From Taibaiella sp. (GTDB lineage Bacteria; Bacteroidota; Bacteroidia; Chitinophagales; Chitinophagaceae), in NCBI GenBank assembly GCA_021740995.1, contig JAIOYR010000001.1, forward strand, positions 81,756-145,755: a DNA stretch of 64,000 bases. Reading direction: 5' to 3'. The notes beneath the pieces are model-generated. The model was not told the origin of the DNA and made no database searches. It saw only the letters and a program-made list of their open reading frames with translations. Shown piece by piece: positions 1 through 64,000 of this stretch; the stretch's first letter is position 1; every line of letters begins with the position of its first letter. The position numbers were made by a program, and so were the translations under genes.

Positions 1-1
1 A

Positions 2-538
2 CAAGCGCTGAAATCGCTGCAGGGTAGTGGCATGGGTATGGGTCTTGCCGGAAATGTGCCGGCACCCGGGGATAATACCTATATGCGCTATGTAGATAGC
101 TCACTTGCATCTATCAAAACAGGTGATACGCTTGATGCCTTTCGCAAGTACATTATGGCAATTCGCCTCAACCCCGCACTGGCTGAAAAAGCAATGGCAG
201 AAAACAGCAATAGCAGTGTGCAAAACCAGCAATATGACTTGGCAATAAAGCAGTATGATATGATGATGAAGCTAAATAATGGAAATCCTTTTTACTACTT
301 TCTCAGAGGGTGTGCTTATTTTGGTATCAACGATATGCAGGGGGCAATCAGCGACTGGGAGAAGGCAGTAAAAATGAATTCAAAGGATGTGCAGCAATCC
401 GCCGCTTACAATCTCAGTGTGGCATACGACTCTGTGCACAACGCTGCAAAGGCGTATTACTATATCAATAAGGCACAGGAGCTGGGTTACAAAGCAGCCC
501 CCGATTTTGTAGCAAAGCTGAAGGGAAAAGTGAAGTAA
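2..538 (+). CDS. TPR-repeat protein, 5' end outside window
   Basis: The frame is open back to the first bases of the window, so the ATG at 32 in the ORF track is probably internal and the gene starts upstream. The visible part has degenerate tetratricopeptide helices: a segment around 'YDLAIKQYDMMMKLNNGNP' followed by 'FYYFLRGCAYFGINDMQGAI' and 'AAYNLSVAYDSVHNAAKAYY', i.e. two to three 34-residue units with the usual small residues and Tyr/Ala pattern. TPRs are protein-docking scaffolds. No enzyme domain is visible in this fragment. The stop lies 22 nt before the next gene on the same strand, so co-transcription is plausible. Specific function unknown. Confidence 0.7.
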   Translation, partial: QALKSLQGSGMGMGLAGNVPAPGDNTYMRYVDSSLASIKTGDTLDAFRKYIMAIRLNPALAEKAMAENSNSSVQNQQYDLAIKQYDMMMKLNNGNPFYYFLRGCAYFGINDMQGAISDWEKAVKMNSKDVQQSAAYNLSVAYDSVHNAAKAYYYINKAQELGYKAAPDFVAKLKGKVK

Positions 539-560
539 TATATTTGGCAAATTTCGATCA

Positions 561-1664
561 ATGGAACCACTTAAGAACATGTATAATCCTGCTTTTTTGC
601 AGCGGGTGGCGGATGTTGCAACGGCGTCAATCAAGGGTTTTGATAGCGCTACTTTTCTCAAGGATGTCTTTGCAGATGGCTGGGAGCAGCTGGAGCTGAA
701 GCAACGCATAAGGCGCATCAGCACTGTGCTGCACAGCCAGTTGCCCGGCAAGTTTCCTGCCGATGTAAAGCAGTTATTGAATTTTACAAGAGCGCTGCAT
801 AAAATGTCTGGCAGAGACGATAGCTTCCTGTATATGTTTGTGCCGGACTATATTGAGCAGTATGGCACGGCGCATGTGCAGGAGTCGCTGGCGGCTATGG
901 AGACAGTAACTATTCTTAGCAGTTGCGAGTTCGCTATACGGCCGTTTATTATCGAAGATAAGGTTGCCGTATTGAAAGTAATGCTTGGCTGGACGTCGCA
1001 TGAGCATGCATCGGTGCGTCGGCTCGCAAGTGAGGGTTGCAGACCCAGGCTTCCATGGGCTATGGCATTGCCGGAGTTGAAAAAGGACCCTTCTCTCATA
1101 TTGCCGATACTGGATAAATTGAAAAATGACCCATCTGAATTTGTGAGAAAAAGTGTTGCTAATAACCTTAATGATATAGCCAAAGATAATCAGGCAGTAT
1201 TGCTGGCATTGACAAAGAAGTGGATGGGCAGCAGCAAAAATACAGATTGGATATTAAAGCACGGTTGTCGCACACTGCTAAAGAAGGCTGACGTAACGGC
1301 ACTGCAAATGTTTGGTCTGTCGCACGAGCCACAGAGTAAGGTGGATAATCTGAAGCTACAACATAATAGCTTGAAAATAGGGGAGCATCTGCACTTTTCA
1401 TTTACCCTCACCAGTGAATCGACTGTTCCAGCTGCGCTACGCGTAGAGTATGCTATTACATATGCCAAAGCCAACGATAAACAAAGCCGCAAGGTGTTCA
1501 AGATCACAGAGAATACCTATCAGCCTGGTCAGGTAGCAAGGTTCAGCCGTAAACAGTCTTTTGCCGACATGACCACCCGCAAACATTATGCAGGCGCACA
1601 CTCTATTGCGATACTGATCAATGGTCAGGAGCAGGCCGGGATTGAGTTTATAGTGACATCCTGA
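561..1664 (+). CDS. alkC: AlkC-type DNA alkylation repair glycosylase with C-terminal Ig-like domain
   Basis: 367 aa. Residues about 1-250 form a HEAT-like helical repeat array with 'HASVRRLASEGCRPRLPWA' and 'FVRKSVANNLNDIAKD', which I recognise from the AlkC/AlkD superfamily of non-base-flipping DNA glycosylases (known to excise N3-methyladenine and N7-methylguanine type lesions). Residues about 260-367 look like a beta-sandwich (alternating hydrophobic strands, 'LKIGEHLHFSFTLTSES'), matching the Ig-like C-terminal domain of the longer AlkC subgroup. The length agrees with that subgroup. Cytoplasmic, no signal peptide. An alternative start is the ATG at 579. AlkC rather than AlkD is favoured because of the extra domain. 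Confidence 0.82.
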   Translation: MEPLKNMYNPAFLQRVADVATASIKGFDSATFLKDVFADGWEQLELKQRIRRISTVLHSQLPGKFPADVKQLLNFTRALHKMSGRDDSFLYMFVPDYIEQYGTAHVQESLAAMETVTILSSCEFAIRPFIIEDKVAVLKVMLGWTSHEHASVRRLASEGCRPRLPWAMALPELKKDPSLILPILDKLKNDPSEFVRKSVANNLNDIAKDNQAVLLALTKKWMGSSKNTDWILKHGCRTLLKKADVTALQMFGLSHEPQSKVDNLKLQHNSLKIGEHLHFSFTLTSESTVPAALRVEYAITYAKANDKQSRKVFKITENTYQPGQVARFSRKQSFADMTTRKHYAGAHSIAILINGQEQAGIEFIVTS

Positions 1665-1740
1665 GTGCAGCAGGTGTGACCGATATGTGCTGCAATTATT
1701 GCCGCTGTGGTTAACGCTGAGTTAGATAATTCAGGTGTAG

Positions 1741-2232
1741 TCACTTGTGCTTTATTGACTTAATCTGGAAATAGGTAATCGGAATTATGAGTAATACGAT
1801 TGACAGAAACAGCATCCAGCTGACGATTATTTTATTGGCCTCCGGAAATATGATTGCAAACAGAATAAAAATGAAGATAATACCCATTGTAAATCTTAGT
1901 ATGAGTAGCGCTTTTACAGCTAGCGCGTACTGTATCGGGGCATTTCTTTCGGTGATGGTAACCGGGTAGTTAAGAAGGTGTGGGTGCCTGCCGACGATAT
2001 GTAAAATTGCAAACACAAATGTTGCAAAAGGTGGCAGTACAAAAACAGATAGCCTGCTGCCGTAGCGGCCTATATTTCCATCGCTATCGAAATGCAGCGG
2101 AATTGTATCTGGTAGTGTATGAAAGAGTGCCAGGGGGATAAGCCATACTGTTACAATTGCTACCCAGCCAGCGATTGCCAGAAATTTTTCAGAGTCTGAG
2201 AGTTGTATTTTGATTCTCGGTCTGCTATACAT
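1741..2232 (-). CDS. DUF1648 membrane protein
   Basis: 163 aa with four or so hydrophobic segments. The motif 'LPDTIPLHFDSDGNIGRYGSR' near residues 40-60 is the hallmark of DUF1648, the N-terminal module also found in SdpI-like immunity proteins. Here only the DUF1648 unit plus extra helices is present; there is no full SdpI domain. It is the last gene of a minus-strand unit, starting 31 nt after the polyprenyl glycosylphosphotransferase stop. The role is unknown; its place suggests a membrane accessory to envelope biogenesis, but that is inference. Confidence 0.7.
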   Translation of the reverse strand: MYSRPRIKIQLSDSEKFLAIAGWVAIVTVWLIPLALFHTLPDTIPLHFDSDGNIGRYGSRLSVFVLPPFATFVFAILHIVGRHPHLLNYPVTITERNAPIQYALAVKALLILRFTMGIIFIFILFAIIFPEANKIIVSWMLFLSIVLLIIPITYFQIKSIKHK

Positions 2233-2263
2233 TTTCCAATAGTATGGCGATAAAAATACAGCA

Positions 2264-3688
2264 TTATTTGCCCCTTCCCTGAAAGATAACCATAAAAGTG
2301 TAAAGTATAATTTTTACATCCAGTGCCAGCGAGCAGTTTTCTATATAGAGCAGGTCATACTTCATACGCTCTATCATTTCGTTTACATTTTCGGCATAGC
2401 CAAACTGTACCATGCCCCAGGATGTAAGACCGGGTTTTACCTTGTGCAGGTATTTGTAGTGTGGGTGTTTTTCGCTTATCAGGTCTATATAGTGCTTGCG
2501 TTCTGGTCGTGGTCCTACCAGCGACATGTCGCCCTTTAGTATGTTCACAAACTGTGGCAGTTCGTCTATACGCCATTTGCGCATAAAACGGCCCCATTTT
2601 GTGATGCGTGGGTCCATCTTGCTCGACAATGCGGGCCCTGCTATCTCCGCTTCCAGAAACATGGAGCGAAATTTGTAGATGTAGAAAGGCTTGCCAAAAA
2701 GGCCTATTCGCTCCTGCTTGTATATAACCCCACCTTTAGAGGATAGTTTTACCATGATTGCAGTAAATATCAGAAAGGGAGATAGTACGATAAGAGATGT
2801 AGCGGATATGAGTATGTCTATAACACGCTTACATACCCGTTGCCAATCGGGCATGAGGTCAGGATGTATGTGTATCAGCACTGCATCATACACATTACTG
2901 GTCTTTACAGAGCCGGAGATTATGTCGTAATAGTCGGGCAATACCTTCACCACCACCGGTCTATAGCTTAGTCTGGTAAGTATGTTTTCGAGCAGGTGGT
3001 GCTCCGATGAATCTACGGCTACTATCACTTCTTCTATTTCATGTTCATCTATTATGTTTTCGAGCTGAGATAGATGCCCTAATTGTGGCAGGTATTTGCT
3101 CATGCCGTTGCTTGCCTCCTTGCTTGAGTAGATGAAACCCTTGAAGATATTGCCCAGCGCACGTGGATTGTCCAGTACCTGCTTGTATATGTTTATGGCT
3201 TGCTGATTACCTCCTATTACCAGTGTGTTGAAGCCTACTTTGCCACTTACAAGATTGCGTTTCACCCTGTATAGTATCCATAATCTGAAGGTAAGCGCAA
3301 AGGTGGTGTGTATAAGCAGGTATCTGCTTATAGTGTTCATAAAGTAGGAGTAGTTACCGGTGTCATTTCCGAAAACAATTACAGATACTACTATACAGCC
3401 CAGTATACAGGATATAAGTGTACGGTTTATTTCATTCAGCCTCGATTTTCGGTAAAGGTCAAAATAGGTTCCGGATAACAAATAGGCTATCAACCAGCCG
3501 GAAGGTATTACTATGAGTACGTTAAGGTAGTCTCTTGTATGAAATTTCTGCAGCGTACTTGCATAGTCTATGCCTGTAAGGAAATGCTGGCGGTACATCC
3601 AGAAGCAGAACCAGGACAATGCAGCAGCCACATAGTCAAGTGCTACCAATTGCCTGATGGCGTTCCGTTTCATTTTATTCAGGCGCAT
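2264..3688 (-). CDS. Exopolysaccharide polyprenyl glycosylphosphotransferase (WcaJ/WbaP family)
   Basis: 474 aa. The N-terminal half has four to five membrane helices, followed by a nucleotide-binding-like domain ('LVIGGNQQAINIYKQV'), a further helix near residue 280 and the C-terminal catalytic bacterial sugar transferase domain with 'YKQERIGLFGKPFYIYKFRS', 'WRIDELPQFVNILKGDMSL' and 'GPRPE'. The family transfers a hexose-1-phosphate from a nucleotide sugar to undecaprenyl phosphate, the first committed step of capsule, O-unit or exopolysaccharide assembly. It starts 4 nt after the upstream lipoprotein gene, so the two are co-transcribed. No glycosyltransferases, Wzx or Wzy lie next to it here. 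Confidence 0.9.
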   Translation of the reverse strand: MRLNKMKRNAIRQLVALDYVAAALSWFCFWMYRQHFLTGIDYASTLQKFHTRDYLNVLIVIPSGWLIAYLLSGTYFDLYRKSRLNEINRTLISCILGCIVVSVIVFGNDTGNYSYFMNTISRYLLIHTTFALTFRLWILYRVKRNLVSGKVGFNTLVIGGNQQAINIYKQVLDNPRALGNIFKGFIYSSKEASNGMSKYLPQLGHLSQLENIIDEHEIEEVIVAVDSSEHHLLENILTRLSYRPVVVKVLPDYYDIISGSVKTSNVYDAVLIHIHPDLMPDWQRVCKRVIDILISATSLIVLSPFLIFTAIMVKLSSKGGVIYKQERIGLFGKPFYIYKFRSMFLEAEIAGPALSSKMDPRITKWGRFMRKWRIDELPQFVNILKGDMSLVGPRPERKHYIDLISEKHPHYKYLHKVKPGLTSWGMVQFGYAENVNEMIERMKYDLLYIENCSLALDVKIILYTFMVIFQGRGK

Positions 3689-3692
3689 CCGC

Positions 3693-4538
3693 TTAGAAAG
3701 TTACCAGTTTTATATTGTCAATTAATAACCTTCCACTTGTTTGTCCTGAAAGTAATTTTGTTTTGATAAACAGATGATAAGTGCCGCCGGGATACTCGCT
3801 AACTGTTGAAGTTACGTTCATGTAGAACTTTTGCCAGGTGCTGCTGGGGTTTACTCCGGTTATGTCTTTGTAGGCGTATAGGGTGCCTATGCTTGCTCGC
3901 ATTGAAAGTTCAAATGGTATTGTACTTTTATAATCGAACTCAATAAAAGATGCTCCTGTGTTTATAGAGAAACCTGCGCTTGTGCTGTCCAGGGAATAGT
4001 CGTCAACAGCATTCAGATACACAGCGCCGGTTCCCGATCCATTAAAGACTAATGAGTCAGCATTCACAGCCATAAGACTGGTTGTTCCCGCCTTATTTGA
4101 GAATTTTGTAATTCCGGATTCGAACTGTGAAATGAAATTTATTTTTGCCGAATCAAAATAGCCTGTTTTAGGCGTGTGGTATATAATTTTACCGGGCTGG
4201 TCTGCAAGGGATAATGTGTCTATTGTGTAGAAAGGGTAGGCTACAGGTCGCTCATTGCGCCCATTGATGGGTATGCCGGGTGCAAATTGTACGCTACCAT
4301 TACCGGATGCGAGAATGGGAATAGTGGCGGGTAGATCAAAAGCCCCTACAGGGTTGTTGTTGTAGTATACCCATACGTTTGTGATTTTGTGAGATTGATT
4401 GCCCTCAAACGAAAAAGAATCAATTCGAATGTAAGTAGGTGTTTTTTCGGCAGGGTTTATAATGTTACAACCTTCGAAAGAAACCAACAGTGATAGTAAT
4501 ATAGATGTATATATAAATCTTAAGTAAATATTCGACAT
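3693..4538 (-). CDS. Secreted lipoprotein of unknown function, beta-rich
   Basis: 281 aa with a lipoprotein signal ('SILLSLLVSFEGCN', Cys at about residue 24). The body is rich in Ser/Thr/Gly and short beta strands; the last 130 residues ('TWQKFYMNVTS...', ending 'LLIDNIKLVTF') have the look of a jelly-roll carbohydrate-binding-like fold. I do not recognise a named family. The gene sits between an oxidoreductase and the polyprenyl sugar transferase with 4-33 nt gaps, so a role at the cell surface tied to polysaccharide assembly or retention is possible. That role is inferred only from position. Confidence 0.6.
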   Translation of the reverse strand: MSNIYLRFIYTSILLSLLVSFEGCNIINPAEKTPTYIRIDSFSFEGNQSHKITNVWVYYNNNPVGAFDLPATIPILASGNGSVQFAPGIPINGRNERPVAYPFYTIDTLSLADQPGKIIYHTPKTGYFDSAKINFISQFESGITKFSNKAGTTSLMAVNADSLVFNGSGTGAVYLNAVDDYSLDSTSAGFSINTGASFIEFDYKSTIPFELSMRASIGTLYAYKDITGVNPSSTWQKFYMNVTSTVSEYPGGTYHLFIKTKLLSGQTSGRLLIDNIKLVTF

Positions 4539-4571
4539 GTTAACCCTTTCGTATAGTAACGTAATATTTTG

Positions 4572-5558
4572 TTAAACATTGTGCAGCTCGTTGTGCAAAC
4601 TCATCTTTTTGAGAATTTGGTGCGCTACATCCATTGCCTGGTACCCATCGTATACCGAAACACGCACCGACTTGTCGTCGATGATAGCAGCAGCAAACTC
4701 AGCTAACTCTGATTTTATGGCGTTTGAAGAGGTTATTTCCGGAGCCTGCACTGAGAGTATTTTGGTGGCACCGTTACCCAACTCTATCGGGAAATCCATC
4801 ATTTCCATTGGTGCATCAGTTTCTTTCAGGCGGATTATTTCTGTCTTTTTCTCCAGAAAATCTACGCCGATATATGCATCTCGCTGGAAAATGCGCATTT
4901 TACGCATTTTTTTCAATGATATTCTGCTTGATGTCAGGTTTGCAACGCATCCGTTGTCAAATTCGATACGTGCATTTGCGATATCTGCAGTTTCACTGAG
5001 TACGGATACGCCACTGGCAGATATTCGTTTTACAGGCGATTTTACCATGCAAAGTACTATATCTATATCATGTATCATCAAATCCAGTATAACAGATACA
5101 TCTGTGCCTCTGGGGTTAAATTGAGATAGTCTGTGTGCTTCTATGAACATTGGTTGCAACTGATATTCGCTCAATGCCAAAAAAGCCGGATTGTATCGCT
5201 CTACATGTCCTATCTGACATTTTACATTCGCTTCTTTTACCAGCTTTACCAGTTCCATTCCTTCCTCAAGCGTATTCGCAAGCGGTTTTTCTATAAAAAC
5301 ATGCTTACCATTGTGCAGGCATTTTTTTGCAAGTGCATAGTGAGTAGTAGTAGTAGATATGATATCAACAGCATCCACATCAGCTATCAATTTTTCTATA
5401 TCAATATATCGCGGAATTTTAAACTGGTCTATGGTTGCAGAAGCCTGAGCATCATCCGGGTCATAAAAGCCAACAAGGCTTATGTCTTTTATTTGCAGCC
5501 ATTGCGCAATGTGAATCTTACCCAAATGGCCGGCTCCGAAAATTCCTATTCTTAGCAT
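4572..5558 (-). CDS. Gfo/Idh/MocA family NAD(P)-dependent oxidoreductase
   Basis: 328 aa. The N-terminal Rossmann fold is clear ('RIGIFGAGHLGKIHIAQW'), followed by 'KHVFIEKPLANTLEEG' (EKP, the conserved Lys/Pro motif) and 'GHVERYNPAF'. The C-terminal alpha/beta domain contains 'ILDLMIHDIDIVL', which carries the His/Asp pair used in catalysis or substrate binding. Members oxidise or reduce sugars, often nucleotide sugars of surface polysaccharides. It is the first gene of the minus-strand unit that includes the polyprenyl glycosylphosphotransferase, which supports a sugar-nucleotide substrate. The exact substrate cannot be read from the sequence. Confidence 0.87.
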   Translation of the reverse strand: MLRIGIFGAGHLGKIHIAQWLQIKDISLVGFYDPDDAQASATIDQFKIPRYIDIEKLIADVDAVDIISTTTTHYALAKKCLHNGKHVFIEKPLANTLEEGMELVKLVKEANVKCQIGHVERYNPAFLALSEYQLQPMFIEAHRLSQFNPRGTDVSVILDLMIHDIDIVLCMVKSPVKRISASGVSVLSETADIANARIEFDNGCVANLTSSRISLKKMRKMRIFQRDAYIGVDFLEKKTEIIRLKETDAPMEMMDFPIELGNGATKILSVQAPEITSSNAIKSELAEFAAAIIDDKSVRVSVYDGYQAMDVAHQILKKMSLHNELHNV

Positions 5559-6148
5559 TATTAAATAAAAGTGTTGATTTTGAAGTGCTTTTTCTTTCCC
5601 GTATATTTTTGCGCAAGATAGTAATAATACTGTAAGAATATTATTGCTGTTCGGCGTGTATTTCCATGCAATTTTTCACTAAATGACAATATACTTTAAT
5701 AAAAACCCCCGCCGTGCATTTTACTAGGTATTAATTAATTCAGTAGATTCTATGATTGTAATCTATATTCTGAATTACAATTTGATTAGATAGTGAAAAT
5801 TGACTATTTAATATAAGTGACTGTATAGGGTTAAATAATATAGTTTTTGTTCAATGATAAATTTTGTGCTATTTTTTTTAGAAATGTTTTTGCTTTTTCA
5901 AGAACTTATTTATCTTTACGCCGATAAGGAATTTTTATAGGTCATTTTTAACGTTTGGAAGAATCAATTTTAATAGAAATAATAGTATTCTTTAGTGTTT
6001 GAAAATTTGTTGTCAATTATTTAGCACAGTAATGCGCTCGGTGATAGTATTTAGTATATATTTGCACTCTGTAAGTTGAAAAAAACAGGTATTTACCTTG
6101 AGATTATTATATTAACGCACATTTATAAATTTAACAAAAATTACACGT
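5559..6148. other. AT-rich 590-bp divergent intergenic region
   Basis: This gap separates the minus-strand polysaccharide unit from the gld operon. It is distinctly richer in A+T than its flanks and has no credible ORF or RNA gene. It must hold the two divergent promoters. The only clean promoter box I can place is the one in front of gldK. Its unusual length for this compact region leaves room for regulatory sites that I cannot identify. Confidence 0.6.
6057..6064 (+). promoter_or_regulatory. Candidate -7 box (TATATTTG) for the gld operon
   Basis: TATATTTG fits the Bacteroidota consensus TAnnTTTG. It lies about 85 nt before the gldK ATG, giving a 5' leader of about 75-80 nt. No good -33 TTG element is visible at the usual distance, so the call is tentative. 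Confidence 0.4.
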
Positions 6149-7963
6149 ATGTACATAAAGAGATCCTTGTTGTTCGCTGGAGTTCTATTTATTACCGCAT
6201 CCTCTTTATCAACAAATTCTATCGCTCAAGAGAACCCAAATTATCATAAGTCACGCACTCGTCCTGTTATACCATACAGGCATGTAACGCTTGCTGCGCC
6301 TCCAGGAATGGTTTATGTTCCGGGTGGGTCTGTGACAATTAAATACAGTCAGTCTTCTACTGATACAAACAGCAAGAAAAGAGTAAGTCTCAGCTCGTTT
6401 TACATTGACAAAACAGAAGTCACCAACCAGCAGTATCGTATGTTTACTGAGTGGGTGATTGACTCTATTGCAATAGTTAATTATCTGAAAGATGACAAAT
6501 ATTTCCTTGACCCACCTCCGGGCGGTTACAAAGACGAGTCTGCCAAGACTGATCTTGCCAAGGTAGATACAGCATCTGTCGTAAAAGACACAATTCCAAG
6601 TTATATGGGGTCTGAGCCTACTGCTGCTACTGCTCCTGTCATAGATACTGCTACTACTCCTAAATTTACTACGTCATCTGCTGTAACAGACAGTAATGGT
6701 AAAATTATCAGGAGGCGCATCGACTGGGCAAACATTAAACACAAGGATATCTTCGAAAGTAACGACGACGAAATTAAAGCAAAGATTGCTCCAATGTTCG
6801 ATCCGGTTACGGGTAAAATACGCGAAGAGTTGTATGTTTATAATTTTACTTACCTGAAAGCAACGGGTACTAACAAAAATGTAAAAATTGGCGAATACAC
6901 TACCGAGCCTATAAACGTATATCCTGATGAGAAAATATGGTTTAAGGATATGAACAACTCTCAGGTTGACATCCTTGTAGAAAACTACTTCACACAGCCT
7001 CCATTTGATGACTACCCTGTTGTAGGTGTAACCTGGAAGCAAGCACGTGCTTTCGCAGCATGGAGAAGTCATACTAATTTTGATTACGCTAAAATTGCTG
7101 ATTATTTAAGGTACTACAAACTGCAGTACAGTTTGCCATCAGAAGCACAGTGGGTTTATGCTGCCGGTAAGGACATAAAAAACACTAAACAGCAAGTTGC
7201 TGAACCAGAACCAGACATAGTTGATACCGTTGCAGTTGTAGCTACAGATACTGCTGCCGCAATGATGCCGACAACTGATAGTGCTGCGCTAGCTGCAGCA
7301 CCTACCACAGAGATACCGGTAACTGAAGCAACCGAAGAAGAAGGTGGTAAAAAGAAGAAAAAAAGTAAAAAACAGAGAAGACAAGAAGAAGAAGAGGCTG
7401 CAGCTGCAGAAGAAGCAGCAATGGTAGCAGTTGATAAGAAAGTTACTCCTTCAAAACCAGATAAAAATGCTACTCCAGTTGATAAAGATCGCAACGGTAA
7501 TCTACTTGTAAACTTTAAGCAGGAGGAAGGTGATTATACCGAAGATGGTGCAAACTTTACCCTCCCGGTTATGTCTTATGCACCAAATGAATATGGAGTG
7601 TATAACATGGTAGGTAACGTTGCTGAGTGGGTTCTGGATGCTTATAGTCCTTCTGCTTTCGCTTTCGTTTCTGATGTAAATCCGGTATTGTTGTACGATG
7701 CTGATCCTAAGGATGCTGATGCGATGAAACGTAAGGTTGTAAGAGGTGGTTCTTTTGTAAGTAACGCCAAAGCACTTAGTCCTTTCACACGTGATTACGA
7801 ATTACAGGATAATCTACATTGCTTCATTGGTTTCAGATGTGTAATGTCTGCTCCTGAGATATTGACTAAAACTGTTGCTACACGTAGAAAAGAAACAAGC
7901 AGCGCAAAACCTGTTACAACAAAAAAGACCACAACAACTACAAAATCAAAAAGCAAAAAATAG
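6149..7963 (+). CDS. gldK: GldK/PorK-type T9SS and gliding-motility protein
   Basis: 604 aa. The fold is of the formylglycine-generating enzyme (FGE/SUMF1) type: 'PPGMVYVPGGSVTIKYS', 'FYIDKTEVTNQQYRMF', 'DDYPVVGVTWKQARAFAAW', 'YSLPSEAQWVYAA', 'EYGVYNMVGNVAEWVLDAY' and 'VVRGGSFVS'. In T9SS organisms this protein forms the periplasmic/outer-membrane ring with GldN. The N-terminus has a cleavable signal ('FITASSLSTNSIAQ') but no lipobox Cys, unlike the usual lipoprotein GldK. Residues about 350-450 are a low-complexity Ala/Glu/Lys insert inside the FGE fold, and the last 35 residues are Thr/Lys rich. gldL, gldM and gldN follow on the same strand. Identity is certain from domain plus synteny. Confidence 0.93.
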   Translation: MYIKRSLLFAGVLFITASSLSTNSIAQENPNYHKSRTRPVIPYRHVTLAAPPGMVYVPGGSVTIKYSQSSTDTNSKKRVSLSSFYIDKTEVTNQQYRMFTEWVIDSIAIVNYLKDDKYFLDPPPGGYKDESAKTDLAKVDTASVVKDTIPSYMGSEPTAATAPVIDTATTPKFTTSSAVTDSNGKIIRRRIDWANIKHKDIFESNDDEIKAKIAPMFDPVTGKIREELYVYNFTYLKATGTNKNVKIGEYTTEPINVYPDEKIWFKDMNNSQVDILVENYFTQPPFDDYPVVGVTWKQARAFAAWRSHTNFDYAKIADYLRYYKLQYSLPSEAQWVYAAGKDIKNTKQQVAEPEPDIVDTVAVVATDTAAAMMPTTDSAALAAAPTTEIPVTEATEEEGGKKKKKSKKQRRQEEEEAAAAEEAAMVAVDKKVTPSKPDKNATPVDKDRNGNLLVNFKQEEGDYTEDGANFTLPVMSYAPNEYGVYNMVGNVAEWVLDAYSPSAFAFVSDVNPVLLYDADPKDADAMKRKVVRGGSFVSNAKALSPFTRDYELQDNLHCFIGFRCVMSAPEILTKTVATRRKETSSAKPVTTKKTTTTTKSKSKK

Positions 7964-8043
7964 TTCATCACAACAATTGGTTTTATAAAATTTAATTCTA
8001 AACATACACTCAACAATAGTTCTCACTCACAAATCCAACAAAT

Positions 8044-8778
8044 ATGAGCAGTCAAAATCAAAAAAAGAAAATTGGGCTTAATTCCGTAATTTCTTTCGGT
8101 GCCAGCGTGGTAATCCTGGGTCTGATGTTTAAAATTCTTCACTGGAAAGGTGGTGAAATCATGATCGGCGTTGGTCTCGCCACAGAAGCATTGCTTTTCG
8201 CAATTCTTGGTTGGGCTGCAAGAGTGTCTCCGGAAGAAGAGGCTGCTGAGGCAGGTTCCGGTACTAATTTAAGTGAATTATTGTCAAGTGCTGTTACTCC
8301 TAAAATAGTAGAAGGTCTGACAAATGGTTTCAAGCAGTTTACACAAACTGTTCAGTCTGTTAATCAGATTGCAGGTTCTGCTAATTCAGCTGGTAACTTT
8401 ATCAAAGAAATAGAAACTGCTACAGGTGATGTGAAGAAATTCCGCGACAATATGACTTCTGTTTCCGGTGGTTTCGATGCATTCAACAAATCATTGCAGG
8501 CAGTAAGCCAGATGTCTGGTATATCTGTTACAATGATGAAAGAATTTGAAAGTGCTGGTCAGGGCATGAAGTCTTTCACCAAAAGCATTGGTGACATGAA
8601 CGCAAATTTCGACCAGTTCAACAAAACTCTTAGTGCTATCAATCAGATGACAGCTGCTTCTCAGGGTATGATGAAAGAATTTGAATCTGCTACTAACAGT
8701 ATGAAAGCGTACAACAAAGGTATTACTGATCTTGCGCGTATTTACCAAGCTCAGGTTGATGCTTTTAAGAAAGGCTAA
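8044..8778 (+). CDS. gldL: GldL inner-membrane motor component of T9SS
   Basis: 244 aa. Two membrane helices lie at residues 12-32 and 38-58 ('FGASVVILGLMFKILHWKG', 'MIGVGLATEALLFAILGWA'), the standard GldL hairpin. GldL pairs with GldM to form the proton-driven motor that powers T9SS export and gliding. After residue 95 comes a helical tail made of three imperfect repeats (about 96-143, 144-188, 189-233) sharing 'F.FN..L..I.QM' and 'MMKEFESA' elements; this is an internal duplication. The gene begins 80 nt after gldK and is followed 95 nt later by gldM. Confidence 0.95.
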   Translation: MSSQNQKKKIGLNSVISFGASVVILGLMFKILHWKGGEIMIGVGLATEALLFAILGWAARVSPEEEAAEAGSGTNLSELLSSAVTPKIVEGLTNGFKQFTQTVQSVNQIAGSANSAGNFIKEIETATGDVKKFRDNMTSVSGGFDAFNKSLQAVSQMSGISVTMMKEFESAGQGMKSFTKSIGDMNANFDQFNKTLSAINQMTAASQGMMKEFESATNSMKAYNKGITDLARIYQAQVDAFKKG

Positions 8779-8873
8779 TCTTCTGAATTTTATAGATAGA
8801 TTTATAGCATTATTATTATTTAACATTATATTTTCGGAAGACCCATTCAGAAAATTTAAAAATATATAAACGC

Positions 8874-10403
8874 ATGGCAGGTTTAAAAGAAACACCACGG
8901 CAGAAGATGATGGGTATATTATACCTGGTACTGTTGGGCATTGCTGCTACTACAGTTACTGATCATGTTCTTGATGCCTTCAGGAATCTGACAACGAGTC
9001 TTAAAACATCTTCTGAGAATGTTAAAGCTTCTGTCGACAATACAATGTCCGCTTTCGAAGCTTCAAAACTGAAGAATGAACCAGAGCGCGCTCGTCCGGC
9101 CTGGGAAAAGGCAACAAAGGTAAAAGAAGAAATAGCTAAACTAGATGCATACATTGTTTTAATCAAAGACAGCCTTATAAAGCTGGGAGGTGGTATCGAT
9201 GAAACAGGCGATATAGCTAGTCGTGAAGATGTTGATATCTCTCCTCGTATGATGATGCGTAAAGACAAATGGGCGTCAAAACTGAAGGCAAAGATTGAAG
9301 CTACACGAACTACAATTTTATCTCAGCTACCGGCTAAAGATCAAAACTTAAAAGTGGCATTAAGTGCACAGGACCCTCCAAGACGTGGTGGATTGCTTAC
9401 CAGCTGGGAAGAAACAAACTTTGGTGAAGGTATTCCGCTTACAGCTGCAATTACTGCGCTTACAAAGATTCAGGCAGATATGAGAAACACTGAATCAGAT
9501 GTTATCAGAAAGATTCTGGGTGAAGTTGACAAGGCTGTTATCAACCTTGACCGTTTTGACGCGGTAGCTGTTGCTCCTACTTCTTATATTCTTACCGGTC
9601 AGCAATATTCTGCAAGCGTATTCCTTACTGCATCAGATTCTAAGGCGAATCCTGAGGTGAGTGTAGGAGGTCAGAATTTGAAAATTGTTGATGGTAAAGG
9701 GATGTATACTGTTACTGCGTCACGTGAGGGTGAGTTCAAGTGGGTAGGTACAGTAAGAGTAAAACAAGCTGATGGTACTATGAAGGAGTATAAAACACAA
9801 GAGCAGGTTTATACGGTTGCAAGACCATCTGCTGTTGTTTCTCCTGACAAGATGAATGTTTTTTACATAGGCGTGCCAAATCCAGTATCAGTATCTGCAC
9901 CTGGTTTCTCTAAAGAAAAAATTAAGGTGTCTATGAGCAGCGGCGAAATATCTGGTTCAGGTGGTGCATATGTTGTTAAGGTTTCCCAGCCAGGTAAAGT
10001 TACAATTACAGTTACAGGTACACTTGATGGTGGTAAGTCGACAGTTCTGGGTACTACAGAATTCCGTATCAAGCGCATACCTCCTCCACGTGTTAAGTTC
10101 AGTGGAAAAGCTGGTGGTTCGATTTCTGCAGGTGAGGCTAAAGCTCAAAACAGGATTTTCGCTGTACTGGAAGACTTCGATTTTGAGGCATCTTTCACGA
10201 TTCAGCACTTCAAATTATACATCGTTAAGCCTCGTGCTGATGCGATGGTGTTTGAAAATACTACCAATGCTTTGACTCCTGCTATGAGTGCTGCAATGCA
10301 GGGTGTTGTATCTGGTTCACGCATCATATTCGACGATGTGTTTGCAACTGGTCCTGACGGTGTAAAACGTCCGCTTGACCCGATTACTTTTAATATTAAA
10401 TAA
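8874..10403 (+). CDS. gldM: GldM periplasm-spanning T9SS motor component
   Basis: 509 aa, the usual GldM length. It opens with 'MAGLKETPRQKMMGILYLV', the conserved cytoplasmic start and single membrane helix, then a helical domain (about 40-220) and a string of periplasmic beta domains ending in 'ALTPAMSAAMQGVVSGSRI' and 'IFDDVFATGPDG'. GldM dimers cross the periplasm from GldL to the GldKN ring and carry the motor's energy. The gene lies 27 nt upstream of gldN. The short secreted proteins at 44.5-45.4 kb resemble its last domain. Confidence 0.95.
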   Translation: MAGLKETPRQKMMGILYLVLLGIAATTVTDHVLDAFRNLTTSLKTSSENVKASVDNTMSAFEASKLKNEPERARPAWEKATKVKEEIAKLDAYIVLIKDSLIKLGGGIDETGDIASREDVDISPRMMMRKDKWASKLKAKIEATRTTILSQLPAKDQNLKVALSAQDPPRRGGLLTSWEETNFGEGIPLTAAITALTKIQADMRNTESDVIRKILGEVDKAVINLDRFDAVAVAPTSYILTGQQYSASVFLTASDSKANPEVSVGGQNLKIVDGKGMYTVTASREGEFKWVGTVRVKQADGTMKEYKTQEQVYTVARPSAVVSPDKMNVFYIGVPNPVSVSAPGFSKEKIKVSMSSGEISGSGGAYVVKVSQPGKVTITVTGTLDGGKSTVLGTTEFRIKRIPPPRVKFSGKAGGSISAGEAKAQNRIFAVLEDFDFEASFTIQHFKLYIVKPRADAMVFENTTNALTPAMSAAMQGVVSGSRIIFDDVFATGPDGVKRPLDPITFNIK

Positions 10404-10430
10404 GATTTTGTAAAATTATATTGCGTATTT

Positions 10431-11456
10431 ATGAAAAAGAATTTCCTAGTTTGTATCGCTGTTGTTCTTTCTTTGGGAGCTACTACATATATCAATGCCC
10501 AGACTACTCCAAAAAAGAAGAAGAAGAAGAAAGTTGTAGAGAACAAGGTCAATACAGATAGTCTTGCTGCTGCTCGTGTAGCTGATAGCCTCGCAGCTGT
10601 TGCTGCTGCTGCCGCTGCTGCACCTCCGCCGGTTGAAGAAAATCCATTTGCGGATCTTGTGTCTACCGATACCGGTTTTCAGGCAGATTTTGCTTTGGAT
10701 ACTACTCGTCCGGTTGATGGGTATTACAAGCAAAAAAATCTTCTTGGCGCAAAGCCGTTCGCTTTCCCAAAGGAGAACAAGAATAATATCAAATTCTACA
10801 AACGTATTTGGCGCGAAATCAATCTTACAGATTCTGTAAATAAGATTTTTGCAATGCCTGGTGAGACGCTTATATCGTTGATGATGGATGCAATTAAGTA
10901 TAAGAAGTTGATTGCCTATTCTGATGAAACTTTCAAGAAGCAGCTTACTTATGAAAAAGTAATGAAAGCTTTTTCTGACAGTGCATTGGTTCCAATCCTT
11001 GACTCAATAAATGGTGACGTTCTTGGATATCGTTCGGTTTTCAACGACTTCAATCCGGATTCTGTAACTAAATTTGAAATCAAGGAAGACATTTTCTTTG
11101 ACAAAGTTAGAGGTCGTGTGATTACTCAGACAATCGGTATTTCTCCGGTTATCAAGCTGAAGTCAAGTGCTGGTGATTACATCGGTGATTTGCATCCTTT
11201 CTGGTTGTATTACCCACAGTGCAGAAACCTGTTTGCTGCAAGAGAAGTGATCGATCCCCAGCGTGATATCTATAACGAGAGCTATGATGACATGTTTGTT
11301 CAGCGTAGGTTCAGATCTCGTATCGTGAAAGAATCAAATCCTGCCGATCTTCGTATCAGGGACAAATATCCTAACGATGAAGAAAAGCAGAAAAGAGAGT
11401 CTGACAGGATAGAGCGTGAGATTCAGAGTTACAAAAAGAATCTTTGGAAATATTAA
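10431..11456 (+). CDS. gldN: GldN/PorN T9SS ring component
   Basis: 341 aa with a signal peptide ('SLGATTYINAQ'), a Lys7 run and an Ala/Pro-rich linker ('AAAAAAAPPPVEENPFADL') before the folded domain. The core shows typical GldN features: 'FYKRIWREINLTDSVNKIF', 'IGISPVIKLKSSAGDYIGD', 'PFWLYYPQCRNLFA', 'SYDDMFVQRRFRSRIVKES'. GldN binds GldK to form the large periplasmic ring of T9SS. Spacing to gldM is 27 nt and to the following barrel gene about 30 nt, consistent with one transcript. Confidence 0.94.
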   Translation: MKKNFLVCIAVVLSLGATTYINAQTTPKKKKKKKVVENKVNTDSLAAARVADSLAAVAAAAAAAPPPVEENPFADLVSTDTGFQADFALDTTRPVDGYYKQKNLLGAKPFAFPKENKNNIKFYKRIWREINLTDSVNKIFAMPGETLISLMMDAIKYKKLIAYSDETFKKQLTYEKVMKAFSDSALVPILDSINGDVLGYRSVFNDFNPDSVTKFEIKEDIFFDKVRGRVITQTIGISPVIKLKSSAGDYIGDLHPFWLYYPQCRNLFAAREVIDPQRDIYNESYDDMFVQRRFRSRIVKESNPADLRIRDKYPNDEEKQKRESDRIEREIQSYKKNLWKY

Positions 11457-11486
11457 TTTTTTGTAGTACTATTATAATCCGTGAGT

Positions 11487-12257
11487 ATGAAAACTAAGTT
11501 TATAGCATTATTATCTATTGGTCTTGTTACCTGTTCTGCAGCTTTTGCACAGGTGAGAACTGATATTAGTGTGCGTGAAAGAAATAATAGTGCATATGAT
11601 GTTGGTGAGCAAGGCTATAACGCACACAACTTTAGTGTTGGGTTTGGCTTGGGTTCCAGCAAGTTGTATGGTGATTGGTCTTATTCCAATCCTCAGCCGG
11701 TATATATTGGTTATTTCGAGAAGAATATTACGCCTACAATCAGTTATGGATGGACGGTTTCTGTTGGTGACTTATCTACTAGAGATTCTTACACTAAGCT
11801 TCGTAGTTTTAATCACTTTACCTCTGTAGATCAGCATATCACCGTAGAACTTGGTACTTTGTTCTATGCTTTCGACAAGGATTATTATGATAATTTACTG
11901 CTTCGTATTATTGGTGGTGTATATGGTGGTACTGGTATTGGTATAATCAATAGTGATATAAAGCGTATTGCAAATTCCAGCTTCGATGTTCCGGGTGCAG
12001 TAGCCACTGAGAATCCATCAATTCTAACAAATTCCACCGCTTTGTATATCCCAATCAATGCTGGTTTTAATTTGCATGTTCCGAAATTCTGGATATTCAA
12101 AGGATGCGTTTTCAACGCCAACTTCCAGTATTCAAGCACAATGTCTGACTACATAGATGGATACAAGCCACCTTTCAAAGCTAACAAACGTAACGACGTG
12201 TATACAGTAGCTTCAATAGGATTCAGGTTCTTCATCCTTCATCCTTCCGAGTATTAA
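11487..12257 (+). CDS. Outer-membrane beta-barrel protein, fifth gene of the gld operon
   Basis: 256 aa from the ATG at 11487 (the track uses a GTG two codons upstream). A clear signal peptide ends at 'CSAAFAQ'. The mature part is alternating amphipathic strands with aromatic girdles ('FSVGFGLGSSKLYGDWSY', 'YTVASIGFRFFILHPSEY'), i.e. a small outer-membrane beta-barrel. I cannot assign it to a named T9SS protein; it is not convincingly PorT, PorP/SprF or an OmpA barrel. It starts 30 nt after gldN and a strong terminator follows its stop, so it is transcribed with gldKLMN and may be an outer-membrane partner of the machine. That role is inference. Confidence 0.65.
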   Translation: MKTKFIALLSIGLVTCSAAFAQVRTDISVRERNNSAYDVGEQGYNAHNFSVGFGLGSSKLYGDWSYSNPQPVYIGYFEKNITPTISYGWTVSVGDLSTRDSYTKLRSFNHFTSVDQHITVELGTLFYAFDKDYYDNLLLRIIGGVYGGTGIGIINSDIKRIANSSFDVPGAVATENPSILTNSTALYIPINAGFNLHVPKFWIFKGCVFNANFQYSSTMSDYIDGYKPPFKANKRNDVYTVASIGFRFFILHPSEY

Positions 12258-12279
12258 TTTTCTACTTTACAACATTTTT

Positions 12280-12307
12280 AGCCCTTGCATTTGCAGGGGC
12301 TTTTTTT
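12280..12307 (+). terminator. Rho-independent terminator of the gld operon
   Basis: Nine-pair stem (AGCCCTTGC/GCAGGGGCT, one G-T pair) with an ATTT loop, directly followed by seven T. It lies 23 nt after the barrel gene stop. Confidence 0.85.
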
Positions 12308-12344
12308 ATGTCTTTATGCCTCTGAAGTATTGGGTCGTATACAT

Positions 12345-12371
12345 GAAAACGCCCGGTAGTTATACCAGGCG
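12345..12371 (-). terminator. Terminator for mdh
   Basis: On the minus strand, CGCCTGGTA pairs with TACCGGGCG (one G-T) across a TAAC loop, followed by TTTTC. It lies about 43 nt beyond the mdh stop and back to back with the gld terminator. Confidence 0.7.
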
Positions 12372-12413
12372 CTTCTTTTATTTCAATTATGTTCTTCTAA
12401 TGCATTTCAGGTA

Positions 12414-13355
12414 TTAGCTAACCATTGTAGCCAGTACTGCATTCATATTTCGTACAGCATCTGCCGACTTGTTGAAGGCCGCCATTTCTTCTTCATTTAG
12501 TTTGTAGTCAATAATCTTCTCCCAGCCATTGCTGCCTATTACCACCGGTACACCCAGGCATATATCGTTCTGGCCATACTCACCTTCCAGCGATACGCAG
12601 CAAGGGAATACTTTCTTCTGATTGCGCACTATAGACTCAACCAGCTCAGCGCCGGCAGCACCAGGTGCATACCATGCCGATGTGCCCAGCAAGCCTGTAA
12701 GTGTAGCACCACCTACCATAGTATCGGCAGCTACTTTTTTCAGGGTATCTGCACTCAGCAGATTAGACACCGGAGTGCCATTGAGTGTAGCGAGGCGTGT
12801 AAGTGGTATCATGGTAGTATCGCCATGACCGCCTACTACGGTAGCCTGCAGGTCGTTTTGTGAGCAGTTGAGTTCTTTTTGCAGATAGGTCTTGAAGCGA
12901 GCGCTATCCAGTATACCGCCCATGCCTATGATGCGGTTCTTTGGTAGGCCTGTAGATTTGAGTGCCAGGTAGGTCATGGTATCCATTGGGTTAGATATCA
13001 CTACTATTATAGCATTGGGTGAGTATTCAAGTATGTTTTTGCATACTGTTTCTACTATTTTGGCATTAGTGCCTATCAGCTCTTCGCGGGTCATGCCCGG
13101 CTTGCGGGGAATGCCGGAAGTGATAACTACCACATCAGATCCTGCAGTAGTAGTATAGTCGTTGGTTACGCCCTTCACACGGGTATCGAAACCGCAGAGC
13201 GATGATGTCTGGGTAATATCGAGTGCCTTGCCTTCAGCAAAACCTTCTTTGATGTCCAGTATTACCAGTTCTTCTGCCAGTTGCCTGCGGGCAATGTTGT
13301 CTGCACAGGTAGCGCCTACAGCACCTGCGCCCACTACAGTTATTTTCATTTTCAA
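12414..13355 (-). CDS. mdh: Malate dehydrogenase (LDH-like type)
   Basis: 313 aa; the second Met (MKITVV...) is an equally good start. The N-terminal Rossmann motif is 'ITVVGAGAVGATCADNIA', the NAD-selecting acidic residue follows at 'VILDIKEG', and catalytic motifs include 'GIPRKPGMTREEL' (mobile loop with Arg), 'VISNPMDTMTYLA' and 'VVGGHGDTTMIPL' (catalytic His). Length and motifs match the LDH-like MDH of the TCA cycle: malate + NAD+ to oxaloacetate + NADH in the cytoplasm. Single-gene unit with its own promoter candidate and terminator. Lactate dehydrogenase is less likely because the mobile loop carries the Arg expected for malate. Confidence 0.93.
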   Translation of the reverse strand: MKMKITVVGAGAVGATCADNIARRQLAEELVILDIKEGFAEGKALDITQTSSLCGFDTRVKGVTNDYTTTAGSDVVVITSGIPRKPGMTREELIGTNAKIVETVCKNILEYSPNAIIVVISNPMDTMTYLALKSTGLPKNRIIGMGGILDSARFKTYLQKELNCSQNDLQATVVGGHGDTTMIPLTRLATLNGTPVSNLLSADTLKKVAADTMVGGATLTGLLGTSAWYAPGAAGAELVESIVRNQKKVFPCCVSLEGEYGQNDICLGVPVVIGSNGWEKIIDYKLNEEEMAAFNKSADAVRNMNAVLATMVS

Positions 13356-13394
13356 TGTACTTTTTAGGTGTTAAATAATAGAATATTGTGGCTG

Positions 13395-13402
13395 CAAAGA
13401 TA
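13395..13402 (-). promoter_or_regulatory. Candidate -7 box (TATCTTTG) for mdh
   Basis: On the minus strand TATCTTTG fits TAnnTTTG, about 40 nt upstream of the mdh start. No clear -33 element. Confidence 0.4.
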
Positions 13403-13524
13403 TGCCAAGGATTTGATAATAGGGTAGCAGAAGAAACCTTATGAAATACTTTACAGTTCAGGTTCGTGTCTCGTCAATATATAGATACTAAACGGTGATA
13501 ATTTATCTTTAAATTTGTAAAACA

Positions 13525-14853
13525 ATGATAAGGTTGCTATCAATTTTTATATTTACCTGTGTCTGCCTTATTAGTCAGGCACAGGTAAATATTATTACAA
13601 CTATAGCAGGTACAGGTATAGCAGGTTATAGTGGAGATGGAGGTCCAGCAGTCGATGCACACTTAAATAGTCCCTATGCAGTTTGTTTAGATCTCGATAA
13701 TAATCTTTTGTTTTGTGATGGCTTTAATCATTCAATTCGTAAGATAAACTTTTCGACCGGCATTATTACGACTATCGCAGGGACAGGTATTGGCGGTTTT
13801 TCAGGTGATGGGAGTAGTGCTTCCGGTGCACAATTGTTTTTACCCCAAGGAGTATGTACAGATATAAACGGGAATATTTTCATATCGGATGGCGGAAATA
13901 ATAGAATAAGGAAGGTTTCATCAACTGGGAATATTTCCACTATTGCGGGTACGGGGGGCGCAGGTGCTGGCTGTACTAATTGTCCTGCAATCAATGCGGA
14001 ACTCTATGCACCTGCAGGATTAAATGTCAAGGGTAGTTACTTGTATGTATCAGACTGTTTGAATCATAAAATCAGACAAGTAATTCTTACTACAGGCATA
14101 ATTTTGACAATTGCAGGAACAGGAACAGTTGGTTATTCTGGAGATATGGGATTAGGGGTAAACGCTCAGTTTAACAGTGTTTTGGATGTAGAATGTGACA
14201 ATGTGGGCTATTTGTATGTTTCAGATTCTTGGAATGGCGTTATAAGAAAAATCAACGTTGCTTCAAACATTGTAACGACCATAGTTGGGACAGGTACAAT
14301 TGGGTATTCGGGAGACAATGGTCCAGCTGTAAATGCACAATTGAATGAGCCTACGGAAATCTATTTGGATAAAAATAACAACTTATTTATAGCGGATTAT
14401 AGGAATGGGGCTATACGGAAAGTAGACGGTATTACAGGCATAATAACTACCGTAGCCGGTGGTATAGCCGGGTATGGCGGGGATGGTGGCCCTGCCACGG
14501 ATGCTAAACTTAAATGCACCGATGTATGTGTAGACGAACATGGGAATATCTACATAGCAGACTATGTAAATGACAGGATACGCAAAGTAAATAATGCGGT
14601 CGATGTAAATGGCATTGATAAAGGAATAGAAAGCAAACTGTATCCCAATCCCACGAAAGGTATATTCAGTATACATACGCCAATAAATATATCCCTCGTA
14701 AGCATCTATAACATTGCAGGTGTGCGGATAGATGAGCGCACATGCACTACTACAGATACAGAGATAGATATTAGCAACCAGCCGCCTGGTGTGTACATGG
14801 TATATGTGCAATGCGGGGAAAAGCAATATGTGAGTAAGGTGGTGAAGAACTAA
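13525..14853 (+). CDS. Secreted NHL-repeat beta-propeller with T9SS sorting domain
   Basis: 442 aa. Signal peptide ('FIFTCVCLISQAQ'), then six or so NHL-type blades, each with 'TIAGTG..GYSGDGGPA..A.L' and 'G.LYVSD..N..IRK', and finally a T9SS type A C-terminal domain from about residue 370 ('SKLYPNPTKGIFSI', 'VSIYNIAGVRI', 'PPGVYMVYVQCGEKQYVSKV'). The propeller is a binding module with no visible enzyme site. Export would be by the T9SS whose core genes lie just upstream. A TAAATTTG box sits at 13510-13517, only 7 nt before the ATG, so if used the transcript would be almost leaderless. Confidence 0.85.
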   Translation: MIRLLSIFIFTCVCLISQAQVNIITTIAGTGIAGYSGDGGPAVDAHLNSPYAVCLDLDNNLLFCDGFNHSIRKINFSTGIITTIAGTGIGGFSGDGSSASGAQLFLPQGVCTDINGNIFISDGGNNRIRKVSSTGNISTIAGTGGAGAGCTNCPAINAELYAPAGLNVKGSYLYVSDCLNHKIRQVILTTGIILTIAGTGTVGYSGDMGLGVNAQFNSVLDVECDNVGYLYVSDSWNGVIRKINVASNIVTTIVGTGTIGYSGDNGPAVNAQLNEPTEIYLDKNNNLFIADYRNGAIRKVDGITGIITTVAGGIAGYGGDGGPATDAKLKCTDVCVDEHGNIYIADYVNDRIRKVNNAVDVNGIDKGIESKLYPNPTKGIFSIHTPINISLVSIYNIAGVRIDERTCTTTDTEIDISNQPPGVYMVYVQCGEKQYVSKVVKN

Positions 14854-14860
14854 AATTGCA

Positions 14861-14878
14861 TCCCGATTGCTATCGGGA
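14861..14878. repeat. Short perfect hairpin TCCCGAT-N4-ATCGGGA
   Basis: Seven-pair perfect stem 7 nt after the NHL gene stop, between convergent genes. There is no T tract, so it is a weak terminator at best. The half 'GCTATCGGGA' recurs at 61.25 and 61.55 kb, suggesting a dispersed intergenic element. Confidence 0.55.
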
Positions 14879-14897
14879 CAAATTTCAAATTCATGTA

Positions 14898-15530
14898 TTA
14901 ACTCAATTCGGCAAGAAACACCTTATCTATGGCTACTATCCAATTTTCAAAGAGTGCCTGCTCAATGGCGCACATATCGGCGGCCAGTTGCTCCCACTGC
15001 GGGTGAAAGACTTCGAGCATCTTTTGCATTTCTTCGAGGTGTCCTTCTTCTTCTGCTATTATAGATTTTACATTCACCTTAGAGGCATACTTGCTTAGTG
15101 CCTCCTGATAGATACCATAGAGCATATCTGCACGTACCTCTATGGCATATGTTACCAGCAGGTAGGCGCCATGTTTCATTTCACGCCCTTCCAGGTGCAA
15201 CTTATCTTTTATGTAACGGCAGGCACTTACATCCAATTGGTGCAGATAGTGGTAGCTCTCTATAGGTGCCAGCAGGTAGGGGTAAGAGTAGTCGGGGCAG
15301 GAATTGGGTGCCAGCTTTTCTATTTGTTTCTTCAAGTAGTAAGCGTGGCGGGCTTCTTCTGCAGCATGCTTCAGCACTATGATATTGGTATATACCGGAT
15401 GCTCAAACTTCGATATTTTGCGTGCGCCCGTGTTCTCCATCATAGACAGGCTATTGAGCCATTTGGCATGCATGTTATTGTTGGGTACTATTATGTCTAC
15501 TATTTTTTTTAGTTGTTCTTCCTGTGTCAT
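14898..15530 (-). CDS. Ferritin-like diiron protein at the end of the biotin operon
   Basis: 210 aa from the ATG at 15530; the track start at 15587 would overlap bioA and is less likely. The sequence is all helix and shows the six-ligand set of a ferritin-like diiron centre: Glu32, Glu59-x-x-His62 ('EEARH'), Glu131 ('YAIEVRAD') and Glu161-x-x-His164 ('EEEGH'). No signal peptide, so cytoplasmic. It starts 17 nt after the bioA stop in the same direction, so it belongs to the bioBFDA transcript. I do not recognise a named family. Possible roles are an oxidase or oxygenase in biotin precursor supply, or iron/sulfur care of BioB; none is shown by the sequence. Confidence 0.7.
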   Translation of the reverse strand: MTQEEQLKKIVDIIVPNNNMHAKWLNSLSMMENTGARKISKFEHPVYTNIIVLKHAAEEARHAYYLKKQIEKLAPNSCPDYSYPYLLAPIESYHYLHQLDVSACRYIKDKLHLEGREMKHGAYLLVTYAIEVRADMLYGIYQEALSKYASKVNVKSIIAEEEGHLEEMQKMLEVFHPQWEQLAADMCAIEQALFENWIVAIDKVFLAELS

Positions 15531-15547
15531 TGCGGCAAAAGTAAGGC

Positions 15548-16828
15548 TTAGTTTGTTTTTAATTGCAACAGTAATTCTTCTATACATTGGTATATATACT
15601 GCAACTCTGCATCAGTAATGCAGTAAGGCGGTATGATGTATATAATATTGCCCAGTGGTCGCATCACTATCCCCTTGGCTATGAAGAAGCGGTATAGCTG
15701 GTCGCGCATGCCATTATGGTAGGATGGGTTGTCTGTTTTCAGCTCTATTGCCAGTATAGTGCCGGTTTGCCTTACGGCGGCTATTTGCCCATGGTTACTG
15801 ATGCTGGCTGCAAAGGCTGCGTGTGTCTGTGCTATCCGCTTGCGGCTGTCTTCGCAATCTGGTTGCAGCAGCAGGTCCATACTGGCGAGTGCGGCTGCGC
15901 AGATGGTGGGGTTGGCAGTAAATGAATGTCCATGATATAACATGCGGGTGCGGTCTTCATCATAGAATGCATCGAAAATATCCTGTGTACATGCCGTTAC
16001 ACCCAGTGGCATAGAACCACCTGTAAGCCCCTTTGACAGGCAAACGATATCGGGTGGGGTACTAATGTGATTGCAGGCAAACAGTGGCCCTGTGCGGCCA
16101 AAACCGGTCATTACCTCATCGGCTATTATCAGCACATTGTGTTTCCTGCATAGCCCGAAGAATTGCTCCAGCACGGCCGGGCTATACATCTGCATGCCGG
16201 CAGAGCCCTGCACCAACGGTTCTACTATAAAGGCTGCTATGTTGCCACCCTGTAGCAACTGTTCCAGCGCGCCTATGCTTGCAGCTTCGTTTTCTGCAGA
16301 AGGGAAGGGGATAAATGATACATCAAAAAGCATATCGGCAAAGGCATCGGTAAAAATGCTTCTGCCGCTTACCGCCATTGCACCAAAGGTGTCGCCATGA
16401 TAGGCGTTTTGCAGGGCTACTATTTTTCGGGATGTTCTTCCTTTATTGCTATTGTATTGTATCGCCATTTTTATGGCTGCCTCTACTGCAGTAGAGCCAT
16501 TGTCTGAGTAGAAGATTTTCTCCATTCCCGGTGGCAGTATCTCCAGCAACCGCTCTGCCAGCCGCACAGCAGGCTCGTGAGTGAACCCTGCAAATATACA
16601 ATGCTCCAGTTGCAGCAGTTGCTCACTCACCTTTTGCGCTATATGCGGATGCGAGTGTCCATGCAGATTCACCCACCAGGACGATATGGCATCCAGGTAT
16701 TTGTTGCCATCTTCATCTATCAGGTAAGCGCCCTCGCCCTGAACAATGGCTATGGCCTCGGGCCACACCTTCATAGGGGTATAGGGATGCCATATTACCT
16801 GCCGGTCGCGCTCTTTAATAGTTGCCAT
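15548..16828 (-). CDS. bioA: Adenosylmethionine-8-amino-7-oxononanoate transaminase
   Basis: 426 aa, the usual BioA length. A class III PLP aminotransferase with 'IWHPYTPMK' and 'SSWWVNLHGHSHPHIA' (typical BioA), 'DNGSTAVEAAIKMA', 'NAYHGDTFGAMAVSG', 'LIIADEVMTGFGRTG' (Asp contacting the PLP ring N) and 'CLSKGLTGGSMPLGVTA' (Schiff-base Lys). It converts KAPA to DAPA using S-adenosylmethionine as amino donor. Its start overlaps the bioD stop by 14 nt, indicating translational coupling. Confidence 0.95.
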   Translation of the reverse strand: MATIKERDRQVIWHPYTPMKVWPEAIAIVQGEGAYLIDEDGNKYLDAISSWWVNLHGHSHPHIAQKVSEQLLQLEHCIFAGFTHEPAVRLAERLLEILPPGMEKIFYSDNGSTAVEAAIKMAIQYNSNKGRTSRKIVALQNAYHGDTFGAMAVSGRSIFTDAFADMLFDVSFIPFPSAENEAASIGALEQLLQGGNIAAFIVEPLVQGSAGMQMYSPAVLEQFFGLCRKHNVLIIADEVMTGFGRTGPLFACNHISTPPDIVCLSKGLTGGSMPLGVTACTQDIFDAFYDEDRTRMLYHGHSFTANPTICAAALASMDLLLQPDCEDSRKRIAQTHAAFAASISNHGQIAAVRQTGTILAIELKTDNPSYHNGMRDQLYRFFIAKGIVMRPLGNIIYIIPPYCITDAELQYIYQCIEELLLQLKTN

Positions 16829-17465
16829 AAGAAAGGTGTTGTAACAGTGAGTTTTTTATATCCGCTGCACAGGCTGCAATAGATGGGTTGTCCAGAGTGT
16901 CGAAATGAGGTATGCGGGCTATAATCGGCGCGTTGCCATATGCCTCTATAAAAGACTCAGAAGCAGGGTTCTCAGCTGCATTCATCACTATGCCCAGCAG
17001 TTTTATACCTCTGGCTTTCAGCACTTCTATTGTCAATAAAGTATGGTTGATGCTGCCCAGATAATTTTGCGAAACGAGTATTGCCGGCAGTTGGTAGTGT
17101 GTTATAAAATCGGCCATGGTAGCAGCGGCAGCAATGGGCGACAAAAGACCACCTGCTGTTTCTACTATTAGTGTGTTGTCAGTTTGCGGCCAGTTGAATT
17201 TTGTAAAGTCTATTTCCACACCCTCTATTACTGCGGCAGCATGTGGGCTCATGGGGTGCGACAGCACTACTGCCTCGTCATGCACTCTGTGTATGCCATT
17301 GGTAAGCAATTGTCGCAGCAGGGTACTATCCTGCTCTTCTATGCCTGCCTGCACCGGCTTCCAGTAGTGGGCACCCATAGCCTCGGCTACTACAGCCGAT
17401 ACTATTGTTTTGCCGATACCGGTGTGTATCCCTGCTATTGCTATTGCGTTTTTCTTTCCCTGCAT
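16815..17465 (-). CDS. bioD: Dethiobiotin synthetase
   Basis: 216 aa. The N-terminal P-loop 'IAGIHTGIGKTIVSAVVAEA' and 'YWKPVQAGIEEQDS' (carbamate/DAPA site Lys) are diagnostic, with 'VETAGGLLSPIA' as the second substrate motif. It closes the ureido ring of dethiobiotin from DAPA, CO2 and ATP. Overlaps bioF by 25 nt and bioA by 14 nt. Confidence 0.93.
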   Translation of the reverse strand: MQGKKNAIAIAGIHTGIGKTIVSAVVAEAMGAHYWKPVQAGIEEQDSTLLRQLLTNGIHRVHDEAVVLSHPMSPHAAAVIEGVEIDFTKFNWPQTDNTLIVETAGGLLSPIAAAATMADFITHYQLPAILVSQNYLGSINHTLLTIEVLKARGIKLLGIVMNAAENPASESFIEAYGNAPIIARIPHFDTLDNPSIAACAADIKNSLLQHLSYGNY

Positions 17466-18589
17466 AATACATCAAATATAGTGTCTACCTGCTCTTTAGC
17501 ATTAAAGGTATGCAGGCATATCCTTAGTCTTTCCATACCCTGTGCTACAGTAGGGTGCAGTATGGCGTTTACCTGCATGCCCGCTTGTTGCAATTGTGTC
17601 GCCAGCGTTTTGCTTCGTGCATTATCGCCCACTACCAGTGCCTGTATGGGGCTGGTGCTTTCTATCCAGCCGCTAATGCCGGTGTCTGCTATTCGATGCC
17701 TGAAGTAGGCTATCAGTTGGTGCAGTGGTGCATGGCTAAAGTCTGGTGCTGATAAATATTGGTAAGCACACTGCACTGCATATAACGAATGGTCTGGCAA
17801 TGCAGTAGTGTAGATAAAAGTACGTGCGTAGTTTACAAGAAAGTCTTTCAGCAGAGTACTGCCCACCACTGCTGCTCCATGGCATCCCAGTGCCTTGCCA
17901 AAGGTGTGTACCCGGGCAAACACCCTTTGCTGCAAGCCCAGCATACATACCAGCCCCTCACCACGAGGTCCCATAACCCCTGTGGCATGTGCTTCATCAA
18001 TTATCAGTTGGGCATGGTATGTTTCGCATAGCTGCACTATCGCATTGAGTGGGGCCATATCTCCATCCATAGAATATACCGACTCTACCACCACCATTAC
18101 AGGGCCGAGTTCTGCGTACTTTTTTAGCTTTACTTCCAGGTCTTCGGTATTGTTGTGTGCAAACTTATATTTACGTGGACTCATACTAAGCCTCACTCCG
18201 TCTATAATGCTTGCATGGCAAAGCTCGTCGTAAAGTATAGTAGTGTGCCGGTCGGCCAGGGCGGATAGCAGCCCCACATTAGCATCGTAGCCCGAATTAA
18301 ACAGCAATGCAGCTTCTGCCTTATGAAACGTTGCTATTTTCTGCTCCAGTGTTGCCGCTAAGGGCGTGTTGCCCGACAGTAAACGTGAGCCGGTAGATCC
18401 TGTGCGCAAAGCAACTATATGTGCTGCATCTTGCAGTATTCTTTTTGCAAGTACACCGGTTGTAGCCAGCCCCAGATAGTCGTTTGAATAGAAATCTACT
18501 GCTGCCCTCTGTGTGGTCAATGATCTCAGATTACCTGATACCGACCGCTCATCGAGCTTGCCGCTCATGTATTGCTCAAGAAGGTTCAT
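17441..18589 (-). CDS. bioF: 8-amino-7-oxononanoate synthase
   Basis: 382 aa alpha-oxoamine synthase. Motifs: '[12 protein letters not shown]', '[12 protein letters not shown]', '[16 protein letters not shown]', '[15 protein letters not shown]', '[15 protein letters not shown]' (Asp/His at PLP) and '[17 protein letters not shown]' (Schiff-base Lys). It condenses a pimeloyl thioester with L-alanine to form KAPA. No BioC, BioH, BioG, BioW or BioI gene that would make the pimeloyl unit is in the window. Overlaps bioB by 14 nt. Confidence 0.93.
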
Positions 18590-19583
18590 ACTGCATAGCT
18601 TTCACTTTGGCATTTGGGCGGCCATCGGCAAATGCTGCTTTAGGTTTTAATCCCAGTATACGGAACATTTCCATGTCCGCATTTTGTTCCGGGTTGGGAG
18701 TAGTCAGTAGTTTATCTCCGGCAAATATCGAATTGGCGCCAGCTAAAAAGCACATACCCTGCTCTGCTACAGACAATTCCAGCCGCCCTGCAGAGAGGCG
18801 CACAGCCGATGCCGGCATTACTATGCGGGCCGTAGCTATCATGCGTACCAGCTCGTCAAACGGTACTCTTGAGTTATCGCCAAGTGGTGTGCCGTCTACA
18901 GGTACCAATACATTGATGGGAACTGATTCGGGATGTTGCGGCAGGTTGGCCAGAGTAAGGAGCATACCTATGCGGTCTTCGTTCTTCTCGCCCAGCCCTA
19001 TGATGCCGCCACTGCACACGGTGATGCCCGCCTTGCGCACATTAGACAGGGTATTGAGCCTGTCGCCATAAGTGCGGGTGGTAATTACTTCATTATAGTG
19101 TTCTTCTGATGTGTCTATGTTGTGGTTATAGGCGTACAGCCCGGCCTCTGCCAGCCGCTCTGCCTGGTCTGGAGTGAGCATACCCAGCGTGCAGCATACT
19201 TCCATGTCCAGTTTGTTTACTTCTTTCACCATGTCTATTACCCGGTCAAAGTCGCGGTTGTTGCGTACCTCGCGCCAGGCCGCACCCATACAAAAGCGGG
19301 AAGATCCCTCTGCTTTAGCTTTCTGAGCAGCGCTTACTACTTCATCTACCTTCATCAGTGCCTGCACTTTTACATCGGTATTATAGCGGGCTGCCTGCGG
19401 GCAATAGGCACAATCTTCTGTGCATCCTCCGGTTTTTATAGAAAGCAAACTGCTTATCTGCACCTCACCAAAAATATGGTTGCTCCGATGAACATCTGCT
19501 GCATCCAGAACCAATTGTAACAACGGACGTTCAAATATCGCTCTGATCTCTTCTTCTGTCCAGTTATGACGAATATCACTCAT
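18576..19583 (-). CDS. bioB: Biotin synthase (radical SAM)
   Basis: 335 aa. The radical-SAM cluster motif is '[16 protein letters not shown]' (CxxxCxxC). The second [2Fe-2S] site is supported by 'CCTLGMLT' and 'SGGIIGLGE' and by the C-terminal Arg/Leu region '[11 protein letters not shown]'. It inserts sulfur into dethiobiotin. First gene of bioB-F-D-A-ferritin-like, all overlapping or closely spaced. I looked for a BirA-type palindrome upstream (19584-19765) and saw none. Confidence 0.95.
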
Positions 19584-19765
19584 GTTTTTTTGTTTGCTTT
19601 GACGGGGCGAAACTATCTGATTTTTGGCAGTAAATAAAATTTTAGATGGATTCTGATTTTCAGAATGACTTCACTTGGTGTTTCTATAGCATGTATCGCC
19701 AAGGCCATCGGTACATTATTTATTTGCCTCCCCTTTTTTCCATACTTTTATACCAAAAAATAGCA

Positions 19766-20197
19766 ATGAGCTTAGCAGACAAATTATTCAACATGAAAGC
19801 AGACAAAGCTGCGGCAAACTTAAAAGCTGGTCAGGATTTTCTGGCTGCCAATAAGGGCAAAGCAGGTGTTACCACGTTGCCCAGCGGCCTGCAGTACGAG
19901 ATACTCACCGAGGGTACAGGAGCTAAACCAACACAAAACCAAACCGTGACCTGCCATTATCATGGTACGCTTATAGACGGCAGCATATTCGACAGTTCTG
20001 TGCAGCGTGGCAGACCCGCCTCATTCCCGCTCAATCAGGTAATAGCCGGCTGGACAGAAGGTGTGCAGCTAATGGGGATAGGCAGCAAGTGGCGTTTCTT
20101 CATACCGCCACACCTTGGCTATGGCGACCGTCAGGTATCCAGTATAGGCCCCAACAGTACGCTTATTTTTGATGTAGAGCTGATCAGCATTAATTAA
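19766..20197 (+). CDS. FKBP-type peptidyl-prolyl cis-trans isomerase
   Basis: 143 aa from the ATG at 19766 ('MSLADKLFNMKADKAAANL'); the track start at 19646 adds 40 residues with no homology pattern. A short helical N-terminus (FkpA/FklB-like) precedes one FKBP domain: 'VTCHYHGTLIDGSIFDSS', 'FPLNQVIAGWTEGVQLM', 'WRFFIPPHLGYGDR' and 'TLIFDVELISIN'. It speeds proline isomerisation during folding. No signal peptide or lipobox, so it should be cytoplasmic, like FklB. Monocistronic by context. Confidence 0.9.
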   Translation: MSLADKLFNMKADKAAANLKAGQDFLAANKGKAGVTTLPSGLQYEILTEGTGAKPTQNQTVTCHYHGTLIDGSIFDSSVQRGRPASFPLNQVIAGWTEGVQLMGIGSKWRFFIPPHLGYGDRQVSSIGPNSTLIFDVELISIN

Positions 20198-20230
20198 TGT
20201 GGCAATTCGACAATGTGGCAATGTGACAAT

Positions 20231-20340
20231 TTCGACTTTCTACTTTCTACTTTAACTTTCGACCTTCTACTTTCGACCTTCTACTTTTAACTTTCTACTT
20301 TCTACTTTAACTTTCGACCTTCTACTTTTAACTTTCGACT
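20231..20340. repeat. Heptanucleotide tandem tract (ACTTTCG/ACTTTCT family)
   Basis: About 110 bp of imperfect 7-bp units, variants of ACTTTCT, ACTTTCG, ACCTTCT and ACTTTTA, ending 14 nt before the start of the M20 dipeptidase. A related tract lies before the M13 peptidase at 48.2 kb. One strand is almost only pyrimidine. Confidence 0.85.
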
Positions 20341-20354
20341 AAATACTAAAAAAC

Positions 20355-21728
20355 ATGCAAGCCTGGAAAGAATATCAAACACAGAATAAAGACCGTTTTC
20401 TCGACGAACTGCTGGATCTGCTGCGCATACCATCGGTAAGTGCAGACAGCAAGTACAAGGAAGATGTAGCCCGCTGCGCCGATGCCGTAAAAGAGCACAT
20501 GCTCAAGGCCGGCTGCGACACAGCAGAGGTATGCCCCACAGCGGGGCACCCAATAGTGTATGGCGAGAAAATAATAGATCCTGCACTGCCTACCATACTG
20601 GTATATGGTCACTACGATGTGCAGCCTGCAGATCCGCTCAACCTGTGGACCAGCGGCCCCTTTGAGCCGGTAATAAAGGACGGAAAAATATATGCCCGTG
20701 GTGCCTGCGACGATAAAGGACAGATGTTCATGCACATAAAGGCACTGGAAGTAATGGCTAAGACCAACTCCCTGCCCTGCAATGTAAAGGTGATGATAGA
20801 GGGAGAGGAAGAAGTAGGCTCGTCCAACCTCGGCAAGTTTCTCGAAGACAATAAACAAAAGCTAAAGGCTGATGTGGTATTGGTATCAGATACCTCGATG
20901 ATAAGCATGGAGCACCCTTCAATAGAAAGCGGGCTGCGTGGCCTTGCTTATATGGAGGTGGAGGTAACCGGTCCTAACCGCGACCTGCACAGCGGTGTAT
21001 ATGGTGGTGCTGTAGCCAATCCTGCTACTATACTCTGCCAGATGATAGCCTCTATGCACGACGAGAACAACCACATCACTATCCCGGGCTTTTACGACAA
21101 GGTGCTGGAACTAACGGAGGCAGAGCGTAAAGCAATAAACAACGCACCCTTCGACCTGACTGAATACAAGGATGAGCTGGGTGTACAGGATACCTGGGGC
21201 GAAAACGGCTATACCACACTAGAGCGCACAGGTATTCGTCCTACGCTGGAAGTGAACGGTATATGGGGTGGCTACACAGGCGAGGGTGCCAAAACAGTAC
21301 TGCCATCAAAAGCAAATGCCAAGATATCTATGCGTCTGGTGCCCAATCAGGTATCTGATGAAATATCAGACCTGTTCAAGGCACACTTTGAAGCAATTGC
21401 ACCCAAAAATGTAACAGTGAAAGTTACTGCGCATCATGGCGGTGAACCCGTAGTTACACCTACCGATTCGCCCGCATACAAAGCTGCTGCGAAGGCGATA
21501 CAAACCACTTTTGGCAAAGAGCCTATACCTACGCGGGGTGGTGGTAGCATACCTATTGTAGCACTGTTTGAGCGCACTCTGGGGCTCAAAACGGTACTCC
21601 TTGGTTTTGGTCTGGACAATGATAACATTCACTCGCCCAACGAGAAGTACGATGTATTCAACTACTACAAGGGCATAGAAACAATACCCTACTTTCATAA
21701 ATACTTTGCTGAGAGCTTCGGTAAGTAA
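20355..21728 (+). CDS. M20 family dipeptidase (CNDP-like metallopeptidase)
   Basis: 457 aa. Co-catalytic zinc ligands are readable: His in 'LVYGHYDVQPADP', Asp in 'YARGACDDKGQM', Glu-Glu in 'IEGEEEVGSSNL', Asp in 'LVSDTSM' and a late His in 'DNIHSPNEKYD'. The dimerisation insertion sits between about residues 200 and 360 ('GLRGLAYMEVEVTGPNRDLHSG'). The family hydrolyses dipeptides in the cytoplasm; there is no signal peptide. A heptanucleotide repeat tract directly precedes the gene, and a strong hairpin terminator follows. Confidence 0.9.
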   Translation: MQAWKEYQTQNKDRFLDELLDLLRIPSVSADSKYKEDVARCADAVKEHMLKAGCDTAEVCPTAGHPIVYGEKIIDPALPTILVYGHYDVQPADPLNLWTSGPFEPVIKDGKIYARGACDDKGQMFMHIKALEVMAKTNSLPCNVKVMIEGEEEVGSSNLGKFLEDNKQKLKADVVLVSDTSMISMEHPSIESGLRGLAYMEVEVTGPNRDLHSGVYGGAVANPATILCQMIASMHDENNHITIPGFYDKVLELTEAERKAINNAPFDLTEYKDELGVQDTWGENGYTTLERTGIRPTLEVNGIWGGYTGEGAKTVLPSKANAKISMRLVPNQVSDEISDLFKAHFEAIAPKNVTVKVTAHHGGEPVVTPTDSPAYKAAAKAIQTTFGKEPIPTRGGGSIPIVALFERTLGLKTVLLGFGLDNDNIHSPNEKYDVFNYYKGIETIPYFHKYFAESFGK

Positions 21729-21748
21729 GTTTGAAATGCAGAAAACAA

Positions 21749-21785
21749 AAGAGCCATCTGGGATTTACTCCGGGATGGCTCTTTT
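21749..21785. terminator. Bidirectional terminator between the M20 dipeptidase and a convergent lipoprotein gene
   Basis: AAGAGCCATC pairs with GATGGCTCTT around a partly paired centre, followed by TTTATT on the plus strand and preceded by AAAACAAA, so it can serve both convergent genes. Confidence 0.8.
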
Positions 21786-21815
21786 TATTAGAAGTAGTTT
21801 GTGTAGCTGCTGATA

Positions 21816-22514
21816 CTAGAAAGCAGAGTAGATGATAGAGTAGTCTGAAGTATCAGGCACCTCTACAGGCGGAAAATTATTCGGGTCGCCGGCACGGAAG
21901 TTGGTTGAATCCAGACGCTTGGTTTTGAATGAAAAATTCAACTTAAAGCTGCTCTCGGTAAATTCAGAAATCTCTGCACCATAAATGTCGAACTTAGGTA
22001 TAGGGTAAGCTGTGTATCGCAGTTCGCGCACTGTATCGAGTACAATAAGCTCTTTAATGAATCCCGGTATAGTATCCAATCTCCCTACTATAGTATCCAG
22101 CTTCAGTGGCGACTTTTCAAGAGTGTCGAAACGGTAAGGCATGATACTGGTATTTACTGCAAATATGGTATTGAATCCATCATACAGGTCTATGTATTTA
22201 TCATTATTCCACAGCCTCCAGGTGAAACTTCTCGATTCGGGGTCTGCAGCATTACAACGTACAGTGCCTGTAAACAGCGACCCAAAGTGCATAGAATCAA
22301 ATTTAATATAATCATCCAGATAACAGGTATCCAGAAAATCCATGTACTTAAGAATGGTATCACGCCCGCCGGGTTGTTTTACCGTCATTGTGCCTCCGGT
22401 AATCTTCCATTTTTTTGCGCGCATCATATTTTCCCTGTTGGGCACCACAGTAGGCTTTTTATCGCAAGCTGCAAGGAAAACTAACAAAGACAAGGCCAGA
22501 AAAAAGTACTTCAT
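21816..22514 (-). CDS. Hypothetical lipoprotein
   Basis: 232 aa with a canonical lipobox ('LSLLVFLAAC', Cys at 16). The body begins 'NRENMMRAKKWKITGGTM', which recalls the lipocalin-like/DUF lipoproteins common in Bacteroidota, and has many Asp/Thr-rich strands. No enzyme motif. Likely outer-membrane anchored. It stands alone between a convergent dipeptidase and marR. Family not recognised with certainty. Confidence 0.6.
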   Translation of the reverse strand: MKYFFLALSLLVFLAACDKKPTVVPNRENMMRAKKWKITGGTMTVKQPGGRDTILKYMDFLDTCYLDDYIKFDSMHFGSLFTGTVRCNAADPESRSFTWRLWNNDKYIDLYDGFNTIFAVNTSIMPYRFDTLEKSPLKLDTIVGRLDTIPGFIKELIVLDTVRELRYTAYPIPKFDIYGAEISEFTESSFKLNFSFKTKRLDSTNFRAGDPNNFPPVEVPDTSDYSIIYSAF

Positions 22515-22705
22515 ACTTATTATAACTATTTTGAACGCTAAAGCTACTAAATATTATTGACGGGCAAAAGATAAGCACTGAAATTTATTGTTTATTAGTT
22601 TTTCTAAACGAGCACGATAGTGTGGATGAATGTCGGGAACGTGCACTGAATCTATGCCGGTTAAGTCCGGTGGACAAACCCATAAAAGGCAAATACTGCT
22701 AACTG

Positions 22706-23353
22706 TCACTTTACTAAACTATCCAGTGTTTCCTGCTTCTGGTGGGTGAAGAGGTGGTAGTGAAAGTTGTCCAGTTTCTGCAGCAGGTGCAGCAGGTGTT
22801 GTTTTTCGTGTACCGAAAGTTCACCACCTATCAGGTCTGATACCCTGCCCAGGCGTGCAAAAGCAGCAAATATCACGCCCTTGCCCTGCGGGGTTATCCG
22901 CACCAGCTTGCTGCGCTTGTCGGTAGGGTCGTCCAGTTGTTCTATAAGTCCTTGTTTCAGCAGCCGGTTTATGATTTCTGTTCCTGTAGGCTTTTCATGT
23001 ATGTTTTTGGCTATAAGCTCTGATTTGCGCAACTGGTCAAAAGAAAGCAGGGTGGCCAGATAGCCAAATTCATCGGCAGATTGTAGCGGAGAACCTTCGA
23101 GTGCTTTTTTGGTATATCCCCTTGCATATCTGTATAAGTAGGTCACCATTCGGACAATCGTGGTTTCTGTTTTTTCTATTGAGGTCTCGTATTGAGCAAG
23201 TGCGGGTCCTACGCGCTCATCGGGTAAGCGGGGAACAGGATTATTGTTGAGTAACCAGCAGGCAAAATCAGTAGAAGAGGGCGGTGTGTCTCCCTTCTCC
23301 TGCTCGTACACCCCGGCAAGGGTAATCAATTCTTTTATAAATGAATAATCCAT
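22706..23353 (-). CDS. MarR-family winged-helix transcriptional regulator
   Basis: 215 aa. A 60-70 residue N-terminal extension precedes a MarR core: 'EFGYLATLLSFDQLRKSELI', recognition-helix region 'EKPTGTEIINRLLKQGLIEQ', wing 'DDPTDKRSKLVRITPQGKGV' with the invariant Asp-x-Arg, and a C-terminal dimerisation helix. It is divergent from a TonB-dependent receptor, and a palindrome lies between them, so it probably controls the receptor and itself. The ligand is unknown. Confidence 0.88.
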   Translation of the reverse strand: MDYSFIKELITLAGVYEQEKGDTPPSSTDFACWLLNNNPVPRLPDERVGPALAQYETSIEKTETTIVRMVTYLYRYARGYTKKALEGSPLQSADEFGYLATLLSFDQLRKSELIAKNIHEKPTGTEIINRLLKQGLIEQLDDPTDKRSKLVRITPQGKGVIFAAFARLGRVSDLIGGELSVHEKQHLLHLLQKLDNFHYHLFTHQKQETLDSLVK

Positions 23354-23388
23354 TTCCGGGCATAAAGTTACAGAATTCTTTTGCTAAT

Positions 23389-23408
23389 TTAGTATGTAAA
23401 CACACTAA
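23389..23408. promoter_or_regulatory. Palindromic operator, TTAGTATGTAAACACACTAA
   Basis: Near-perfect inverted repeat: TTAGTATGT and ACACACTAA match in 8 of 9 pairs, a typical MarR operator. It lies about 36 nt upstream of the marR start and just before the -33 element of the receptor promoter. Confidence 0.65.
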
Positions 23409-23411
23409 TTA

Positions 23412-23444
23412 TTTGTTTTTAAGTCGAAATTTGTTTTAAATTTG
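23412..23444 (+). promoter_or_regulatory. Promoter for the TonB-dependent receptor (TTTG-N21-TAAATTTG)
   Basis: TTTG at 23412-23415 and TAAATTTG at 23437-23444 match the Bacteroidota -33/-7 consensus at suitable spacing. The palindrome lies immediately upstream and a half-site lies downstream. Confidence 0.6.
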
Positions 23445-23458
23445 CCAAAAAATAAAAC

Positions 23459-23470
23459 GTAAACATACTA
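23459..23470. promoter_or_regulatory. Second operator half-site (AACATACTA)
   Basis: ACATACTA is the exact complement of the left arm TAGTATGT of the upstream palindrome and lies 3 nt before the receptor start codon, where bound repressor would block transcription or initiation. Only one arm is conserved. Confidence 0.4.
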
Positions 23471-23473
23471 TTT

Positions 23474-25918
23474 ATGCGCCTTCTGATAGGGATTTTGATG
23501 TTTGTAGCCGGTATGCCGGCAGTGGTTTTGGCACAGTCTGCTGGTCTTATTACGGGTATTGTAAAAGACAAGAAAACACAGCAGAGTGTGATAGGTGCTA
23601 TAGTAACTGTGGAGGGCACTACACTGGGCGCTGCTACCGATACCAATGGCAGCTTCAGGATAGCTGATGTGCCTTCCAATTCCTATAACGTAAAGGTGCA
23701 GGCGCTTGGGTACGAAAATTACATTATTTACAATCTGGTGGTATCGTCTGGTAATGCGCAGATAGTGAATGTGGAGCTAGATAATGATGCAGGGGTAAGC
23801 CTTAAAGAGGTGGTGGTAAGAAGGAACCCTTTCAGCAAAAATGCAGAGACACCATTGTCGTTACAAACATTATCGGGGCAAGAGATTAAAAGCAATCCCG
23901 GCGGCAACTTCGATGTGTCAAGGGTAATACAGGCGTTTCCGGGTGTGGGAGGTACTGCCGGCAGCGTAGGTGGTTTCAGAAACGACCTGATAATAAGAGG
24001 CGGTGCCCCCAATGAGAATGTGTATTATCTGGATGGCATAGAAGTGCCTGTTATCAATCACTTTGCTACGCAGGGCTCTGCAGGCGGGCCTACGGGTATC
24101 ATCAACACCACATTCATTGAAGACGTGAACTTGTATACAAGTGCATTCCCGGCTAAGTACGATAATCCGCTTTCTGGTGTGCTGCAATTGAAACAAAGAC
24201 GTGCCAATCCGGAGCATGTGCAGCAAAACATAAGGCTTAGTGCTACAGAGCTAGCCTATAGTGCCGATGGCCCATTAGTGAAAGACAGGCTTACTTTTCT
24301 TGCATCGGCAAGACGGTCTTATTTGCAATTACTGTTTGGTGTGCTGCAGTTGCCTATACGCCCTTCCTACTGGGATTTTCAGTACAAGCTGGACTACAAG
24401 ATAAACAAGAAGCTATCGCTGTACACACTGGCAGTAGGTGCTATTGATAAGTTCACTTTTGGTACGCCCAAGGATTTGTCGGCAGAGAATGTTTACATTC
24501 TTCAATCTAACCCGCTTATAGACCAGTGGAGCTACACCAATGGTTATGGGCTGAAAGGGCTAATGAACAAAGGATACTGGAACCTTACCTTCAGCAGGAA
24601 TATGCTGAACAATCAGCTCAACAAATACACAGACAATCAGAACCCAAGCCCTGCAACAAGCACACTGAAAATAAGGTCTACCGAAGCAGAGAACAAGTTC
24701 CGTTTTGATATGAACAAATCTTACGACAAATGGAGCTACAGTCTGGGCGCGATGACACAGTATGACCGTTTCACAAATGATATTTACAGCCTCATTCGCA
24801 CCGAAGTGCGCGATAGCAACAACAATGTGGTGCAACCGGCCGTAACGATTGCCGGCAATACCGACATCGGTTTCTGGAAGTATGGCCTGCACGGACAGAT
24901 AGCTGGTAAACTGCTCAACAACCGCCTGAATTTGTCACTGGGCATACGCACCGACGGCAATACATTTACAGATGATGGCAACAACCTGCTGAGAACCCTG
25001 TCGCCAAGGCTCGCAGCATCTTATAATCTTTCAGAGAATCTAAAGCTGAACGCATCTGCGGGCAGATACTTCAAAATACCTACTTATACGATACTTGGGT
25101 TTAAAGACAATAGCGGCAACTTTGTGAACCGCAACGCACGCTACACGCAGTGCGATCATCTGGTGGCCGGACTGGAGTTTATGCCGGGCTGGCAGGGTGC
25201 TCGCTTTACACTGGAAGGTTTCTACAAATTATACAATTACTACCCTGTGTCGGTTACAGACAGTATATCTCTGGCCAATAAGGGTGGTGATTTTGGTGTG
25301 CTGGGCAATGAGGCGATAATGGCTACAGGCAACGGAAAGAGTTACGGTGTAGAGTTTCAGTTTCAACAGAAGCTGACAAAAAACTTTTTTACCATTCTTT
25401 CTGTAACCATCTATAATAGCGAATTTACCAATGCAAACGGCGCATATGTGCCCGCATCTTGGGATAATGGACAGCTCATATCTTTTATCGGTGGGTATAA
25501 GTTCAAACGCAACTGGGAGCTAGGTGTGAAATTCAGGTATCAGGGTGGTGCACCATACACACCCTACGACATGCAGGCATCTCAAAACAACTATCTGGCG
25601 CTTGGCACGGGGCTGCTCGATTACAGCCAGTTCAACACGCTGCGGCTGCAGGCGTTTCATGCAATGGATGTGCGTATAGACAAGAAATGGAACTTTAAAA
25701 AATGGAGCTTCGACCTTTATCTCGACCTGGCTAATGCGTATGCCAGCGCACAGCCAGCCACGCCAAACTTTACCTTCAAGCGCACTGCAGACAATACAGG
25801 TTTTGCTACCACAGATGGCAACACTTTAAAGGCAGATGGAAGCAATGGTATACCGCTGTTGCTCAATGATAATAGTGGCAGGGTGATACCGACCCTGGGG
25901 TTCATTATAGAGCTATAG
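23474..25918 (+). CDS. TonB-dependent outer-membrane receptor with carboxypeptidase-like domain
   Basis: 814 aa. Signal peptide ('GMPAVVLAQ'), then a carboxypeptidase regulatory-like beta-sandwich (about 25-110, 'GIVKDKKTQQSVIGA', 'DTNGSFRIADVP'), the plug ('DVSRVIQAFPGVGG', 'LIIRGGAPNENVYYLDGIEV') and a 22-strand barrel ending in 'GFIIEL'. It takes up a scarce substrate with TonB energy. No SusD partner follows, so this is not a classical SusCD glycan pair; a siderophore, cofactor or peptide is possible. Divergent marR and the operators suggest ligand-controlled expression. Confidence 0.9.
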   Translation: MRLLIGILMFVAGMPAVVLAQSAGLITGIVKDKKTQQSVIGAIVTVEGTTLGAATDTNGSFRIADVPSNSYNVKVQALGYENYIIYNLVVSSGNAQIVNVELDNDAGVSLKEVVVRRNPFSKNAETPLSLQTLSGQEIKSNPGGNFDVSRVIQAFPGVGGTAGSVGGFRNDLIIRGGAPNENVYYLDGIEVPVINHFATQGSAGGPTGIINTTFIEDVNLYTSAFPAKYDNPLSGVLQLKQRRANPEHVQQNIRLSATELAYSADGPLVKDRLTFLASARRSYLQLLFGVLQLPIRPSYWDFQYKLDYKINKKLSLYTLAVGAIDKFTFGTPKDLSAENVYILQSNPLIDQWSYTNGYGLKGLMNKGYWNLTFSRNMLNNQLNKYTDNQNPSPATSTLKIRSTEAENKFRFDMNKSYDKWSYSLGAMTQYDRFTNDIYSLIRTEVRDSNNNVVQPAVTIAGNTDIGFWKYGLHGQIAGKLLNNRLNLSLGIRTDGNTFTDDGNNLLRTLSPRLAASYNLSENLKLNASAGRYFKIPTYTILGFKDNSGNFVNRNARYTQCDHLVAGLEFMPGWQGARFTLEGFYKLYNYYPVSVTDSISLANKGGDFGVLGNEAIMATGNGKSYGVEFQFQQKLTKNFFTILSVTIYNSEFTNANGAYVPASWDNGQLISFIGGYKFKRNWELGVKFRYQGGAPYTPYDMQASQNNYLALGTGLLDYSQFNTLRLQAFHAMDVRIDKKWNFKKWSFDLYLDLANAYASAQPATPNFTFKRTADNTGFATTDGNTLKADGSNGIPLLLNDNSGRVIPTLGFIIEL

Positions 25919-25973
25919 TGTAGATCATGGCTGCATAATCTGGTCCGGTTTTTAGTACAGTTAGTACTGTTGG

Positions 25974-26714
25974 TCACAGCAAGTGTCCTGTTTTTTTCAG
26001 AAGTGCCTCCAGCTTGTCGGGAGATACGGATATCTCATGCGTTTTATCAATCAACAGCGACCCGCCATTCGACTTTATATAATCGGTGATGTGCTTGATG
26101 TTGACAATGTAAGACTTGTGGCACCTGAAAAAGTCGGCATTGTCAGCCAGCATATTCTCAAAGTTCTTAAGACCTTTGCTTACCAGCACGGGCTTGCCGG
26201 TATGCAAGACCACTTTGGTATATGCGCCATCAGCCTCAAAATAAAGTATGTCTGAGGTTTCCACAAACGTTATTGAATTGAACGTGTTGAGCCCTATTTT
26301 TTTAGGTCCGGTACCCAGGTTCTCTTTTAGTACAGCGTAGTTTTGTTTTACCTTACTTTTTTCAAACAGAGATACTGCATTTTTAAGATCGTCGGCTTCT
26401 ATTGGTTTTAGCAGGTAGTAAGTAGCAGACATTTTGAACGCCTGTATCGCATATTCATTATAAGCTGTTACGAAAATAATAGAGAACCCCACCTCTTCGT
26501 CGTTGAAGAAGTCCAGCAGTTCCAGCCCGCTATGACCGGGCATTTCTATATCCAGAAATACAATGTCCGGATTGTACTTTCTTATGGCTTTCACACCGGT
26601 AGGCAAGTCTTTGCACAGTGCCGCTACACTTACTGTGGGTATATACTCGTTGAGCATTTCATTCAGCAGTGTGCGTGCCATTTCTTCATCATCAATAATT
26701 ACAGCGGTATACAT
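25974..26714 (-). CDS. LytTR-family response regulator
   Basis: 246 aa. The receiver domain (1-120) has acidic residues in 'VIIDDEEMA', phospho-acceptor Asp55 in 'IVFLDIEMPG', Thr in 'IIFVTAYNEYA' and Lys in 'YYLLKPIEA'. The LytTR DNA-binding domain (about 145-240) is clear: 'DILYFEADGAYTKVVLHTG', 'FFRCHKSYIVNIKHI'. It starts 17 nt after the sensor kinase stop, so the two form an operon. LytTR proteins bind two direct repeats one or two helical turns apart; candidates are described near 29.7 kb and 32 kb. Confidence 0.93.
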   Translation of the reverse strand: MYTAVIIDDEEMARTLLNEMLNEYIPTVSVAALCKDLPTGVKAIRKYNPDIVFLDIEMPGHSGLELLDFFNDEEVGFSIIFVTAYNEYAIQAFKMSATYYLLKPIEADDLKNAVSLFEKSKVKQNYAVLKENLGTGPKKIGLNTFNSITFVETSDILYFEADGAYTKVVLHTGKPVLVSKGLKNFENMLADNADFFRCHKSYIVNIKHITDYIKSNGGSLLIDKTHEISVSPDKLEALLKKTGHLL

Positions 26715-26731
26715 ACTGTTTGTTGTTTTGT

Positions 26732-29632
26732 TTAGATTGGGATTTTTATAACTACTCTTGTCCCCGCAGCACTACCGTTTGGGTGTGTCTTGTCGGTGAT
26801 TTCTATTTTTATTTTTTCGCTTCTTCCTTTGTTCAGCAACTCCATTCTTTTTTCGCTCGCTTTTGTGGCAAATGAGCGGTATTTTTCCGTCCTTATCTTA
26901 TTCAGTTCTTCAGAGCGTTTTCTGCCTATACCATTATCGTCTATTGTTACCTGGAGTATGTTGCTGTTTCTTTCAAAGATTATGTGCAATAGCTTATCTC
27001 CGTTTTTATGCAGCAAACCATGTTTTATTGCGTTCTCTATGTATGGCTGTATAATCATTGAGGGTATTTCTATCATTTCCTTATTATCTATTCCATGAAA
27101 CTGCATGTCATATTCAAACCCGCTTTCGAAGCGCATCTTCTCCAGATCCAGGTATAGTTTCATAGTTTCGGCCTCTTCATTAAGTGATACGGTTTCAGCT
27201 TCAGACATTTCCAGAATGATGCGGGTAAGCCGCGAGAACTTGGCAAGGTAGCTGCTTGCCCGCGTCTTGTCGTTCATGAATATATATGCCTGAATAGTAT
27301 TGAGTGCATTGTAAAAAAAGTGTGGGTTCATTTGCGCGCGAATGGATGTTAACATAGACTTTCCCAGCTCCTGCTCCAGTTGCATACTCTTTTTCTGCGC
27401 CTCCAACTTATTTATTCTAACGTTTATTTTCCTTTTATAGTAAACCAATATCAGTGTAAACACAACCAGCAGGCAAATCAGATAGAACCACCATTGCTTC
27501 CAGAAAGCAGGCTGAATACTGAATTGTATTTTTTTAACAATGCTGCCATATTCACCCAGTTTGAAGGAAAGTGTGTAGCTGCCATTGGCAAGGGCCGGGA
27601 ACTGTAGCAAACGGCTGCCCTTCGTTATTTCCTTCCACTCGTTATCGTTGAGCTTGTAATACACACCTGCTTGCACTACCGTGCCAAAGTCAAGTACAGA
27701 AAAGCTGATAGTAATATTGTTCTCGAAGTAGTTGAGTTCATTGTTCCCATCTGCACTTATGGGTTTGCCATTTGCGGTAACGCTATTAATGTAGAAGAGT
27801 GCCGGTTTTCTTTTCGTTTTATATCCTTGATTATTGAGGGATATTATTCCCTCATTGGTCACTACATATAGCTTCTCTTTGTCTTTTAGTATATCGTTTA
27901 TACCGTTGATGTCTATACTGATTTCTATTCGCTCTATTGAGTCGTTGATGGTATTCAGTTTGTATAGATTGCCTTCGCCAAACAGGTATAGCTCATTACC
28001 AAAACGCTTCATAATCGAAATGTCCTTTAGCGGCAGATTCTTACAACTCGCAACTGCTCCGGATGGCGTATAAGGGATTTTCAGCACAAGCCCCATAGAG
28101 GTAAGTGCATACAATACTCCGTTTACTGCCTGTAGGGAATTTGCGAATACAGATTGCCCATTTGGAGTAATTGTTGACACCGCATGAGGAGATACACAAT
28201 AGACACCTTTATTTGTGGCGAAAAATATTTGCCTGTTTTGGGCATCATAGGTTACAGATTTTCCCCTAACCAGATTTATCAATGGAGTTATGTCGGGATA
28301 TCTTGTATTCTTCTCACTATTATTCAAACTATCCCAGACAGATTTTTCGGAATTGCTGCTGGAGTGGTTTTTCATAAAACCGCAAAAGACACTGGAGGCA
28401 AAAGCGTAATACTTATTGTCGAGCCGAACCACCTCTTTCAGCGCTATAATTTTCTTATGTTCATATTTTTTGCCCGCTACTGATGTTAGCGTAAACCCCA
28501 GAGATGAGTAGATTGCATATTGTGAGTCAGCATACAGATAGTAGATACTGCTATTGCCTGGGTCGCTGCTCACCACCATCGAGTTTTCAAAATTTTGGTT
28601 CACATGCAATAGCTTTCCTTTTTGCGTTGCCGCAAAATATCCATCCCTCGCCACCACTATTTTGTTAATAGTAAAAGTCTCGGTTGGGAACAGTATGTTT
28701 TTCATGTCCGGCACTATAAACAAACCTTCATTAGTAGTAGAGAACCAAATATTGTTTTGACGGTCTTTGATTACTCCGGAAACACTCTTACCATTGAAGT
28801 AGGCTGCTTTTCTTTCCCCCGATGCATCCTCTATGGCATATGTGAAACTGCCTGTTGGGCTGTTGATAAAAATGCTGCTGTCGATAGCGGAGACATGCTG
28901 TATTGTCATTTGCCCCTGAATCGATATTTTTTTTACCAGCTTTAGGTTCTTGTCATAACAGTAGAACCCTTTTTCGGCACTGTTGCCAGATGTAATATAC
29001 ACTCCGTCAGGGGCTGCATACATATTGTGCAATACTCCTTTTTCAGATGTCGGTATTTTGCAGGAGGTAAGGCTAAGATCATCTGAAATTTTGTAAAGAA
29101 TATTTTCTGAAAGCATGTAGTAAGCATTGCTGGAACTTACTGTATTTATCCAGGTGGTTACAGGTATGTCCAGAGATTTCACATGCTTCAGAGTGGCGAT
29201 GTCGTATATGTCTGCCCCCTTGTTGGTGGTGATATACAGATAGTGGGTGCTGATGCCAAAAGGTAGGTAATAATATGGGGTGTTTTGATTGATAGATTTC
29301 AGTTTGCCACTGTCGGTATAATACAGGTATCCATCAAAGTTTTCGTACCATATTCTTCCATACTTGTCTTCCCGTATGCAACTGCCGGGCAGCGATGTTT
29401 GCTCGGTAGACTTGTAAGATACAAACTCAAAGCCATCATATCGGCAGAGCCCCTCGCCAGTGGCCATCCACATAAAACCTTTACTATCCTGAAAGACATT
29501 ATACACTGCGTCAGATGGTAGTCCGTCCTGCCGGTTCAGTTTCAGATAGCAGGGGTGCTGCGCCTGTGCAGTAGCCGCAAAGAACAGTAACAACAACAGG
29601 AAGAACCAATTTATCTTTTTTACAGAGCGCAT
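26732..29632 (-). CDS. Two-component propeller sensor kinase (Reg_prop / Y_Y_Y / His_kinase)
   Basis: 966 aa. Signal peptide ('LLLFFAATAQAQ'), then a long periplasmic beta-propeller opened by 'LNRQDGLPSDAVYNVFQDSK' with Reg_prop blades such as 'DKYGRIWYENFDGYLYY', a Y_Y_Y-like domain around 'GVYYKLNDNEWKEI', one membrane helix ('WWFYLICLLVVFTLILVYY') and a LytS-type kinase: 'RAQMNPHFFYNALNTIQ' (phospho-acceptor His), 'PSMIIQPYIENAIKHGL' (N-box) and 'IDDNGIGR'. It senses an unknown external signal and should phosphorylate the LytTR regulator encoded downstream. Confidence 0.93.
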   Translation of the reverse strand: MRSVKKINWFFLLLLLFFAATAQAQHPCYLKLNRQDGLPSDAVYNVFQDSKGFMWMATGEGLCRYDGFEFVSYKSTEQTSLPGSCIREDKYGRIWYENFDGYLYYTDSGKLKSINQNTPYYYLPFGISTHYLYITTNKGADIYDIATLKHVKSLDIPVTTWINTVSSSNAYYMLSENILYKISDDLSLTSCKIPTSEKGVLHNMYAAPDGVYITSGNSAEKGFYCYDKNLKLVKKISIQGQMTIQHVSAIDSSIFINSPTGSFTYAIEDASGERKAAYFNGKSVSGVIKDRQNNIWFSTTNEGLFIVPDMKNILFPTETFTINKIVVARDGYFAATQKGKLLHVNQNFENSMVVSSDPGNSSIYYLYADSQYAIYSSLGFTLTSVAGKKYEHKKIIALKEVVRLDNKYYAFASSVFCGFMKNHSSSNSEKSVWDSLNNSEKNTRYPDITPLINLVRGKSVTYDAQNRQIFFATNKGVYCVSPHAVSTITPNGQSVFANSLQAVNGVLYALTSMGLVLKIPYTPSGAVASCKNLPLKDISIMKRFGNELYLFGEGNLYKLNTINDSIERIEISIDINGINDILKDKEKLYVVTNEGIISLNNQGYKTKRKPALFYINSVTANGKPISADGNNELNYFENNITISFSVLDFGTVVQAGVYYKLNDNEWKEITKGSRLLQFPALANGSYTLSFKLGEYGSIVKKIQFSIQPAFWKQWWFYLICLLVVFTLILVYYKRKINVRINKLEAQKKSMQLEQELGKSMLTSIRAQMNPHFFYNALNTIQAYIFMNDKTRASSYLAKFSRLTRIILEMSEAETVSLNEEAETMKLYLDLEKMRFESGFEYDMQFHGIDNKEMIEIPSMIIQPYIENAIKHGLLHKNGDKLLHIIFERNSNILQVTIDDNGIGRKRSEELNKIRTEKYRSFATKASEKRMELLNKGRSEKIKIEITDKTHPNGSAAGTRVVIKIPI

Positions 29633-29695
29633 TTTTACAGACTGATTGCAAAGATAAAATCTGACACAAATAACAGGACCTTATTTTATGAATAC

Positions 29696-29726
29696 CCGTT
29701 TTAAGGGTATGAATGCCCTGTTAAGG
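29696..29726. promoter_or_regulatory. Direct repeat with 20-bp period, possible LytTR binding site
   Basis: CCGTTTTAAGG and CCCTGTTAAGG match at 9 of 11 positions and start exactly 20 bp apart; a further TTAAAG follows 10 bp later. The core GTTAAG resembles sites of known LytTR regulators such as AgrA. It lies in the gap between the sensor kinase and the divergent T9SS gene. Function inferred. Confidence 0.4.
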
Positions 29727-29912
29727 CACATTAAAGCCCATAAGCAGCAGTTATATGATTTAAAATACACAGCAGGTTGCCGAAAGGCTGATGTAAATGC
29801 TCGTAAACCCAAAACGGGGGTTTGTAAGACCGGATCGGTCATTGGTAAAACACATCAGCTGATGCCCGACTATTCCGCCCACCTTTGCTCTGAACAAAAA
29901 AACAGCCTAACA

Positions 29913-31832
29913 ATGAAAAAGACAATTACAAAAGGTTTAGTGGTATTGGCGCTGGCAATGCCTGTATGTGCAAGTGCACAGTCATCGCCTACATTCGAGT
30001 GGGGGCAGAAGGTAGGACGCCCGATAACTCCGTGCAACAACTCATCATTTGCATCTGCGGTGGATGCCGCCGGCAATGTTTACACTACCGGTAGATTTCA
30101 GGACACTACCGATTTCGACCCGGGTGCGGGCACAGTTACGCTTACTCCGGCAAGCACATTTAATTGTGCTTATGTAAATAAGACTGACCCTAACGGCAAC
30201 CTGATATGGGCAAAGGCTTTTACAGGTGTGGGCGATGCTTTTGGGCGTGCTGTAGCGGTAGATGATACCGGTAACGTATATGTTACCGGCAGTTTTACAG
30301 GTACTATTGATTTCGACCCCGGCACAGGAGTAAGTAACCGCACGTCTGCAGGTGCGGAAGATTATTTCCGGGTGACGCTAAATCCGTCAGGAAATTTTAT
30401 ATCTGCTACTTCGGGTGGCGGAGGGGGGCAGGAATTGGGTACAGCCATTGCCACTGACCATTCCGGCAACCTCTACATCTCTTACGATCTTGCAGGAAGC
30501 GCTGCCAGAAACGTAGCAATAATAAAAGGTAGCGGAGGAGTGGTAGCATGGACGTATCAGATGTCTGGTTCGGGTAGTGGATACTGCTACGGTTCGAACA
30601 AAATTGCACTGGATGCTGCAGGTAACGTTTATGTAACAGGATTCTTCAGAGGATCTATTAATTTTAACCCTGCAGGTAGTGCCTGGAGAAATAGCACGTT
30701 GGCTGGCACTCCGCCTAGCCTTTCACCTTCTAATGATATCTACATCCTAAAAATAACCGCATCTGGTGTTTTTGCATGGGTACAAACTATCGGCGGCACA
30801 GGTGCACTTCAAGGTCAGGGTATTGTTGCTGATGCTGCGGGCAATACCTACTCTGTAGGTCGTTTTATAGGAACAAGTGTTGATTTTGACCCGGGCAGTG
30901 GAAGTGCTTCTTTGTCTGCTACGAATACCAATGGATATATACTGAAGCTGGATGCAGACGGAAATTTCAAGTGGGTAAAGCAGGTTTCTTCGGGGAGTTT
31001 CTGTGATGCAAGAAGCGTTGATATAGATAATCTCGGAAATTTTTATGTAAGCGGTGACTTCACTGGTACTTACTCGCTGCCATGGGCTTCGGTGGGTCCG
31101 TTTTCTGGCGGGTCAGCTACTTCTGATGGTTATATTCTGAAGATAGATACGGCTGGAACGCTGGGATGGAATGGCACGCTGGCGGTTTCGGCAAGTACCG
31201 CGCGCAATACCCTGTCTTCTATAACTGTAACTGGCGATGGCAATATCTACGCTACATGCTCATTTAGCGGTACGGTAGATTTCGATCCAGGTGCAGGTGT
31301 TGCCAATTTCACTCCCGGATCAGACATGGATTTGGGTCTGATAAAGCTGAAACAATGCTTTCTTAATGATGCGGTGAGCCTTGCAGGCACTACCATTACA
31401 GCAACTATGGCAGGCGTGTCTTACCAGTGGATAGACTGCGCGGGTAATACCCCGGTAGGAGGTGCTACCACACAAAACTTTACACCGGCGGTCACAGGCA
31501 ACTATGCCGTTGTTATTACCTCCGGTTCATGTACAGATACCTCTGTATGTACCATGGTAACGATACCTACCGCTGCTGTTACTGATCTTAACGGTACAAA
31601 TCAGGTATCAGTATATCCCAATCCGGCAACAAACATGGTAACCATTGCCAACCTGGCTGCCGGTAGCAGGATAACAATACTGGACATTACCGGCAAAACT
31701 GTTTATCAAAACACATCTTCTGGTACTGCTATGAATATCACTACATCCCACCTTTCAGCAGGTCTTTATGTGGTTAAGATTACAGACAACAGTGAGCAAA
31801 CGTCGGTTAAAAAACTTGTGGTGAACAGATAA
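29913..31832 (+). CDS. Secreted repeat protein (SBBP-like propeller) with T9SS sorting domain
   Basis: 639 aa from the ATG at 29913 ('MKKTITKGLVVLALAMPVCASAQ', a clean signal peptide); the track start at 29688 adds 75 residues with no signal and is rejected. The body holds about eight repeats with 'DAAGNVYTTGRF..T.DFDPG', the SBBP/beta-propeller pattern. After a linker ('VSYQWIDCAGNTPVGG', PKD/Ig-like) comes a T9SS type A domain: 'QVSVYPNPATNMVTI', 'ITILDITGKTVYQ', 'HLSAGLYVVKI'. Divergent from the propeller kinase/LytTR pair, so it may be a target of that pair. Its upstream region resembles those of the two peptide genes behind it. Confidence 0.85.
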   Translation: MKKTITKGLVVLALAMPVCASAQSSPTFEWGQKVGRPITPCNNSSFASAVDAAGNVYTTGRFQDTTDFDPGAGTVTLTPASTFNCAYVNKTDPNGNLIWAKAFTGVGDAFGRAVAVDDTGNVYVTGSFTGTIDFDPGTGVSNRTSAGAEDYFRVTLNPSGNFISATSGGGGGQELGTAIATDHSGNLYISYDLAGSAARNVAIIKGSGGVVAWTYQMSGSGSGYCYGSNKIALDAAGNVYVTGFFRGSINFNPAGSAWRNSTLAGTPPSLSPSNDIYILKITASGVFAWVQTIGGTGALQGQGIVADAAGNTYSVGRFIGTSVDFDPGSGSASLSATNTNGYILKLDADGNFKWVKQVSSGSFCDARSVDIDNLGNFYVSGDFTGTYSLPWASVGPFSGGSATSDGYILKIDTAGTLGWNGTLAVSASTARNTLSSITVTGDGNIYATCSFSGTVDFDPGAGVANFTPGSDMDLGLIKLKQCFLNDAVSLAGTTITATMAGVSYQWIDCAGNTPVGGATTQNFTPAVTGNYAVVITSGSCTDTSVCTMVTIPTAAVTDLNGTNQVSVYPNPATNMVTIANLAAGSRITILDITGKTVYQNTSSGTAMNITTSHLSAGLYVVKITDNSEQTSVKKLVVNR

Positions 31833-31915
31833 GACAGGATATTTTCTATCACTATGAAAATGTGTTTGCATTCAGGCCACAATCTTTGATAAGGCAGGTT
31901 TAAAACACAAGTTGA

Positions 31916-31953
31916 AAAGAGGTGGTTACTTTATTGTTTCCGCCTCTTTTTCA
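31916..31953 (+). terminator. Terminator after the T9SS cargo gene
   Basis: AAAGAGGTGG pairs with CCGCCTCTTT (one G-T), 14-nt loop, followed by TTC and a T6 run. Its place relative to the first peptide gene corresponds to the next terminator's place relative to the second, so it is also part of the duplicated unit. Confidence 0.75.
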
Positions 31954-32011
31954 TTTTTTATTACAATGCCATTTTAGGCGAAATTGAAAACACTGTGAAA
32001 TCCCTTTACAA

Positions 32012-32092
32012 ACTCAAACGCCAGTTTCGTATACTCAAAAAGGGCTTACATATATTGGTCTCCAATACCCACTCACATTTGTTTCATCTTTG
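32012..32092 (+). promoter_or_regulatory. Regulatory region of peptide gene 1 (ACTCAAA repeat, CTTTG box)
   Basis: ACTCAAA occurs at 32012 and again at 32033, a period of exactly 21 bp. A -7-like box CATCTTTG ends at 32092. The first repeat is 75 nt before the TCTTTG. There is no standard -33 element, which would fit a promoter that depends on an activator. Confidence 0.45.
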
Positions 32093-32119
32093 TATAGAAC
32101 AATTAACAACACCAGGAAT

Positions 32120-32206
32120 ATGAAAAAGAAAATATTCGAAATCGCAGTTGCAAGTATTGGGTTTATGACGGTCACTATGCTCATAGCTGGTACTGTATCT
32201 GCCTAG
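32120..32206 (+). CDS. 28-aa membrane or exported peptide, copy 1
   Basis: Too short for the ORF track. ATG at 32120, TAG at 32204. The peptide starts MKKKIFEIAVAS, has a hydrophobic core and ends in GTVSA, so it looks like a signal peptide with nothing after it. Copy 2, 459 bp downstream, has the same length and shares 13 or so positions including MKKKIF.IA.AS..FM. Conservation of frame, length and charge pattern, together with a conserved upstream region, argues that it is translated. It could be a signalling peptide, a small membrane regulator or toxin, or a relic of a secreted-protein gene. Function unknown. Confidence 0.5.
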   Translation: MKKKIFEIAVASIGFMTVTMLIAGTVSA

Positions 32207-32383
32207 GCGGTCTTTTCGGTACATTGCCTAAAGGTTGTTCCGGCACAGGTTGTCTTATGGATTTTCTTGGCTCATTCTTTAATCAATACTGATAAATGAA
32301 GATGTTGCCTGTCACTATGAAAAGCGGTTGCATCAGGGCTGCAAGTGGTTTAAGCAGTTCCTTTAGTCAATACCCCTAGTAGG

Positions 32384-32416
32384 GAGGCAGTGCCAATTAT
32401 GGTGCTGCCTCTTTTT
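32384..32416 (+). terminator. Terminator between the two peptide genes
   Basis: Eleven-pair stem GAGGCAGTGCC/GGTGCTGCCTC with two G-T pairs and an AATTAT loop, followed by T5. It would end the first peptide transcript. Confidence 0.8.
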
Positions 32417-32470
32417 GGTTGTCAACCTTCAAGCAGTGCAGATATCTGTACCATTTGGCACCCTTTATAA

Positions 32471-32551
32471 ACCCAAATACACGTTTCATGAACTCAAACA
32501 GGCCTTACGTATATTGGTCCATAAAACACTCGCGCTTTTGAGTCACCTTTG
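32471..32551 (+). promoter_or_regulatory. Regulatory region of peptide gene 2 (ACYCAAA repeat, CTTTG box)
   Basis: ACCCAAA at 32471 and ACTCAAA at 32492 are again 21 bp apart, and CACCTTTG ends at 32551, 75 nt from the first repeat to CCTTTG as in copy 1. The conserved block TTACGTATATTGGTC lies between. Confidence 0.45.
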
Positions 32552-32578
32552 TTATGTACAATTCAAAAACGACCAAAA

Positions 32579-32665
32579 ATGAAAAAGAAAATATTCACAA
32601 TCGCGATAGCAAGTGTTTGCTTTATGGCAGTAAGTATATTTATTGCAAGCAGTGTAAATGTGTAA
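32579..32665 (+). CDS. 28-aa membrane or exported peptide, copy 2
   Basis: ATG at 32579, TAA at 32663; starts MKKKIFTIAIASVCFM and ends IASSVNV. Same length as copy 1. Several differences are conservative (V/I, M/I, L/I), as expected for a translated hydrophobic peptide under selection. It carries a Cys in the core and lacks the Ala-x-Ala-like end of copy 1. A G/C-rich inverted repeat at 32740-32765 follows. Function unknown. Confidence 0.5.
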   Translation: MKKKIFTIAIASVCFMAVSIFIASSVNV

Positions 32666-32739
32666 TCTGATTATTAAAGATGCACACCTTTAAACAATTG
32701 AACTTTATTGATATTTTGAACTAGTTGATAGGACCTGCA

Positions 32740-32765
32740 GGCGACCCTATTTCTATGGGGTCGCC
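32740..32765. repeat. Inverted repeat GGCGACCC/GGGTCGCC
   Basis: Perfect 8-bp arms with a 10-nt spacer, no T tract. It occupies the place where the terminator stands after peptide gene 1 and may be its degenerate or functional counterpart. Confidence 0.5.
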
Positions 32766-32805
32766 AGAAGCAGGAATTTACCGCCTTATGCAAAGTACTC
32801 CCAAT

Positions 32806-32832
32806 AAATCGCCGGCGAGATGCCGGCGATTT
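32806..32832. terminator. Bidirectional terminator before rlmD
   Basis: Perfect 11-pair stem AAATCGCCGGC/GCCGGCGATTT with loop GAGAT, T-rich on one side and A-rich on the other. It separates the peptide array from the convergent rlmD. Confidence 0.85.
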
Positions 32833-32872
32833 TATTAAGTGCAGTTTCCTGCGTCATGCATTGTAGTTAGCT

Positions 32873-34363
32873 TTATCTCAGCTCCAGCAGTGCCACATTC
32901 TCTATATGGTGGGTATGCGGAAACATATCTACCGGTTGCAGTCGGGTAATGCGGTAGTCGGCGTCCAGTAGTTGCAGGTCGCGTGCCTGTGTGGCAGGGT
33001 TGCAGCTTACATACACCACTTTAGGTGCGCGCATTTTCAGTAGTTGTTGCACTAGTTTTTCGGTCATTCCGGCGCGCGGCGGGTCGGTGATTATTACATC
33101 GGGTCTGCCATGTTCCGCAAAGAAGTCGTCAGTGCATATTTTTTCCACATCGCCCGCATAAAACTTACAATGGCTGAGGCCATTCATTGCAGCGTTGATG
33201 TAAGCATCTTTAATAGCATCTTCTACAAGTTCTATACCTATTACTTTTTTGGCGCCGGCCGAGCAGAATATACCTATACTCCCTGTGCCGCAATAAAGGT
33301 CGTAAAGAGTCTCTGTACCTGTGAGGCCGGCAAAATCGCGAGCCACCCTATACAGTGCTTCTGCCTGATAGGTATTGGTCTGGAAGAATGATTTAGGGGA
33401 TATCTTGAACCGGAAATTTTCCAGCTTTTCTTCTATGTGGTCTTTGCCATACCAGCAGTGTACTTCCAGGTCGTGAATGGTGTCATTCATCTTGGGGTTG
33501 ATGGTGTATTGCAGGGATGTGATACCAGGTACGTTTTCGAGTATGTGTTGCAGCATTGCTTCCCGTGCTGCGGTGTCTTCGTTGTGCAGCACCACGTTCA
33601 CCAGTATCTCTCCGGTAGTCGCCACTCTTATTATCACATTGCGCAGCCACCCAGTGTGTGCTTTGAAGTCGTAGTATGGCATATTGCGCGCCATCGTATA
33701 CTCGCGCAGCACAGACAGCAGCTTGTTCGTAGGGTCTTGCTGCAGGTAGCAGGTATGTATCTCTACTACCTTGTCGAACAGGCCCGGTGCATGAAAGCCC
33801 AGTGCCGGCTCAGGTGTAAACTTCTCGTCGCGCTCGCCAATCTCTTCGAAGGTTCGGTACCGGCTGGCAGAGAAGGTGAATTCCAGTTTGTTGCGGTAGT
33901 ATCGCTCCCGCGGACTACCTATTATTGGCTGCATTTCAGGCAGTTCCACATGGCCTATACGCAGCAGTTGGTCTGCAACCTGCTGCTGTTTGTATATCAG
34001 TTGCTGTGGGTAGGGCAGCATCTGCCACTTGCACCCGCCACATACCCCGAAGTGCTGACAAAACGGCTCTATGCGCTGTGGCGATGGCTGCACCAGGCGC
34101 GTAGTGCGTCCCTGAGCCCAGCTTTTCTTGTCTTTGATAATGACTGCATCAATCACATCGCCTGGAATGGCATTGTCTACAAACAGTACTTTGCCGTCTT
34201 CAAGACGGGCAATGCTTTTGCCTTCGGCCGCATAAGACTCTATTGTAATATTGAGTAAAGGTGCTTGTTTTTTCTTTTTTCTGGACAAAGTTACCGGGAT
34301 TTGGCAGCGAAGGTAACGGTTTTTGAAAAAGTGAAGATGGAAATGGTGAAGGGCTAAGCCCAA
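32873..34363 (-). CDS. rlmD: 23S rRNA (uracil-5-)-methyltransferase RumA/RlmD family
   Basis: 496 aa as listed. A TRAM domain starts at about residue 36 ('IESYAAEGKSIARLEDGKVL'), followed by an Fe-S cluster set ('CQHFGVCGGCKWQ') and a SAM methyltransferase with 'LYDLYCGTGSIGIF', 'ITDPPRAGM' and 'VYVSCNPATQARDL' (catalytic Cys). It methylates uracil in 23S rRNA. The start is uncertain: the first 25 residues look non-native and there is no ATG between them and TRAM; a TTG at 34288 (471 aa) is a good alternative. RlmD versus RlmCD specificity cannot be decided here. Confidence 0.88.
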   Translation of the reverse strand: MGLALHHFHLHFFKNRYLRCQIPVTLSRKKKKQAPLLNITIESYAAEGKSIARLEDGKVLFVDNAIPGDVIDAVIIKDKKSWAQGRTTRLVQPSPQRIEPFCQHFGVCGGCKWQMLPYPQQLIYKQQQVADQLLRIGHVELPEMQPIIGSPRERYYRNKLEFTFSASRYRTFEEIGERDEKFTPEPALGFHAPGLFDKVVEIHTCYLQQDPTNKLLSVLREYTMARNMPYYDFKAHTGWLRNVIIRVATTGEILVNVVLHNEDTAAREAMLQHILENVPGITSLQYTINPKMNDTIHDLEVHCWYGKDHIEEKLENFRFKISPKSFFQTNTYQAEALYRVARDFAGLTGTETLYDLYCGTGSIGIFCSAGAKKVIGIELVEDAIKDAYINAAMNGLSHCKFYAGDVEKICTDDFFAEHGRPDVIITDPPRAGMTEKLVQQLLKMRAPKVVYVSCNPATQARDLQLLDADYRITRLQPVDMFPHTHHIENVALLELR

Positions 34364-34449
34364 ATGCTATTTCTCTAGAATATTCTCAACAAAAATGTAT
34401 CTTGTGATAAACAAAAAAAGTTTTCACTCACTAATAGTTATAGTAAAAC

Positions 34450-35391
34450 ATGGCTCACTTAAAACTAAAAGCAATATTGCTGGCACTGTTGTGCACTGGT
34501 GCCTTTAGTGCGATAGCACAAACCGGAAGTGCAGAGATAAAAAATATGATAGGCCAGGCAAATCAGATGGCAGACGAAGACGAATATAGGCAAATGATGA
34601 AAAGTGCAGACTCGTTCGCCAGAAAAGTAAATAACGTGGAGGGGCAGGCAAGGGTGAACCAGGCGTTGGCAGGGCATTTTTACGAAAAAGATGCAGATGA
34701 AAGTATAAAATACCAACAGAAGGCTTACCGCCTGCTGGTGACAGCAGGCTATAAAGATGAAGCAGCTTCCAGCCTTTTGAATATCGCCACTGCCTATGAG
34801 GAATATAAGAAGGATTATGATGAGGCGCTGAAATTTTCGAAACGTGCACTTAATGCCTATGTGGAATTGAAAGACACTTTGGGGCAGGCTAATGTTCATA
34901 AATATATAGGTGTGCTGCATGGCAAAATGCGCAACTTCGACGATGCAAAGAAGAGTGTAGCAAAGGCGGTGCAATACTACACCATAAAGGACAATCCACC
35001 GGGACTTGCGGTTAGCTATCACAATTTGGCATTGGTATATGAGGAGGAGCGGGAGTACGATTCATCCATAGCATTATTGCTGCGGGCCAAAGATATCTGG
35101 AGCAAGAGGCCTGACAATCCTAATAATGCTGCGTCACGTATATATGGCTGCAACAACCAGTTGATTAGAATATATACCAAGGCTAAAAAGATGAGTGAAG
35201 CGGAGGCTATGGTAAAAGAAAATGAGCCGGTAGATGGAACAAAGTTTCATTACACAGGACAGTTTAATTTTTACAAAGAAGCCCGTGATTTCTACACCAA
35301 AAACAAAGACAAAGAAAACGCAAACATATACAAGGATAAGTATAACGAAATGCGCGAAGGACTGAAAGCCGAAGGTAAAAAGGTGGATTGA
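34450..35391 (+). CDS. Secreted TPR-repeat protein
   Basis: 313 aa. Signal peptide ('LCTGAFSAIAQ') and then about six TPR units: 'QARVNQALAGHFYEK', 'DEAASSLLNIATAYEEYKKD', 'GQANVHKYIGVLHGKMRNFD', 'GLAVSYHNLALVYEEEREYD'. The pattern is like the periplasmic TPR sensor part of Bacteroidota kinases, but no membrane helix, kinase or DNA-binding domain follows. Probably a periplasmic scaffold. A strong terminator follows its stop, so it is a single-gene unit. Confidence 0.78.
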   Translation: MAHLKLKAILLALLCTGAFSAIAQTGSAEIKNMIGQANQMADEDEYRQMMKSADSFARKVNNVEGQARVNQALAGHFYEKDADESIKYQQKAYRLLVTAGYKDEAASSLLNIATAYEEYKKDYDEALKFSKRALNAYVELKDTLGQANVHKYIGVLHGKMRNFDDAKKSVAKAVQYYTIKDNPPGLAVSYHNLALVYEEEREYDSSIALLLRAKDIWSKRPDNPNNAASRIYGCNNQLIRIYTKAKKMSEAEAMVKENEPVDGTKFHYTGQFNFYKEARDFYTKNKDKENANIYKDKYNEMREGLKAEGKKVD

Positions 35392-35423
35392 TATTTGCTT
35401 AGGACTTTTATAATTTAAAACGC

Positions 35424-35459
35424 ACCCCACTTTGTTATGCAGAGTGGGGTATTTTTTTT
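35424..35459 (+). terminator. Terminator of the TPR gene
   Basis: ACCCCACT pairs with AGTGGGGT, followed by A and eight T; 32 nt after the stop. Confidence 0.88.
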
Positions 35460-35462
35460 GGG

Positions 35463-35523
35463 CACTACTTCCCTTCCTTCTTCGGCGGTAGTCATTATGG
35501 GGTGGTTGTGCAGCAGCACATCC
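35463..35523 (-). pseudogene. Relic of a Gfo/Idh/MocA gene (C-terminal fragment)
   Basis: The first 36 bases are identical to 38014-38049, which lie inside the Gfo/Idh gene at 37978-38985; the next 25 remain similar. Read on the minus strand it encodes VLLHNHPIMTTAEEGREV against VLLHNQTIMTTAEEGREV in the intact gene. The similarity ends abruptly on both sides. It is therefore the leftover of a paralogous gene or a partial duplication. Confidence 0.7.
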
Positions 35524-35681
35524 GGGTTATTTCCGCATTGTGAAAATGGCCGGTACGCGAGAATTTCTGGTGGATACCCTGGCTTTTTAAGGATAGTTAA
35601 GTATGTATTAATGTTTCAATCGGTTCGGATTTACTAAGTTGCGTTTTATTCCTTATTGCTTTTATTAAGACTATTCCAACT

Positions 35682-36971
35682 ATGCCTTACAATTATTCTA
35701 AAATGTTCATTTTGCTGGTACTGCTATCGTTTAATGTAACTGCAGCAAGAGCCGGCAAAAAGTTGAAGGTTTTGTTTATCGGCAATAGTTACACTTCTGT
35801 GAATAATATGCCGCAAATAGTTGCTGATATCGCATCTTCCATGGGCGATACGCTGGATTGGGAAATGGAAGCACCGGGCGGTTATGACTTCATCGCGCAC
35901 TATGCTTTCCACCCTCCAACGATGAGTAAAATACAAGCTGGGAAGTGGGACTACGTTGTGTTGCAGGAACAGAGTCTTAACCCCGCTATTCCCACTCCGC
36001 ATGTAGAAACATCGGTATTGCCATATGCACGGAAATTGGACAGTATTGTTAGCGTATACAATAATTGCGCTGAAACAATTTTTTACATGACCTGGGGCAG
36101 AAAAAACGGTGATGCCTACAATTGCACATTCTATACCACCTCCTACAGTTGGCCGCATTTCTGCACCTATGAGGCTATGGACAGTGTGATACGAATGCGC
36201 TACACTATGATGGCCGATAGCAATCAGGCAATCGTTTCTCCTGCTGGTGCTGTTTGGCATTTTATTCGCACCTACTATCCCGACATAGAACTATATGATG
36301 CCGATGAAAGCCATCCTTCTCCGGCAGGTTCGTACGCTGTAGCTTGTACATTTTATACCACTTTATTTAAGAAGAATCCGGAGCTAATTTCATACAGTTA
36401 TGGGCTAGCCGGTGCAGAGAACATAAGGCAGGCTACAAAAAGAGTTGTATTCGACAGTATGCTTTATTGGCATATCGGCCAGTATCGCACCGAGGCATTA
36501 TTTAACTTCGGCCTAGCTTCGGGTACAGCCAATTTCACAAACTATTCTTTGAATGCTACAAAGTACTTATGGCATTTCGGAGACGGACAAACTGACACAG
36601 TTGCCAATCCTGTACATTATTATACTGTTCCCGGAAACTATACTATCATGTTGGTAGCTGCCAATGTAGCCACAGGCTGTCGCGATACTACCTATGCTCA
36701 AGCATCTATCACTGCCACAGATGTAAGGCATGTAGTCACATTAGGAAATACTTATACGGTATTACCCAACCCTGGCACCGGCGTTTTTACAATAAACACC
36801 GGCCATAACGCATATAGCATTACCATTATGAATATGCTTGGCGAAATTGTTTATGACTCAAAAGGCAGTAGTAACACACAAGTGAAAATGCAGAACCCAC
36901 AAGCGGGAGTCTATAATCTTCGCCTGACGAATGAAAATAGTGTTTGGAGCACTATCATTTTTATCAGGTAA
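35682..36971 (+). CDS. Secreted SGNH-hydrolase-like protein with PKD and T9SS sorting domains
   Basis: 429 aa. Signal peptide ('VLLSFNVTAARA'), then an SGNH/DUF4886-like hydrolase domain: 'KVLFIGNSYTSVNNMP' (Gly-Asn-Ser block I), 'WDYVVLQEQSLNPA' and 'DESHPSPAGSYAVA' (Asp-x-x-His block V). Around residues 270-350 is a PKD-like domain ('YLWHFGDGQTDTVANPVHYY', 'PGNYTIMLVA'), and the C-terminus is a T9SS type A domain ('YTVLPNPGTGVFTI', 'ITIMNMLGEIVYDS'). Probably a surface or released esterase/deacetylase; substrate unknown. Confidence 0.83.
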   Translation: MPYNYSKMFILLVLLSFNVTAARAGKKLKVLFIGNSYTSVNNMPQIVADIASSMGDTLDWEMEAPGGYDFIAHYAFHPPTMSKIQAGKWDYVVLQEQSLNPAIPTPHVETSVLPYARKLDSIVSVYNNCAETIFYMTWGRKNGDAYNCTFYTTSYSWPHFCTYEAMDSVIRMRYTMMADSNQAIVSPAGAVWHFIRTYYPDIELYDADESHPSPAGSYAVACTFYTTLFKKNPELISYSYGLAGAENIRQATKRVVFDSMLYWHIGQYRTEALFNFGLASGTANFTNYSLNATKYLWHFGDGQTDTVANPVHYYTVPGNYTIMLVAANVATGCRDTTYAQASITATDVRHVVTLGNTYTVLPNPGTGVFTINTGHNAYSITIMNMLGEIVYDSKGSSNTQVKMQNPQAGVYNLRLTNENSVWSTIIFIR

Positions 36972-37136
36972 ATCCGTATCAATAGGGCGATAATGGGTAG
37001 GACATCTATTCAGCACGTGTAAACCTAACGCCCCTCCTTTTTGCAATAGCTTGCCTTCCCATTTAAGTATTGTGCTTTATTTCTGGCACTATTCCAAACC
37101 CGGCGTCCACTCTGGCGGGCACTGAGCCTGCTGCTA

Positions 37137-37742
37137 TCATTGCCCGTAGTTGTGCTTGCCGGGTGTCCAGCCGGCTTGGCCCAGTAGTCCTTGCCCCGAC
37201 TCTTCCGCCCCTCCTTCTATTTGGGTGCCCATAGAATCGTTCCAGCGATTGAGGAAGCCAAACAAGGCCACCACAGCCGCAATCTCTACTACCTCTCCCT
37301 CATCCCAGTGAGCACGCAAATTTTCTGCTATCCGGTCGTCTACAGCATTGGGAATGATAGAGCTGGCAACTGCAAAGTCCAATGCTGCACGTTCGGCATT
37401 GCTAAACGCCTGATGCGTTTGGTATGCCCAGATATTGTTCATTTGGTCCTCATGCGCACCATATCGTTCTGCAGCCCGTATTGTATGTGCCTGGCAATAC
37501 CTGCACCCGGCTGCATTGCTGCTTACATAGCCCACCAACCGTTTAAGTGCACTGGTAACACGACCTTTGTTTTCCATTACAGCCTTATTGAGGGTGATAA
37601 ACGCATATGCGATAGCGGGGCGGTGATACATAGTCTTTACACTATTGGGACAAAAGCCCAATGTCTCGTTGTAAAAGTCTACCAGATTTTGTAGCTCTTT
37701 GTCTTCTTGTTCAGATGCCGGGTAAGCCAGTGGTCTTTTCAT
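37137..37742 (-). CDS. AhpD-like carboxymuconolactone decarboxylase-family protein
   Basis: 201 aa from the ATG at 37742 ('MKRPLAYPASEQEDKEL'); the track start adds 41 hydrophobic residues that do not fit the family. The motif 'NAAGCRYCQAHTIRAAERYG' carries the CxxC plus His of AhpD/CMD peroxidase-like proteins, which reduce peroxides or act in thiol relay. The upstream helix 'LNKAVMENKGRVTSALKRLVG' and downstream 'ERAALDFAVASS' are typical. Alone on the minus strand between oppositely oriented genes. Exact redox partner unknown. Confidence 0.85.
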   Translation of the reverse strand: MKRPLAYPASEQEDKELQNLVDFYNETLGFCPNSVKTMYHRPAIAYAFITLNKAVMENKGRVTSALKRLVGYVSSNAAGCRYCQAHTIRAAERYGAHEDQMNNIWAYQTHQAFSNAERAALDFAVASSIIPNAVDDRIAENLRAHWDEGEVVEIAAVVALFGFLNRWNDSMGTQIEGGAEESGQGLLGQAGWTPGKHNYGQ

Positions 37743-37977
37743 GAAAGCAGCAATTATTAAAAGAAGTTGTTGCAAGTATTGTTCAAAGATACAAAATATG
37801 ACGTTGATGAATTTCTGTCTGATAAAGATCTTCCTCCCCACAGCAATAGCCTTCCCGGGGGACACGTCGCCGATTGCCGATCAACGAAGACGTACAGCAA
37901 TTTGCTATCCGTCAAAGGCCGTGTCTTTTTTTTCAGGGATCCGGCGCATATCAGTGCGACAGAGTTGATGAATAAAT

Positions 37978-38985
37978 TCAATGCGCACTATCATACATCA
38001 TCTCTATCATCCTCACTACTTCCCTTCCTTCTTCGGCGGTAGTCATTATTGTCTGGTTATGCAGCAGCACTTCCACTACATTTTGTATCACTTTGTCGTG
38101 GTTGCTCATAGAGCCCTGATACAATCCATAGTCGTTCGATTTGGCTGTAATATTTATGGCAGGCAGGGCAGCGCCTTCCAGTTGCTGGTATTCTATGGTG
38201 TTAAGGTATTGCCCGCCTATCTTTACCGTGCCTTTCTCTGCAAACAGGGTTATGGAGCCCTCCATATTCCGGTTGTAAGAGCAGGTGGTAAAGTTGAAAT
38301 TGATTATAGCGCCATTGGCTGCTTTCATCACAAAGCTGCCCGTGTCTTCTACCTCCGTATTGTGAGTGTGCGCATAGTTATTTATCCTTCCTTCGGCTTC
38401 TGTTATAGAGCCGTTGAGGTAATATAGGATATCAATAAAATGGCTGAACTGTGTAAACAGGCATCCTCCGTCTTTTGTTTTGCTGCCACGCCAGTCGCTA
38501 CCGCTGTAATAGGTGTCGCCTCGATTCCAAAAGCAGTTTACCTGCACCATGTATATCTTACCCAGCTTGTCTGCGGCAATCAGTTGTTTCACCTCTTGCA
38601 CGGGTGGGTTATACCGGTTTTGTTTTACTGCAAATATGGTCTTGTTGTTTGCGGTTGCAGTAGCTATCATATTGGTGCATTCTGCTACACTGAGCGCCAT
38701 TGGTTTTTCTACTATAGTGTGTAGTCCGGCATTGAGCCCGGCTATGGTATGAGCTTCGTGCAGGTAATTTGGGGTGCATACACACAGCACATCGGTATTG
38801 TTGTTGCTGAGCAGTTCCGTTAGGTTGTCATAAAATTGCACCCCTTCAGGCATAGATGTGCGCACAGCAGGATTAATATCGCAAACAGATACTAAAGTAG
38901 TATGCTCGTTGTTCAATATCTGGTCAGCATGGCGGCGACCAATATTTCCAAAACCTATAATAGAAAAACGAATTTTACTTTGCAT
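37978..38985 (-). CDS. Gfo/Idh/MocA family oxidoreductase
   Basis: 335 aa. 'RFSIIGFGNIGRRHADQIL' (Rossmann), 'VCTPNYLHEAHTIAGL', 'HTIVEKPMALSVAE' (EKP motif) and 'KQNRYNPPVQEV' are present, then 'GGCLFTQFSHFIDILYYL' with the catalytic Asp/His zone. This is closest in style to the UDP-hexuronate or UDP-N-acetylhexosaminuronate dehydrogenases (WbpB/WlbA type) of surface polysaccharide pathways, but no partner transaminase or acetyltransferase is near. The stretch encoding its last residues is duplicated at 35.46 kb. Confidence 0.87.
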   Translation of the reverse strand: MQSKIRFSIIGFGNIGRRHADQILNNEHTTLVSVCDINPAVRTSMPEGVQFYDNLTELLSNNNTDVLCVCTPNYLHEAHTIAGLNAGLHTIVEKPMALSVAECTNMIATATANNKTIFAVKQNRYNPPVQEVKQLIAADKLGKIYMVQVNCFWNRGDTYYSGSDWRGSKTKDGGCLFTQFSHFIDILYYLNGSITEAEGRINNYAHTHNTEVEDTGSFVMKAANGAIINFNFTTCSYNRNMEGSITLFAEKGTVKIGGQYLNTIEYQQLEGAALPAINITAKSNDYGLYQGSMSNHDKVIQNVVEVLLHNQTIMTTAEEGREVVRMIEMMYDSAH

Positions 38986-39096
38986 TGGTAGTCAAATGTA
39001 TAAAACCTAAACGGAAGAATTATCGTACCTATTGTAACCAGTGTGCATTATTAGGTGTATTTTCCCTGAATTATTGATAGATGCACTATCATCTTA

Positions 39097-39855
39097 ATGT
39101 TTACCCCGCTATTTGGAACGTATATGTATACAGACGAGCAACAGAGATTAGAGGCAGTTAGGCGGTTTCAGAAATTTGATTTTGATCTGGACAAAAATCT
39201 TCAGGGAATACTGAAACTGGCTACCGATATTTATGAAACACCGGTGGCTTTCATTACCCTGATGGACGAGCATGAACAGTGGTTCAAGGTGAACCGTGGT
39301 TTTGATGTGCAGCGTATGCCCCGCGAGACTTCATTTTGCACCCATGTGATTATGGATAAAGAAGTGATGGTGGTAAGCGATGCTTTTGGTGATAGCCGTT
39401 TCGCAAAAAATCTGCTGGTTAATCAAATGCCACACATCCGTTTTTACGCGGGAGCACCACTTTCCAGCAACGATGGGCAGAGTATAGGTACGCTCTGCGT
39501 AATGGATACAAATGTGAAAGAAGTATCAGAGAACAAGCGGCAGCTATTGGCTATACTGGCACAGCAGGCTATACATATGATGGAGCTGGAGATCACCTAC
39601 AAGATGCTAAACGAAAAAATGCAGCAGGTAGAAATTCAGAACAAAGTCCTGACAGACATAGCTTTTATACAGTCACATGAGTTTAGGGGGCCATTGGCAT
39701 CTATCATGGGGCTGATGGATATAATAAAAGAAGAAGAATACAGCTCACCAAAACAGTACCTTTTACTCATGGAAGAGGCGGTGCAAAAACTGGATGAAAA
39801 AATTCATCTGGTAGTAAGAAGTACAGAAGCAGCAAAGCTCGCTTATGTAGCATAG
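39097..39855 (+). CDS. GAF domain protein with HisKA-like helix but no kinase domain
   Basis: 252 aa; an alternative start is the Met at 39124. Residues about 15-165 are a GAF domain ('ILKLATDIYETPVAFITLMD', 'RETSFCTHVIMDK', 'RFYAGAPLSSNDGQSIGTLCV'). A linking coiled coil leads to 'IQSHEFRGPLASIMGLMDII', a histidine-kinase phospho-acceptor helix with its His, and a second helix. The protein then ends: no ATP-binding N, G1 or G2 boxes follow, and the next gene is on the other strand 14 nt away. It may be a phosphotransfer or dominant partner protein, or a truncated kinase. Confidence 0.75.
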   Translation: MFTPLFGTYMYTDEQQRLEAVRRFQKFDFDLDKNLQGILKLATDIYETPVAFITLMDEHEQWFKVNRGFDVQRMPRETSFCTHVIMDKEVMVVSDAFGDSRFAKNLLVNQMPHIRFYAGAPLSSNDGQSIGTLCVMDTNVKEVSENKRQLLAILAQQAIHMMELEITYKMLNEKMQQVEIQNKVLTDIAFIQSHEFRGPLASIMGLMDIIKEEEYSSPKQYLLLMEEAVQKLDEKIHLVVRSTEAAKLAYVA

Positions 39856-39869
39856 CCGGTCTTGCAGTT

Positions 39870-41759
39870 CTAACGGATGCTTACTTTACTTCCATTCAAA
39901 GACAATTCCCGGTCATCAATCATTTTTCTGATAATATCGGCAATGTTTTCTTTCATTGCAGTAGGGTATAGTGCCAGCAGCTTTTCTATACTTATCTGTC
40001 TGTTTTGCTGAATGATTATAAGCAGTTCTGCCTTTAGTTTTGCCGGTTTGTGCTGGCTTAGTTTTCTATCGCGGCACACATCGCAATGTCCGCAGTCCGC
40101 TGTTGGCTCTTCGCCAAAGTATTGCAGCAGCAGACGCTCCCTGCACAAATCCCTGTTTTCCAGATAAGCGATCATGGCAGCAGTGCGTTCTTCGTGTCGT
40201 TTGCGCAACATGGCTATTCGCCTGGTATTTATTATCAGATGGCGGCTATCTACCCGGTAGTGATGAAAAAATATCTGAGGTCCATCGCCCGGTGTGTTGT
40301 ATTCCAGCACATCCATAGCTGCCAGTTGTTGCAGCGACTGTATCACTTCTGCCTGCTTCATTTTTAGTTGTCGGGCTATCGCAGTTTCTCTTATCGCTGT
40401 AGGGTAGTGAAAAATGCTGTTGTACATACGCAGCAGCCCTACAGCCACATAACCCAGTCGGGTGCTGATGTGTTGCAGGTCGTCTATGGTATGCCTGTCG
40501 GCAATGAACTGAATAGTTGCCGGGCTATACACGGCTTCTGTCATTGTCCACAGCCCTTCCCGCTCCAGCAGTTTCAGCGCGTGTATGGCATGGGTTGCCT
40601 GCAGCTTGAAGCGGATGCAGAAGGTTGAAAGGTCGAAGGGGAAATAACGGTCGGGCTGTGCTGTAGCAGGAATCTGCAGATACTCCACCACCGCCTGATA
40701 CACCTGTCGCAGATATGCCTCCGGCGGATACTGAATAGCTGTGCTGTCTGCCAGCCGTTGTATGTCTGCGCTGTTGTACAGACCTATTGCAACCGAAGCT
40801 TTACCATCTCTCCCTGCTCTTCCTGCCTCCTGGTAGTATGCCTCAGGGTGTTCTGGTGCATCGTAGTGTAACACAGTGCGCACATCAGGCTTGTCTATCC
40901 CCATGCCAAAGGCAGTAGTAGCTACCATTACATTTGTTTCGTTGCTCATCCATTGTCGCTGGGCTTCATCGCGTTTTTCCCTGCTCAGACCTGCATGGTA
41001 CACTGCTGCTTTCAGCTCGCTATGATTCAGGTATTTGCCCGTTGTTTCAGTTTGTTTTCGGCTGCGGCAATATACAATACTGCAATTGTTGTTCAGATTA
41101 TTTATAGTATCTGCTATTTTATTTTCGCTATAGCGCACATCATAAAATATGTTATTCCTCGCAAAACTCATTGCGAATTTTGCCGGGTTGGTCATGCGCA
41201 GCTGCGAGGTTATATCGCTCTGCACATCTTTGGTGGCAGTGGCGGTCAATGCAAGAAACGGCACATCCGGAAACACATCCTTTATGGTTGCAATCTCCAT
41301 ATAAGCCGGGCGAAAGTCGTGCCCCCATTGCGATATACAGTGCGCCTCATCTACTGCTACCATAGATATATCCATCTCCCGCAGATAGTCTCCAAACATC
41401 CGGGTCTGCAGTCTTTCGGGCGATAGGTACAGTAGCTTATAATCTCCCGCTACCGCGTTGCTCAGCACGCGCTTTACATCTTTGTAGTGCATGCCTGAGT
41501 GTATACTTGCACAGGGTATATCCAGCTCCTGAAGCCGTGCCACCTGATCTTGCATCAGTGCTATGAGCGGAGATATAACCAGGCATAGCCCTCTTCCCAT
41601 AAGTGCCGGTACCTGATAACATAGTGATTTACCCCCGCCGGTAGGTAGCAGTGCCAGCGTGTCATTGCCCGAAGTTATACTTCCTATAATATCCCGCTGC
41701 AAAGGACGGAAACTATCATAGCCCCAGTATTGTTTCAGTATGTGCTCCGGTGTTTTCAA
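39870..41759 (-). CDS. recQ: ATP-dependent DNA helicase RecQ family
   Basis: 629 aa. Superfamily 2 motifs are all visible: 'FRPLQRDIIGSI' (motif 0), 'TLALLPTGGGKSLCYQVPAL' (I), 'MVAVDEAHCISQWGHDFRPA' (II and the RecQ aromatic loop), 'FLALTATAT' (III), 'SIVYCRSRKQTE', 'VMVATTAFGMGIDKPDVRTV' (V) and 'YYQEAGRAGRDG' (VI). The zinc-binding RQC cysteines are 'NRDLCRERLLLQYF' and 'CGHCDVC'. The C-terminus has a winged-helix remnant but I see no HRDC domain, so it is the shorter Bacteroidota form. 3'-5' helicase for recombination repair. Confidence 0.93.
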   Translation of the reverse strand: MKTPEHILKQYWGYDSFRPLQRDIIGSITSGNDTLALLPTGGGKSLCYQVPALMGRGLCLVISPLIALMQDQVARLQELDIPCASIHSGMHYKDVKRVLSNAVAGDYKLLYLSPERLQTRMFGDYLREMDISMVAVDEAHCISQWGHDFRPAYMEIATIKDVFPDVPFLALTATATKDVQSDITSQLRMTNPAKFAMSFARNNIFYDVRYSENKIADTINNLNNNCSIVYCRSRKQTETTGKYLNHSELKAAVYHAGLSREKRDEAQRQWMSNETNVMVATTAFGMGIDKPDVRTVLHYDAPEHPEAYYQEAGRAGRDGKASVAIGLYNSADIQRLADSTAIQYPPEAYLRQVYQAVVEYLQIPATAQPDRYFPFDLSTFCIRFKLQATHAIHALKLLEREGLWTMTEAVYSPATIQFIADRHTIDDLQHISTRLGYVAVGLLRMYNSIFHYPTAIRETAIARQLKMKQAEVIQSLQQLAAMDVLEYNTPGDGPQIFFHHYRVDSRHLIINTRRIAMLRKRHEERTAAMIAYLENRDLCRERLLLQYFGEEPTADCGHCDVCRDRKLSQHKPAKLKAELLIIIQQNRQISIEKLLALYPTAMKENIADIIRKMIDDRELSLNGSKVSIR

Positions 41760-41834
41760 TTATTCTAATGTTCGGTTGTCGTTTCTTTTAATTATTCGTA
41801 AAAATAGGGGTATCTTTTTAGTAATACACCGCCC

Positions 41835-41865
41835 AAAAAAAAGAGACAGGTATCACCCGTCTCTT
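41835..41865 (-). terminator. Terminator of the 41.9-kb lipoprotein gene
   Basis: On the minus strand AAGAGACGGG pairs with CCTGTCTCTT (one G-T), followed by a T8 run, about 30 nt past the stop. Confidence 0.8.
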
Positions 41866-41896
41866 TTCCCAATACTAAAAACTATATTTTGCTTAT

Positions 41897-42727
41897 TTAT
41901 GGCAGCGTTATATCTTTCACTGTTCCGCCCGGCAGTGTTAGTCTTGCCTGGTTATCGCAGGTCGGGCTGTCGCCATAATTAAGCGTGCGTGTAAGCCCAC
42001 TCGGCAGCGTATATATTATGGATCCGGCTTCTATCCAGCGGCAGTCGAGCGATATTACAAGTGGCGTGGTAGTTGGTATGCTTACATTCACCACTCCTGC
42101 TGGGCGGGTTATGGTGCCTGAGCCGGTTATCTGGTACACATCATCTTTCCATATCAGTTTGGTTGTATATCCCTCTGTCCATGTACGCACTCGGTTCCAG
42201 TTGGTTGTTAGTACTGTGCCGTCAGTCTTGGTAATCGTTCCATTTACATTTATATTGAACCAGGGCTGTCCCAAGCTGTTTTTGCCCATATTGCTTACTG
42301 TTTTTGTGCCTTCTATTTTATTGTCGTTCTGATAGTAGTTGTCGAACGTGATTGTGTGCGAAGAACCACTGTCGGCATATGCACCTGTATAGTTCACTAT
42401 TACTTTTCCACGACGGTAACGGTTGTCTGCGCACAGGCAATTGGTCTCGCCAAAGTTGATGGTGTAGGTAGTGCCGGAATGAGTAACTGTACCACAGCCG
42501 CTGGTCTTAAACTCGCCACTGCCGGTAGTAGTGGAACCTTTGTCGGCCACTACCTGTACATCGTCAAACATTTTTTCTGCCAGATTCTGGTCGGTGGCAT
42601 AGCCGGTATCTTCGCTCGTTGTCGTGGTGGTTGTTTTGTCATTATCCTTCCTACATCCTGTATACAGGCATACCGACAGCGCAAGGGCGGTCGTGCCTAC
42701 TACCATCATTAATTTCGTTTTTTGCAT
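41897..42727 (-). CDS. Hypothetical lipoprotein
   Basis: 276 aa. Lipobox 'SVCLYTGC' (Cys about 25), then a Thr-run linker ('DKTTTTTTSEDTGYATDQN') and an all-beta domain with short repeats such as 'CGTVTHSGTTYTINFGETNC' and 'GQPWFNINVNGTITKTDGT'. The domain has several Cys that could pair. I do not recognise a characterised family, though similar lipoproteins are frequent in Chitinophagaceae. It stands alone with its own terminator; the ECF operon lies upstream on the same strand about 90 nt away. Confidence 0.6.
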   Translation of the reverse strand: MQKTKLMMVVGTTALALSVCLYTGCRKDNDKTTTTTTSEDTGYATDQNLAEKMFDDVQVVADKGSTTTGSGEFKTSGCGTVTHSGTTYTINFGETNCLCADNRYRRGKVIVNYTGAYADSGSSHTITFDNYYQNDNKIEGTKTVSNMGKNSLGQPWFNINVNGTITKTDGTVLTTNWNRVRTWTEGYTTKLIWKDDVYQITGSGTITRPAGVVNVSIPTTTPLVISLDCRWIEAGSIIYTLPSGLTRTLNYGDSPTCDNQARLTLPGGTVKDITLP

Positions 42728-42818
42728 AGTAGTGTATTTTTTGTGGTTTAAAAATTTGTTGTACCTATACCTAAGACTTTTATTCTGTAAGTAGGTTTAA
42801 ATTATGGCGAAATATTTT

Positions 42819-43253
42819 TTATCTCCTATTGCGCTCCTGTTTTAGTCGCTTCATCAGTATTTGTCTGAATTCTCTTTCAGCCATATACATATCAGCTACC
42901 TGTTTCGGACTTAGTATTTTCAGGAACTGGTCATTGTATTTTCGCTTCAGTCCTATTACAGCTTCCTGGTAGTCCAGGTCGTCTTCCACATATTGGCGGG
43001 CAGCTATATTGTGCTCATCTGTGTTTTCCAGCTTGTATTTCTTTATGTAGGGTTGCCTTATTACAAGCAGTTCTTTTTCGTATTCCTTATATAGCGGAAT
43101 AAAAGCCCCAGACTGACTTTCAGAAAGGCTCAGCCTGTCATTCATATACGCCATCTTCGCGGCATGTATGCGCTGAAGGGGGCGCCCTTGTCGGCCATAA
43201 GAAGCAGTAGTGACGAGCATACACATCAACACAATATATATTATTATTTTCAT
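42819..43253 (-). CDS. Spy/CpxP-like periplasmic protein of the ECF operon
   Basis: 144 aa with a signal peptide ('LMCMLVTTASYG') and an all-helical charged body: 'RLSLSESQSGAFIPLYKEYE', 'FLKILSPKQVADMYMAEREF'. The 'LSxxQ' and 'LSPKQ' motifs are those of Spy/LTXXQ-like envelope stress chaperones and of small proteins that commonly follow sigma/anti-sigma pairs in Bacteroidota. Third gene of the unit, 11 nt after the presumed anti-sigma gene. Probably an envelope-stress output or sensor. Confidence 0.68.
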   Translation of the reverse strand: MKIIIYIVLMCMLVTTASYGRQGRPLQRIHAAKMAYMNDRLSLSESQSGAFIPLYKEYEKELLVIRQPYIKKYKLENTDEHNIAARQYVEDDLDYQEAVIGLKRKYNDQFLKILSPKQVADMYMAEREFRQILMKRLKQERNRR

Positions 43254-43264
43254 TTATTTTCAGT

Positions 43265-43813
43265 TTAGTAGTACTCCATATCCCACCCGGTTTGGTCCAG
43301 GTAGGAGATAATGTCTTTTGTGTTTATTTCTGCAATGTCCGGATAGTTATCATCATTATTCAATTTCACATTAGTCCCTGCTACATTTGCAAGGTATTGC
43401 CGTATTTCCTGGTTGTTTACTGATGCCAGCATAACCTTGCCAGTGTTCATTTTTCCCGCCGATGGCATGTATATATTGTATGTTCCCACACTTATAACTA
43501 TCAATACTACTGCAGCCGCAGCCCATCTCAGTTGCCTAAAGGTTATCCTTATTCCCCTTTGGTTTCCTTTTTTAGCTTTCTTCAGCAATTGTTGCGGCAG
43601 ATCGTCAAAGTAGTTGCCGGGCACATGGTAGGGCAGCGTCTTGCCGGCCAGTGTATGCACGGCAGTAGTAGCATCCTCTTCCGTTATTTTACTTCTTATA
43701 TTCTTTTCAAAATTCGCAAAATACCCGTCAGGCAAAACGTATGGCATAGGTATTTGTTTACCTGCCAGACTACTGCCTGCTTCACCGAGTTCCTGTTTTA
43801 TTTCCTCTTTCAT
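43265..43813 (-). CDS. Putative anti-sigma factor (single-pass membrane protein)
   Basis: 182 aa. Two short homologous segments ('PMPYVLPDGYFANFEKNI' and 'TLPYHVPGNYFDDLPQQL') are followed by a basic stretch, one membrane helix ('LRWAAAAVVLIVISVGTYNI') and a periplasmic tail of about 70 residues. Position directly after an ECF sigma factor and this topology indicate an anti-sigma function; no ZAS zinc motif is seen. Inferred from context. Confidence 0.65.
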   Translation of the reverse strand: MKEEIKQELGEAGSSLAGKQIPMPYVLPDGYFANFEKNIRSKITEEDATTAVHTLAGKTLPYHVPGNYFDDLPQQLLKKAKKGNQRGIRITFRQLRWAAAAVVLIVISVGTYNIYMPSAGKMNTGKVMLASVNNQEIRQYLANVAGTNVKLNNDDNYPDIAEINTKDIISYLDQTGWDMEYY

Positions 43814-43849
43814 TCTGTACTGTCTTTGACCGTTATCGTTTACAATAGT

Positions 43850-44410
43850 TTAGCTGCCTGTCAGGTGTTCCTCTGCTTTTTTTACTGCATGATGATATGA
43901 TGCCTTTAGCGCACCTACCGATGTGTCCAGTACCTGCGACATTTCTTCGTAGGGCATCTCGTCATAGTACCGCAGGTTGAATACCAGTCGTTGTTTTTCA
44001 GGCAGTTTTGCTATTGCTTGCTGTAGTTTCCATTCTATTTTGCTGGCGTCAAAATCACGCTGTGCCAGCAGTCTATTCTCAAAATAGTCTTCATTGCCTT
44101 CTATTGATACCGCTGCAAATCTTTTTTGGGCATCTATCCAGTTCAGTGTTTCGTTGGTAGCTATACGGTACAGCCAGGTATACAGGTTAGACTCTGCTCT
44201 GAATGTTTCCAGATTTTTCCACACTTTTATAAATACGTTCTGAAGTATATCGTCCGTATCATCATGTGCTACCACCATGCGCCTTACATGCCAGTAGAGC
44301 CGCTCCTGATACTTCTTCACCAATGCCGTATACGCACCATTCCTCAGCTGCATTTCTTTGAAAGATGCAATCAGTTCCTGGTCACTTCTGTGGGTGCTTT
44401 GCTGCGGCAT
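43850..44410 (-). CDS. ECF-family RNA polymerase sigma factor
   Basis: 186 aa. Region 2 is 'HDDTDDILQNVFIKVWKNLE' plus 'NLYTWLYRIATNETLNWI', and region 4 is 'LPEKQRLVFNLRYYDEMPYE' with 'TSVGALKASYHHAVKKAEE'. Regions 1.1 and 3 are absent. It directs RNA polymerase to a small envelope-related regulon. First gene of a three-gene unit with the putative anti-sigma and Spy-like proteins. Confidence 0.93.
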   Translation of the reverse strand: MPQQSTHRSDQELIASFKEMQLRNGAYTALVKKYQERLYWHVRRMVVAHDDTDDILQNVFIKVWKNLETFRAESNLYTWLYRIATNETLNWIDAQKRFAAVSIEGNEDYFENRLLAQRDFDASKIEWKLQQAIAKLPEKQRLVFNLRYYDEMPYEEMSQVLDTSVGALKASYHHAVKKAEEHLTGS

Positions 44411-44551
44411 TTAAAAAAACTCCTTTGTACTAAGACAATATTAAAACCGTTTAGTTTAATGCAGTATAATTTTATCTTAAGGTAGTGCTAATTTAGAAGT
44501 TGTTACAATATATTTCTTGTCCTTTTCGTATCTTTCGCCAAATTATTGTTC

Positions 44552-44959
44552 ATGAAAAAAGCTTTGTTTGTACTGGCGTTATCTATGACTTCGCTGGTTG
44601 CTCTGGCACAAAAGAATAAAAAGGAAAACAAAACCGAGCCCTTACCACCCCCCAGGGTATGGATATCGGGCATCCCTACCTACAATACTACCCACGACCT
44701 CATGGTTGCCAATACTACGCTTATCACAGACTCTGTAGGTTGCAGGGTTTCAGGGTTTACTATATCGCTTAGCGCGCCGGGGCAGCCGTTTTATGGTCCC
44801 CTGCATGCTGTGGGCTGGGAGATGACCGAAACTCAAAAGAATACAATTAAAAAGTGGGACTACCCTAACGTTACTGTGCACATTCAGGATATACACCTCA
44901 ACTGTCACGAGACCGACGCTACTTCGCCGGCATTGGAGTATTACTACAACGAAAAGTAA
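44552..44959 (+). CDS. Small secreted protein resembling the last domain of GldM, copy 1
   Basis: 135 aa from the ATG at 44552 (the track begins at a TTG). Signal peptide ('SMTSLVALAQ'), a Lys/Pro linker, and one beta-rich domain: 'CRVSGFTISLSAPGQPFYGP', 'EMTETQKNTIKKW', 'VTVHIQDIHLNC'. The order (strands, then LT/MT-x2-3-K/M, then a '.V.I.DI' strand) parallels the C-terminal domain of GldM in this window ('ALTPAMSAAMQGV', 'SRIIFDDVFA'). Periplasmic. The relation is by pattern, not a search. The second copy starts 18 nt downstream, so the two form an operon. Confidence 0.6.
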   Translation: MKKALFVLALSMTSLVALAQKNKKENKTEPLPPPRVWISGIPTYNTTHDLMVANTTLITDSVGCRVSGFTISLSAPGQPFYGPLHAVGWEMTETQKNTIKKWDYPNVTVHIQDIHLNCHETDATSPALEYYYNEK

Positions 44960-44976
44960 ATACCTTATCCCAATAA

Positions 44977-45399
44977 ATGCTGCGGATACTACTATTGTTT
45001 ATCGTATTCCTGTCGTCTGCTTTGCATCCGCCGTCCATGGCGCAAGATGCTAAGCAGCGTGTTCCGCTCATTAGTCTGGGTCGCATTAGCAGACCAGAGG
45101 TTAAGAACGGCAAAATGATACCAACACCCACCACCAGGCAGCAGATACTCAAAAATTCGCTTTTGCTGGCCGATGTCAACAATTGCCGGGTTACAGAGTA
45201 CAAGTTTACTATACTTGCACCTGGCAAGGGTTTTTATGGACCCATCTACGTTACGGGCAGCGAGCTTACAGATTCTATTAAGAACAAGATTAAGCAAACC
45301 GATGGCCCCGATGTAAAGTTGTACATCGAAGAGATAAAGATGAATTATAGGGGTACCATTATGGACGCCAGTTCCATAGCCGTAAAATACGACCAGTAG
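44977..45399 (+). CDS. Small secreted protein resembling the last domain of GldM, copy 2
   Basis: 140 aa; signal peptide ('FLSSALHPPSMAQ'). Clearly paralogous to its upstream neighbour: 'NNCRVTEYKFTILAPGKGFY' versus 'VGCRVSGFTISLSAPGQPFY', and 'ELTDSIKNKIKQTDGPDVKL' versus 'EMTETQKNTIKKWDYPNVTV'. Identity is modest, so the duplication is old. Stop is adjacent to the stop of the convergent MBL gene. Function unknown. Confidence 0.6.
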   Translation: MLRILLLFIVFLSSALHPPSMAQDAKQRVPLISLGRISRPEVKNGKMIPTPTTRQQILKNSLLLADVNNCRVTEYKFTILAPGKGFYGPIYVTGSELTDSIKNKIKQTDGPDVKLYIEEIKMNYRGTIMDASSIAVKYDQ

Positions 45400-46251
45400 T
45401 TAGCCGTTTATCCCCGACGCCTCCAGCGTAATTAGTTCTTTTACCCTTACGCCTTTTTCAGTCTGCTCCAGTCTGCAACATTCATTTTTCGGGTCATGCT
45501 CAAAGAATAGCAGCCAGTTATTTTCCACAGCCTCTTTCAGTATTTTACGTTTCTCATTCAGCGTGTCCAGCGGGCGCATATCATACGCCATTACCCATGG
45601 CAACGATACATGCGCAGCACTCGGAAACAGGTCGGCACAAAACAGCAGGGTAGTGTCACCGCATGTTATCTGCGGCAGCATCATAGCGTCTGTATGGCCG
45701 TTTACATAGCGTATTCTTATGTCCGGCATCCATTCTTCGCCATCTGTCGTTTCTATCAGACGCAGTTGTCCGCATTCTGATATTGGCAATATATTTTCTT
45801 TTAGAAAAGAAGCTTTTTCCCGCTCATTGGGGTTCAGTGCAGACTCCCAGTGTTTCTTATTGCTCCAGTATATAGCGTTCTTAAAGGTGGGTACCAGTTT
45901 GTCTCCTTCCCTTTTTATAGAGCCTCCGCAATGGTCAAAGTGCAGGTGTGTGAGGAACACATCGGTAATGTCGTCTGTGGTAAAGCCAAGAGCTGCCAGC
46001 CCTTTTTCTATACTGTCATCACCATGTGGGTGGAAGTGACTGTAGAATTTTTCGTCCTGCTTGTAGCCCATGCCATTGTCTACCAGTATCCGCAGATTGC
46101 CATGCTCTATCAGCAGACAGCGCATAGCCCAGGTACTCATATTGTTGTCATCAGCAGGGTTTGCTTTGTACCACATAGACTTCGGCACTACGCCAAACAT
46201 GGCACCGCCATCCAGCTTAAAGTATCCCGCATTTATAGTGTGTAGTTTCAT
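45400..46251 (-). CDS. MBL-fold metallo-hydrolase (lactonase-like)
   Basis: 283 aa. The metal motif is 'FLTHLHFDHCGG' (HxHxDH), followed by 'RYVNGHTDAMMLPQI' (third His), 'TTLLFCADLFPSAAHV' (bridging Asp) and 'LLFFEHDPKNECC' (last His). The N-terminal 'ISAGYFKLDGGAMFGVVPKS'-style region and overall length place it in the MBL group that includes quorum-quenching lactonases. Cytoplasmic. Substrate undefined. Alone on the minus strand. Confidence 0.87.
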   Translation of the reverse strand: MKLHTINAGYFKLDGGAMFGVVPKSMWYKANPADDNNMSTWAMRCLLIEHGNLRILVDNGMGYKQDEKFYSHFHPHGDDSIEKGLAALGFTTDDITDVFLTHLHFDHCGGSIKREGDKLVPTFKNAIYWSNKKHWESALNPNEREKASFLKENILPISECGQLRLIETTDGEEWMPDIRIRYVNGHTDAMMLPQITCGDTTLLFCADLFPSAAHVSLPWVMAYDMRPLDTLNEKRKILKEAVENNWLLFFEHDPKNECCRLEQTEKGVRVKELITLEASGING

Positions 46252-46357
46252 AATTTAGTAGTTGAGTGCGAAAAGACCAAATTGCGGCTTTGCGCTATCC
46301 AAAGATAACATTGATTGAATTGATTAGTAGTTGCATATTTCTTAATTATTAGTACAC

Positions 46358-46906
46358 CTACTCCACTTTATTCATTTCAAAGGTTTCTGACTTCATTTTA
46401 CCATTCTTATTGCCATATATTGCTGCTACCAGCGATGTGGCCGATGTTCTGCGGTAAGTAATTCTGCTGGGGAAGTCGTGTGCCGGGTTCTCAAACACAA
46501 AGCTATCGCCCGCAGCTACGGTCATTACAAAGGGTATTGGCAGGCCATTGTTCTGTTTTTTTACGGTGGGTATATACATTACGGTATCACCGTACGCCTC
46601 CAGTGCCAGGTTTTCTATTATCATAGTGTCCGTGCCCTTTATGAATCCTCCCTTTCCCGTCATGGTTCCGTTTGCTGCCACTTGCCATTGCTCAAAAAGT
46701 ATACCCTCCTTCATGGTCTGCTGCCACCAGCCCGCCAGCCAGTGCAGCTTGTTTATGGCAGCCTCAGGTGCCGTTACCACCGGTTGTTTGGCAATAGCTG
46801 TATCGTCGTTTGTAGCCTCTGTGTTTGTATTGCTGTTGCCGCAGGATGCTACGAGTACTGTAGCTGCTATGAGCGCTACAGATAAGAGGTGTTTTAGTGG
46901 TTTCAT
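46358..46906 (-). CDS. DUF6265-type lipoprotein
   Basis: 182 aa. Lipobox 'IAATVLVASCGNS' (Cys 22). The domain starts 'INKLHWLAGWWQQTMKEG' and contains 'YIPTVKKQNNGLPIPFVMT' and 'FVFENPAHDFPSRITYRR', which I recognise as the small lipocalin-like DUF6265 family. Function unknown. Its start overlaps the 5' end of the oppositely oriented long ORF at 46897, which supports a later start for that gene. Confidence 0.72.
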   Translation of the reverse strand: MKPLKHLLSVALIAATVLVASCGNSNTNTEATNDDTAIAKQPVVTAPEAAINKLHWLAGWWQQTMKEGILFEQWQVAANGTMTGKGGFIKGTDTMIIENLALEAYGDTVMYIPTVKKQNNGLPIPFVMTVAAGDSFVFENPAHDFPSRITYRRTSATSLVAAIYGNKNGKMKSETFEMNKVE

Positions 46907-47097
46907 CGGTTATTATATTTTTTTCCTCCTGCAAAATACAATCAATTTTATTTGACTTTGATCTTTCTTTTTCCACTTCTTTACAATTCACTGCTCGCAA
47001 TTCCTGTATTAATCCCTGCAATCCCAACACTCCTGCCGACCTGCCAGGTTCCAATTTTCTAAAAAATGGTAGAGAAAAGAGTAATTTGCAAGTTATT

Positions 47098-47745
47098 GTG
47101 AAACTGTTGTCTTATCGCTTTTGGCGAAATATGGTAATTGTCGGTCTCTTGTCACTCATTGTGGTGGTATGGGGGGTCAACTTTATTGTGGGTTATACCA
47201 CACAGGATCAGATATACAGTGAGATAGAAGCTATTCCGCACAATAGGGTAGGGGTATTGTTAGGTACAGCCAAGTACAATGATAAAGCTAAGAATATCAT
47301 CAACACCTATTACCAAAACCGTATAGATGCCGCAGTAGCACTCTACATGGCACGAAAGATAGACTACATAATAGTGAGTGGCGACAATGGCAGCCAGTAT
47401 TACAACGAGCCCTTGCTTATGAAGCACGACCTCATGGCACGTGGTGTACCTGCCAATCGTATATACATGGACAATGCCGGCTTCAGAACGTTGGATAGTA
47501 TACTACGGTGCCGCGACATTTTCGGACAGAAAAAATTCACCATCATCTCCCAGCAGTTTCATAATCAGCGGGCTGTGTATATCGCCAATCACAAGAAAGT
47601 CATTACCGTAGCCTTTAATGCCGCAGACGGCGACTCTTACTGGGATGTAGTAATAAGAGAGAAGATGGCCAGAGTGAAAATGGTTCTGGACCTGATATCA
47701 AATAAGCAGGCAAGGCTCTACGGCAACACCATAGAGATTAAATAA
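47098..47745 (+). CDS. SanA/DUF218 (YdcF-like) membrane protein
   Basis: 215 aa from a GTG at 47098; a TTG at 47086 is an alternative. The track start at 46897 would overlap the DUF6265 gene and adds non-homologous sequence. One N-terminal membrane helix ('MVIVGLLSLIVVVWGVNFIV') precedes a DUF218 domain: 'NRVGVLLGTAKYNDK', 'NRIDAAVALYMARKIDYIIV', 'SGDNGSQYYNEPLLMKHDLM' and 'IYMDNAGFRTLDSILRC'. SanA-like proteins help maintain the envelope barrier. Length fits SanA. Confidence 0.85.
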   Translation: MKLLSYRFWRNMVIVGLLSLIVVVWGVNFIVGYTTQDQIYSEIEAIPHNRVGVLLGTAKYNDKAKNIINTYYQNRIDAAVALYMARKIDYIIVSGDNGSQYYNEPLLMKHDLMARGVPANRIYMDNAGFRTLDSILRCRDIFGQKKFTIISQQFHNQRAVYIANHKKVITVAFNAADGDSYWDVVIREKMARVKMVLDLISNKQARLYGNTIEIK

Positions 47746-47995
47746 TCCCCCTTTTTCTCCACCCGCCATATCCAGTTATCTGTTCTAATTTTGATGTTGC
47801 CAAAGGCAAAAAGAATTTCGGCAACAAACTTCCGAATCTGACCCTTCGACTTTATTATATGTTGCCATCAATTTTATAATTATTGTGCGCGCCCAATAGT
47901 AGTATTGTCACGGTGAGTAAACAACCTGCTTGCCGCAGGCAGGTTTGCTGCATACAAGGACTTTTGAAATGACGTGGGTAAAGGCCATGGGTAGG

Positions 47996-48083
47996 AAATG
48001 AGGGCGCTCCCCTCCTTTTTTAGGAGGGGGTGCAGTAAAAAAGCGAAGGCTTTTTTACTGCCGGGGTGGTAAAATTATGGGTG
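47996..48083. repeat. Two-hairpin intergenic repeat, copy 1
   Basis: Contains CTCCCCTCC/GGAGGGG and a perfect 13-pair stem GCAGTAAAAAAGC/GCTTTTTTACTGC with loop GAAG, then GGGGTGGTAAA. The same layout occurs at 60731-60839 with a compensating base change in the second stem. Confidence 0.75.
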
Positions 48084-48215
48084 TGTATCAATACTTGTCA
48101 ATGGCAGCCGCGCCGAACTGTGACACGCTCAGTTTACATTCTTATGCTAAATTGGAATACGATAATATTGATAATGTTACACTAGTAAATATTGAACTAT
48201 GGTTTTTGTACGCTG

Positions 48216-48269
48216 GACTTTCGACTTTCGACTTTCGACTTTCGACTTTCGACTCTGGACTTTCGACTA
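48216..48269. repeat. Heptanucleotide tandem tract (ACTTTCG)
   Basis: Five perfect or near-perfect ACTTTCG units, a CTGG interruption, and one more, ending 9 nt upstream of the -7 box of the M13 peptidase gene. Related to the tract at 20.2 kb. Confidence 0.85.
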
Positions 48270-48278
48270 CTTTATCCC

Positions 48279-48286
48279 TACATTTG
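48279..48286 (+). promoter_or_regulatory. -7 box (TACATTTG) of the M13 peptidase gene
   Basis: Fits TAnnTTTG, 23 nt before the start codon. The -33 position falls inside the heptanucleotide tract, so a change in repeat number would change the upstream promoter element. Confidence 0.5.
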
Positions 48287-48309
48287 CAATCTAAAAAAAT
48301 TAATACATA

Positions 48310-50352
48310 ATGAACAAAAAGTTCATAGGCATTATGGCAGCAGTATCTATGCTCGCAGCCTGTACCGAAAACCCATCAAATAACAAGAATACCGCAAAAG
48401 AAGACGTGCTGGCAGCCCACATGGACACTACCATAAGCCCCGGCGATGATTTTTTTGCCTATGCCAATGGCACATGGATTAAAAACAATCCTATACCCTC
48501 AGACGAAGTGTCTTATGGCATTGGGGAGTTGGTAGACAAAGAACTCAGGGTGCGTCTGTTGCAGATAAATGAAGATGCACTTAAAAAGAATGAAAAGAGC
48601 GGCGCTGGTCAGTTGATTGGCGATTTCTGGTACAGCGCCATGGATACTGCTGCAATTGAGAAAAACGGCATTTCACCACTTTCAGCAGAATTGAGTAAAA
48701 TAGCGGCTATAAACACCCGTGAAGAAGCCCTGGCACAGGCTACGCGCATGCATGGTTATGGTGTGGCTGTTCTGTTTTCTGCAGGTGTGTCGCAGGATGC
48801 TAAGAATAGTGATGTACAAGCATACAACCTCATGCAGGGTGGGCTGGGCCTGCCAAACCGGGATTATTATTTCAATACCAATCCCCGAACGTCTAAGATA
48901 CTGGCACTTTATCCGGCTTATATAGCATCATTGTTCCGGCTGCTGGGTACAGACAGTGCAGCGGCCGCAAAGAAGGCAGGTAGTATAGTAGCTTTTGAGA
49001 CCAGCCTTGCCAAAGGCTCACGCAAGCTCGAGGCACTGCGCGACCCTTATACTAATTACAACAAGATGGCGATATCGCGCCTTACGTCACTCACGCCGGG
49101 TATCAACTGGCCTGTATATCTGGCTCAGCTTGGGGTGCAGCATGTAGATAGCGTAATAGTAGGCCAGCCCGAATTTTATAAAACCCTCGACAAAGCCATA
49201 GCTGCTGCCGATATGCAGACCCTCCGCGACTACATGACCTTTCATCTGGTTACTGATTATGCAACCAGCCTGAGCAAACCTTTTGTAGATGCACATTTCA
49301 ATTTTTATTCTAAGGTTATTCGTGGTGCACAGCAGCAGCAGCCCAGAGACAGGCGCATGCTGGACGCAGAAGAAGGTGTGATAGGCGAAGTGTTGGGGCA
49401 GCTTTTTGTAAAGGAATACTTTACACCAAAGGCAAAAGCCCGCTATGAGCAGATGGTAGAAAATGTACGCATGGCTTACAAGGCCCGCATCGAAAAACTG
49501 GACTGGATGAGCGACAGCACCAAGCAGAAAGCGATTACCAAGCTCATGGTCATGCGCAAAAAAGTGGGCTATCCTGATAAGTGGAAAGACTTCTCATCCC
49601 TGAAGATAGACAGAGGGCCACTGGTGCTCAATATGATGCGCTCAGCAGAGTGGTGGAACAAATATGAACTGGACAAACTGGGCAAACCCGTAAACAGGGA
49701 TGAGTGGAGCATGACACCGCAGACCTATAATGCGTATTACAACGAGTCGAACAATGAGATAGTGCTGCCAGCCGCTATGATGACGGTGCCGGGCTATAGC
49801 GATGATGAGCTGGACGATGCACTGGTATACGGATACATGGCTGCATCAACAGTAGGGCACGAGATCACCCATGGCTTTGATGATCAGGGCAGGCAGTTTG
49901 ACGAAAAAGGAAATCTGCGTAGCTGGTGGGCTGCTGCCGATACTACGCAGTTCAACAAGCGGGCAAATGTGCTGGTGCAGCAGTTCAACAAAATGATACC
50001 GGTAGATACCATTCACATCAATGGCAGAGCTACGCTGGGCGAAAACCTCGCCGACCTCGGTGGCGTGCTGCTGGGCCTCGATGCACTGAAGCAAACAGAA
50101 GCATGGAAGAAAGGTGAAAAGATAAGTGGCCTCACTCCATTGCAGCGTTTCTTTCTTGGCTACTCACTTGGATGGATGATGGTGCAGCGGCCGGAGGTGG
50201 TTGCAGACCGTCTGTTGACTGATGTGCACTCACCTGCCAAATATAGAGTCAACGGTCCTTTCCCCAATGTGCCTGAGTTTTACGAGGCATTTGGTATTAA
50301 GCCCGGCGACAAAATGTACCTCGCAGACAGCCTCCGGGTGCATCTTTGGTAG
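48310..50352 (+). CDS. pepO: M13 (neprilysin/PepO) family metallopeptidase lipoprotein
   Basis: 680 aa. Lipobox 'AAVSMLAACTEN' (Cys about 18). Propeptide-like M13 N-terminus 'TISPGDDFFAYANGTWIKNN', catalytic 'TVGHEITHGFDDQGRQFD' (HExxH), 'LGENLADLGGVLLGLDA' (third ligand Glu, ExxxD) and C-terminal 'ADRLLTDVHSPAKYRVNGPF' are all intact. It cleaves peptides of limited size outside the inner membrane. Single gene; a repeat tract and TAnnTTTG box lie directly upstream. Confidence 0.93.
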   Translation: MNKKFIGIMAAVSMLAACTENPSNNKNTAKEDVLAAHMDTTISPGDDFFAYANGTWIKNNPIPSDEVSYGIGELVDKELRVRLLQINEDALKKNEKSGAGQLIGDFWYSAMDTAAIEKNGISPLSAELSKIAAINTREEALAQATRMHGYGVAVLFSAGVSQDAKNSDVQAYNLMQGGLGLPNRDYYFNTNPRTSKILALYPAYIASLFRLLGTDSAAAAKKAGSIVAFETSLAKGSRKLEALRDPYTNYNKMAISRLTSLTPGINWPVYLAQLGVQHVDSVIVGQPEFYKTLDKAIAAADMQTLRDYMTFHLVTDYATSLSKPFVDAHFNFYSKVIRGAQQQQPRDRRMLDAEEGVIGEVLGQLFVKEYFTPKAKARYEQMVENVRMAYKARIEKLDWMSDSTKQKAITKLMVMRKKVGYPDKWKDFSSLKIDRGPLVLNMMRSAEWWNKYELDKLGKPVNRDEWSMTPQTYNAYYNESNNEIVLPAAMMTVPGYSDDELDDALVYGYMAASTVGHEITHGFDDQGRQFDEKGNLRSWWAAADTTQFNKRANVLVQQFNKMIPVDTIHINGRATLGENLADLGGVLLGLDALKQTEAWKKGEKISGLTPLQRFFLGYSLGWMMVQRPEVVADRLLTDVHSPAKYRVNGPFPNVPEFYEAFGIKPGDKMYLADSLRVHLW

Positions 50353-50424
50353 TTGTTATCCCTGAATCTTATGAAGTCCGGGTCTTTTGTGCTAAACTGG
50401 ATATTAGTGGGAATTTGGAGTATT

Positions 50425-51513
50425 TTACTCCTTACCCAGCTCCTTCAGCCTTCTTACATGAGAGCCCAGCGCATTTATAAAAGATGGTTTTAAGTTGTAT
50501 TCCAGCCCATATTCTATTGCAGTTCGCTCTACTATCCTCGATATATTGCGGTAATGCACATGACTAATATTTGGAAACAGGTGATGTTCTATCTGAAAGT
50601 TTAGCCCGCCTACGTACCAGTTCAGCAATCGATTATCTCGGGCAAAGTCCGAGGTTGTGCGTAGTTCATGCACCGCCCAGTTGTGATGAATGATGCCTTT
50701 TTCATCGGGCATTGGTTGTTCGGTTCCTTCTACTACATGTGCCATCTGAAATATGGTACTCAGTATACCGCCCGCTACCAGGTGCATGGTCAGAAAACCT
50801 AGCAGCACCTGCCACCACACAAACGAGGTGAACACCAATGGTAGCCCTATTATTAGCGCCAGATACACTACTTTCACTATTACCATTTTGGTGTACTCCC
50901 TTGCTGGGTCCACTTTATGTTGCCTCGTTACGCCAGTTCTGTTGTATGCAGCAAGTTGGGTGAAATCGCGTACCATTTTAGATAGTGTCAGCAGGCTGTA
51001 AAAGAAGAATGCATGAATGTACTGGTATCGGTGAATTTTTTTCAAGGGTGCGTTCTCGCATAGTCTTATCGGGCCTCTCGATGCAATGTCTTCATCTATC
51101 CCTTCAATGTTTGTATATGCATGATGAAATATATTGTGCTGCATTTTCCAGTTGAATACGTTGCTGCCCAGAAGATACATAGTGCCGCCAAATAGTTTAT
51201 TGAGCCACACTTTGTGCGAAAACGACCCATGTATGGCATCGTGCATCACACACATGCCCACTCCGGCTACACCTATACCCATTAGTACTGTCATGAGTAT
51301 TGCCATTGCGCCATTCATGGGTATTGTCAGTATTAGAATGAAGGGCGCCAGATACAGAGATATCATTACTATGGTCTGCATTGCCAGTGTCAGATTGCCC
51401 TTCGTCGATAGGTTATTCACTTTGAAGTACTCACTTACATTCTTTCGCAGCACGATAGCAAACTGGTGCTCTTCTTCATTTTTGTTTACAAATTTTATAG
51501 TTGTCTGTTTCAT
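50425..51513 (-). CDS. Membrane fatty-acid desaturase (front-end/Delta6-like, no cytochrome b5)
   Basis: 362 aa from the ATG at 51513 ('MKQTTIKFVNKNEEEHQ'). Histidine boxes: 'MHDAIHGSFSH' (HDxxH), 'HNIFHHAYTN' (HxxxHH) and 'FQIEHHLFPNISH' (QxxHH, typical of front-end desaturases). Four membrane helices flank them. The N-terminal cytochrome b5 domain of eukaryotic Delta6 enzymes is missing, as in bacterial linoleoyl-CoA-type desaturases. Divergent from a Delta9-like desaturase. A TAGTTTTG box lies at 51538-51545 on the minus strand. Confidence 0.87.
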   Translation of the reverse strand: MKQTTIKFVNKNEEEHQFAIVLRKNVSEYFKVNNLSTKGNLTLAMQTIVMISLYLAPFILILTIPMNGAMAILMTVLMGIGVAGVGMCVMHDAIHGSFSHKVWLNKLFGGTMYLLGSNVFNWKMQHNIFHHAYTNIEGIDEDIASRGPIRLCENAPLKKIHRYQYIHAFFFYSLLTLSKMVRDFTQLAAYNRTGVTRQHKVDPAREYTKMVIVKVVYLALIIGLPLVFTSFVWWQVLLGFLTMHLVAGGILSTIFQMAHVVEGTEQPMPDEKGIIHHNWAVHELRTTSDFARDNRLLNWYVGGLNFQIEHHLFPNISHVHYRNISRIVERTAIEYGLEYNLKPSFINALGSHVRRLKELGKE

Positions 51514-51537
51514 TGTCGACGGCTGTTTTAATCCTTG

Positions 51538-51545
51538 CAAAACTA
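51538..51545 (-). promoter_or_regulatory. Candidate -7 box (TAGTTTTG) for the front-end desaturase
   Basis: Minus-strand match to TAnnTTTG, 25 nt before the chosen start. Confidence 0.35.
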
Positions 51546-51881
51546 ACTACTACAGCGCCCTGCATCTATGACCAGAATCAGTAACACACTCAATATCTGC
51601 TATGTTTTGAGTAATGGTATGCAGGGTCAATTTGTTTTATCCTTCCGTTGATTTTAATTTGTGTTATAATTTCAAACCTGACATTATTGTCTCTCTACCT
51701 CTTTTGATTGTGCTTTCCTTAACATTAGATGTTGTAGCTTTATATGGTTATAATTGTAACCATCAAGCAAAAGCAGATTTATACATTTTTTTGGCATCCT
51801 GTACAGGTTTTCTATCCTACCTTTCAGCAGTTCCGCTAATTCTTACTACTTCTCCTTGATTTCATTTTTTAAGGGGTAACT

Positions 51882-52670
51882 ATGTCTATTTTGTTGTTTT
51901 TTATTGCCGTTTGGTATTTATCGTTGTTTTCACAGAGTTTTTTTCTGCACAGGTACGCTTCACACAGTGCTTTCAAAATGAATAAATTTTGGGAACGGTT
52001 TTTCTTTATATTCACATACCTCGCTCAGGGTTCACACTACATGAGTCCGCGTGCATATGCTATCCTGCACAGGCTGCACCATGCCCATACAGATACCGAG
52101 CTCGACCCGCATTCGCCCAGTTATTCTTCCAATATCTTTTCGATGATGTGGCGTACCCGCAATATGTACAACGATATAAGTAAAGGCAAAATAACCGTAG
52201 AAGAACGTTACCTCAAAAACCTGCCTCAGTGGCCTGCTTTCGACCGCTGGGCGGGCTCTACTTTGTCTCGCGCGCTATGGACAGGTATTTACATTTCATT
52301 CTTCATTTTTTATGCCACATCTCCATGGCAATATCTGTTGCTGCCGGTAATACTGGCTATGGGGGCTTTTCATGGTGCTATTATCAACTGGTTTGCACAC
52401 AAATACGGCTATAGAAATTTTATACTGAAAAACACATCCATGAACCTCCTGATTATAGATTTTCTGATGCTTGGCGAGTCTTACCACAACAATCACCACA
52501 AACGGCCTTCTTCTGTCAATTTTGGCTTTCGCTGGCACGAGATTGACCCTATTTATCCTGTTATACTGTTTCTCAACTGGATTCGCGTAATCAAAATCCC
52601 TGTGTTAGCTCCTGTAAATTCCGGCAATCATATTGCTCAGGACGAACACGATGCATCTTCAAGTTGGTAG
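51882..52670 (+). CDS. Acyl-CoA desaturase, Delta9-like
   Basis: 262 aa. Histidine boxes: 'FFLHRYASHSAF' (HRxxxH), 'ILHRLHHAHTDTELDPHSP' (HRxHH) and 'GESYHNNHHKRP' (HNxHH), the stearoyl-CoA Delta9 set. Four membrane helices. No cytochrome b5 or ferredoxin domain is fused. Introduces the first double bond into saturated acyl chains. The 340-bp divergent region to the other desaturase has no other gene; the 81-aa ORF at 51614 in it is judged spurious. Confidence 0.87.
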   Translation: MSILLFFIAVWYLSLFSQSFFLHRYASHSAFKMNKFWERFFFIFTYLAQGSHYMSPRAYAILHRLHHAHTDTELDPHSPSYSSNIFSMMWRTRNMYNDISKGKITVEERYLKNLPQWPAFDRWAGSTLSRALWTGIYISFFIFYATSPWQYLLLPVILAMGAFHGAIINWFAHKYGYRNFILKNTSMNLLIIDFLMLGESYHNNHHKRPSSVNFGFRWHEIDPIYPVILFLNWIRVIKIPVLAPVNSGNHIAQDEHDASSSW

Positions 52671-52897
52671 TTTTTGGCTTGGCCGACATTGCATGTTTTA
52701 AACTCTGAAGCACTAGTGCTTTAAGTAATCAACCACTGTGCGGTAGAGCCCGCTGCTGTATTAGGAGCAATTGCTCTTTGCGTCTCCGCGTCTTTGCGGT
52801 AAAAATCTTTATTATCTTATCCCTCCCCCAAAACTTCCCCCAACCCTATTTCTTTTATTTCGTGCCTGCCGCTTATCTTTAGCCCATAAACGTTTAT

Positions 52898-55800
52898 ATG
52901 GGTATTTGCAGATTCTTATTTGTTGCCGCTATCGCTGGTATTTCTTTCGCTGCACAGGCACAAGACAAAAAAGAGGAGAAAAAGAAATGGGATGTCAATA
53001 ATCCTGGTGGGCCCGGCAGGGATGTGTCATTCACTGTTGACGAAGGTACCTGGATGAACCTGGATGTATCGCCTGATGGCAGAGATATAGTATTCGACCT
53101 GCTCGGAGATATTTATATCATGCCCTTTTCAGGTGGCGAGGCTAAGGTATTGCGCTCAGGCATGGCTATGGAGGTGCAGCCACGTTTCAGCCCCGACGGC
53201 AAGAAAATCCTCTTTACATCTGATGCCGGTGGTGGCGACAATATCTGGCTCATGAACCGTGACGGCAGCAATGCCAAACAGATAACCAAAGAAACCTTCA
53301 GGCTGCTCAATAATGCTGTGTGGGCAGATAGCAGCTACATCATAGCCCGCAAACATTTCACATCCGGCAGGTCGCTGGGTGCCGGCGAGTTATGGATGTA
53401 TCATGTATCTGGTGGTAGTGGTTTGCAGCTTACCACCCGCAAAAACGACCAGCAGGACGTTAATGAGCCTTGCGTATCGCCCGATGGTAAGTATGTTTAC
53501 TACAGTGAGGATGTGTATCCCGGCGGTTCTTTCCAGTACAACAAGGACCCCAATAATCAGATTTTTGTGATAAAAAGATACGACCGTGAAAACGGCGAAA
53601 TTGAAAACGTAACCGGTGGACCTGGCGGAGCCGTAAGACCTCAGGTCTCCCACAGTGGCAAGCTGCTTGCTTTTGTGAAAAGAGTACGTACGCAATCAGT
53701 GCTTTTCCTCCGCAATCTGGAGAATGGGGAAGAATGGCCTATATATGACAAGCTCTCAAAAGACCAGCAGGAAGCCTGGACAACCTTCGGTATCTATACA
53801 GGCTATGCCTGGACACCTGATGATAAGAACATAGTGATATGGTCAGGAGGAAAAATAATAAAGCTCAATGTAAGCGAAGTTAATACTGCTAAAGAAATCC
53901 CGTTTACCTGCAATGTAAAACAACACATCACCGATGTGGTGCGTTTTCAGCAGAATATCAACCAGGATGAGTTTACGGTCAAGGTCATTCGTCATGCCAT
54001 AACCTCCCCCAATGGTAAATGGCTGGTGTTTAATGCACTGGGGCATCTTTACAAAAAGGCATTGCCAAATGGTAAGCCGGAGCGAATCACCAACAGCCCT
54101 TTACAGGAGTTTGAGCCGTCATTCTCGCCCGATGGTTCATCGATTATATATGTTACCTGGAACGACAGCCTTACCGGTAGCATTTGCAAAGTAGCTATTG
54201 AAGGTAAGTCGCAGCCGGTAACCATTACCACACAAAAGGGCATGTTCCGTACACCGTCTTATTCTCCTGATGGCAAGTGGATTGTGTATACCAAAGATGG
54301 TAGTGATAATAGCATGGGCAACACTTATACCGTGAAGCCCGGTATCTACTATATGCCTGCCACAGGTGGCAAGGAGCAATTTGTAACAGACAAGAGTGAA
54401 TATCCAAAGTTTAATCAGGATGGCACACGTATCTATTCGCAGATAGGTGGCAATATTTTTGGCTCACTCGATAAGGCATTCATTAGCTGCAAGCCGGATG
54501 GTAGTGATGAACATATTATTTTCAAAAGCAAGTACGGATGTCAGTTCACTGTTTCGCCCGATGGTAATTGGGTGGCTTTTGTGCACCTGCACAATGTCTA
54601 CGTGGCGGCCTTTCCGCACACAGGCAAACCTATAAATCTGGGGGAAGATGTTACGGATATCCCGTTGAAAAAAGTATCCAAGGACGCAGGCATCAACCTG
54701 CACTGGAGTGCCGATAACCGCCAACTGCACTACACGCTGGGCGATCAGTATTACACTATCAATCTCGATGAGCGTTTTGAGTTTATTGCAGGTAAGCCCG
54801 ATTCCTTGTACAAAGCCCCCGAAGCAGGTATCAGCGTAGGGCTGAAATCCAGAACAGATAAGCCTAAAGGTGTCTTAGCCTTCACACATGCGCGTATCAT
54901 CACTATGAATGGTGCTGAGGTGATAGAGAACGGTACTGTAGTAGTAGATGGCAATCTGATTAAGGCAGTGGGAAAGGATGTGAAAGTGCCGGCAGGAGCC
55001 AAAGAGATAGACTGTGCCGGTAAGACCATTATGCCGGGCTTTGTAGACGCGCATGCCCATGCTGCTCATTTCCGTTATGGACTCACACCAGATAAGCATT
55101 GGCCCTACTACACCAATCTCGCTTATGGTGTTACCACCATGCACGACCCCTCTGCCATCAGCGAAATGGTTTTTGCGCAAAGCGAACTTGTTAAAGCTGG
55201 TAGCATGGTGGGCCCACGTGTGTTTTCTACAGGTACTATACTCTATGGCGCGGAGGGCGATTTCAAAGCAGTCATCAATTCGCTGGATGATGCCAAAAGC
55301 ACACTGCGGCGCACACAGGCATACGGTGCCTTTAGCGTCAAGAGTTACAATCAGCCACGCCGCGAGCAAAGGCAGATGGTAATAGAGGCGGCCCGCGAGC
55401 TGAAGATGGAAGTAGTGCCGGAGGGTGGCTCATTCTTTTACCACAACATGAGCATGGTAATGGATGGACACACTACGGTAGAGCACAATATACCGGTAGC
55501 ACCACTGTACAACGATGTGATACAGTTCTGGAAAAATGCTAAAACTGCTAATACACCTACGCTCATTGTGAGTTATGGCTCACTTAGTGGTGAGTACTAC
55601 TGGTACCAGCATACCAATGTATGGGAGAAAGAACGCTTGCTGAGGTTCACTCCCCGTTCGATTATTGATACCCGTAGCCGCCACCGGGTTATGGCACCAG
55701 AGGAGGAGTATGAGAATGGTCATATACTCGTATCGCGCAGCCTCAAAAAACTTAGTGATGCCGGTGTACTTATAAACATGGGAGCGCACGGGCAGATACA

Positions 55801-56155
55801 GGGTATAGGTGCACACTGGGAAATATGGATGATGGCACAAGGCGGTATGACTCCTTTGGAGGCACTTAGAACCGCTACTATTAACGCTGCTGCCAGTCTT
55901 GGTCTCGACAATGCTATAGGCACACTACAGCCCGGCAAGCTCGCTGACATGCTGGTGATGGAGAAAAATCCGCTCGATGATATCCGCAATACAGAAAGCA
56001 TAAAGTACACCATGATCAATGGCAGGCTCTACGATGCGGAAACAATGGATGAGATTGGTAACTACAACAACAAGCGCACTAAATTTTTCTGGGAAATTGG
56101 TCGCAACGCAGCATCTTTCCCCTGGCACGAAGAAGCTATTGAGCTTGGCGACTAA
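52898..56155 (+). CDS. Secreted beta-propeller/amidohydrolase fusion
   Basis: 1085 aa. Signal peptide ('AAIAGISFAAQAQ'), then a TolB/PD40-like propeller (about 40-640) with repeats such as 'VSPDGRDIVFDLLGDIYIM', 'FSPDGKKILFTSDAGG' and 'YSPDGKWIVYTKDGS'. From about 660 follows a metal-dependent amidohydrolase: 'IMPGFVDAHAHAAHF' (HxH), 'YGVTTMHDPS', 'DGHTTVEHNI' and 'TINAAASLGLDNAIGTLQPG'. The combination is a known Bacteroidota/Proteobacteria architecture; substrates are undefined, perhaps peptides or cyclic amides in the periplasm. The usual fourth-ligand Asp near 'NMGAHGQIQG' is not obvious. Confidence 0.87.
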   Translation: MGICRFLFVAAIAGISFAAQAQDKKEEKKKWDVNNPGGPGRDVSFTVDEGTWMNLDVSPDGRDIVFDLLGDIYIMPFSGGEAKVLRSGMAMEVQPRFSPDGKKILFTSDAGGGDNIWLMNRDGSNAKQITKETFRLLNNAVWADSSYIIARKHFTSGRSLGAGELWMYHVSGGSGLQLTTRKNDQQDVNEPCVSPDGKYVYYSEDVYPGGSFQYNKDPNNQIFVIKRYDRENGEIENVTGGPGGAVRPQVSHSGKLLAFVKRVRTQSVLFLRNLENGEEWPIYDKLSKDQQEAWTTFGIYTGYAWTPDDKNIVIWSGGKIIKLNVSEVNTAKEIPFTCNVKQHITDVVRFQQNINQDEFTVKVIRHAITSPNGKWLVFNALGHLYKKALPNGKPERITNSPLQEFEPSFSPDGSSIIYVTWNDSLTGSICKVAIEGKSQPVTITTQKGMFRTPSYSPDGKWIVYTKDGSDNSMGNTYTVKPGIYYMPATGGKEQFVTDKSEYPKFNQDGTRIYSQIGGNIFGSLDKAFISCKPDGSDEHIIFKSKYGCQFTVSPDGNWVAFVHLHNVYVAAFPHTGKPINLGEDVTDIPLKKVSKDAGINLHWSADNRQLHYTLGDQYYTINLDERFEFIAGKPDSLYKAPEAGISVGLKSRTDKPKGVLAFTHARIITMNGAEVIENGTVVVDGNLIKAVGKDVKVPAGAKEIDCAGKTIMPGFVDAHAHAAHFRYGLTPDKHWPYYTNLAYGVTTMHDPSAISEMVFAQSELVKAGSMVGPRVFSTGTILYGAEGDFKAVINSLDDAKSTLRRTQAYGAFSVKSYNQPRREQRQMVIEAARELKMEVVPEGGSFFYHNMSMVMDGHTTVEHNIPVAPLYNDVIQFWKNAKTANTPTLIVSYGSLSGEYYWYQHTNVWEKERLLRFTPRSIIDTRSRHRVMAPEEEYENGHILVSRSLKKLSDAGVLINMGAHGQIQGIGAHWEIWMMAQGGMTPLEALRTATINAAASLGLDNAIGTLQPGKLADMLVMEKNPLDDIRNTESIKYTMINGRLYDAETMDEIGNYNNKRTKFFWEIGRNAASFPWHEEAIELGD

Positions 56156-56162
56156 TCACGCT

Positions 56163-59100
56163 TTAATCGCTTTTTAGATACTGCATCATTTTAATGTACA
56201 ATAGCTTTTCATCTATCGGTTTCGATATATAGTCAGTCATTCCTAATTCCCGACATTTCTGTACATCTATTGCGGTTACATCGGCTGTAAGAGCAATTAT
56301 CGGTATAGACGACTTCATTGTTTCACGAATGTAGGTAGTGGCCTCAAAACCATTCATCACCGGCATTTGCATGTCCATCAGTATCATGTCATAATTACTT
56401 TCTTTCATTTTAGACAATGCAATTTCACCATTTTCGGCTATGTCAAATTGAAAACCAAAGTCGAGCAGAATGGATTTCATCAACAGCTGGTTCATAGGGA
56501 AGTCTTCTACAACCAATATTTTTATATTTTCTATTCCACTTATCACCGTTGGCGCAGCATTTTCAGGTACTATGTTTTCCTGCTGAGTGTCACTTTTCCT
56601 AAAGTTTAGAGTGAAGCTGAATACAGACCCTTTGTCTACTTCACTTTTTACCACAATAGTACCTCCTTGTAGTTCTATAAGTTGTTTCACTATAGCCAAT
56701 CCAAGACCAGTACCACCATAGGATCTGGATGTCTCTTTTGATGCCTGCTCGAAATCGTTGAATATGTGTTCAATTCTGTTTGCAGGTATCCCAATACCTG
56801 TATCTGAGATTTCAAATTCAATAGTCGCATTATCGGCATCTTCTTGCAGCATTCGCACTTTAATTGTTATACTCCCTGCCGAGGTGAATTTCACCGCATT
56901 GCTTACCAGGTTTAGCAATATCTGCCGCAACCGCAGGGAATCGCCCAGCAATATTTTTGGTATACGGTCGTCATGTTCTTTGCGTAACAGCAGCTGCTTT
57001 TCCTTTATTTTCGTTTCAAACAGTTGCAGCATTGCTGTTATGGAATCGCACAGATTAAAAGGCGTTTGCTCAAAGGTCATTTTGCCTGAATTTACTTTCG
57101 CAAGGTCCAGTATGTCATTTATCAGCACCACCAGTGCATCACCCGATGTTTTTATTGCGGTGATGTATTCTTTCTGCGATGCATCCAGCTTTGTCTTCAG
57201 CACCACATTGGCAAAACCAATAATGCCATTCATAGGTGTGCGTATTTCATGGCTCATGTTCGACAAAAAACGCTGTTTTGCTTTCAGTGCGTTTTCGGCT
57301 ATCTGGGTTTTTATTTCAGCCTTTAGTTTTGCTTTGTGCAATTCAATTTTTGCAAGCACATGTTCTGTTACTACATATGCTATCACCGTTACACCAGATA
57401 TAGAATCATCAGTTTCTCTGTATGGCTGATACACAAAATTGAAGTACACATCTTCCATCTTCCCATCCCGGCGAATGGGCACTAATTGTTCGTAGCCATG
57501 GTAGGGTACACCTGTTGCATATACATTATTCAGAAGGTCCGGCAGTAAACCGCCTTTTATTTCAGGCAGCACTTTATACAGAGATTTACCTTCTATCTTT
57601 TTTCCTTTTCCCCATATCTCTTTCATGCTGTCATTTACAAGTGTCAGAATCATTTCAGGCCCCTTCAGCACTACAAAAGCAAATGGCGACTGCATCAGCA
57701 TCATATTGTAGCGCTTATTGCTGGCTTCTATCAGCTTCATTGCTTTTTTCTCTACTTCCAGTTGTTGCTCCAGCGCTTTCTTTTCTTTTACCTCTATTTC
57801 TAAAGCCAGTCTCCTTACTTCGGTTACGTCTATGATTGTAAGCACTATCAGTTCCTCGTTATTGCTTTGCTTGGTGATTCGATGCGCATTCAGCAACATT
57901 ATTTTGCGCCCTAATTTGGGGAATACATGTTTCACTTCAAAATCGTGAAAGCGTATATTTTTCGGCACTATGTCTTCTATCAAATCACGCAGACCAGGAA
58001 TATTCCATTGGTTATCTCCTAATTTGTACAATGAAACGCCAATGCTGTTTTCTTCAGAAACATGAAATGTTTTGTAAAAAGATTTGTTGGCAGATACAAT
58101 CCTGATGTCTTTGTCGATAATAAGCATCGGCTCATGAATGGTGGATAGAATGGCTTCGTAGTAAGTATACAAATGTTCTACCTGCTGGTTTCTTGCCAGC
58201 AGTTCCTGATTGCTCGTTATCAGCTCTTCATTTGTTGATTCTATTTCTTCTTTCGATGTTTCCAGTTCTTCATTCAGGCTCTGCAATTCTTCGTTGCTCG
58301 ACACTATTTCTTCATTCGCACTTTGCAATTCCTCGTAGGCTGCTTCCTGGTCTTGGGTTATCGACCCCATATCTGCCCTTGCAGCAGCCAGCTCTTCTTC
58401 CAGTTTTTTTATCCTCCTGTCTTTTGCTGCCGAGTTATTCCGGCTGCCATTATTCACGTGCAGCCTCATGTCCATTTGTTGCCCGGTAAACACTATTACC
58501 AGCATCGGGTCTTCGCCGGCTATTGTCAGTGGCGACACTTCCAGATTTACTATCTGTACCACGGTGCCATCCTTATCCAGATTCATTTCTATACCCGTCT
58601 TCTTTACAGTCTTTTTAGTTTTTATAGCATGATGTATGGCATTGCGCAGCTCAAAGGTTATCTCTGGCCGTGCCATGCGCAGCACATTCAGGCTGGCCTT
58701 GCCTGATGTGTTTTTTAGATAGTCTTCTGTGCCTCCCCTGAACTGAAGTATATCAAAATCGTAATTGATAATGACGCTCGCCGGCAATTGGTTGTCAAGC
58801 AAATAAGCGTCAAAAGAACTGCCAATATTATTGTGTGCGGCGGGTAATACTTTTTTGGTCAGTCCGCTTGTTACATTTTGGGCCCTGGGCGAAACGTTGT
58901 TTTGGGAAATTCTCGGCTTCATTTCAGGTATTTTATATGCGCCCGATTTTTTCTTTCGGGTATATATCTTATATTCTTTATTGGCAATGCTGAATAGTTC
59001 ATCTGATGTGCCTATGGTTTCAGATTTTCCCAGCATCAAGACACCACCCTCATTCAGTGCATAATGAAAAGTCGCTATCAGCCTTTTTTGGGCAGAGTTG

Positions 59101-60527
59101 TCCAGGTATATAAGCAGGTTCCGGCAACTCACAAAGTCGAGACGGGAAAAAGGTGGGTCCTGCAATACATTGTGATGGGCAAACACACACACATCACGTA
59201 GTGCCTTTGATATCCTGTATTTGTCCTTGGTTTTAGTGAAAAATTGATGTAGCCTCTTCGGCGATACATTTTTCAACTGCTGCACCGAATACTCTCCGTT
59301 CCTTGCCTCAGCTATTGCCTGAGCACTTAGGTCCGAAGCAAATATCTGAAACGGTATTTTGTTGGTTTTATTCTGTTGCAGTTCCAGCAACAGCATGGCT
59401 ATTGAGTATACTTCTTCCCCGGTGGCACAGGCTGCTACCCATATGCGTAGAGTTTCATTTGTTGTTTTGCTTTTTAGCAGTGCTGGCAACACGGTTTTTT
59501 TCAGATGCCGGAATGCCTCGGTGTCTCTGAAAAATCCGGTTACATTTATCAGCATATCCTGATATAGCAAATCCGGTTCATCTTGCCGTTGGGCCAACAG
59601 ATCTGTATAGCCTTTCAATGTCTTCACTTTATTTATCAGCATCCTCCGCAGTATTCGACGCTTGATGGTGCTCATTTTGTAATGGCCGAAATCTACATTG
59701 TTCTTCTTCTGCAATAGCTGCAGTATGGCTTTCAAATCAGGGTTGCTGTTTTCAATTCTATCTTCCGGTGCCGTTTTTGTTGCGTTGCGTCTTGCCAGGG
59801 GATGTTTGCACATCCAGTTCAGCTCGGCAGCTATTTCTTTTGGCGACAATACAAAATCCACCACCCCCTCCGCTATCGCAGAATGAGGCATACTGGTAAA
59901 CTTAGCGCTGTCGTCCTGAGCAAATGTAATGCCGCCTGCCAGTTTTATTTCCTTTAGTCCGCGGGTGCCATCGCTGGCGCTGCCAGACAATACTATGCCT
60001 ATTACGTTTTCTTTTCTCGCCTCTGCCAATGATGAAAACAGTACATCTATAGACAGATTTGAGTTTTTGTTTCGCTGGCGGGGTATCAGTTTTATATGCC
60101 CGTCTGTAACTTCTATCTCCTTATTATGCGGAATAACGTATACATTATCGGGTTTCATTTTTTCCATATCATCTATCTCCTGTACTTTCATCTCTGTTAC
60201 TTTCGACAAGATAGAAGTAAGAAGGCTTTTGTGGTTTGGGCTCAGGTGCTGCACATAGATGAAGGCCATACCTGTTGTGGGTGAGACATTTTTCAGAAAC
60301 GCAGTTATCGCCTCCAGCCCTCCTGCCGACGCACCAATAGCTACAACCGTAAATGATGCTGCATCAACAGTTGCTTCAGTATCAGTGGCAGCCTTTGGTG
60401 TTGCAATTTTTTTAGGCTGCTTTTTCGCAGGTATTTGTTTTGGTGCAGTTTTGGTAGGAGTTTGTTCTGCATCTGCTATTTCAGCTGCAGCTTTCTTGCT
60501 CGCTATGGGTACTGATTTCTTTTTCAT
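56163..60527 (-). CDS. CheB-CheR-PAS-histidine kinase-receiver hybrid
   Basis: 1454 aa from the ATG at 60527; the track adds 14 residues. Order: basic/Pro-rich N-tail; CheB methylesterase ('AIGASAGGLEAI', 'YVQHLSPNHKSLL', 'VLSGSASDGTRGLK'); CheR methyltransferase ('RDTEAFRHLKKTVLPALL', 'WVAACATGEEVYSIAMLLLE'); a long signalling coiled coil with 'NEELQSLNEELETSKEE'; two PAS domains; HisKA ('SNMSHEIRTPMNGIIGF'), HATPase ('DTGIGIPANRIEHIF', 'YGGTGLGLAIVKQLIEL'); and a receiver ('ILVVEDFPMNQL', 'MILMDMQMPVMNG'). No chemoreceptor or CheA is near, so it probably does not serve flagellar chemotaxis. Convergent with the amidohydrolase, 7 nt apart. Confidence 0.93.
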   Translation of the reverse strand: MKKKSVPIASKKAAAEIADAEQTPTKTAPKQIPAKKQPKKIATPKAATDTEATVDAASFTVVAIGASAGGLEAITAFLKNVSPTTGMAFIYVQHLSPNHKSLLTSILSKVTEMKVQEIDDMEKMKPDNVYVIPHNKEIEVTDGHIKLIPRQRNKNSNLSIDVLFSSLAEARKENVIGIVLSGSASDGTRGLKEIKLAGGITFAQDDSAKFTSMPHSAIAEGVVDFVLSPKEIAAELNWMCKHPLARRNATKTAPEDRIENSNPDLKAILQLLQKKNNVDFGHYKMSTIKRRILRRMLINKVKTLKGYTDLLAQRQDEPDLLYQDMLINVTGFFRDTEAFRHLKKTVLPALLKSKTTNETLRIWVAACATGEEVYSIAMLLLELQQNKTNKIPFQIFASDLSAQAIAEARNGEYSVQQLKNVSPKRLHQFFTKTKDKYRISKALRDVCVFAHHNVLQDPPFSRLDFVSCRNLLIYLDNSAQKRLIATFHYALNEGGVLMLGKSETIGTSDELFSIANKEYKIYTRKKKSGAYKIPEMKPRISQNNVSPRAQNVTSGLTKKVLPAAHNNIGSSFDAYLLDNQLPASVIINYDFDILQFRGGTEDYLKNTSGKASLNVLRMARPEITFELRNAIHHAIKTKKTVKKTGIEMNLDKDGTVVQIVNLEVSPLTIAGEDPMLVIVFTGQQMDMRLHVNNGSRNNSAAKDRRIKKLEEELAAARADMGSITQDQEAAYEELQSANEEIVSSNEELQSLNEELETSKEEIESTNEELITSNQELLARNQQVEHLYTYYEAILSTIHEPMLIIDKDIRIVSANKSFYKTFHVSEENSIGVSLYKLGDNQWNIPGLRDLIEDIVPKNIRFHDFEVKHVFPKLGRKIMLLNAHRITKQSNNEELIVLTIIDVTEVRRLALEIEVKEKKALEQQLEVEKKAMKLIEASNKRYNMMLMQSPFAFVVLKGPEMILTLVNDSMKEIWGKGKKIEGKSLYKVLPEIKGGLLPDLLNNVYATGVPYHGYEQLVPIRRDGKMEDVYFNFVYQPYRETDDSISGVTVIAYVVTEHVLAKIELHKAKLKAEIKTQIAENALKAKQRFLSNMSHEIRTPMNGIIGFANVVLKTKLDASQKEYITAIKTSGDALVVLINDILDLAKVNSGKMTFEQTPFNLCDSITAMLQLFETKIKEKQLLLRKEHDDRIPKILLGDSLRLRQILLNLVSNAVKFTSAGSITIKVRMLQEDADNATIEFEISDTGIGIPANRIEHIFNDFEQASKETSRSYGGTGLGLAIVKQLIELQGGTIVVKSEVDKGSVFSFTLNFRKSDTQQENIVPENAAPTVISGIENIKILVVEDFPMNQLLMKSILLDFGFQFDIAENGEIALSKMKESNYDMILMDMQMPVMNGFEATTYIRETMKSSIPIIALTADVTAIDVQKCRELGMTDYISKPIDEKLLYIKMMQYLKSD

Positions 60528-60730
60528 GGGTAACTTTTTGGCATGCTGATTACCGTAAACAAATCGCAAATATCAGAGCAGGATAGGCCTGAAATGTGTT
60601 ACCCATTATAGTGTATTCTTACAATTTAACACTTATTATCCACATTCTCTAAAGTATGTTATGATTGTAGAAGCTACCTGGACCAGAAAGCCCATCAGTT
60701 CACCCTTACAAGGGCGAAATCATTGGTTGA

Positions 60731-60839
60731 AAATGAGGGACTCCCCTCCTTTTTTCAACCTGCCTGACGGTAGGCAGGGGAGCGGGATGCTGTAAAAAAG
60801 CGACGGCTTTTTACAGCTGGGGTGGTAAACTTACGGGTG
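60731..60839. repeat. Two-hairpin intergenic repeat, copy 2
   Basis: Same order as at 48.0 kb: AAATGAGGG, CTCCCCTCCTTTTTT, a stem GCTGTAAAAAAGC/GCTTTTTACAGC with loop GACG, then GGGGTGGTAAA. It carries an extra inner hairpin CCTGCC/GGCAGG in the first stem. Confidence 0.75.
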
Positions 60840-60910
60840 AGTAACTATACATTTCAATGGTATTTTGCGAAACGACTGCCTTGCATCTAATGATATACCA
60901 CCCCACTGGT

Positions 60911-60954
60911 CGCAGCGTCTCGCTGCGTCCTACAATCCCGAAGCGTCCCGCTTC
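60911..60954. repeat. Twin small hairpins
   Basis: CGCAGCG-TCT-CGCTGCG at 60911-60927 and GAAGCG-TCC-CGCTTC at 60940-60954. Both have perfect stems, 3-nt TCY loops and the same G/C core, so the second looks like a variant of the first. Confidence 0.6.
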
Positions 60955-61230
60955 TGAATATCCTCACCCGTTTCCTAAATATTTCCCTCTAATCCAGCAA
61001 CGTCATCAACACTGGCATAATTTTTGTGGCAAGTAGCGTGGAGTTTTTTACAGCACATTTCTGATTGTCAGCAGAAATTTTCATGTCAGCAAAATGTCAG
61101 CAAAATTAGCTGAAACCATTCACCACACTTGCTTTCAGGTATTTCCGGTGCCGGAAAAAGTCGGAAAAAGTCGGAAAGGAATTGCAACTGTCGAGTATTA
61201 ATTCAAGGCTTATGGCCTCTCTTATTACAC

Positions 61231-61275
61231 AACATCTCCCTTTAGTTCCGATGGCTATCGGGAGGGTTTTCTCGC
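61231..61275. repeat. ACATCTCCC/GCTATCGGGAGGG element, copy 1
   Basis: ACATCTCCCTTTAG, a CCGAT-GGCT-ATCGG stem, then GGGAGGG. CTCCC and GGGAG can close an outer stem. Copy 2 starts exactly 300 bp later. Confidence 0.6.
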
Positions 61276-61310
61276 GCAGGGAATGTAAATTCTCCCGGTT
61301 AAAACAGGAG

Positions 61311-61346
61311 TAGGTGTGGCACACTTCCCAAAGTGTGCCACACCTA
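61311..61346. repeat. Perfect 16-bp hairpin
   Basis: TAGGTGTGGCACACTT and AAGTGTGCCACACCTA are exact reverse complements around a CCCA loop. There is no T tract, so it is unlikely to be a simple terminator. Confidence 0.8.
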
Positions 61347-61530
61347 AGTCTTGGAAAAGTGGGAGAAAAAAGTGGGAGATTTTTGGGAGATTTTGAAGGC
61401 ACATTACAATTGCAACTGCTTGATTATCAATTTAATAAACACAAAAAGTCCCGTTAGAGATTTTTGTAAAAATGAGTGAGAGTTTTCCGCCAGCTAAATT
61501 GCACAACTATATTGGGAGTTGCGCTCAATT

Positions 61531-61575
61531 GACATCTCCCTGCAGTCACTATGGCTATCGGGAGGGGGGCTACTG
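61531..61575. repeat. ACATCTCCC/GCTATCGGGAGGG element, copy 2
   Basis: ACATCTCCC, CTATGGCTATCGGGAGGG; the outer CTCCC/GGGAG pair is kept while the inner stem is weakened. A further ACATCTCCCTTTAGGG follows at 61586. Confidence 0.6.
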
Positions 61576-61686
61576 CGCTCACGCCACATCTCCCTTTAGG
61601 GTCGGGGTTTTCTCGTGTGTGGTCTAGACATCTCAGCAAGGTTTATCCACCAAAATCGGTAATTTAGTAACCACAAAACAACACAA

Positions 61687-62385
61687 ATGTCTAAGCTAAA
61701 ATTGGTAGCGCTTACGGGTGCAGGTATCAGTGCAGAGAGCGGTTTGCGCACCTTTCGGGATAGCGATGGCCTGTGGGAAGGATACAATATAGAGGATGTA
61801 GCCACACCCCGAGCCTGGCGCAAAGACCCTGCGCTGGTGCTGGAGTTTTACAATATGCGCCGACGAGACGTGCTGGCAGCTGTACCTAATGCAGCACATC
61901 TGGCCCTTGCAGCTTTGCAAGACCATTACGATGTGCACATAGTCACCCAAAACATAGACGACCTGCACGAGCGGGCAGGGTCAAAGAACGTACTGCACCT
62001 GCATGGTGAAATCACCAAAATGCGCAGCGAAAAGAACGAGCATAAACTATATAAAATCACCAAAGATATATCGCTGGGCCAGAAAGCCTCAGATGGTGGT
62101 CAGTACCGCCCGCATGTGGTCTGGTTCGAGGAGCCGGTACCTATGATAGAGCAGGCCATACCCACCATGTACGGGGCAGACATTTTTGTGCTGGTGGGTA
62201 CATCGCTGGCAGTGTATCCTGCCGCCGGGCTGGTAGACTATGTAAAGGAAAAAGTAACCAAGTATGTCATAGACAAACAGATACCATCAGTGAGCCGCTA
62301 CAGCAATGTAGTGCCAATAGAAATGCCCGCAACCGAAGGGCTGGGGCATTTACTGGAATTACTGGGAGTGAGTAGTGGTGTTTAA
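61687..62385 (+). CDS. Sirtuin NAD-dependent protein deacylase lacking zinc cysteines
   Basis: 232 aa. Core sirtuin motifs are present: 'LTGAGISAESGLRTFRD', 'IVTQNIDDLHERAGS' (NAD/catalytic), 'VLHLHGEI' (catalytic His), 'RPHVVWFEEPVPM' and 'LVGTSLAVYPAAGL'. Between 'HGEI' and 'RPHVVWF', where two CxxC pairs usually bind structural zinc, there is no Cys at all. This zinc-less form resembles the Bacteroidota CobB-like subgroup. Removes acyl groups from lysines using NAD. Its stop is immediately followed by that of the convergent ftsY. Confidence 0.87.
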   Translation: MSKLKLVALTGAGISAESGLRTFRDSDGLWEGYNIEDVATPRAWRKDPALVLEFYNMRRRDVLAAVPNAAHLALAALQDHYDVHIVTQNIDDLHERAGSKNVLHLHGEITKMRSEKNEHKLYKITKDISLGQKASDGGQYRPHVVWFEEPVPMIEQAIPTMYGADIFVLVGTSLAVYPAAGLVDYVKEKVTKYVIDKQIPSVSRYSNVVPIEMPATEGLGHLLELLGVSSGV

Positions 62386-63360
62386 CTATTTCAGGCTAAA
62401 CAAACTATCCACAAACTCTTCCTTGTTGAATATCTGTAGGTCTTCCATCTTTTCGCCTACGCCAATGTATTTTACCGGAATACGGAACTGATTGGCTATT
62501 GCCAGCACCACACCGCCCTTGGCAGTACCATCCAGCTTGGTGATTGCTATGGCAGTTACGTCCGTTGCAGCGGTAAAGTGGCGGGCCTGCTCTATGGCAT
62601 TTTGTCCGGTACTGCCATCCAGCACCAGTAGTACCTCGTGGGGGGCATCGGGCATTTTTTTGCTGATCACACGCCTTATCTTGCCCAGCTCATCCATCAG
62701 GTAAGACTTGTTGTGCAGGCGGCCAGCAGTGTCTATTATCACCACGTCCGACTCGCGTGCTATGGCACTCTGCACCGCATCAAACGCTACCGAACTTGGG
62801 TCGCTGCCCATTTCCTTTTTCACTATAGGCACACCCACCCGGTCGCTCCATATAGTCAGCTGGTCTACTGCTGCCGCGCGGAAGGTATCTGCCGCACCCA
62901 GCAATACGCTCTTGCCATTCTTCTTGAAGTTGTGCGCCAGCTTGCCTATAGTAGTGGTCTTGCCCACACCGTTCACGCCCACTACCAGTATCACGTAGGG
63001 TCGTTTTCCGGCAGGCACATCAAATGTGGCAAACTCATTGGAAGGGGCTGCAGTGAGCATACCCATTATCTCCTCCTGCAATATTTGGTTGAGCTGAGAA
63101 GTGCCTATATACTTATCTTTCGAAACCCGCTTTTCAATGCGGTCTATAATAGCCACGGTAGTATCTACACCCACATCGGCACTTATCAGGGCGTCTTCCA
63201 CCTGATCCAGCACCTCTTCATCCACCTTGTCTTTGCCGGCTACGGCTTTAGCCAGTTTACTAAAAAAACCTTCTTTTGTTTTTTGCAAACCCTGATCAAG
63301 TGCTTCCTTTTGCTCTTCCTGTTCCTTGTTGCGCCTGAAAAGTTTGTCGAATAAACCCAT
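62386..63360 (-). CDS. ftsY: Signal recognition particle receptor FtsY
   Basis: 324 aa. A charged N-terminal A/N region is followed by the SRP GTPase: 'ILVVGVNGVGKTTTIGKLAH' (G1), 'GAADTFRAAAVDQLTIW' (insert/IBD), 'VIIDTAGRLHNKSYLMDEL' (G3), 'AITKLDGTAKGGVVLAIA' (G4) and 'IPVKYIGVGEKMEDLQIF' (G5). FtsY rather than Ffh, because the methionine-rich M domain is absent. Docks ribosome-SRP complexes at the membrane. A TAATTTTG box lies at 63381-63388 on the minus strand. Confidence 0.96.
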   Translation of the reverse strand: MGLFDKLFRRNKEQEEQKEALDQGLQKTKEGFFSKLAKAVAGKDKVDEEVLDQVEDALISADVGVDTTVAIIDRIEKRVSKDKYIGTSQLNQILQEEIMGMLTAAPSNEFATFDVPAGKRPYVILVVGVNGVGKTTTIGKLAHNFKKNGKSVLLGAADTFRAAAVDQLTIWSDRVGVPIVKKEMGSDPSSVAFDAVQSAIARESDVVIIDTAGRLHNKSYLMDELGKIRRVISKKMPDAPHEVLLVLDGSTGQNAIEQARHFTAATDVTAIAITKLDGTAKGGVVLAIANQFRIPVKYIGVGEKMEDLQIFNKEEFVDSLFSLK

Positions 63361-63380
63361 GTTGTGTGTATATAAAGTTG

Positions 63381-63388
63381 CAAAATTA
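63381..63388 (-). promoter_or_regulatory. Candidate -7 box (TAATTTTG) for ftsY
   Basis: Minus-strand match to TAnnTTTG, about 20 nt before the start codon; no clear -33 element. Confidence 0.4.
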
Positions 63389-63484
63389 GTGAAATATCAT
63401 TGCATTGGTTGAATATGAAAATGAAACATGCGGAAGGAACAAGATTTGGTTGGTAATTTTTGGTTTTCAAGCTACCTTTCACCT

Positions 63485-64000
63485 ATGTTAAGAACAGACT
63501 TCCTTATTATAGGCTCAGGTATTGCCGGGCTCACCGTAGCAGTAAAAACGGCAAAACGATTCCCGGATAAGACTATAGCGATACTTACCAAGGCCAATAC
63601 CGACGAGACCAACACCAAGTATGCACAGGGTGGTATTGCAGTGGTCAACGATATGGAGAAGGATAGTTTCAGAAAGCATATTGAAGATACCCTGGTGGCC
63701 GGCGATGGCCTGTGCAATGAGCAGGTGGTAGATATGGTGGTAAAAGAAGGGCCCGACAGGGTAAATGAGATAATAGACTGGGGCGCGAGGTTTGATAAAG
63801 ACAACGAGGGCGACTATATGCGTGGCAAGGAGGGTGGCCATTCTGAGAACCGAATACTGCACCACAAGGATATTACGGGTTTTGAGATAGAGCGGGCACT
63901 GGTGGAGGCCACAAAACAATACCCCAACATCAAGATATACAATCACTGGTTTGTGCTCGATATCATCACCCAGCATCATCTGGGGTATCTCATTACCAAG
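63485..64000 (+). CDS. nadB: L-aspartate oxidase, 3' end outside window
   Basis: Not in the ORF track because it has no stop before the window ends; 172 codons are visible. The FAD Rossmann motif is 'DFLIIGSGIAGLTVAVKTA', followed by 'ETNTKYAQGGIAVVND' and 'GGHSENRILHHKDITGFEIE', typical of NadB (the succinate dehydrogenase flavoprotein family, with the NadB-specific 'AQGGIA'). It makes iminoaspartate for NAD synthesis. Divergent from ftsY with 124 bp between. Confidence 0.9.
   Translation, partial: MLRTDFLIIGSGIAGLTVAVKTAKRFPDKTIAILTKANTDETNTKYAQGGIAVVNDMEKDSFRKHIEDTLVAGDGLCNEQVVDMVVKEGPDRVNEIIDWGARFDKDNEGDYMRGKEGGHSENRILHHKDITGFEIERALVEATKQYPNIKIYNHWFVLDIITQHHLGYLITK

What the first reader, a model, noticed from the sequence alone, without database searches (positions are those of the whole stretch)
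14898..15530. Diiron ferritin-like protein as fifth gene of the biotin operon
The protein has a complete E...ExxH...E...ExxH ligand set (E32, E59, H62, E131, E161, H164) and follows bioA by 17 nt in an operon whose other genes overlap. The operon has no BioC/BioH/BioG/BioW/BioI gene for pimeloyl supply, and I know of no ferritin-like protein with an accepted role in biotin synthesis. A diiron oxidase/oxygenase that forms a pimeloyl precursor, or an iron or sulfur helper for BioB, are testable ideas; the first is analogous to P450 BioI but is inference only.
Basis: partly seen in the sequence, partly recalled or inferred. Interest (0 to 1): 0.65.

Follow-up and report, generated by a model that had tools for sequence, protein, structure and literature searches.

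The report
BioE diiron enzyme of biotin synthesis

Summary
Window 14898-15530 (-) encodes a 210-aa protein with E32, E59, H62, E131, E161 and H164, 17 nt after bioA in a bioB-F-D-A operon. The proposed "diiron oxygenase that forms a pimeloyl precursor" is right but not new. A 2025 paper (PMC12915131, building on a PNAS 2025 report) describes BioE, a ferritin-like diiron oxygenase that cleaves long-chain acyl-ACP or acyl-CoA to pimeloyl thioester. Its six ligands in Elizabethkingia (E26, E53, H56, E125, E155, H158) and Chlamydia psittaci (E41, E68, H71, E140, E170, H173) match the window protein at constant offsets (+6, -9). Nine of eleven mutationally tested CpBioE substrate-pocket residues are identical at that offset. 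Homologues sit in bio operons across Chitinophagales and Sphingobacteriaceae. All 36 BioE+ genomes among 101 relatives carry bioB. BioE and BioG never co-occur in 393 Bacteroidota genomes. The host genome shows no BioG, BioW, P450 or over-threshold BioC. The remaining novelty is modest: this genus seems to keep bioE without a BioL repressor, previously highlighted only for intracellular Chlamydia, and bioE is often unlinked from the bio operon in sister species. Function here is inferred by orthology, not assayed.

The parts
14898..15530 (-). bioE: ferritin-like diiron oxygenase, 210 aa; ligands E32, E59, H62, E131, E161, H164
   Evidence: literature match
15548..16828 (-). bioA (DAPA aminotransferase)
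16815..17465 (-). bioD (dethiobiotin synthetase)
   Evidence: ORF; homologues in bio operons
17441..18589 (-). bioF (KAPA/AON synthase, consumer of the pimeloyl thioester)
   Evidence: ORF; homologues in bio operons
18576..19583 (-). bioB (biotin synthase), first gene of the operon
   Evidence: TIGR00433 hit over cut-off at G000:C124:100403-101320

Best explanation
The gene is bioE. Its product binds two iron atoms through four Glu and two His on a helical bundle, takes a long-chain acyl-ACP (perhaps acyl-CoA) into a hydrophobic channel, and with O2 and electrons oxidatively cleaves the chain between C7 and C8. This gives a pimeloyl thioester that BioF, BioA, BioD and BioB, made from the same operon, turn into biotin. 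It replaces BioC/BioH. Shown here: ORF, ligands, pocket residues, operon context, co-occurrence with bioB, lack of other recognisable pimeloyl routes. Inferred from characterised orthologues: iron binding, the cleavage chemistry, the substrate and the electron supply.
For: Ligand positions are a constant +6 from EmBioE and -9 from CpBioE, i.e. identical spacing 27/3/69/30/3. At the same offset, 9 of 11 mutationally essential CpBioE pocket residues are identical (W24, L28, I39, L96, V126, I130, L137, Y138, Y141), one is conservative (M31 for L) and one differs (N196 for L). The four EmBioE inhibitor-contact residues L22, Y117, I124 and L131 are all identical (L28, Y123, I130, L137). The AlphaFold model (pLDDT 89) puts the ligands on or at the caps of helices. 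Homologues 54-64% identical lie in bio operons of other genera, with divergent MocR-bioE-F-D-B-A in several genomes and MocR-bioE-bioB in Chitinophaga. All 36 BioE+ relatives have bioB (63/101 background, P=1.6e-10) and all 15 BioE+ phylum genomes have bioB (182/393, P=7e-6); zero overlap with BioG. Own genome: no BioG, BioW or P450, and no BioC over cut-off. The paper itself lists Chitinophagaceae among BioE families.
Against: No assay exists for this protein or genus. EmBioE and CpBioE sequences were not in hand, so identity to them was not measured; the match rests on published residue numbers. One pocket residue and several CoA/ACP-interface residues differ (M30, V52, Y93 and H94 against F24, K46, R87 and Q88 in Em), so substrate preference may differ. 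The genome lacks an evident BioL. The species set is related, so the co-occurrence P values overstate independence.
Confidence: 0.95

Rival explanations
1. An iron or sulfur delivery or repair helper for BioB: a ferritin-like protein that stores or supplies iron for the Fe-S clusters of biotin synthase.
For: Ferritin-like ligand set, strict co-occurrence with bioB.
Against: The BioE-specific hydrophobic pocket is conserved residue by residue. 101 of 182 bioB-positive Bacteroidota have neither BioE nor BioG, so BioB does not need it. Published orthologues rescue bioC/bioH mutants of E. coli.
Confidence: 0.02
2. A diverged BioE paralogue that cleaves or hydroxylates acyl chains for some other product, with operon membership incidental.
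For: bioE has no other bio gene within the held flank in 36 of the 80 best loci.
Against: Single copy per genome, all pocket residues but one nearly invariant in 81 homologues, always together with bioB, and genus members in linked and unlinked positions are alike in sequence.
Confidence: 0.03

Closest known systems
BioE of Elizabethkingia meningoseptica (EmBioE; PMC12915131 and PNAS 2025, doi 10.1073/pnas.2501226122)
   Same: Same six ligands at identical spacing, same inhibitor-contact pocket residues, bio-operon context
   Different: Operon order is bioB-F-D-A-E rather than bioE-F-D and bioB-A; no adjacent or recognisable BioL; several CoA-interface residues differ
BioE of Chlamydia psittaci (CpBioE; PMC12915131)
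   Same: Same ligands, 9 of 11 essential pocket residues identical, BioL absent
   Different: Lineage is Chitinophagales rather than an obligate intracellular parasite; interface residues differ from CpBioE as well
BioI (cytochrome P450 of Bacillus subtilis)
   Different: Heme P450, unrelated fold; no P450 in this genome
Cyanobacterial aldehyde-deformylating oxygenase and other ferritin-like diiron oxygenases
   Same: Ferritin-like E / ExxH / E / ExxH ligand pattern (comparison made in PMC12915131)
   Different: Different substrate and product; no significant sequence match to any solved structure

Membership tests
BioE | Six diiron ligands E, ExxH, E, ExxH with the spacing of EmBioE and CpBioE | tested here: met
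   Constant offset +6 and -9 at all six positions; invariant in 81 homologues
BioE | Hydrophobic acyl-chain pocket residues essential in CpBioE | tested here: met
   9 of 11 identical, 1 conservative, 1 different; the differing position (196) is variable among relatives
BioE | Gene in or co-occurring with the bioF/A/D/B genes | tested here: met
BioE | Replaces the BioC-BioH/BioG pathway | tested here: inconclusive
   No BioG, BioW or P450; no BioC over cut-off. The BioC model is over its cut-off in only one of 14 controls and BioH is a generic hydrolase, so absence is not proven
BioE | Cognate MocR repressor BioL (usual partner, not defining: Chlamydia BioE lacks it) | tested here: not met
   The closest MocR of the genome is 38% identical to a bioE-adjacent BioL but is the orthologue of a different MocR in G050; the other is about 22%
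BioE | Two Fe per monomer, O2- and reductant-dependent conversion of C14-C18 acyl-ACP to pimeloyl-ACP | not testable with these tools
   Needs purified protein
BioE | At least 40% identity over 85% of EmBioE (the paper's search threshold) | not tested
   EmBioE sequence not in hand; unnamed class-level genomes with an Elizabethkingia-like gene order carry homologues 53-57% identical
Rubrerythrin (PF02915) | Pfam gathering score | tested here: not met
   18.3 bits against a cut-off of 22.8

The most novel reading that the evidence does not exclude
A lineage not known to be intracellular (Flavipsychrobacter/Taibaiella-type Chitinophagales) runs the BioE route without a BioL repressor and with bioE often moved away from the bio operon. 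Its BioE may therefore be intrinsically mild (acyl-ACP-restricted, like CpBioE) or controlled some other way, which would test the published claim that unregulated BioE of the Elizabethkingia type is toxic.
Probability: 0.5. Interest if true: 0.35.

Novelty: new member of a known kind. Interest (0 to 1): 0.22.

Why it matters
It gives this organism a complete biotin pathway from fatty acids, and it independently confirms by operon context, residue spacing and co-occurrence that the 2025 BioE family extends through Chitinophagales. Neither the Pfam nor the NCBIfam library searched here has a model that names it, so such genes are probably still annotated as unknown. The BioL-free clade is a natural contrast for the published regulation story.

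Tried and rejected
Pfam, NCBIfam and PDB sequence searches gave nothing above thresholds. Foldseek against PDB gave no hit at E<=0.001; the only convincing global match was 3dde, a heme-oxygenase-like DUF (TM 0.66, probability 1.00, E 0.23), while the ligand set is ferritin-like, so fold class was not used as evidence. I first took the MocR gene on G000:C6 as a candidate BioL because it matches bioE-adjacent MocRs at 36-38% and has R49 and K339; two searches showed it is closer (47%) to a different, non-bio MocR of G050, so I rejected it. Plasmid search: no match. The founding PNAS paper is not held.

Full report
What is there. The minus-strand ORF 14898-15530 encodes 210 aa and follows bioA (15548-16828) by 17 nt. 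bioD, bioF and bioB lie upstream with small overlaps, so the order of transcription is bioB-F-D-A-x. The window lies in a Bacteroidota draft genome of 3.9 Mb in 151 contigs, 96.9% complete. The nearest named relatives are Flavipsychrobacter and Taibaiella.

Is it a real, conserved gene? Yes. 36 of 101 related genomes have a homologue, one copy each. 526 stretches of the species-representative collection encode a relative, of which the best 80 were kept. Pairwise dN is about 0.13, with dS near saturation (ratio about 0.05) for three relatives. All six ligands are invariant in 81 sequences.

What it is. A full-text search returned PMC12915131 (Adv Sci, December 2025), which describes BioE of Elizabethkingia meningoseptica and Chlamydia psittaci and cites the founding report (PNAS 2025, doi 10.1073/pnas.2501226122, not held here). 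BioE is a ferritin-like diiron oxygenase that converts C14-C18 acyl-ACP, and in EmBioE acyl-CoA, to the pimeloyl thioester. It bypasses BioC-BioH in E. coli, needs O2 and a reductant, and holds about two iron atoms per CpBioE monomer. The authors list Chitinophagaceae among the families that carry it. The published ligand numbers of both enzymes map on the window protein with one constant offset each (+6 and -9), so the spacing 27/3/69/30/3 is identical in all three. Using the same offset, nine of the eleven CpBioE pocket residues whose alanine change abolished function are identical here, and all four EmBioE inhibitor-contact residues are identical. The residue that differs (CpBioE L205, here N196) is variable among relatives. 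I judge membership of the BioE family as established at sequence level; activity is inferred.

Context. bioE follows bioA in Taibaiella, Mucilaginibacter and other Sphingobacteriaceae. It lies next to bioB beside a divergent MocR gene in Chitinophaga, and heads bioE-F-D-B-A with a divergent MocR in several unnamed class-level genomes and in G116. 44 of the 80 best loci have another bio gene within about 7 kb; in many sister species of this genus bioE stands alone, partly because contigs are short. Among 101 relatives all 36 BioE+ genomes have bioB, against 63 of 101 overall (P=1.6e-10); among 393 Bacteroidota all 15 BioE+ have bioB (P=7e-6). BioG is present in 66 genomes, all bioB+, and never together with BioE (Fisher P=0.001 among bioB+ genomes). 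These P values ignore phylogeny. The host genome has no BioG, BioW or P450 match and no BioC above the curated cut-off; a weak or unusual BioC/BioH pair cannot be excluded.

Regulation. The published partner of BioE is the MocR repressor BioL. The window genome has two MocR-type genes. The closer one (G000:C6:82140-83621) is 38% identical to the bioE-adjacent MocR of G050 but 47% identical to a second, unlinked MocR of that genome, so it is not the BioL orthologue; the other BioE+ genomes of this genus have only MocR proteins of about 23% identity to BioL, or none at E<=1e-30. BioE therefore seems to work without BioL in this genus. The paper reports BioL in most BioE species and highlights its absence in Chlamydia. 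How the operon is controlled here is unknown.

Verdict. This is a new member of a known family, with a small regulatory twist.

Noticed in passing
G000:C6:82140-83621 (L162:6138-7622): MocR-type regulator with conserved R49 and K339, beside genes that look like CoA-transferase subunits; resembles BioL at 38% but is orthologous to a different MocR of G050.
   Followed up: yes
L041 (G029:C40:124000-142000): A 99%-complete member of the same genus keeps bioB-F-D but has no BioE match and no bioA in that stretch; another (G024) lacks bioB and BioE. Source of the pimeloyl group in G029 is unknown.
   Followed up: partly
393 Bacteroidota genomes: 101 of 182 bioB-positive genomes have neither BioE nor BioG, so the pimeloyl source of much of the phylum was not identified by these two markers.
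   Followed up: no
L018, L022, L025, L028: Matches in four sister genomes include one in-frame stop, at the last few residues, i.e. at the natural C-terminus rather than disrupting the gene.
   Followed up: partly
window 8044-12257: These genes look like the gliding-motility/type IX secretion genes gldL, gldM, gldN and a further secreted protein, judged by eye from the translations.
   Followed up: no
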